Source: a virus. From it: a stretch of 23,959 bases of DNA. Under the pieces are notes generated by a model that saw nothing but the letters and a program-made list of their open reading frames with translations, did no database searches and was not told the origin of the DNA. The stretch spans positions 1 to 23,959 of the IMG/VR virus record IMGVR_UViG_3300006752_000227. The stretch is one strand, 5' to 3'. The position numbers and the translations under genes are program-made. This document shows positions 1 to 23,959 of the stretch, piece by piece; the first letter of the stretch is position 1, and the number at the start of each line of letters is the position of its first letter.

Positions 1-1
1 T

Positions 2-280
2 GATGAAGATGGAAACGAATATCCAACTCACAAAAGTACTATTGTACAACTAGGAAATATTGTTCTTGAACAAGGAGAATATGACGAAGAAGGAGAAGAA
101 GTAACTGCTCCAGTATTATCAGAGGGTTGGCATATTGACGTATGTTGGGATGATTCAGATATTACAGATGAAGACGGAGAAATTGATCATCCTTACGGTT
201 GGAAAACTTATGCAGTTGATATTGAAGGAGAGGGCAAACATTCTTTCTACGGATTAAGTTACAATTCACATAAATTTTAA
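2..280 (+). CDS. Acidic hypothetical protein, 5' end cut by window edge
   Basis: An open frame runs from the first bases to TAA at 278-280 and has no start codon inside the window. The 92 visible residues are very acidic: about 24 Asp/Glu against 4 Lys and no Arg. Acidic runs lie in the first half and a Trp/Tyr-rich tail follows. No signal peptide or membrane segment is visible. If the window is circular, the start is ATG at 23949, which adds MTLN and overlaps the stop of the ORF at 23846. The position between the head and tail modules would suit a small structural or accessory protein. The charge would also suit a DNA mimic, but I recognise no family and assign no function. Confidence 0.75.
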   Translation, partial: DEDGNEYPTHKSTIVQLGNIVLEQGEYDEEGEEVTAPVLSEGWHIDVCWDDSDITDEDGEIDHPYGWKTYAVDIEGEGKHSFYGLSYNSHKF

Positions 281-311
281 TTAAGTAAATTCGCTATAAA
301 TATACCCTGAT

Positions 312-590
312 ATGTTAAAAGAGATAATAGATAGCATTGCACAAGATAAGAAAGACCACGTACTATTAGGTATGTTCATAGGTTATCCTTTAATATCTTT
401 AGGGTTTATGATCGACCAAATATTTAGCGTTGATTTTGCGCTAGTGTTTGGGGGTATTATGGGAATTATCTTAGTAGGTTTAAAAGAGTTAATTCACGAT
501 TGGTATCATAACAAGGGTAATCCTGAATTGGCTGACTTTCTTTATAGTGCGTTTCCGATATTGTTTCCTTTAATGACTTATTTTATTTAA
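312..590 (+). CDS. Small membrane protein, possible holin
   Basis: This 92-residue protein has three hydrophobic stretches, at about residues 17-37, 42-58 and 76-92, separated by short charged loops. The middle loop is rich in His, Lys and Asp. Size, topology and position, directly before another small membrane protein and before the tail genes, fit a phage holin, which would permeabilise the inner membrane at lysis. No sequence motif proves this, and no endolysin gene lies next to it, so the holin role is inference. It follows the acidic ORF by about 30 bases with no terminator between, and the next gene starts 2 bases after its stop, so the three are probably co-transcribed. Confidence 0.7.
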   Translation: MLKEIIDSIAQDKKDHVLLGMFIGYPLISLGFMIDQIFSVDFALVFGGIMGIILVGLKELIHDWYHNKGNPELADFLYSAFPILFPLMTYFI

Positions 591-591
591 T

Positions 592-873
592 ATGCCTGAT
601 TTAACAAATAAAGAACTTTTAAACGCTATCGCTAAAAAACAACTGCAAACTGCTGCGCAACTATCTAGTTTTATAAATAAACAAGAGGGTATAAACGAAA
701 AACTTTTAGGCTATTTAGAGAACAATGACAAAACAAATCAAGTTGGCGTTGTACAAAAACAACAAGAATTAAATATCAGAGTTGAAACTTTAGAAACGCA
801 TAAAAAAATAATTGTAGGGGTTTCAGCTGCATTATTTAGTTTTTTTGCCTGGATAATATCACTTATTAAATAA
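592..873 (+). CDS. Coiled-coil protein with C-terminal membrane anchor (XhlA-like)
   Basis: The protein has 93 residues. Residues 1-70 are hydrophilic and rich in Lys, Gln and Asn with a helical, coiled-coil-like pattern. A short basic stretch (about 71-74) and a hydrophobic segment (about 75-92) end the chain. Soluble helix, then a short basic stretch, then a C-terminal membrane anchor is the layout of XhlA/hemolysin-type phage lysis proteins, which work together with a holin. The gene starts 2 bases after the stop of the preceding three-segment membrane protein. The pair may form the lysis membrane module, but that rests on topology and context only. Confidence 0.7.
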   Translation: MPDLTNKELLNAIAKKQLQTAAQLSSFINKQEGINEKLLGYLENNDKTNQVGVVQKQQELNIRVETLETHKKIIVGVSAALFSFFAWIISLIK

Positions 874-899
874 CTAAATTTTATAAATAAATATTTTCG

Positions 900-907
900 T
901 ATATTTA
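900..907 (+). promoter_or_regulatory. Putative -7 promoter box, structural-gene type
   Basis: TATATTTA lies about 31 bases before the tail tube gene, inside TCGTATATTTACA (897-909). The same 13 bases recur before the protease gene at 21018-21030. It resembles the Bacteroidota -7 box TAnnTTTG with the last base changed. No clear -33 TTTG is visible. Confidence 0.5.
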
Positions 908-938
908 CACAAAATTAATAATATTAAAAATTACATAA

Positions 939-1346
939 ATGGCTACAACCGGAATATTTAACGGAACTAACTTACTATTAAAACTGGATGGTACTATTAT
1001 AGGACACAGTACAAGTTGTTCAATGTCTTTGTCTATGGACACACCAGAGGCAACAACAAAAGATTCAAACGGATTTTCAGAATATATTGCCGGTGTTAAA
1101 GGCGGAGAAATATCTTTTGAGGGTTTAGTCGATTATAGCGATTCATTAAACGGAGTTGAACTATTTGATTCTCTTTTAGCTAGAACAACTTTAACTTGTG
1201 TTTTTGGAACTGCCGAAAGTGGAGACGCAATTTATACCGCAGATGGTTTTTTATCTAGTATTGAGATGAGCGGAGAAATGGAGTCTGCCGTTACTTATAG
1301 CGGATCAATTACAATTTCAGGAGCAATTACAAAATCAACTAACTAA
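939..1346 (+). CDS. Major tail tube protein
   Basis: This 135-residue protein is rich in Ser, Thr and Gly and looks all-beta. Its N-terminal pattern (nGTNLLLKLDGTIIGHSTSCS), the following alternating strands and the segment VKGGEISFEGLVDY are typical of the TP901-1-type phage major tail protein family. Copies of this protein stack as rings to make the tail tube around the tape measure protein. The length is at the short end for the family but complete. Its position just before the tail assembly chaperones and tape measure gene is the standard siphovirus order. It has its own promoter-like box upstream and a strong terminator downstream, consistent with high, separate expression. Confidence 0.85.
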   Translation: MATTGIFNGTNLLLKLDGTIIGHSTSCSMSLSMDTPEATTKDSNGFSEYIAGVKGGEISFEGLVDYSDSLNGVELFDSLLARTTLTCVFGTAESGDAIYTADGFLSSIEMSGEMESAVTYSGSITISGAITKSTN

Positions 1347-1370
1347 TAATAATTAGTTTTTATTATATAG

Positions 1371-1403
1371 GCCGCCGTCAATATTTGGCGACGGCTTTTT
1401 TTT
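1371..1403 (+). terminator. Rho-independent terminator after tail tube gene
   Basis: GCCGCCGTC pairs with GGCGACGGC around a 7-base loop with one mismatch and one G-T pair, and is followed by eight T. It is much more GC-rich than its surroundings. It lies between the tail tube gene and the chaperone gene. Confidence 0.85.
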
Positions 1404-1426
1404 ATATTAATTTTAAACCTTAAAAA

Positions 1427-1804
1427 ATGACAAACAAAAAAAGAGGTTACATTGACATCAAAGTTGGTAACAAAAACAGAACTCTACATTTCTCAATGAA
1501 CTTTTGGAGTGAATTTACCGAGCAATTAGGAATAAGTTTAGCCGATATAGGCGGAGCGTTTCAAGACGGAATATCAATTAAAGGATTGAGGGCCTTAGTT
1601 TATTCTGCAATTTTAGCAAACGACCAGGAAAACGGTAACGAAATAGATTATAATTTATTTACTGTTGGCGCTTGGTTGGATGAATTAGACGCCGAAAAAA
1701 TTAATGAAATTGTTGAGGTAATGTTACAATCTAAAATTTTAGGTAATAGTTTAAATGGCGAAACTGAAACCAAGGGAAAGCGTCAGCCGTCAAAGAAACA
1801 ATAA
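1427..1804 (+). CDS. Tail assembly chaperone, upstream (G-like) part
   Basis: This 125-residue protein sits between the tail tube and tape measure genes, where siphoviruses encode the tail assembly chaperones. The N-terminal part (YIDIKVGNKNRTLHFSMNFWSEFTEQLG) and the acidic helical C-terminal half fit the G-like chaperone families of Gram-negative and Bacteroidota phages. Near its 3' end the heptamer GGGAAAG (1774-1780) is set as G-GGA-AAG in the reading frame. That is the slippery sequence of lambda G/GT. A -1 slip would extend the protein into the open frame that ends at 2136. The unshifted product ends 8 codons after the site with a basic tail. Confidence 0.8.
   Translation: MTNKKRGYIDIKVGNKNRTLHFSMNFWSEFTEQLGISLADIGGAFQDGISIKGLRALVYSAILANDQENGNEIDYNLFTVGAWLDELDAEKINEIVEVMLQSKILGNSLNGETETKGKRQPSKKQ
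1774..1780 (+). other. Programmed -1 frameshift site GGGAAAG
   Basis: In the chaperone frame the bases read AAG GGA AAG, so GGGAAAG has the X XXY YYZ arrangement, identical to the lambda G/GT slippery site. A -1 shift moves reading into the frame open from 1768 to the stop at 2134-2136. The downstream frame is closed just above the site by TGA at 1765-1767. Confidence 0.85.
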
Positions 1805-2136
1805 ATTTTGAAAGTTTAACTGATCACTACATTGGATTAGTTGGAATTAAGCCTGACGATTTTTGGCGGCAAACTTGGAGGGAAAATGCTTTAATCGCCC
1901 AACACTATCATAATAATATCAATTTAAATTGGGAACAAACTCGTTACATTGCCGTAATGATTCACAATGTGCAATGTGAGAAAAAATCTCAGATGTTAAA
2001 GCCTGAGGATTTATTTCAGTTACCGAGCGATATTCAAAGAAAAAAGAAAAGGGCAGAGCCTAAATCTACTAAAGAGCAAATGGATTCTTTTTTAGAAAAA
2101 TATAACTCAATGACTAATAAAAAGACGTTAAAATAA
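1780..2136 (+). CDS. Tail assembly chaperone, frameshift extension (T-like) part
   Basis: This is the -1 frame part of a GT-type fusion: about 118 residues of the upstream ORF followed by 118 residues here, roughly 236 in all. The segment has no usable start of its own, since the first in-frame ATG (1954) is in the middle. It contains a Trp/Arg-rich region (DDFWRQTWRENALIAQHYH) followed by a Lys-rich C-terminus. In lambda the T domain recruits the tail tube protein while the G domain coats the tape measure protein; the same division of labour is inferred here. The gene ends inside a terminator hairpin and is followed by the tape measure gene, as expected. Confidence 0.8.
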   Translation, partial: ASAVKETINFESLTDHYIGLVGIKPDDFWRQTWRENALIAQHYHNNINLNWEQTRYIAVMIHNVQCEKKSQMLKPEDLFQLPSDIQRKKKRAEPKSTKEQMDSFLEKYNSMTNKKTLK

Positions 2137-2152
2137 AAGCGTCTTTTTTTTT
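2120..2152 (+). terminator. Rho-independent terminator before tape measure gene
   Basis: AAAAGACG (2120-2127) pairs with CGTCTTTT (2140-2147) around a 12-base loop, with T continuing to 2152. The left arm overlaps the last codons of the chaperone frame. Confidence 0.8.
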
Positions 2153-2153
2153 G

Positions 2154-2161
2154 TATTTTTG
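2154..2161 (+). promoter_or_regulatory. Putative -7 promoter box for tape measure gene
   Basis: TATTTTTG matches the Bacteroidota -7 consensus TAnnTTTG exactly. It lies directly after the terminator T-run and 17 bases before the tape measure ATG, giving a very short leader. No clear -33 TTTG is present. Confidence 0.5.
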
Positions 2162-2178
2162 TTTTATATAAAATATTT

Positions 2179-4389
2179 ATGTCAGATCAAACATTAAGAG
2201 TTAAAATTGTCGGGGACGCTAAAAAGTTAGTAGATGCTTTTTCAGAAGTAGAGAGAAAAGCCTCTGTTTTTGGAAAAGCTATGAAAAGCACCGGTAAAAA
2301 ACTTTCATTAAGTTTAACTCTACCTTTAGCGGTTGCCGGTGGCGCAGCAGTTAAATTTGCAAGTGATTTTCAGGAATCAATGAACAAAGTAGATGTTGCC
2401 TTTGGTAAATCTAAAAAAGAGGTTAAAGACTTTGCAAAAACTACTTTAAAGCAATTCGGTATTGCGGAGGGTAGCGCTTTAGATATGGCCGCCTTGTTTG
2501 GCGATATGGCTACCTCAATGGGATTAAATCAAAACGCCGCTGCTGATATGAGTACGTCTTTAGTTGGTTTAGCCGGAGATTTAGCATCATTTAAAAATAT
2601 AGGAATTGACCAAGCGACAACTGCATTAGCGGGAGTTTTTACCGGGGAAACCGAATCTTTAAAAAGGTTAGGTATTGTTATGACTCAGGCAAATTTAGAG
2701 AGTTTTGCAATGGAAAGAGGTATGAACGCCAATATAAAAACAATGACACAAGCGCAAAAAGTTGCGTTGCGTTATAAGTTTATAATGGAGTCAACTTCAA
2801 ACGCTCAGGGCGATTTTGGTAGAACAAGCGGAGGCGCTGCAAACCAAATGAGAATATTTCAAGAGTCTTTAAAAGAATTATCAGCGAAGTTTGGGCAAGT
2901 TATACTACCGGTATTTACTAAATTAGTGTCATTTGCAAACGGATTGTTACAAAAATTTTCAGAATTAAGCCCAACAACAAAAAAATTAATAGTGGTTTTT
3001 GCGGGTATCGCTGCGGCTTTAGGCCCAGTTCTTTATATTTTAGGTACATTAGTTACTTTAGCACCGGCTATTGGAACGGCTTTAACTGTTATGATGGGCC
3101 CGATTGGTTTAATTATTGCCGGATTAACTGCAATTTCAGTTGTAATTTATAAAAATTGGGCGGGTATAAAATCCGCTTTGGTAAAAATAGGAAACTATTT
3201 TATTGACTTATACAATAACTCATTGCCTATTCAATTAGCGGTAAATTCATTAATAGCTAATTTTAAAAATATGTTAGCCGTTGGAAAGTTTGTTTTTTCT
3301 ACTTTCTCAACAATAATAAAAACATTTGCAAATAATTTTATAACACTATTTAAAGGGATTGGCGACGTTATTATAGGCGTTTTTACCTTTGACAAAGATA
3401 AAATCATTCAAGGGTTTACAGACTTAGCAAATGGCTTAAAAAACAATGTTACCGCTGCATTTGATGCGATTAAAACAGACGCCACAACTTTAGGTAGTTC
3501 TGTTGTAGATAATTTTAATGAAGCGTTGCAACAAAAAACAATCGCAAAAATTGTTGTTCCGGTTGAAATGGCGGTTAGTGGTGGCGGAACTGATACTGCA
3601 ACAGATGTTGGCGGTGGAGGTGGTGTTGCAACAAGACCAATGGCAACCTCCGCAGTAGAAGGAATTAGCGGTGCGGGAATACAGACACCTATTAGCGATA
3701 TGGTTGCGGCAGACAATGAAAGATTGCCGACAGTCTTAGGAGAACAACAAGCTATTTTTATGGGTTTTAAAATGTCTTTTAAAACGGCTATGGATTCAGT
3801 AAGAAGAATAAGTGGCGCAGTAAGTCAATCATTTTCTCAAATAGGTAATTCTATTGCTAACGCTTTTGGTGGAGCGCAATCAGCAATGGGTGCTTTTTTA
3901 GGTACTTTAGCAAAAGACGCTTTAAAAATTGTCGGACATAATTTATCAATATCAATGTCAAACTCAATTACCGGAGCAACTCAATCAGCTAAATCTTTTG
4001 GCCCGGCTGCAGCTTTTGTTTTACCGGCATTAATAGCGGGAGCAACTGCATTAATATCAGGCGCTTTTTCAGGTATTCAAGGCGGAGGCGGAGGTCGTAG
4101 AGCAATGGGATCGTCTGTTGGTGGTTATACCGGAGGTAATTCAGGAGGTGGATTTACTGCCTTTGCAAATGGTGGAATTATAAGCGGCCCAACAATGGGA
4201 TTGGTTGGCGAATATCCAGGAGCAAGACAAAATCCGGAAGTTATAGCGCCACTAAATAAATTACAATCTATTATTGGTAAATCTAGTAATAGTGGAAATA
4301 TAAACGTAACGGGAGAGGTTAGAGTTGACGGACAAGATTTATTGATTGCAATAGAAAGAGCAAACGAAACTGCGGGAAGGGTTTACTAA
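2179..4389 (+). CDS. Tail tape measure protein
   Basis: This 736-residue protein has the features of the TP901/TIGR01760-type tape measure family. The N-terminal region carries the segment FASDFQESMNKVDVAFGKS. A long helical part with Met- and Ala-rich repeats follows (about 90-260), then strongly hydrophobic segments at about 276-325. A Gly-rich region (for example near 470-485 and 625-660) precedes a C-terminal NGGIISGPTMGLVGE...PEVIAPLNKL motif common in these proteins. The protein sets tail length and helps DNA cross the host envelope. At 736 residues the tail would be short to medium (very roughly 110 nm by the usual 1.5 angstrom per residue rule). It follows the chaperone pair and has its own promoter-like box. 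Confidence 0.92.
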   Translation: MSDQTLRVKIVGDAKKLVDAFSEVERKASVFGKAMKSTGKKLSLSLTLPLAVAGGAAVKFASDFQESMNKVDVAFGKSKKEVKDFAKTTLKQFGIAEGSALDMAALFGDMATSMGLNQNAAADMSTSLVGLAGDLASFKNIGIDQATTALAGVFTGETESLKRLGIVMTQANLESFAMERGMNANIKTMTQAQKVALRYKFIMESTSNAQGDFGRTSGGAANQMRIFQESLKELSAKFGQVILPVFTKLVSFANGLLQKFSELSPTTKKLIVVFAGIAAALGPVLYILGTLVTLAPAIGTALTVMMGPIGLIIAGLTAISVVIYKNWAGIKSALVKIGNYFIDLYNNSLPIQLAVNSLIANFKNMLAVGKFVFSTFSTIIKTFANNFITLFKGIGDVIIGVFTFDKDKIIQGFTDLANGLKNNVTAAFDAIKTDATTLGSSVVDNFNEALQQKTIAKIVVPVEMAVSGGGTDTATDVGGGGGVATRPMATSAVEGISGAGIQTPISDMVAADNERLPTVLGEQQAIFMGFKMSFKTAMDSVRRISGAVSQSFSQIGNSIANAFGGAQSAMGAFLGTLAKDALKIVGHNLSISMSNSITGATQSAKSFGPAAAFVLPALIAGATALISGAFSGIQGGGGGRRAMGSSVGGYTGGNSGGGFTAFANGGIISGPTMGLVGEYPGARQNPEVIAPLNKLQSIIGKSSNSGNINVTGEVRVDGQDLLIAIERANETAGRVY

Positions 4390-4398
4390 AATAAAACA

Positions 4399-6795
4399 AT
4401 GGCATACGGCGTAAAATACAGATTAGAATTTTCCGATGTTTTAGGATATGGAAAAAAAGTTGAAATATTAAAAAAAGATTATACCGGCGAGATACTTCCG
4501 ATGATTGGAGGCGCAAATCCGGTTTCAATATCTTGGCAATCAACAAATGATTTTTACAATCCAATTATAGGCTCAAAATGTCAGTTAAATTTATTTGTTA
4601 CCGATGACGTTTCTTATGATGATTTTTACAAGTTTGATGAAAGAGAATACAAAGTAGTTGTTTACTACAATCAAACACAAGGCGGTTTATACTCTGATAG
4701 AGTTACAAATGACGGAGGTAATATTGAATCCATTGAGTGCGTAGATAATTCTATTGATCTAACATTAACAACCTCAACAAGCTTTAGGCGTAGTGTTTTA
4801 GATGATGGCGGTTTTTTTGAATCAATAGATTGTATTACCGAAAAAATAACTGATTATGATGTTGGTTGGGCAGAATATTGGTCAGGGTTTTTAGTTGTAG
4901 ATAGGTATAAAGAGAAAATGATTTCAACGCCTTTTGCGGTTAGTTTTAACGCTTTTGATGGTTTGGGTACGCTAAACAATTTTAATAGCGTAATAGGTTA
5001 CAACAACAATAATGCGCCAGTAAATAAAACAAATCTTGAACGTATTTCTGAAATACTGCAAAATTTAGATTTAGATTTAGACATTTACATTGCCTCTGAT
5101 ATAAAATACAGAACATTTGGGCCGGTAACAACTAGCAATTTTGAAGAAATTACAACTCTAGATGTTGGTTTTGATGAACTGACCGGAGAGTATGGTTTGT
5201 TAAATGCAAAACAACAACTTGAACTATTACTAAAACAATTTAATTTAAGAATATACCAATCTTATAATAAATGGTATATCGTAGAGGTAACAAATATATT
5301 TGACTATTACGTCAAAGATATGATTTACAATGAAGTTCAATCCGGAACAACTCCTACTGCAATAAGAAATAAAATTACAACACAATTAGAAAATACTTCA
5401 AAAGAATATTTAGACTTTAGAAAGTTTAACTATCTAGGTGCTACTATTGGAACAGAAAGAAAACAAGTTCTTTATAGTAATAAAAGCGATTTAAAAGAAA
5501 CCGGAAACAGTTTGTCAAGGGAGTTTTTGCAACCGGCATCTGAAATTCATATTATTGGGAGTTATCTAAAGACTAAAAACGCCTTTTATAATTCAGGTTT
5601 TGAATATGGTAAATATGGCTTTGATGTTATAGAGGATTCTGCAACGTCGCCAGGTTTTACATTTACAAATCCTGGTAGTGGGTTTTTTCCTGATGGCACA
5701 AGAAACTATAATACAACTAGCGGAAGCGGTACTGGTATGATAGTAAGGGCAACTATTAGCGGCGGAAGTGTTCAATCTTTTACTATTGTAAATAATGGAC
5801 AAAATTATTTAGTTGGCGATATTATAAACATTCCTTTTGATGATACTTTTGGAGTTAATGCAACTTTTGAAATAACTTCTATTCCATACTATTCAGAAAT
5901 AGCAACTGATGAAATATCTTTTAAAGGTAGGCGTTCAATGAAATTAACAGACATTGCACCGACTACCGGATTTACACAAATGTTTTCTTTTGAAAGTGGT
6001 TTTTTTAATCCACAAGAGGTAAAATATGCAGACTTTACTTGTAAATTAAAATACTACATAAGTGTTTTAAATTCACAAACAATAAATATTTCAAACTCGT
6101 TTAGTTATTCAATAAATACAGTTTTAGGAAGTACCGGTTATTTTTGGGATGCTGCAAATGGCAAGTTTTCATCAACCTATGCCGGTGTTAATACAATCAC
6201 AACAACAACTACAAATAAATGGATTGATTTAAATATTGCTTTAAATGATACTGATTTAAATGTTGGATCGGCTACAACTGCAACAATAAAATTCACGATT
6301 TACAATACACAATGTTCTGATGCTGATTATGATACAACGTATTATGATAATATGCAGATATTGCAAAAGAAAACGTCAGCAGACCAATCAGACCAAACCT
6401 TTATTTCTAAACTTACTAATGTAGGCGTAAATACTAATATCAAAAAAGTTAATAGAATACCTGACCAAAAAGCCGGGTATTTTAGAACTAGAGAGGCGAA
6501 TCCTACGGGAACTTTTAAACCAAATAGCATTGATTTAATGACTGTTTTAGGTAGAAATATAGCAAACGATTACAGAAATTTTGTAACAAGATACACCGGA
6601 ACTTTTAGAAACTTAAAAAGAGAGCCGATGTCTATTCACAACAAACTATGGTGCTACTTTTCAGCTAATGAGTTTGATCCACAAACTACAATAATTGATG
6701 GTCTTAGTTATAACGTAAAAAATGCAGAGTTTAAAGTTGTATCACATTTACCAAACAATGATGATGATACGCCAACAACTAATATAATAAATTAA
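4399..6795 (+). CDS. Large tail protein (distal tail/tail-tip or receptor-binding candidate)
   Basis: This 798-residue protein starts 10 bases after the tape measure stop and ends the structural operon at a terminator. The N-terminal half (FSDVLGYGKKVEILKKDYTG..., SISWQSTNDFYNPIIGS) resembles large Bacteroidota phage and prophage tail proteins encoded directly after the tape measure gene. Residues about 419-480 form a Gly-rich module (GSGTGMIVRATISGGSVQSFTIVNNGQNYLVGD, given in part) like beta modules found in other virion proteins. The rest is Thr/Asn-rich and beta-like. As the only large gene after the tape measure, it probably combines distal-tail and host-contact functions. I see no peptidase or glycosidase motif. 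Confidence 0.75.
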   Translation: MAYGVKYRLEFSDVLGYGKKVEILKKDYTGEILPMIGGANPVSISWQSTNDFYNPIIGSKCQLNLFVTDDVSYDDFYKFDEREYKVVVYYNQTQGGLYSDRVTNDGGNIESIECVDNSIDLTLTTSTSFRRSVLDDGGFFESIDCITEKITDYDVGWAEYWSGFLVVDRYKEKMISTPFAVSFNAFDGLGTLNNFNSVIGYNNNNAPVNKTNLERISEILQNLDLDLDIYIASDIKYRTFGPVTTSNFEEITTLDVGFDELTGEYGLLNAKQQLELLLKQFNLRIYQSYNKWYIVEVTNIFDYYVKDMIYNEVQSGTTPTAIRNKITTQLENTSKEYLDFRKFNYLGATIGTERKQVLYSNKSDLKETGNSLSREFLQPASEIHIIGSYLKTKNAFYNSGFEYGKYGFDVIEDSATSPGFTFTNPGSGFFPDGTRNYNTTSGSGTGMIVRATISGGSVQSFTIVNNGQNYLVGDIINIPFDDTFGVNATFEITSIPYYSEIATDEISFKGRRSMKLTDIAPTTGFTQMFSFESGFFNPQEVKYADFTCKLKYYISVLNSQTINISNSFSYSINTVLGSTGYFWDAANGKFSSTYAGVNTITTTTTNKWIDLNIALNDTDLNVGSATTATIKFTIYNTQCSDADYDTTYYDNMQILQKKTSADQSDQTFISKLTNVGVNTNIKKVNRIPDQKAGYFRTREANPTGTFKPNSIDLMTVLGRNIANDYRNFVTRYTGTFRNLKREPMSIHNKLWCYFSANEFDPQTTIIDGLSYNVKNAEFKVVSHLPNNDDDTPTTNIIN

Positions 6796-6822
6796 ACTTT
6801 TTTCTTTTGTTTTGTTTGTCAG

Positions 6823-6860
6823 CCGTCGTTTAACAACTTTGTTACTCGGCGGTTTTTTTT
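6823..6860 (+). terminator. Rho-independent terminator ending the tail operon
   Basis: CCGTCG (6823-6828) pairs with CGGCGG (6847-6852) with one G-T pair. An inner AAC/GTT extends the structure, and eight T follow. It separates the tail genes from the recombination genes. Confidence 0.85.
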
Positions 6861-6891
6861 AAAATAATTTTTTTATTTAAAAGTTTTTTTT

Positions 6892-6899
6892 TATTTTTG
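6892..6899 (+). promoter_or_regulatory. Putative -7 promoter box for recombination genes
   Basis: TATTTTTG, an exact TAnnTTTG match, is followed by CG and lies 22 bases before the small HTH gene. It would drive the genes from 6922 to the terminator at 7917. Confidence 0.55.
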
Positions 6900-6921
6900 C
6901 GTAACAAAATAAATAGAAAAT

Positions 6922-7119
6922 ATGTTTGAAAACAACTTTAAGGCCGAAATGAAACGGCTAAATCTAAAGCGTTATGATGTTTGTAAGTTGCTAAATTGCA
7001 CAATGCCAACATTAAAATCACGTTTACAAAATCCGAAATCCTTTACAATTAATGAAGTGGCAATATTACAAGGCGCTGATTTTAATTTAAACGGAATAGA
7101 ATTAACCTTAAATTTTTAA
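6922..7119 (+). CDS. Small helix-turn-helix-like protein
   Basis: The protein has 65 residues. Residues about 14-40 (LNLKRYDVCKLLNCTMPTLKSRLQNP) read as a helix-turn-helix: 'VCKLLNCTMPTLKSRL' resembles the two core helices of XRE/Cro-type DNA-binding domains, followed by 'FTINEVAILQ'. It is the first gene after a promoter-like box at the head of the recombination genes and 5 bases before the next ORF. That suits a Cro-like or early transcription regulator. No operator repeats are evident nearby, so the target is unknown. Confidence 0.65.
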   Translation: MFENNFKAEMKRLNLKRYDVCKLLNCTMPTLKSRLQNPKSFTINEVAILQGADFNLNGIELTLNF

Positions 7120-7124
7120 ATTTT

Positions 7125-7613
7125 ATGAAAACAATAAACATTAAAGGAAAAGAGTACATTACAGTTAATGAGCGATTAATTTATTTTAGAAATAAAGATG
7201 AATTTAAAGGCTATGGAATTAAAGAGGATATTGTTAGTATTGATGATACTGAGGGTATTTTTAAAGTAACAATCTACGATTCTAACGGAGAGCCAATTGT
7301 ATCGGCACACGCACAAGAATACAGAGATTCAAGTTTCATAAATAAAACGTCTTTTGTAGAGAATGGATTTACATCCGCTTTAGGTAGGGCGTTGGGTTAT
7401 TTAGGTATCGGAATAGATACCTCCATAGCATCGGCAAATGAAGTTCAAAACGCCGTTACAAATCAAAAGTCTGACAATAAAAAATGGCTAACTGAATCAC
7501 AATTAAACGCAACCTTAAAAGCTACAAAAGACCAGGCTGAAAAGGTTTTAAATACGTTTAAAATGAAAAAAGATTACAGACAACAAATAGTAAATAAATT
7601 TAATTTAAAATAG
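7125..7613 (+). CDS. Single-strand annealing protein, ERF/Sak-like
   Basis: This 162-residue protein has the core of phage annealing proteins: an N-terminal beta region (EYITVNERLIYF), then FINKTSFVENGFTSALGRALGYLGIGID at about 71-98. The S/A-LGRALG-LGIG motif with TSIASA after it is characteristic of ERF/Sak-type recombinases, which anneal complementary single strands during recombination and repair. The C-terminal third is helical and Lys-rich. The next gene encodes an SSB-like protein and the one after the tiny ORFs a RecE-like exonuclease. Together they would make a Red-type exonuclease/annealase/SSB recombination set. The exact family is uncertain. Confidence 0.75.
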   Translation: MKTINIKGKEYITVNERLIYFRNKDEFKGYGIKEDIVSIDDTEGIFKVTIYDSNGEPIVSAHAQEYRDSSFINKTSFVENGFTSALGRALGYLGIGIDTSIASANEVQNAVTNQKSDNKKWLTESQLNATLKATKDQAEKVLNTFKMKKDYRQQIVNKFNLK

Positions 7614-7620
7614 TAAAACA

Positions 7621-7893
7621 ATGAGTAAAGAAACAATCTACTGCGGAGGTGGTAAGCAAGTAAAGGGAGAATACGGAACTTTTAGAGCCGTAACAATTAA
7701 TTTGTCAAATCTACCGGCAGAACATATTTTTGAATATGAAGGTAAAAAATATGTAAAGCTAAATATCAGCGATAAAAAAGAGGCTGACCAATACGGAAAA
7801 GATGTTTCTGTTTCTGTTAATACGTGGAAACCGGAGGCACAAACTGAGCAAAAAGCACAAGCGGCAGCGCCAGTAAATGATTTACCTTTTTAG
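7621..7893 (+). CDS. Small SSB-like protein with DLPF C-terminus
   Basis: This 90-residue protein has a beta-rich body (YGTFRAVTINLSNLP, YEGKKYVKLNISDKK) and an Ala/Gln-rich linker. It ends in VNDLPF, which resembles the acidic-hydrophobic tip (DDDIPF type) by which bacterial SSB proteins bind partner enzymes. I see no clear full OB-fold signature, so the ssDNA-binding call rests on the tail, the size and the neighbours: it lies 7 bases after the annealing protein gene and before the exonuclease gene. A terminator follows. A processivity or accessory factor for the annealing protein is the main alternative. Confidence 0.65.
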   Translation: MSKETIYCGGGKQVKGEYGTFRAVTINLSNLPAEHIFEYEGKKYVKLNISDKKEADQYGKDVSVSVNTWKPEAQTEQKAQAAAPVNDLPF

Positions 7894-7916
7894 GTAATTG
7901 ACAAGCAAAAATCAAT

Positions 7917-7947
7917 AAGCGGTTTCAAATTGGAATCGCTTTTTTTT
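7917..7947 (+). terminator. Rho-independent terminator after SSB-like gene
   Basis: AAGCGGTTTC pairs with GGAATCGCTT over ten pairs, two of them G-T, around the loop AAATT, with a T-run to 7947. Confidence 0.85.
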
Positions 7948-7979
7948 ATAAATTATTTTTTTAATTGAAAGTATTTTTT

Positions 7980-7987
7980 TAATTTAG
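7980..7987 (+). promoter_or_regulatory. Putative -7 promoter box, TAATTTAG type
   Basis: TAATTTAG inside a T-run context (TTTTTTTAATTTAGG) lies 29 bases before a 39-residue ORF. The same context recurs at 12187 and 23028. Confidence 0.5.
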
Positions 7988-8016
7988 GCAAATATTAACA
8001 TTCAAAATCTTAAATT

Positions 8017-8136
8017 ATGGAAAACGATTTAATTAAATTTTTGACAATGCAAGTTGAGGCATTGCGGAAACAAAACGAAAAACTACAACAAATTGTAAAA
8101 GAACAAACAGATTATATCTGTGATAATAGACTGTAA
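8017..8136 (+). CDS. Tiny coiled-coil-like ORF, 39 aa
   Basis: The ORF runs from ATG at 8017 to TAA at 8134-8136 and encodes MENDLIKFLTMQVEALRKQN followed by a Lys/Gln-rich helix. Hydrophobic residues recur at heptad-like spacing (I6, L9, V13, L16, L23, I26), which suggests a short coiled coil. It is the first ORF after a promoter-like box and an upstream terminator, which supports it as a real gene. Function unknown. Confidence 0.5.
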   Translation: MENDLIKFLTMQVEALRKQNEKLQQIVKEQTDYICDNRL

Positions 8137-8140
8137 AAAT

Positions 8141-8239
8141 ATGAATAAATCAAATACATATATTGGTTTGCTAAGCTATTTGCTTTTATCATCAATAGCC
8201 GCCACAATAATTTTTTTTATAACATTAATAATTAAATAA
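8141..8239 (+). CDS. Tiny single-span membrane peptide, 32 aa
   Basis: The ORF starts 4 bases after the previous stop and ends 3 bases before the exonuclease ATG. After MNKSNTY comes an unbroken hydrophobic stretch (about residues 8-31) ending in IIK, so it would form one membrane helix. Tight packing between neighbours supports translation. Function unknown; a small holin-like or superinfection-exclusion peptide is conceivable, but nothing in the sequence shows it. Confidence 0.5.
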   Translation: MNKSNTYIGLLSYLLLSSIAATIIFFITLIIK

Positions 8240-8242
8240 ACA

Positions 8243-9025
8243 ATGGAAACAAAACAAAAAGAAGTAAAAGCGTTATTTGACACAAACGAAGATTATCATT
8301 CATCGCCTGGAATAAGCGCATCAGGTTTAAAATCAATATTTAAAAAATCAGTATATCATTTTTTAAATCAAAAGCCTTTTGAATCCTCTGCAATGGCGTT
8401 GGGTACTGCGGTACATTGCGCAATGCTAGAGCCTGAATTGTACTATAAAGACTTTCACGTAATGCCAAAGATTGACAGACGTACAAAAGCCGGAAAAGAG
8501 CAATTTGCAACAGAGCAAGAAAAAGCGGAAGGAAAATCCTTAGTTGCATTTGACGACCACCAAAAAATAACTGCGATTCTTAACAACTTTAGGAATCACG
8601 ATTTAGCACAAAAATACTGCAAAGGCGAAATTGAATTGTCTCATTATTTAGAACACGAGGGTTTGCAAGTTAGAGTAAGGCCTGACTGTTTAAATAGAGT
8701 TGAGAACTTTATTAGTGACGTTAAAACGTGCCAAGATAATGCACCTATGGCGTTTAAAAGAGACGTTTACAAATATGGGTATCACTTACAATGCGCATTT
8801 TATTCTGATATGTTAGGAATACCGGCAGAAAATTTTAGATTTATAGCGGTTGAAACTAACTATCCTTTTTCGGTAGAGGTTTACGGATTAAGTGAGGAAA
8901 TGATTGACCAAGGGCGTAGAGGTTGGAAAAGAGCGTTTGGCGATTGGAAAATATATAAGCAAACGGGTATTGTTTCAGGGTATAACTGGAATGAATTTTC
9001 TGAGGACGGAAGTTTAATTTTATAA
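8243..9025 (+). CDS. RecE-like PD-(D/E)XK exonuclease
   Basis: The 260-residue protein matches the exodeoxyribonuclease VIII/RecE C-terminal nuclease family (DUF3799). N-terminally it has YHSSPGISASGLKSIFKKS, then the conserved ALGTAVHCAMLEPE and an F-V-MPKIDRRTKAGKEQF segment. The catalytic core shows D148 in RPDC, D159 and K161 in SDVKT, and the helix YGYHLQCAFYSDML with the family's Tyr/Gln pattern. Such enzymes resect double-stranded ends 5' to 3' to give single strands for an annealing protein, here probably the product at 7125. A role in processing concatemers or repairing phage DNA follows from the family and is not shown by this sequence. Confidence 0.88.
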   Translation: METKQKEVKALFDTNEDYHSSPGISASGLKSIFKKSVYHFLNQKPFESSAMALGTAVHCAMLEPELYYKDFHVMPKIDRRTKAGKEQFATEQEKAEGKSLVAFDDHQKITAILNNFRNHDLAQKYCKGEIELSHYLEHEGLQVRVRPDCLNRVENFISDVKTCQDNAPMAFKRDVYKYGYHLQCAFYSDMLGIPAENFRFIAVETNYPFSVEVYGLSEEMIDQGRRGWKRAFGDWKIYKQTGIVSGYNWNEFSEDGSLIL

Positions 9026-9033
9026 AATATAGT

Positions 9034-9276
9034 ATGATTAAAGATCAAGAAATGTTTGAATTAGGTTTTAAAAAAATAAAAACTTATAAAAAAAAACAAA
9101 TTGGAATTAGCTCATATTGTTGGCACAAAAATGGTTTATTCCTTACAATTGAAAAAAATTATGGATCTGATAACTTTAGTTATTTTTTGCCTACTTTAAG
9201 AATACATAATAGAATTATTTATTTTTACAAAGTAAAAAATTTAAAAAAATTATTAAAAATTTTAAAAATTAATTAA
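9034..9276 (+). CDS. Small basic hypothetical protein
   Basis: This 80-residue protein is very rich in Lys, Ile, Phe and Tyr. It has an N-terminal MIKDQEMFELGFKKIKTYKK segment, a middle beta-like part and a Lys/Leu-rich C-terminal helix (YKVKNLKKLLKILKIN). The first segment resembles small phage proteins of the 'mf-eLGf' type found near replication genes, which have no known function. It starts 9 bases after the exonuclease stop and is probably in its operon. Codon use is even more AT-rich than its neighbours, mainly because of the lysines. Confidence 0.6.
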   Translation: MIKDQEMFELGFKKIKTYKKKQIGISSYCWHKNGLFLTIEKNYGSDNFSYFLPTLRIHNRIIYFYKVKNLKKLLKILKIN

Positions 9277-9307
9277 AAAAAAGTCCTAGAAATAGGCACA
9301 AATAAAA

Positions 9308-9448
9308 ATGATAAAAGAAATAAAAGAAAAACATCAAGATGTCTTACACGATTTAATTGCTATTTATAGTGAAACAATAATAATACATTTTTTATCAGAA
9401 AGTATTATTCACAAAGAATCAAGATTAGAAGAACATTTAAAAGATTAA
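9308..9448 (+). CDS. Small hypothetical ORF, 46 aa
   Basis: The ORF runs from ATG at 9308 to TAA at 9446-9448 and encodes a helical peptide with a charged N-terminus (MIKEIKEKHQDVLHDLIAIY), a hydrophobic centre (ETIIIHFLSES) and a charged end (RLEEHLKD). It fills the gap between two better supported genes on the same strand and is preceded by an A-rich stretch like other starts here. Function unknown. Confidence 0.45.
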   Translation: MIKEIKEKHQDVLHDLIAIYSETIIIHFLSESIIHKESRLEEHLKD

Positions 9449-9474
9449 AAATAAAAAAATAAAATTAAGTAAAT

Positions 9475-9954
9475 ATGATTGAAAATTTAGAGTTATTAAG
9501 AAACTTAATTATAAGAAATTTAAAGTTTGATCCTACTTCAAAAAGTAGAATTAGAGATGTTGTCGATGTTAAAAAAATATTTTGTTTAATTGCTTTTTAC
9601 GAGGTTAAAGGTTTTCGTTATGCAAAGGTTGGTAGTTTTTTAGGTATGAATCACGCAACAGTTGTGCATCACGTTAGAACGGCAAAAGATTTGTTAAAGT
9701 ATGATCCACACTTTAAAGAAATGTATAATAAAATCGAGGGCATTTTTTTTATGGCGAATCAAGAGGTTGTTATTTCTGATATTGAAAGTGAAATGAATAT
9801 TCTTTTAATAAAGTTAAAAAGGCTGAGACAGAAAAGAAACGATTATTTAGATAAAAAAGAAAAACAAAAGTTGTTGGCAGAATTTAAGGCTGATGATATA
9901 ATTACAACAAAAACATTAACAGAAAATAAAAATCCTTTATTATGGACGAATTAA
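9475..9954 (+). CDS. DnaA domain IV-like DNA-binding protein
   Basis: This 159-residue protein has the duplex-DNA-binding domain of the bacterial initiator DnaA. Helices follow RIRDVVDVKKIFCLIAFYEVKG, then the signature FLGMNHATVVHHVRTAKDLL (H60 within residues 57-66), equivalent to the DnaA signature G-rDHtTVlHAv-ki. The ATPase domain of DnaA is absent. The C-terminal 60 residues are charged and probably coiled coil (EMNILLIKLKRLRQKRNDYL). It may bind DnaA boxes to help or block initiation, or act as a regulator. It lies about 1.2 kb before the putative phage initiator and origin. The next ORF starts within its last codons. Confidence 0.82.
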   Translation: MIENLELLRNLIIRNLKFDPTSKSRIRDVVDVKKIFCLIAFYEVKGFRYAKVGSFLGMNHATVVHHVRTAKDLLKYDPHFKEMYNKIEGIFFMANQEVVISDIESEMNILLIKLKRLRQKRNDYLDKKEKQKLLAEFKADDIITTKTLTENKNPLLWTN

Positions 9955-10085
9955 AAATAAAAATTGAAAAATCAAAAAAGCATCATTACAACGTAACAAT
10001 CTATAAAGGCAAAAAAATGTTTTTTTCAGAATTAGAACGCTCTGAGATTAGGCACATTATAGAAATTTTAGACAACGCAATTTAA
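9942..10085 (+). CDS. Small hypothetical ORF, 47 aa
   Basis: ATG at 9942 overlaps the end of the DnaA-like gene by 13 bases. Its TAA (10083-10085) shares a base with the ATG of the VRR-NUC gene. This double overlap is the usual sign of translational coupling and strongly supports a real gene. The peptide (MDELKIKIEKSKKHHYNVTI, then a KGKKMFFSELERSEIRHI stretch) is basic with a beta-then-helix pattern. Function unknown. Confidence 0.65.
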   Translation: MDELKIKIEKSKKHHYNVTIYKGKKMFFSELERSEIRHIIEILDNAI

Positions 10086-10456
10086 TGGCTAGAGCAAATC
10101 CATATCAAAAGTATTTAAAGGGCGAGGATTTACTACAAAGGGCCGTAATTAATTATATTCAGATGCAATATCCTGATGCAATTTTTACGCATCCAATGAA
10201 TGAGGGTAAAAGGTCGCCTTTTGAACAATACAAATTAAAATATCTTGGCACTAAGCCAGGTATTCCTGATTTACTTATTTTTACGCCAAACTCAAAAAAA
10301 AGCGGTTTAGCGATAGAATTAAAATATAAGTATAACAAACCTACACCAAAGCAAAAAGAATGGCTTAAATGGCTAAAAAAATGTAATTGGGAGGCTATTT
10401 GGTTAAATAACTTTGAAGATTGTAAAGAAGCTATTGATAATTACTTTAAAAATTAA
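10085..10456 (+). CDS. VRR-NUC domain nuclease
   Basis: This 123-residue protein is a stand-alone VRR-NUC domain, a branch of the PD-(D/E)XK nucleases. In order it shows EDLLQRAVINYIQMQYP (N-terminal helix with the conserved E and Q), HPMNEGKRS, the acidic motif KPGIPDLLIF with D62, and AIELKYKY with E78 and K80 as the ExK motif. PTPKQKEWLKWL follows with the conserved Gln, and a C-terminal helix ends the chain. VRR-NUC proteins cut branched DNA; phage stand-alone versions are thought to work in recombination or replication-fork processing. It is coupled to the ORF before it by a one-base overlap and lies 5 bases before the next. Confidence 0.9.
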   Translation: MARANPYQKYLKGEDLLQRAVINYIQMQYPDAIFTHPMNEGKRSPFEQYKLKYLGTKPGIPDLLIFTPNSKKSGLAIELKYKYNKPTPKQKEWLKWLKKCNWEAIWLNNFEDCKEAIDNYFKN

Positions 10457-10461
10457 AAAAA

Positions 10462-10707
10462 ATGCAATATAAAACTATCTACTTTGACGCTGAAAAACAA
10501 AAAGTGCGTTATACCCAAAGTTCAACAACAGATAAAATAACTAATTATAGTTATATCGGAAAATCAACACGAGTTGAGTTTGATCTATTAATTGAGTTGC
10601 TTTGGTATAAGTACGAGGATAGCGAAATTCCGATAGAAGATTTTAAAAAAATCTTTAATGAACTAAGAAAATTTTGCGATTCATTAAAATATCAGCTAAA
10701 TTTGTAA
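10462..10707 (+). CDS. Hypothetical protein, 81 aa
   Basis: This 81-residue protein lies between the VRR-NUC gene (5 bases upstream) and the initiator gene (15 bases downstream). It has an N-terminal beta-like half (YKTIYFDAEKQKVRYTQS) and a helical C-terminal half rich in Glu, Lys, Leu and Phe. No motif or membrane segment is visible. It most likely belongs to the replication operon. Function unknown. Confidence 0.65.
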   Translation: MQYKTIYFDAEKQKVRYTQSSTTDKITNYSYIGKSTRVEFDLLIELLWYKYEDSEIPIEDFKKIFNELRKFCDSLKYQLNL

Positions 10708-10722
10708 AAATATTTTTTCAAA

Positions 10723-11613
10723 ATGGAAAACAAGAAAAACTATTATGCCGTTATACCGGCAGAGGTACGATACGCTAAAAATTTAAAGGCTAACGAAAAA
10801 TTAATGTACGGCGAATTAACCGCCTTGGCAAATGAAAAAGGGTATTGTTACGCCTCAAATGAGTATTTTGCACAACTTTATGAGGTGTCAAAATCTACTG
10901 TTTCACGATGGGTTTCTAATTTAGAAAGAAACAAATTTCTAAAAATAAAAATGATTTATGAAAAGGGTACAAAGAACATAAAAGAGAGAAGAATTTACAT
11001 TTCTACCCTATTGACGAAAAGCGCAATACCTATTGACGAAAAAATCAATACCCCTATTGACGAAAAGCGCAAGGTTATATATAAATATAATAATATTAAT
11101 AATATAAAAAAGAATAATGTACGAAATGTAAAAGCGCCTATATTTACTGAGATTACTGAAAAGGCGTTTCCACATTTCATAAGCCTTTTTCCTTTAAATT
11201 ATAGACCGAAAACAAAAGCACAAAAAAATAAATGGTTGGAGTGCTTAGATAAAATTCAGCGAATTGATAAATATAATTTACGTGATGTTTACAACGTGGC
11301 AAAAGATTTAAGAGATGACCAATTTTGGGCCAAAAACTTTTTAAGTATTCTTAAATTAAGAAACACAGATAAAAACGGCATTAAGTACATTGATAGGTTT
11401 ATGGATGATTACCGCTCTAAAACTAAACCAATAGGTTACAACAAAATAAAAGGTATTATTGAATACTTTATTTATACCTCCCCGGCAACTGGACAAAAAG
11501 AACTAGGAGCAAAAACAAAAGGCGGAGAGTTATACGAATTTAATATAAAACAAACATTGCAAACAAACGAGTTCCAGGAACTAAAAAAATACGTTCAAGA
11601 TGGCAACAAGTAA
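10723..11613 (+). CDS. Winged-helix replication initiator-like protein containing the putative origin
   Basis: This 296-residue protein starts with a helix-turn-helix/winged-helix domain (about 1-100) of the type found in phage replication initiators: VIPAEVRYAKNLKANEKLMYGELTALANEKGYCYASNEYFAQLY, given in part, then the recognition helix VSKSTVSRWVSNLERN (55-70). A linker (about 95-145) is of low complexity at the protein level. Its DNA carries three direct repeats and an A/T-only stretch, the arrangement of the origin inside lambda gene O. The C-terminal part (about 145-235) has W and D/N residues (NKWLECLDKI, DDQFWAKNFLSILKL) resembling helicase-loader-binding regions of Bacteroidota phage initiators. 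It probably binds the iterons and recruits the primase-helicase at 12401. Confidence 0.8.
   Translation: MENKKNYYAVIPAEVRYAKNLKANEKLMYGELTALANEKGYCYASNEYFAQLYEVSKSTVSRWVSNLERNKFLKIKMIYEKGTKNIKERRIYISTLLTKSAIPIDEKINTPIDEKRKVIYKYNNINNIKKNNVRNVKAPIFTEITEKAFPHFISLFPLNYRPKTKAQKNKWLECLDKIQRIDKYNLRDVYNVAKDLRDDQFWAKNFLSILKLRNTDKNGIKYIDRFMDDYRSKTKPIGYNKIKGIIEYFIYTSPATGQKELGAKTKGGELYEFNIKQTLQTNEFQELKKYVQDGNK
11008..11066 (+). repeat. Three direct repeats (putative origin iterons)
   Basis: CTATTGACGAAAA occurs without mismatch at 11008-11020, 11030-11042 and 11054-11066. Copies 1 and 3 are both followed by GCGCAA. The spacing is 22 and then 24 bases, so copy 1 is read in a different codon phase from copies 2 and 3. 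The repeat is therefore kept as DNA rather than as protein, as expected for initiator binding sites. Confidence 0.8.
11075..11111 (+). other. A/T-only stretch, putative DNA unwinding element
   Basis: Thirty-seven consecutive A or T bases begin 8 bases after the third iteron and lie inside the initiator gene, coding for an Ile/Asn/Tyr/Lys run. Iterons beside an easily melted stretch inside the initiator gene is the lambda-type origin layout. Confidence 0.65.
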
Positions 11614-12010
11614 AAGCCTATCTAAATGGCGTGAATCTGATTTGTTTGATTGGTTATCAAAAAACTATTATAGTTTGTTAGTTGATACTAGCGATAATTT
11701 TTCAAAATCTGATTGTTACGATATTGAAACAAAAAACAGAATCGAATTAAAATGCAGAGCAACGCATTATGACAAACTAATAATTGAAAAACCTAAATAC
11801 CAATATCTAATAAAAGAATCAAAAAAGTTTGGCGATGTTCCAATTTACATAAATAGCACACCAAAAGGAATTTTTTTATTTGAGTTAAAGGATCTAAAAT
11901 TAAAATGGTTTGAAAAACCTCTGCCAAAAACAACAGACTTTGAAAACAACAATTTAACAAACAAAGAAGTAGCGACAATAAATATTAATAAATCAAAACA
12001 ATTAAAGTGA
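11600..12010 (+). CDS. PD-(D/E)XK nuclease-like protein
   Basis: This 136-residue protein overlaps the initiator gene by 14 bases. Residues about 8-60 (LSKWRESDLFDWLSKNYYS, then DCYDIETKNRIELKCR) show a helix followed by D...E-x-K on beta strands, the arrangement of a PD-(D/E)XK active site (Asp near residue 41, IELK at about 49-52). A Lys/Tyr-rich region follows (IIEKPKYQYLIKES) and the C-terminus is Asn/Lys-rich. Such small proteins in phage replication regions are often resolvase- or restriction-like. The assignment rests on the motif alone, and it could be catalytically inactive or a different fold. Confidence 0.6.
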   Translation: MATSKSLSKWRESDLFDWLSKNYYSLLVDTSDNFSKSDCYDIETKNRIELKCRATHYDKLIIEKPKYQYLIKESKKFGDVPIYINSTPKGIFLFELKDLKLKWFEKPLPKTTDFENNNLTNKEVATININKSKQLK

Positions 12011-12180
12011 TGGAAGAAACATTAAAAGAAATAGAGAAATATTTAGAGGTAACATATCCGGATGATTGGTTTTTACCTGGTAAATTAGATATTTTAAGAC
12101 TTAAATTTTTATCAGAGTTAAAACAACAAAAGATTGACGATTTAAAAAAACAAATATCAAAATTAGATAAATTAAAATAA
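12010..12180 (+). CDS. Small acidic-to-basic helical ORF, 56 aa
   Basis: ATG at 12010 overlaps the preceding TGA (12008-12010) in the typical TGATG coupling arrangement. The 56-residue peptide begins METLKEIEKYLEVTYPDDW-like (MEETLKEIEKYLEVTYPDDW) and ends in a Lys/Leu-rich helix (KKQISKLDKLK), probably a short coiled coil. Coupling supports expression. Function unknown. Confidence 0.6.
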   Translation: MEETLKEIEKYLEVTYPDDWFLPGKLDILRLKFLSELKQQKIDDLKKQISKLDKLK

Positions 12181-12186
12181 TTTTTT

Positions 12187-12194
12187 TAATTTAG
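12187..12194 (+). promoter_or_regulatory. Putative -7 promoter box, TAATTTAG type
   Basis: TAATTTAG lies in the context TTTTTTTAATTTAGCGAAAA, 22 bases before the ATG at 12216. It could drive the 45-residue ORF and the primase-helicase gene. No obvious -33 TTTG is present. Confidence 0.5.
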
Positions 12195-12215
12195 CGAAAA
12201 CAAATAATATTTTTT

Positions 12216-12353
12216 ATGAAAACAAGATTAAGAACTAACAATGAAAAAACATCTTTTAGATTAGATGTTATTAAAAATGGAGAATTACAAAAGTTTTATT
12301 TTAATGATGAAACAAAGGCTAAAATTTTTCAAAAAAATATAACAAAAATCTAA
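12216..12353 (+). CDS. Small hypothetical ORF, 45 aa
   Basis: The ORF runs from ATG at 12216 to TAA at 12351-12353 and encodes a basic peptide with alternating hydrophobic residues (TSFRLDVIKNGELQKFYF), so probably a small beta sheet followed by a helix. It lies directly downstream of a promoter-like box and ends 5 bases before a GC-rich palindrome. Function unknown. Confidence 0.5.
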   Translation: MKTRLRTNNEKTSFRLDVIKNGELQKFYFNDETKAKIFQKNITKI

Positions 12354-12358
12354 AACAA

Positions 12359-12378
12359 AAAGGGCGCATGCGCCCTTT
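12359..12378 (+). other. Perfect 20-base GC-rich palindrome
   Basis: AAAGGGCGCA is followed by its exact reverse complement. As RNA it folds into an 8-bp stem with a CATG tetraloop. The + strand continues with A, so it lacks a T-run as a + strand terminator; on the - strand the stem runs into five T. No - strand gene is seen. It lies between a small ORF and the primase-helicase gene and may be a weak terminator or processing site, or a protein-binding site. Confidence 0.55.
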
Positions 12379-12400
12379 AAAAAAAAACAAACAAAACTTA

Positions 12401-14077
12401 ATGAAAACATTTCAAGACTTCAATATTGATGTCGGCAACAAAACGACCGGCAAAATTAAAACACAATGCCCAAAGTGTAGCCATACAAGAAAAAACAAAC
12501 GTGATAAATGTTTGTCAGTAGATTTAGACAAAGGCCTATGGAATTGCCACAACTGCGGTTGGGGAGGAACTACAAAATTTGAGAAAAAGCAAGAATATAT
12601 TGTTCCTCAAAAAATCAAATTAAATATTTCGGAGCCAGTTATTGAATGGTTTAAAGGTAGAGGCATTACAGAGCCAACTTTAAAACATTGGAAAGTAGGG
12701 CAATCAATGGAGTATTTTCCGCAAGTAAACGCAAAGCGTAGGGCCGTAAACTTTAACTACTACCGAGAAAATGAACTTGTAAACGTAAAATATAGAGATT
12801 CGCAAAAGAATTTTAAAATGGTTTCAGGTGCGGAACTTATATTTTATGGCGTTGACAATATTAAAGAAATGGACAAAATTTATATTGTTGAGGGAGAAAT
12901 GGATGCTTTGACTTTACACGAGGCCGGTATTTATTCCGTTTGTTCTGTTCCAAATGGTGCTTCTAAAGGAAGCCAAAGGCTTGAATATTTAGACAACTGT
13001 TGGCAGTACTTTAAAGATAAAAAAGAAATAATACTTTGCACAGATAATGACAATCCGGGAATTGAACTAAGAAAAGAACTCGCTAGAAGGTTTGGAGCAT
13101 ATCGTTGCAAATACGTTGATTTTGGCGATTATAACGACGCTAACGAGATTTTAATATCTAAGGGAGCAGAAACACTAAGGAATGTTATCAAAGGCGCTAA
13201 GAACTTTCCTTTGGAGGGCGTTTTAAATGTTGATGATATTTGGCAATCGGTTTTAAATTACAATGAGGCTGGAGTTAAAAACTATTCAATAGGTTTGCCA
13301 AACTCAGATACATATTTTAAAATGTCTTTGGGAGAGTGGTCAGTTGTTACCGGAATACCAAATTCAGGTAAATCTGATGTTATGGATCAAATATTTTGCA
13401 ACCTTGCAACTACCTACGATATGAGATGCGCAATCTTTGCTCCTGAGTCATTTCCATACGAGGGCCACATAAAAAGAATTGCAAATAAATTAAATGAAAC
13501 TAATTGCGATAGCAACCAATTAAACAACACAAAAGATTTTATTGAAGACCATTTTTTTTGGGTAAAAATAGATTTAGAAAATTTAACTTTAAAAGCAATA
13601 TTAAACCATTTTAAAGAGTTAGTATTTCAAAAAGGAATTAATGTTTGTGTTATAGATCCCTGGAATATGCTCGACCATTCAGCGCAAAGAGACCATTCTT
13701 ATATTGGAAAAGTATTATCAGAAATTACGCAATTTTGTCAGCAAACTAATACACATTTGTTTTTAGTAGCGCACCCTAGAAAAATAGAAAGCGAAAACGG
13801 AAACTATAAAAAGCCAACTCTGTATGATATAAGCGGCTCGGCTGATTTTTTTAATAAAGCGTACAACGGATTGATAGTTTACAGATGCATTGGACAACGT
13901 ACTAAATTTGATTCTGATATTGTAAAAATGTATGTTGAAAAAGTTAAACGAAAAGAAAACGGCCAACTAGGCGATTTTGATATTGCTCCTGATTTTAAAA
14001 ACGGCGGTGTTTATAGGGATGTTGATTTAAATACAAAAAGGTTTGAGGTTGTAACCGATGATAATGTACCATTTTAA
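12401..14077 (+). CDS. DNA primase-helicase (T7 gp4/Twinkle-like)
   Basis: I place the start at ATG 12401 (558 residues). An upstream ATG at 12368 lies inside the palindrome and would add only a Lys/Asn stretch. Domains in order: a zinc-binding domain with C23-x2-C26 and C49-x2-C52; a TOPRIM primase core with VEGEMDAL (E164, D168) and CTDNDNPG (D215, D217); and a RecA/DnaB-type helicase with Walker A GIPNSGKS (318-325, K324), a Walker B-like VCVIDPWNML, and FLVAHPRK. A late basic VKRKENGQLGD segment may supply the arginine finger. It would unwind the fork and make primers. It ends in TDDNVPF, which resembles an SSB C-terminal tip. No separate DNA polymerase is encoded in the window, so a host polymerase is probably used. 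Confidence 0.92.
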   Translation: MKTFQDFNIDVGNKTTGKIKTQCPKCSHTRKNKRDKCLSVDLDKGLWNCHNCGWGGTTKFEKKQEYIVPQKIKLNISEPVIEWFKGRGITEPTLKHWKVGQSMEYFPQVNAKRRAVNFNYYRENELVNVKYRDSQKNFKMVSGAELIFYGVDNIKEMDKIYIVEGEMDALTLHEAGIYSVCSVPNGASKGSQRLEYLDNCWQYFKDKKEIILCTDNDNPGIELRKELARRFGAYRCKYVDFGDYNDANEILISKGAETLRNVIKGAKNFPLEGVLNVDDIWQSVLNYNEAGVKNYSIGLPNSDTYFKMSLGEWSVVTGIPNSGKSDVMDQIFCNLATTYDMRCAIFAPESFPYEGHIKRIANKLNETNCDSNQLNNTKDFIEDHFFWVKIDLENLTLKAILNHFKELVFQKGINVCVIDPWNMLDHSAQRDHSYIGKVLSEITQFCQQTNTHLFLVAHPRKIESENGNYKKPTLYDISGSADFFNKAYNGLIVYRCIGQRTKFDSDIVKMYVEKVKRKENGQLGDFDIAPDFKNGGVYRDVDLNTKRFEVVTDDNVPF

Positions 14078-14088
14078 AAATAAAACAA

Positions 14089-14748
14089 ATGAAAAAAATT
14101 AAAATTTTAAATTTATACGCTTGTTTAGGCGGAAATCGTTACAAATGGGATGAGGTAACAGAGGTTGAAGTTACTGCTGTGGAATGGGATAAAGAACTTG
14201 CAAACCTATACCAAGAACGTTTCCCAAATGATAAAGTAATAGTAGCAGATGCACACCAATACTTATTAGACCATTACAAAGAGTTTGATTTTATCTGGAG
14301 TTCCCCACCTTGTCCAACGCATAGCCGCGCAAGATATTGGAATTCATCTAATTATGATACAAAAACAAAACCGATTTTTCCAGATATGAAATTATATGAG
14401 GAAATTTTATTTTTAAAACATTATTTTAAAGGTAAATTTGTTGTTGAAAATGTAATTCCATACTACGAACCACTTATTATTGCGCAAAAAAAAGGTAGGC
14501 ATTTATATTGGACAAATTTTAATTTACCTAATAATTTAAACGATAGGCGTTTTAAAATAAGTTCAGCAAAAAATGAGTTTAATGGTTTATGTAAATTTCA
14601 CGAATATGATTTTAATAAATACAAAGGTGATCAACCATTAAAAAAAATAGCAAGAAACCTGGTAGATTATGAAGCTGGCAAAACTATTTTAGAAACTGCA
14701 TTAGGAATTATTACAAAACAAAACGTTAAACAAACAACTCTTTTTTAA
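14089..14748 (+). CDS. DNA (cytosine-5) methyltransferase, short form
   Basis: The 219-residue protein has the ordered motifs of C5-cytosine methyltransferases: motif I-like LNLYACLGGNRYKW (AdoMet binding), a motif II-like VEWDKELA, and motif IV SSPPCPTHSRAR with the catalytic Cys at 75. Motif VI is VVENVIPYY with E120. A short target-recognition part follows, then RNLVDYEAGKTILETALGI, which matches motifs IX/X. It is much shorter than bacterial enzymes (over 300 residues) but typical of phage versions in Bacteroidota. It would modify phage DNA, probably against host restriction. It starts 11 bases after the primase-helicase stop and overlaps the next ORF by one base. Confidence 0.88.
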   Translation: MKKIKILNLYACLGGNRYKWDEVTEVEVTAVEWDKELANLYQERFPNDKVIVADAHQYLLDHYKEFDFIWSSPPCPTHSRARYWNSSNYDTKTKPIFPDMKLYEEILFLKHYFKGKFVVENVIPYYEPLIIAQKKGRHLYWTNFNLPNNLNDRRFKISSAKNEFNGLCKFHEYDFNKYKGDQPLKKIARNLVDYEAGKTILETALGIITKQNVKQTTLF

Positions 14749-14984
14749 TGCCTAAAAAGAAAAAAATAAACATTCCGCAAACTGATCAACACAGAAAAGC
14801 AATGCAATGGTGTATAAAAAACAATGTTACAGTTGGCGTTCTACCTACAAAAAAAGGTTTAAAAGTTGAAATTAACGAAAATGGCGACAAAAAAATATCG
14901 CCAAAAATATACACACAAGAGGAAGCACAAAAAAAAGTTATTGAATTATATTTGTATATTTACAAAAAATACTGGCAAGTATGA
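14748..14984 (+). CDS. Basic hypothetical protein, 78 aa
   Basis: ATG overlaps the methyltransferase stop by one base (TAATG), so translation is probably coupled. The 78 residues are very basic (starts MPKKKKINIPQTDQHRKAMQ), with a central beta pair around GVLPTKKGLKVEINENG and a C-terminal aromatic helix (VIELYLYIYKKYW). The layout suggests a small DNA-associated protein. I recognise no family. Confidence 0.65.
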   Translation: MPKKKKINIPQTDQHRKAMQWCIKNNVTVGVLPTKKGLKVEINENGDKKISPKIYTQEEAQKKVIELYLYIYKKYWQV

Positions 14985-15166
14985 ACATAAACTTCAACAC
15001 AACTATTTTTGCTTTATTCGGCATTTGCTTTGGCGCTAATTATTGGAACTCTAATATGGATGACGATTTTGGCGAAACAGATTTAACCGGAGAAACAGAA
15101 CATTGTTTGCAATTCTTTATTGCGGTAGTTGGAATTTCTTTTGTTTGGTTTACACAAGATAAATAA
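14981..15166 (+). CDS. Small membrane-associated protein, 61 aa
   Basis: The start overlaps the previous stop (ATGA, 4 bases). Two hydrophobic stretches (about 8-22, FALFGICFGANYW, and 45-58, LQFFIAVVGISFVW) flank an acidic loop rich in Asp, Glu and Thr. This predicts a two-helix hairpin in the inner membrane with the acidic loop on one side. It belongs to a run of small ORFs after the methyltransferase gene. Function unknown. Confidence 0.6.
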   Translation: MNINFNTTIFALFGICFGANYWNSNMDDDFGETDLTGETEHCLQFFIAVVGISFVWFTQDK

Positions 15167-15185
15167 CAAATAAAACAAAATAGAT

Positions 15186-15392
15186 ATGGAAACAGTAATA
15201 ACGATAATAGGCATATTAATCTTTTTAGGAGGTGCTTATTTTATGGGAAATTTGATAATAGGTACTTTTGATGAACACATTATAGAAAGGATAATGTCTA
15301 GTCTTGTTGGAGTTTTATGTTGGATTGTTATTGTTTCAATATTTATTATTTGTAAATTTATTCAATCAGGAGTGTATTATTTAATGAATTAA
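15186..15392 (+). CDS. Two-span small membrane protein, 68 aa
   Basis: The 68 residues contain two strong hydrophobic helices (about 4-26 and 40-60) joined by a short acidic loop (FDEHIIERIM). The N-terminus is METVITIIGILIFLGGAYF. No signal-peptide cleavage pattern is evident, so it is probably an integral inner-membrane protein. Together with the preceding ORF it makes a membrane pair that could be holin-like or act in superinfection exclusion; the sequence does not discriminate. Confidence 0.6.
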   Translation: METVITIIGILIFLGGAYFMGNLIIGTFDEHIIERIMSSLVGVLCWIVIVSIFIICKFIQSGVYYLMN

Positions 15393-15405
15393 AAACAAAT
15401 AAGAT

Positions 15406-15597
15406 ATGGAGAACATTAGATTAGAAGCTACAAGAGGAGATGACCAAAAGTTAGTTTTAAATGCTAAAACAATGAATGAATTAGTTGAAAAAATAATTGA
15501 TTGGCAACTATGGGAAAACCAGGCTTTAGATCATTACAAAAAGAAAGGTATTTTAGAAAAAGAAAAAACAAGCGGTTGGTATTACTTTAAAAAATAA
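15406..15597 (+). CDS. Hypothetical protein, 63 aa
   Basis: The 63-residue soluble protein begins with a beta-like segment (MENIRLEATRGDDQKLVLNA), continues in a helix (NELVEKIIDWQLWENQALDHY) and ends with Lys and aromatics (SGWYYFKK). It lies 13 bases after the previous gene and 5 bases before the ParB-like gene, so probably in one transcript. I recognise no family. Confidence 0.6.
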   Translation: MENIRLEATRGDDQKLVLNAKTMNELVEKIIDWQLWENQALDHYKKKGILEKEKTSGWYYFKK

Positions 15598-15602
15598 GTA
15601 AT

Positions 15603-16040
15603 TTGAAAAAAAAAGTAAACATTGCATCTGTAAAAGAAAATCCGGACAATCCAAGATTCATAAAAGATTCTAAATTTAAAAAATTAGTCAAGTCAATTAA
15701 GGCGTTTCCTGAGATGTTAGAGAAACGGCCAATAGTAGTTGATGAGAATATGGTTGTTCTTGGCGGAAATATGCGTTTAAAGGCTTGTAAGTCTGCCGGG
15801 TTGTTTGAGGTTTGGATTGATATTGCACAAGGTTGGACAGAGCAACAAAAGCAAGAGTTCATTGTTAAAGACAATGTTGGCTTTGGAGAGTGGGATTGGG
15901 ATATACTAGCAAATGAATGGGATGTTCAAAAGTTGGTTGAATGGGGGGTTGATTTACCCGTTTATGATGTTCCTATTGATGACGACCAAGACGACAAAAA
16001 CGATACAGACAAAGAAGTTTGCGAATTGTGTGGAAAATAA
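15603..16040 (+). CDS. ParB N-terminal-domain protein (TTG start)
   Basis: The 145-residue protein matches the ParB/Srx-like N-terminal domain. It has NPDNPRFIKDSKFKKLVKSI (13-32), RPIVVDENMVVLGGNMRLKA with the GGNMR motif at 54-58, and a helical part (EQQKQEFIVKDNVGFGEWDW). It then runs into an Asp-rich linker and ends with CELCGK. Only TTG at 15603 gives the complete domain; the first ATG is about 37 codons in. In phages this domain occurs alone or fused to N6-adenine methyltransferases, and family members bind CTP or act as nucleases. Here the methylase half is absent. The final C-x2-C could be half of a metal site. Confidence 0.8.
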   Translation: MKKKVNIASVKENPDNPRFIKDSKFKKLVKSIKAFPEMLEKRPIVVDENMVVLGGNMRLKACKSAGLFEVWIDIAQGWTEQQKQEFIVKDNVGFGEWDWDILANEWDVQKLVEWGVDLPVYDVPIDDDQDDKNDTDKEVCELCGK

Positions 16041-16065
16041 ATTTGCACAATTAAAAGAAAAATTA

Positions 16066-16073
16066 TAATTTAG
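16066..16073 (+). promoter_or_regulatory. Putative promoter with -33 and -7 boxes
   Basis: TTTG at 16042-16045, a 20-base spacer, then TAATTTAG at 16066-16073. This fits the Bacteroidota promoter layout (TTTG at -33, TAnnTTTG at -7). It points into a gene-free stretch that holds two hairpins. Confidence 0.55.
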
Positions 16074-16076
16074 CAG

Positions 16077-16154
16077 AGGATTTAAACTGCCAAGTAAAAA
16101 ATCCTTTTTCATAAAATTTAAGTTTGTACCTCTCAGAAATGGGAGGTTTTTTTT
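16077..16154 (+). ncRNA. Candidate small RNA or leader with attenuator-like hairpins
   Basis: About 80 bases lie between the promoter at 16066 and a T-run, with no ORF. Hairpin 1 pairs AGGATTT (16077-16083) with AAATCCT (16099-16105). Hairpin 2 is the terminator. AGAGG near the 5' end can instead pair with CCTCT of the terminator arm, so an alternative fold is possible. Whether this is an independent RNA or a transcription-attenuation leader is not shown by the sequence. Confidence 0.4.
16128..16154 (+). terminator. Rho-independent terminator
   Basis: ACCTCTC (16128-16134) pairs with GGGAGGT (16141-16147) with one G-T pair and a six-base loop, followed by eight T. It separates the replication-side genes from the cassette-like block. 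Confidence 0.85.
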
Positions 16155-16197
16155 AAAATTTTTTTTGTTTTTTCTTTTGTAATTAAAAAAAATCTTT

Positions 16198-16205
16198 TAC
16201 TTTTG
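16198..16205 (+). promoter_or_regulatory. Putative promoter with -33 and -7 boxes
   Basis: TTTG at 16176-16179, an 18-base spacer, then TACTTTTG, an exact TAnnTTTG match. It is the best promoter in the window and would start RNA near 16210, right at the beginning of the first hairpin of the cassette-like block. Confidence 0.65.
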
Positions 16206-16206
16206 C

Positions 16207-16261
16207 GTAGAACCTTTGGATAAGGTGCGTTTTAATGCACTTTATACGTTGTTGGGTTTAG
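16207..16261 (+). repeat. attC-like hairpin site, upstream copy
   Basis: TAAGGTGC (16221-16228) and GCACTTTA (16237-16244) pair around GTTTTAAT with one G-T. AAC at 16211-16213 and GTTGGGT at 16251-16257 sit at the outer ends. GTTGGGT fits the integron R' core GTTRRRY. The left core fits only in AAC. A single copy could also be read as an RNA leader hairpin. Confidence 0.5.
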
Positions 16262-16292
16262 TACGGGTTATTAACAGACAAAATTAAATAAA

Positions 16293-16544
16293 ATGGAGAC
16301 AAAAAAAACATACAAATACAAAGTAAAAGAAACAGGTAATGAATTTGAAGCAGTTTTAGTTAAAGGTAAAGATAGATGTTATTTGTATTTAGACAAAAAT
16401 CAAAAAAAACCTATTGCTTCTTGGGATTTAGAAATGTACGATGATTTTAATTTTTACTACATATTAGAGCCTTTTACAAATCCAGACAAAATTACAGAGC
16501 CAACAAAAGAGGATATACTTGATTATTTGAAAATTACAGTTTAG
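16293..16544 (+). CDS. Hypothetical protein inside the cassette-like block, 83 aa
   Basis: The 83-residue protein begins METKKTYKYKVKETGNEFEA and has an N-terminal beta-rich half with alternating charged and hydrophobic residues. It then carries an aromatic acidic stretch (SWDLEMYDDFNFYYILEPF) and ends in a helix (TKEDILDYLKI). It lies alone between two hairpin sites, about 41 bases after the proposed left boundary, with its stop 3 bases before the right inverted repeat. Single small ORFs of unknown function are typical cargo of integron cassettes. No family recognised, and no catalytic motif seen. Confidence 0.65.
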   Translation: METKKTYKYKVKETGNEFEAVLVKGKDRCYLYLDKNQKKPIASWDLEMYDDFNFYYILEPFTNPDKITEPTKEDILDYLKITV

Positions 16545-16547
16545 CAT

Positions 16548-16596
16548 TAAACCCAACACTAAGATAAAAACACGTTTTAATGTGTTTTATTAACTG
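16548..16596 (+). repeat. attC-like hairpin site, downstream copy
   Basis: TAAACCCAAC (16548-16557) is the exact complement of 16251-16260, and the match extends to 11 bases. It contains ACCCAAC, fitting the integron R'' core RYYYAAC. AAAACAC and GTGTTTT (16567-16573, 16582-16588) pair around GTTTTAAT, the same loop as in the upstream copy, with a bulged A and then further A-T pairs. GTT follows at 16596-16598. Confidence 0.5.
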
Positions 16597-16602
16597 TTGC
16601 AT

Positions 16603-16625
16603 CACGTTTTAATGTGGGGTTTAGT
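16603..16625 (+). repeat. Third copy of the hairpin loop motif, shortened
   Basis: CAC-GTTTTAAT-GTG (16603-16616) repeats the CGTTTTAATG core of the two attC-like sites and runs into GGGTTTAGT (16617-16625). The same nine bases occur at 16254-16262. It looks like a deleted copy of the upstream site in which the part between the stem and the core is missing. Confidence 0.5.
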
Positions 16626-16666
16626 TTTTTAATTTTTAATTAAATTCTTATGTATTTATATTTTTT

Positions 16667-16674
16667 TAACTTTG
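16667..16674 (+). promoter_or_regulatory. Putative -7 promoter box of terS
   Basis: TAACTTTG, an exact TAnnTTTG match, ends 5 bases before the terS ATG. The transcript would begin at or within a few bases of the start codon, so it may be leaderless. No clear -33 box. Confidence 0.55.
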
Positions 16675-16678
16675 CGTT

Positions 16679-17053
16679 ATGGCAACAAAAACCGACATAT
16701 TAAAAAATAATCTTTTAGACGCATTAGAAAAATCACTTGGAGTAGTCACAAGTGCTTGTAAAATAGTTAAATGTAATAGATCAACCTTTTATAAGTATTA
16801 CAACAATGACCAGGATTTTAAAGCGTCTGTTGATGAATTGCAAAACTTAACTTTAGACTTTGCTGAAACGCAACTGCATAAGCAAATACAAGACGGAAAC
16901 ACAACTGCAACAATATTCTATTTAAAAACCAAAGGCAAAAAACGTGGTTATGTAGAACGTAAAGAGGTAGAGATGACCGCAGAGGTTAGCACGAGCAAAT
17001 TATCAAACGAAGCAAGAAAAAAAATTGACGACATTCTAAACGATGAATATTAA
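16679..17053 (+). CDS. terS: Terminase small subunit
   Basis: The 124-residue protein precedes and overlaps the large terminase gene by 11 bases. The N-terminal half holds a helix-turn-helix (LGVVTSACKIVKCNRSTFYKYYNNDQDF, in part, about residues 20-47), typical of small terminases that bind the packaging start site. A central helix (LTLDFAETQLHKQIQDG) and ATIFYLKTKGKKRGYVER follow; this last segment is a common small-terminase feature. The C-terminal tail is acidic and would contact TerL. The ATG lies almost directly behind a promoter box. Confidence 0.85.
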   Translation: MATKTDILKNNLLDALEKSLGVVTSACKIVKCNRSTFYKYYNNDQDFKASVDELQNLTLDFAETQLHKQIQDGNTTATIFYLKTKGKKRGYVERKEVEMTAEVSTSKLSNEARKKIDDILNDEY

Positions 17054-18398
17054 CGAAATAATTAAACAAAAATGTGAGGATTCGCTTTTGTTTTTTACTC
17101 GTTATATTTTCAAAGAGAATACCGGAAATAAATTCGAAGTAGCAGAGTTTCATAAAACATTAGCCAACACATTACATAAAGTACATAACGGCGAAATAAA
17201 GCGCCTTATAATTAATATACCTCCAAGGTATGGTAAAACTGAAATAGCCGTTAAAATGTTTATTGCCTGGACACTTGCTAAAAATCCAATGGCAAAGTTT
17301 ATTCATTTATCTTATTCTGATTCGTTGGCGCTTGATAATAGCTCAATGACAAAAGAATATATTAATTCAGACGCTTACCAAAGTATTTGGAATTTACAAC
17401 TTAAAAAGGATTCACAATCACAAAAAAAATGGTACACAACGCAAGGCGGTGGAGTTTATGCAACATCTTCAGGGGGTGCAATTACGGGTTTTGGTGCGGG
17501 TACTGGTGGAGCAATTATAATTGATGATCCATTGAAACCTGATGACGCTTTGTCTGATGTTAGGCGGTCGTTTATAAACAATCGATACAATACAACTATT
17601 CGGTCAAGGGTTAATGATAGAGACGTTCCTATTATTGTTATTATGCAAAGACTACACGAGGAAGATTTGAGCGGTTATTTATTAGATGGCGGTAGTGGAG
17701 AGCAATGGCATCATTTAAAGTTATCAGCATTAGATGACGATAACAAAGCGTTATGGCCCGAAAAACATTCTTTTGAGGAACTTGAAGCAATACGCCAAGC
17801 CGATAGATATACTTTTAGTGGTCAGTATTTACAAATCCCGTCGCCTCCTGAAGGTGGAGAGTGGCGAAAAGATTGGTTTAATATTATACACAGAGCCGAG
17901 TTACCGAGCGATATATCTTTTGAAATGTACATTGATGGCGCTTATACCAAAGACACAAGAAACGATCCGACGGGAATACAAATAAGCGGTAAAAGTGGCG
18001 ACAATCTTTACATATTTAAAAGCATTGACAAGTACTTAGAAATGCCTGAGCTAAAAAACTTTGTTACTTCTTTTGTGCAATCTTGTGGCGTTCCAATATC
18101 GCAAATATTAGTCGAGCCTAAAGCATCCGGAAAATCGCTTGTGCAGCTATTAAGGCGTGAAACTAGATACAATGTATCAGAAATAAAAACAAACTTTGTC
18201 AGGTACTCTAAAATCGAACGTGCGAGAGCATCCTCGCCATTTATTGAAGGCGGTAGAGTTTTTCTAGTTAAAGATAATTGGAATGATGCGTTTTTACAAC
18301 AAGTTAGCACGTTTCCAAACGCTAAACACGATGAGCATATTGACGTAACATCATACGCTATTGAAAGGAATTTAATTAACAACTTTTTTGTAGTTTAA
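17043..18398 (+). CDS. terL: Terminase large subunit
   Basis: The 451-residue packaging motor and nuclease has complete active sites. The ATPase domain has Walker A PPRYGKTE (60-67, K65 and T66), Walker B AIIIDD with D161 and D162, and the coupling segment IVIMQRLHEEDLSG. The RNase H-like nuclease domain shows D298 (YIDGAYT), E358 (VEPKASG) and D434 (HIDVTSYA). Length is normal for the family. The enzyme binds the portal vertex, pumps DNA into proheads using ATP and cuts concatemers. It is followed by the portal gene after a promoter-like box. The nature of the packaging (cos or pac) is not decidable here; the missing terminal repeat and possible circular ends fit headful packaging. Confidence 0.95.
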   Translation: MNINEIIKQKCEDSLLFFTRYIFKENTGNKFEVAEFHKTLANTLHKVHNGEIKRLIINIPPRYGKTEIAVKMFIAWTLAKNPMAKFIHLSYSDSLALDNSSMTKEYINSDAYQSIWNLQLKKDSQSQKKWYTTQGGGVYATSSGGAITGFGAGTGGAIIIDDPLKPDDALSDVRRSFINNRYNTTIRSRVNDRDVPIIVIMQRLHEEDLSGYLLDGGSGEQWHHLKLSALDDDNKALWPEKHSFEELEAIRQADRYTFSGQYLQIPSPPEGGEWRKDWFNIIHRAELPSDISFEMYIDGAYTKDTRNDPTGIQISGKSGDNLYIFKSIDKYLEMPELKNFVTSFVQSCGVPISQILVEPKASGKSLVQLLRRETRYNVSEIKTNFVRYSKIERARASSPFIEGGRVFLVKDNWNDAFLQQVSTFPNAKHDEHIDVTSYAIERNLINNFFVV

Positions 18399-18416
18399 AA
18401 ACAATTTTAAATTTTG

Positions 18417-18424
18417 TATTTTTA
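18417..18424 (+). promoter_or_regulatory. Putative -7 promoter box of the portal gene
   Basis: TATTTTTA in the context TTTTGTATTTTTACG, 26 bases before the portal ATG. It resembles the boxes at 900 and 21021 (GTATATTTAC). Confidence 0.45.
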
Positions 18425-18449
18425 CGAAAATTTTATATTACTTTAAAAT

Positions 18450-20177
18450 ATGGCATCTTTCCTTGACAGATTTAAATTTTCAAAAAAAAATCAAAACACA
18501 AACGAACAATATAACAGAGCCATTTATAACTGGCTAGGTAATTCTGTTCATTGGAATAAAGAAAATGATGATTCTTATATTACGCAAGGGTATCAAAAAA
18601 ACGCAACAATATACTCTTTGATAAATTTAATTACAAAGGCGGCAACAACAATTCCGTTTCAAATTTATGAAAAGACAAATGAAAACGATTATAAAAGATA
18701 TAAGGCTTTAACTTCGGGAATGATGGATGCAGCGTCTATACAAAAGGCGTCTTTATTGCAAAAAAACGCATTGGTTGAGTTACAAGATACTGAATTACAT
18801 AAAATATTAGAGCGCCCAAATCCGGCACAATCTTACAACGCCTGGATAACTGAATTGATTGCTTTTGGTAAATTAACCGGGAATAGATACATTTACGGAA
18901 TTGGCCCTGATACTGGAGCAAATGTTGGCAAATTTACTGAGTTGTATGTTATGCCTTCGCAAGTGATGGAGATTATATCAAATGGTATAATGGAGCCAGT
19001 ATCTAAATATAAATTAGAATATAACGGAACAAAATTTATTGACGCATCTGAAATCTGCCACATTAAAGACTTCAATCCTTACTATGATGGTACTGGATCA
19101 CATTTGTACGGACAATCGCCATTGAGAGCGGGTTTGCGTTCTTTAACAACCAATAACGAAGCGGTACAAACGGGAGTAAAATATTTACAAAACCAAACTG
19201 CAAGAGGTTTATTAACTTCTGAGATGGGCGATATTAACGAGGTACAAGCGCAACAATTAAAAGATAAATTTAAACGTCAGCACCAAGGATCGGACAATGC
19301 CGGAGATATTATAATAACTCCAAATAAAATGTCTTGGGTTAATTTTGGACTAAATGCGTCTGATATTTCTTTGATAGCACAATACAACGCCTCAGTAAAA
19401 GATTTATGTAATATTTACAATGTACCGGTGCAATTACTAAACAATACTGATTCATCTTCATATAACAATATGAAAGAGTTTAAAAAGGCATTGTATCAAA
19501 ACGCAGTTATCCCGGAACTTATTAAAATTAAAGACGAATTAAATAGATGGTTAGCGCCTAAATATGGCGACAAACTTTGTATTGAGTTTGATTTTTCTGT
19601 AATTCCTGAAATGCAAGAGGAAACTGAAAAGGTGGTTGATCAACTATCTAAAGCGTGGTGGATTACGCCAAATGAAAAGCGTTCTGCAATGAATTACGGA
19701 AAAGATGAGGATAATACTCAATTAGACGATTATTTTATTCCGGCTAATTTAATTCCAACAAATCCAAGCGATATTGATTTACCTATTGAGTCAATAGATG
19801 TAGACGTAAACAAGTTTTTAAGTCAAAAAAAAAACGAAATAATTAAGGCCGAAACGTATAATAATTATCCTCAATCTGCAACTAACAACGCCAAAAGGAT
19901 GATTGAATGGCGAGAAAAATATGGTCGTGATGTTGTTACTGCCGGAACTGAGGTTGGTTGGCGTAGAGCATCGCAACTTGCAAACAGAGAAAACATTTCA
20001 TTGGATGTTGTTAAAAGAATGGCGCAATTTAATCGCCACAGAGATAACGCAAAGATAGATCCTAAATATAAGGGAGAGCCTTGGAAGGACAACGGCTACG
20101 TTGCCTGGAACTTATGGGGTGGAACTGCCGGGGTTGATTGGGCAATTAGAGAAGTAAACAAATTAAAAGACGACTAA
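18450..20177 (+). CDS. Portal protein with C-terminal extension
   Basis: The 575-residue protein matches HK97-type portal proteins. Residues about 30-440 contain NATIYSLINLITKAATTIPFQIYE, LLERPNP-like ILERPNPAQSYNAWI, GNRYIYGIG, DICHIKDFNPYYDG-like EICHIKDFNPYYDG, and YNVPVQLLN. The portal forms the 12-mer ring at one capsid vertex through which DNA passes. About 468-575 is an added domain (NNAKRMIEWREKYGRDVVTAG, in part, then RMAQFNRHRDNA and NGYVAWNLWGGTAGVDWAI). I know this domain from the C-termini of other phage head proteins such as XkdF-like ones, so it is a fusion rather than part of the portal core. The stop TAA is followed at once, in the same frame, by the TTG start of the next gene. 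Confidence 0.92.
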   Translation: MASFLDRFKFSKKNQNTNEQYNRAIYNWLGNSVHWNKENDDSYITQGYQKNATIYSLINLITKAATTIPFQIYEKTNENDYKRYKALTSGMMDAASIQKASLLQKNALVELQDTELHKILERPNPAQSYNAWITELIAFGKLTGNRYIYGIGPDTGANVGKFTELYVMPSQVMEIISNGIMEPVSKYKLEYNGTKFIDASEICHIKDFNPYYDGTGSHLYGQSPLRAGLRSLTTNNEAVQTGVKYLQNQTARGLLTSEMGDINEVQAQQLKDKFKRQHQGSDNAGDIIITPNKMSWVNFGLNASDISLIAQYNASVKDLCNIYNVPVQLLNNTDSSSYNNMKEFKKALYQNAVIPELIKIKDELNRWLAPKYGDKLCIEFDFSVIPEMQEETEKVVDQLSKAWWITPNEKRSAMNYGKDEDNTQLDDYFIPANLIPTNPSDIDLPIESIDVDVNKFLSQKKNEIIKAETYNNYPQSATNNAKRMIEWREKYGRDVVTAGTEVGWRRASQLANRENISLDVVKRMAQFNRHRDNAKIDPKYKGEPWKDNGYVAWNLWGGTAGVDWAIREVNKLKDD

Positions 20178-21014
20178 TTGAGGTTAGACAAAGATAAATG
20201 GCAAAAGGCTTTTGAAAAGGAATTAGACAAGGCCGAAAAAAGGCAATCCTCTAAAGTAAGGCGATACTATAAAAACCAATACTATAAAGGAACAGAATCT
20301 TTTTTGTCTAGTGGCCAAACATCTTTTCAACTTTTATTTAGTACAAGCGAATTACTTAAAATTTATCGTGATTTATATTCTGATATTGGTTTACAATTTG
20401 CTAAATGGTATGCAAGAAATTTTGATAAATACATAAAAAAGGGAGTTAATCCGAATCAATACGTTGATGAATGGCAAAATTCTTTTGCGTCTTATGGCTC
20501 TGCCGTAGGTGCTGAAAGGGTTACTTTAGTAAGTGGAACGGCAAAGGCAACACTTGTAAAAGTTACGCAAAATTTAATGACTGATTTAGACTTTCAAAAT
20601 TTAGGTATTGCCGAAAAGACTAGGATTTTAAGAAGCCAATTCAATAAGTATTCGGCGTTTCAAGCGGAGCGATTAGTTAGAACAGAGGCGACAAGTGCTG
20701 CAAACTTTGCAACTTTAAAATCTGCAAACACAATATTTCCGGCGGAAGATTTACAAAAAGAATGGATTTCTGCGACAGACGAAAGAACAAGGCCAACACA
20801 TAGGGCTGTAAATGGTGTTGTTGTAAATCAAACTGATTTTTTTACTGTTGGCGATAGCTTAATGATGTACCCTGGCGATCCTAGAGGATCGGCTAAAGAA
20901 GTAATTAATTGTCGTTGTTCAATCGCCTATTTTCCTAAAGAAACCGCACAAGCGACCGGAGAAATTACTGACATTGGTTTTGGCGTTTCATTTGGTACAA
21001 ATCAAAAAATTTAA
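20178..21014 (+). CDS. MuF-like head morphogenesis protein (TTG start)
   Basis: The 278-residue protein belongs to the SPP1 gp7/MuF-type head morphogenesis family. The C-terminal domain (about 165-253) contains ERLVRTEATSAANFATLKSA, ATDERTRPTHRAVNG, FFTVGDSLMMYPGDPRG and INCRCSIAYFP, which are hallmarks of this family. The N-terminal part is basic and helical (DKWQKAFEKELDKAEKRQSS). Such minor head proteins bind the portal, and some are ejected with the DNA. TTG at 20178, immediately after the portal TAA, is the only start upstream of the conserved region. The protease gene follows after a promoter-like box. Confidence 0.85.
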   Translation: MRLDKDKWQKAFEKELDKAEKRQSSKVRRYYKNQYYKGTESFLSSGQTSFQLLFSTSELLKIYRDLYSDIGLQFAKWYARNFDKYIKKGVNPNQYVDEWQNSFASYGSAVGAERVTLVSGTAKATLVKVTQNLMTDLDFQNLGIAEKTRILRSQFNKYSAFQAERLVRTEATSAANFATLKSANTIFPAEDLQKEWISATDERTRPTHRAVNGVVVNQTDFFTVGDSLMMYPGDPRGSAKEVINCRCSIAYFPKETAQATGEITDIGFGVSFGTNQKI

Positions 21015-21020
21015 AAATCG

Positions 21021-21028
21021 TATATTTA
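21021..21028 (+). promoter_or_regulatory. Putative -7 promoter box for protease and capsid genes
   Basis: TATATTTA lies inside TCGTATATTTACA (21018-21030), identical to the 13 bases before the tail tube gene. It is 16 bases before the protease ATG. Confidence 0.5.
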
Positions 21029-21043
21029 CAAAAATTTTTCTAT

Positions 21044-21733
21044 ATGAACACAATTCTTTATAAAGCGGCTCCAGTTGGAGAGTTAATTGATGCGGACGAA
21101 AAAGCCGGAATCATAAAAGGTTACGGATCATTTTTTGGAAACAAAGATTCTGATTCTGATATAATTATGAAAGGCGCTTACAAAAAGACAATCGCCGAGA
21201 ATGGCTCTAGGGTTAAATATTTATATCAACACGATATGAATCAGCCAATCGGTAAAATGACCGAACTTTATGAGGATGACAAAGGTTTAGTTTTTGTTGC
21301 AGAGATTGCTAAAACGCAACTAGGAAAAGATGTTGTTGAACTAATGAAAAGCGGAGTAATAACCGAAAATAGTGTCGGTATATTACCAATCCAAAAGCAA
21401 AACAAGGGAGATTATAGGGAAATCAACGAGGTTAAACTATATGAAATTAGCGCCGTTACATTGGCAGCTAATGACCAAGCTAAAATATTAGATGTAAAAG
21501 GAAACGTCGATTTAGAAAAAGTTTCTAAGCGATACGATAGCCTTTCTAAACTATTGCGCAAAGGCGACATTTCAGACGAAATGGGTTACGCTATTGAGGC
21601 AGAAGTATTAAAATTAAAATCATTATTTATTGAGTTCACGAAGCCGACAGAAATTATCACTTCGCCGAATGTTGAAGTAAAAAGCAATGATTCCGAAGTG
21701 TATAATTATTTATTAAATTCATTAAATTCATAA
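21044..21733 (+). CDS. HK97-family prohead protease
   Basis: The 229-residue serine protease of the HK97 prohead protease family (PF04586) has its catalytic residues in the expected order and spacing: H63 in YQHDM, S110 in ENSVG, and E134 in LYEISAVTLAAN. The N-terminal GIIKGYGSFFGNKDSDSDIIMKG (in part) is also typical. It cleaves the scaffold part of the capsid protein so that the prohead can mature. The C-terminal 60 residues are outside the core and may be removed by self-cleavage. It lies 4 bases before the major capsid gene. Confidence 0.93.
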   Translation: MNTILYKAAPVGELIDADEKAGIIKGYGSFFGNKDSDSDIIMKGAYKKTIAENGSRVKYLYQHDMNQPIGKMTELYEDDKGLVFVAEIAKTQLGKDVVELMKSGVITENSVGILPIQKQNKGDYREINEVKLYEISAVTLAANDQAKILDVKGNVDLEKVSKRYDSLSKLLRKGDISDEMGYAIEAEVLKLKSLFIEFTKPTEIITSPNVEVKSNDSEVYNYLLNSLNS

Positions 21734-21736
21734 AAA

Positions 21737-22930
21737 ATGAACGAAGAACTAAAAGGTCAATTAGACGGAATAAGCAAGTCTATTGACGCAAAGATTGAAA
21801 AATCTAATTCAGACGTTGTAAACAATGTCGTAGAAAAAGCTAACGAGATTGTAAAATCAGAAGTTAGCGGAATGGCTACTAAATTAAACGAGCGTTTAGA
21901 CGCTATGGAAGTAGCAAACAAAAAACAATTCAATAGCCAAAAGAAAGTAACTTTTAAAAGTGCTTTACAAGAGGCGTTGGATAATGGAGCGGTAGAAGGA
22001 ATTGCAAAAGGTAATTCAAGAAGCGCATCATTTGAATTAAAAGCAGATATGACTATTGGCGCTGATTTTACTGGAGAGGTAATTCCGGCGGACAGAGTAC
22101 CAGGTTATAAATTTGATCCTACAAGACCAGTCCACGTAAGACAATTACTTGCTACCGGATCAACTCAATCTGATGTTGTAAGATATGTAAAAGAATCAGG
22201 ATATTCTAATGGCGCTGCTGCAACTGCTGAAGGTGCAACTTTAGGACAGTCTGACTTTGATATGACTGCGGCTGATGCTAACGTAAGAAAAATCGGAACT
22301 TACTTCCGTATTTCTGAGGAAATGTTAGCTGATACGCCACAATTAACGTCGTACCTTTCTGCAAGAGCGCCTGAGAAACTTTTAGAGGTTGAAGATGCCC
22401 AAATATTAAACGGAAGTGGAAGCGGTGCTAATTTAAGCGGAATCATTACTGATGCGGCTGACTTTGATACTTCTGCGAGTGGTGCATTTTATCAGTCTGT
22501 TGAGTCTGCAAATGAGTTTGACGTTATCGTTGCTGCATTAAATCAATTATCATTATTGAATTATAGCGCTGACTGTATTATGTTAAATCCTACTGACTTT
22601 AACAAAATCTTATTGTTAAAAGATTCAACTAACAAATACTTGAAAGACCAAGTTTATAACGGATTGCAACCTTCTTTTTCAGGTGTTAAAGTAATTCAAA
22701 ATACTGCTATCGCTGCCGGAACTTTCTTAATTGGAAACTTTGGTGTTGGTACTCAGTTATGGGTTAGACAAGGTGTTAATGTTGAGTTCTTTAGAGAGGA
22801 TGGAACTAACGTAAGAGATGGTTTTGTAACTGTTAGAGTAAGCGAAAGAGTTGCTTTAACTAACTACTTACCAAATGCGTTTGTTAATGGATCTTTTGCT
22901 ACTGCAATCGCAGCTTTAGAGACTCCATAA
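21737..22930 (+). CDS. Major capsid protein (HK97 fold)
   Basis: The 397-residue protein matches the phage capsid family PF05065. The first ~100 residues form a charged helical scaffold (delta) domain (LKGQLDGISKSIDAKIEK, NNVVEKANEIVKSEVSG). The HK97 body follows, with TGEVIPADRVPGYKFDPTRP, FRISEEMLADTPQLTSYLS and KLLEVEDAQILNGSGSGANL. The end (REDGTNVRDGFVTVRVSERV, then LTNYLPNAFVNGSF) is the family's conserved C-terminus. The protease probably cuts between scaffold and body, near residues 95-105. It is the last gene of the head operon and is closed by a strong terminator. Confidence 0.95.
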   Translation: MNEELKGQLDGISKSIDAKIEKSNSDVVNNVVEKANEIVKSEVSGMATKLNERLDAMEVANKKQFNSQKKVTFKSALQEALDNGAVEGIAKGNSRSASFELKADMTIGADFTGEVIPADRVPGYKFDPTRPVHVRQLLATGSTQSDVVRYVKESGYSNGAAATAEGATLGQSDFDMTAADANVRKIGTYFRISEEMLADTPQLTSYLSARAPEKLLEVEDAQILNGSGSGANLSGIITDAADFDTSASGAFYQSVESANEFDVIVAALNQLSLLNYSADCIMLNPTDFNKILLLKDSTNKYLKDQVYNGLQPSFSGVKVIQNTAIAAGTFLIGNFGVGTQLWVRQGVNVEFFREDGTNVRDGFVTVRVSERVALTNYLPNAFVNGSFATAIAALETP

Positions 22931-22954
22931 TAACTAAAATAATATATTTTAAAG

Positions 22955-22984
22955 GGCCTAGATTAATTTCTAGGTCTTTTTTTT
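22955..22984 (+). terminator. Rho-independent terminator after the capsid gene
   Basis: GGCCTAGA (22955-22962) pairs with TCTAGGTC (22969-22976) with one G-T pair around TTAATT, followed by eight T. Confidence 0.9.
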
Positions 22985-23027
22985 GCGTTAAAAACTAAAA
23001 ATATTTTTTTAATTAAATAATTTTTTT

Positions 23028-23035
23028 TAATTTAG
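23028..23035 (+). promoter_or_regulatory. Putative -7 promoter box, TAATTTAG type
   Basis: TAATTTAG in the context TTTTTTTTAATTTAGCC, 19 bases before the next ATG. It is the third copy of the arrangement at 7980 and 12187. Confidence 0.5.
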
Positions 23036-23053
23036 CCAAACAAAACAAATATT

Positions 23054-23344
23054 ATGAAACCTAAATTACAACTTCCAAATTACACAAAGCAAGATAAAGA
23101 AAATTCAAGAAGAATGAGTATTTTTAGAAAGTATGAGAAGCTAATGAAAGCTGCAAGAAGTGCTAAAGAAGATTATTTAGATTGTAAAGGTAAAAATACT
23201 TTTAATTTAGATGAGGAAAATAGAGGAGCTTTAGCTAGATTAATAGTAATATTTAAAGCAGATGCTTTAGAAAATTGGAATAATGCAGAAGCATTGAGAA
23301 AGAAGTGTCCTTTTTTGAATGAAATGATTAGGTTAAAAAAATAA
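23054..23344 (+). CDS. Hypothetical helical protein, 96 aa
   Basis: The 96-residue protein is basic and almost entirely helical (KQDKENSRRMSIFRKYEKLM, AARSAKEDYLDC), with a C-terminal stretch EALRKKCPFLNEMIRLKK. It opens a separate transcript: a terminator and a promoter-like box lie before it. Its place between capsid and tail genes (if the window is circular) is where head-tail connectors are usually found, but the sequence does not look like a known connector. No family recognised. Confidence 0.65.
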   Translation: MKPKLQLPNYTKQDKENSRRMSIFRKYEKLMKAARSAKEDYLDCKGKNTFNLDEENRGALARLIVIFKADALENWNNAEALRKKCPFLNEMIRLKK

Positions 23345-23363
23345 CAATTTAAACAAAAACAAA

Positions 23364-23450
23364 ATGAAAAAACTACAAACATTAGTATTGATTTTAGCGC
23401 CTAGCTATTTCATCGTCAGATTATTAACCGGATTAATTTTTAACGTATAA
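23364..23450 (+). CDS. Tiny membrane peptide, 28 aa
   Basis: ATG at 23364 to TAA at 23448-23450, which overlaps the next ATG by one base (TAATG). The 28 residues start MKKLQTLVLILAPSYFIVRL and form one hydrophobic helix with two lysines at the N-terminus. The coupling to the DUF3310 gene supports translation. Function unknown. Confidence 0.5.
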   Translation: MKKLQTLVLILAPSYFIVRLLTGLIFNV

Positions 23451-23668
23451 TGAGCAAGACACCAAAACACTACGACAATGGCGCCAACTATGACGTTATA
23501 GATATTGCAAACGATTACAATTTGTCCTTTGCTAGAGGAAACGCCGTTAAATACATTGTAAGGGCGGGAGTAAAAAAACAAGACACAGAGATTGAGGATT
23601 TAGAAAAGGCGATTGTTTGCCTGGAGAGAGAAATTAATTACCTAGAAAAAAATAAGTTATGTGTATAG
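23450..23668 (+). CDS. DUF3310 protein (nucleotide-kinase-like in annotations)
   Basis: The 72-residue protein fits DUF3310, a short family found in many phages and often labelled nucleotide kinase without direct proof. It has HYDNGANYDVIDIANDYNLS at the start, FARGNAVKYIVRAGVKK in the centre (the G-A-KYI-RaG-K pattern is the family signature) and an acidic helix EDLEKAIVCLEREINYLEK. The fold is related to MazG-like all-helical proteins in some models. Overlaps with ORFs on both sides indicate coupled translation. Confidence 0.85.
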   Translation: MSKTPKHYDNGANYDVIDIANDYNLSFARGNAVKYIVRAGVKKQDTEIEDLEKAIVCLEREINYLEKNKLCV

Positions 23669-23796
23669 TTGATCACGAATTAAACGAGCATTTAGATTCT
23701 TTAGAGGAAAAGAGCGAATGTATGGAGTGCGGAGTCGATGTCCAACTTGGAAAACATTATTGTTGTTTTAGTTGTTTGAACGCATCTAATAGGTAA
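23659..23796 (+). CDS. Small Cys-rich zinc-ribbon-like peptide, 45 aa
   Basis: ATG at 23659 overlaps the DUF3310 stop by 10 bases; TAA at 23794-23796. The peptide (MCIVDHELNEHLDSLEEKSE, then two Cys pairs) has C-M-E-C and C-C-F-S-C spaced by about 11 residues, the layout of a small zinc ribbon or treble clef. It has an acidic N-terminal helix. It could bind nucleic acid or a protein partner; the sequence gives no more. Confidence 0.65.
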   Translation: MCIVDHELNEHLDSLEEKSECMECGVDVQLGKHYCCFSCLNASNR

Positions 23797-23845
23797 CGTG
23801 AAAGTGTATGATTAGTAGCGTGTTAAATAACTAAAGATAATAGAA

Positions 23846-23959
23846 ATGACAGAACAAGAAAGAAACTTAATTAGAGATGCAATGATGTTTGCAGTAAAAG
23901 ATATAACTGGTAGAGTAATGCGTGAAGCTACTGTACAAAGTATGATAGATGACTTTAAA
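23846..23959 (+). CDS. Hypothetical ORF running off the right edge
   Basis: ATG at 23846 opens 38 codons (MTEQERNLIRDAMMFAVKDI and on to MIDDFK) up to the last base, without a stop. If the window is circular, the next three bases (1-3) are TGA, giving a complete 38-residue helical peptide whose stop overlaps the ATG of the acidic ORF. If the window is a fragment, the gene continues outside. Function unknown. Confidence 0.55.
   Translation, partial: MTEQERNLIRDAMMFAVKDITGRVMREATVQSMIDDFK

Follow-up and report, generated by a model that had tools for sequence, protein, structure and literature searches.

Integron gene cassettes carry a single gene and are delimited by foldable attC sites with outer GTT and AAC boxes, at which exchange takes place between G and TT (AA|C on the folding strand). 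In class 1 and sedentary chromosomal integrons the cassette ends form inverted repeats, a tyrosine recombinase stands at the head of the arrays, and it is the strand antisense to the chromosomal cassette genes that folds. Integrons are generally regarded as very rare in Bacteroidetes and as dependent on the IntI-specific domain. This additional domain was named as defining for IntI (PMC9668308), and the only complete integron that IntegronFinder 2.0 reported for Bacteroidetes is that of Salinibacter ruber (PMC9024848). Cassette clusters lacking an integrase (CALINs) were described in the virulent phages Polaribacter P12002L, Tetrasphaera TJE1 and Pseudoalteromonas PH101 (Qi et al. 2023, PMC9892861). 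Their cargo includes methyltransferases, and their sites were published as classical attC. Tailed phages furthermore carry so-called morons, i.e. accessory genes with their own promoter and terminator; ordinary ones at the hotspot upstream of terS are free of folded sites.

Here we analysed a tailed-phage fragment of 23,959 bases (the window), an incomplete genome with genes for a ParB-like protein (15603-16040), terL (17043-18398) and a portal protein (18450-20177) in addition to terS. An earlier note on this DNA had proposed an integron-cassette-like block with hairpin sites in front of the terminase genes. We consider it probable, at roughly 70%, that this block is a one-gene cassette of an integron-like system that is common to marine Flavobacteriaceae and their phages and that is swapped in trans by a host recombinase. 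This reading builds on a family of sites, its covariation and strand bias, swap junctions, chromosomal arrays beside a recombinase and the absence of a recombinase from the phage contig. Of the original proposal, the single gene, the foldable ends and the occurrence of the sites in cassette arrays held, whereas a classical attC and a recombinase of the IntI type did not. As in the phage CALINs, two attC-like sites and one ORF are found, and the contig of 23,959 bases has no PF00589 (tyrosine recombinase) match. Members of the site family occur in P12002L as well (L206; 30009-30055, 30910-30954 and 38036-38089), located beside methyltransferase and Mom-like genes. In contrast to the present analysis, the CALIN paper (PMC9892861) does not describe the family, its conserved loop, its spread or its chromosomal counterpart.

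At the locus three hairpins have their CGTTTTAATG cores at 16228, 16573 and 16605 and differ by compensating stem bases, just as had first been noticed. A 14-nt copy CACGTTTTAATGTG is present, as is a 27-nt direct repeat (16228/16573, spacing 345). Taken alone the core is unremarkable: With one mismatch allowed the 10-mer occurs 5 times in the window, while 4.9 occurrences are expected. The non-chance signal is the recurrence of the surrounding sequence. The 20-mer CACGTTTTAATGTGTTTTAT of the second hairpin has exact copies in 25 IMG/VR viral stretches, Tenacibaculum phage JQ contains a match to the first site and its neighbourhood (E=4e-12, 79% over 92 nt), and the stems change compensatorily. 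The enclosure of the 83-residue ORF by an 11-base perfect inverted repeat can be read directly from the sequence (Table 1).

Table 1. Features between the ParB-like gene and terS in the window. R1 denotes the covariation model of the site family.
Feature	Position	Strand	Remarks
Intrinsic terminator, 3' of ParB-like gene	16128..16155	+	sole terminator-like site in 16000-16800; same stem-loop in empty relatives L031, L048 and L100
A/T-rich promoter-like stretch ..TTTTACTTTTG with Bacteroidota-type -7 box	16160..16206	+	extra copy of the pre-terS sequence type
Class A attC-like site AAC-CTTTG-GATAAGGTG-CGTTTTAATG-CACTTTATAC-GTT-GTT	16211..16253	+	R1 61.3 bits; site in R1 training set
Putative mobile cassette (C...AA, bounded on each side by an AA|C junction) with site body, 83-aa gene and closing inverted repeat	16213..16556 (~344 bp)	+	
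Cassette R' arm TGTTGGGTTTA	16250..16260	+	perfect 11-bp inverted repeat with 16548-16558
Cassette ORF, 83 aa	16293..16544	+	from ORF list
Cassette R'' arm TAAACCCAACA	16548..16558	+	perfect 11-bp inverted repeat with 16250-16260
Class C (terminal) attC-like site AAC-ACTAAG-ATAAAAACA-CGTTTTAATG-TGTTTTAT-TAACT-GTT	16555..16598	+	R1 55.2 bits; site in R1 training set
Terminal element, second hairpin CACGTTTTAATGTG	16603..16616	+	stem changes compensatorily among relatives
Conserved right flank: promoter TTTTTTTAACTTTGCG and terS (16679-17053)	16645..17053	+	contiguous with 16177 in empty relatives; terS is the terminase small subunit by PHROGs

The protein encoded by the cassette has no Pfam match and only a weak PHROG match (E 0.033). 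The only related proteins retrieved by a protein-level search come from two contigs of the same phage, and three contigs of this phage are the only ones in which the site-bearing cassette was seen at this locus. An Rfam scan of the window gave no match above the gathering scores, nor did the block match a plasmid collection. The hairpin at 16603..16616 folds weakly by itself in the window; its counterpart in L024, likewise second in the terminal element, resembles a terminator (CCCCAC..GTGGGG-TTTAGTTTTTT). The two-hairpin terminal element (16558-~16630) is fixed and recurs in many phages, and the third hairpin (core at 16605) is part of it and forms no cassette boundary of its own.

The window sites belong to a large family. 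In the marine phage contigs fetched, sites with the CGTTTTAATG core, a strongly covarying stem and outer AAC/GTT occupy about 140 distinct places, where they stand before many different genes and not before terS alone. A pattern derived from the first hairpin retrieved 100 viral stretches, in which 89 distinct sites of classes A and B were counted; such pattern scans presuppose part of the core, and sites that are related to each other do not count as independent. Classes A, B, C and D share the layout AAC - spacer - stem - CGTTTTAATG - stem - spacer - GTT, which in classes C and D is followed by a second hairpin with arbitrary stem. The fold comprises a stem of 8-12 bp, a C-GTTTTAAT-G loop and, in most classes, unpaired asymmetric spacers of 5-6 and 3 nt. 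In class A, the commonest (n=58), sequence information stays high between YAAC and GTTR and drops to background level on both sides; in this profile the 22 central bases were conditioned on while the outer bases and the boundaries were free. Two class A sites of L181 (1168-1251) lie 62 bp apart with no gene between them and are apparently an empty cassette.

Covariation was quantified on 40 distinct sites. Altogether 93% of the cells were paired, and nine pairs had changed on both sides. Double-changed cells numbered 83 compared to 22 in shuffles, and the covariation score was 0.408 compared to 0.139 ± 0.013. As in integrons, the single-strand fold is kept by compensatory change. The model R1 was built from 40 distinct aligned sites, both window sites among them. 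The site that a circular form of the window cassette would carry folds at -13.8 kcal/mol (z -5.4).

The ends of the cassettes became apparent from junctions at which neighbouring sequence is swapped. When the site body and the right flank are constant and the left gene varies, the outer A of AAC lies 0-4 nt from the breakpoint in 39 of 67 distinct pairs. Where one gene with its AAC precedes various bodies, divergence sets in at most 2 nt after AAC in 12 of 14 left-homologous pairs. This is in agreement with cassette exchange at the G|TT box as known from integrons, the exact base lying beyond the resolution of the comparison. The contigs L146 (1-4836, minus strand) and L152 (4948-7805) are ~95% identical on both sides of an insertion, by which L152 gains a class A site and a DNA methyltransferase gene starting exactly at AAC|; the insertion is site-precise at one end and imprecise at the other. 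An automated search for fully clean cassette insertion/deletion pairs among the phage contigs returned none. The two ends of a cassette are inverted repeats of each other. In 36% of the cases (8/22 phage cassettes) the match beyond GTT extends over at least 4 bases, compared to 4.8% on re-pairing, and the window cassette is among the four best of the 22. From the swap breakpoints at AAC|body in other phages we deduced the cassette limits given in Table 1, with the junctions falling in the 5' AAC boxes 16211-16213 and 16555-16557, such that the window cassette (~16213-16556) would be followed by the fixed terminal element. The cassette phase initially suggested, 16252-16596, folds equally well as a circle and was ruled out by the swap junctions at AAC.

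Sites of the family are also present in bacterial chromosomes. R1 matches were obtained in 118 of 299 genomes, a family-level group around Tenacibaculum haliotis. These matches in Flavobacteriaceae chromosomes refuted a restriction of the sites to phages, to which the 0 bacterial matches of one exact 20-mer had pointed. We picked 17 chromosomal regions by the recombinase alone and used 320 kb as control. Sites were found downstream of the recombinase in 15 of the 17 regions, where 61 array sites had the expected and 2 the other orientation. Their density amounted to 4.0 per 10 kb compared to 0.25 in the control, i.e. a 16-fold difference. In genome G197, the array begins directly after the gene of a 391-aa tyrosine recombinase. 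The linkage between recombinase and sites consists in adjacency only, and across whole genomes the recombinase and the short sites co-occur only weakly (odds ratio 1.5, p=0.05). Many chromosomal array sites are about 124 bp long and have the same arms. In the set L253-L282, near-identical sites of ~124 bp lie directly downstream of the recombinase, with up to 12 of them in 11 kb (e.g. L276:1246-12240, L265:3941-14912, L269:864-11391). The array-linked recombinase genes of G073, G080, G057 and G088 contain an in-frame stop, as in decayed platforms.

A recombinase heading the array was thus seen in the chromosomes and not in the phages. PF00589 matches occurred in only 6 of the 49 phage records searched and were missing from the window contig, so that movement of the window cassette would take place in trans. 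The lack of an integrase, on which the earlier note had based an entry in trans, was thereby confirmed for the contig. Of the expectation that the block and its ORF would be found in cassette arrays, the part on the block's sites was borne out in Flavobacteriaceae; the ORF was seen only in the same phage. The array-linked recombinase keeps all catalytic residues and is 34% identical to IntI1. Its best NCBIfam match is NF040815 (XerA/integron integrase), which scored above cut-off in 4 of 5 recombinases. It differs from XerA by about 100 additional residues at the N-terminus and by its linkage to cassette arrays. In the literature searched, outside of which subscription papers and preprints fall, we found no description of a flavobacterial cassette system, and the system is apparently both large and undescribed.

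One may ask whether the block is simply an ordinary integron cassette with a true attC, moved by classical IntI in trans. IntI1 did recombine the phage-borne site attC2 of P12002L (PMC9892861), and the family members at 30009-30055 and 30910-30954 of that phage, which lie beside methyltransferase genes, are plausibly the published sites. The window boxes GTTGGGT/ACCCAAC moreover fit the GTTRRRY/RYYYAAC cores, as had been pointed out. In the family as a whole, GTTR/YAAC is nearly always present, but R' GTTRRRY occurs in 17 and R'' RYYYAAC in 12 of 135 sites, and the former frequency is at chance level given GTTR. The proposed covariance scan for attC also came out negative. The model R2, a small model of seven classical attCs with the loops of 3 hand-shortened, detected 12 attC sites in control plasmids and gave no match in the window, nor in any of 11 flavobacterial array regions. 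With the IntI model TIGR02249 all five recombinases scored below the cut-off (199-222 bits compared to 265; 209 bits for the array-linked recombinase). The IntI-specific additional domain near patch III, about 42 IntI1 residues in two stretches, is missing in the three recombinases compared. Further differences from integrons are the invariant GTTTTAAT loop in the short form of the site and the inversion of the cassette genes in phages. An ordinary integron cassette is thus an unlikely identity of the block.

Comparison with relatives at the terS locus bears on a different origin. Between the ParB-like gene and terS, segment 16128-16678 forms a hotspot in which small accessory ORFs are framed by duplicated promoter/terminator sequences, and the terminator at 16128..16155 is its conserved left border. 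In L031, L033, L034, L035, L036, L046, L048 and L100 position 16177 is joined directly to 16645, leaving one terminator and one promoter before terS. The anticipated empty-site versions exist, with the bare promoter-terS junction in at least 8 near relatives. None of them lacks exactly 16252-16596 as had been predicted; the missing segment is the whole of ~16178-16644, which includes the duplicated promoter and exceeds the cassette. In L029, L037, L038, L039 and L043 other small ORFs lie between two promoter-like stretches. The stretch at 16160..16206 is missing in the empty relatives and present in those with other small ORFs; it belongs to the inserted segment and presumably acts as a promoter. 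Since relatives are either empty or carry other small ORFs, the locus is an accessory-gene hotspot of which the site-bearing cassette is a recent resident.

As the segment missing in the relatives is larger than the cassette, the cassette may have arrived at this locus by ordinary recombination of a promoter-gene module. In the extreme the block would be a moron that entered the pre-terS hotspot by homologous or illegitimate recombination, with the sites as unused passengers. Both the size of the missing segment and the site-free small ORFs that relatives hold at the same place between duplicated promoter/terminator sequences are in agreement with such an origin. However, it leaves the site family, the AAC| junctions and the inverted-repeat cassette ends unexplained, and the window cassette retains a perfect 11-bp end repeat and foldable sites. 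We therefore regard passenger sites as improbable and continue with the reading of a cassette swapped in trans. In L012, L014, L110 and L116, the gene directly 3' of a terminal element (class B or C) varies and is ParB-like, terS or another phage gene, as if there were several fixed platforms per genome.

Which strand folds was evaluated from the non-Watson-Crick pairs of the stems. On one strand of the site these are predominantly G.T, with a G.T:A.C ratio of 119:5 in chromosomes and 92:10 in phages. In chromosomes the folding strand is antisense to the neighbouring genes in 161 of 168 cases (7 in the same sense), as in integrons, while in phages it is sense in 266 of 277 (11 opposite). The gene direction relative to the site is thus inverted between the two, which direct transfer of cassettes from chromosome to phage does not account for. 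Since the G.T bias stays on the same site strand despite the opposite gene sense, selection acts on a particular DNA strand regardless of transcription. The swap box AA|C lies at the 5' end of this strand, which corresponds to the bottom-strand geometry of attC.

This selection provides the main evidence against a function of the hairpins as phage mRNA elements for stability, processing or termination. In phages the hairpins do lie between co-directional genes with the mRNA strand as folding strand, and the last hairpin of the terminal element resembles a terminator in L024. The bias, however, goes with the site rather than with the transcript, in chromosomes it is the gene-antisense strand of the sites that retains the G.T pairs, and the flanks change abruptly at the AAC box, which makes the mRNA alternative of the earlier note very improbable. 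A pac/cos packaging signal, suggested by the position upstream of terS, is the least plausible of all, as family hairpins were absent from this position in the terL relatives examined and also stand before many other genes.

In the preferred reading of a cassette swapped in trans, each site would fold as a single-stranded hairpin on one particular DNA strand. The host tyrosine recombinase that heads the chromosomal arrays would act on the folded sites in trans and cut at AA|C of the 5' box. Circular cassettes would then be exchanged at the sites, the junction of the circle reading TTAAACCCAAC-CTTTG-GATAAGG. The window cassette would thereby have come to lie between a phage promoter, from which it would be expressed, and the terminal two-hairpin element 5' of terS. 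In a wider view, for which we see an even chance, Flavobacteriaceae would own a separate integron lineage with a recombinase free of the IntI domain, sites of its own and large arrays, while their virulent phages would run a parallel pool with inverted genes on the same sites, mainly for the exchange of DNA modification. If this holds true, cassette exchange through folded single strands does not need the IntI-specific domain, and marine phages gain a route to trade methyltransferase and Mom-type genes. It would also account for the gene order and the site repeats in flavobacterial genomes.

The cargo of the phage cassettes is dominated by DNA modification. Directly behind class A sites we counted 48 distinct ORFs, of which at least 29 encode such functions, namely 17 N6/N4 methyltransferases, 6 Mom, 2 C5, 2 MT-A70 and 2 D12 proteins. 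This suggests that the phage cassettes form an anti-restriction pool, which may protect from host defences. Examples of methylation and Mom cassettes are seen in L178, L190, L195, L121, L147 and L122. The window also encodes a C5-cytosine methyltransferase-like protein at 14089-14748 (PF00145, E 1.5e-10), and a similar ORF lies directly behind a class A site in L119.
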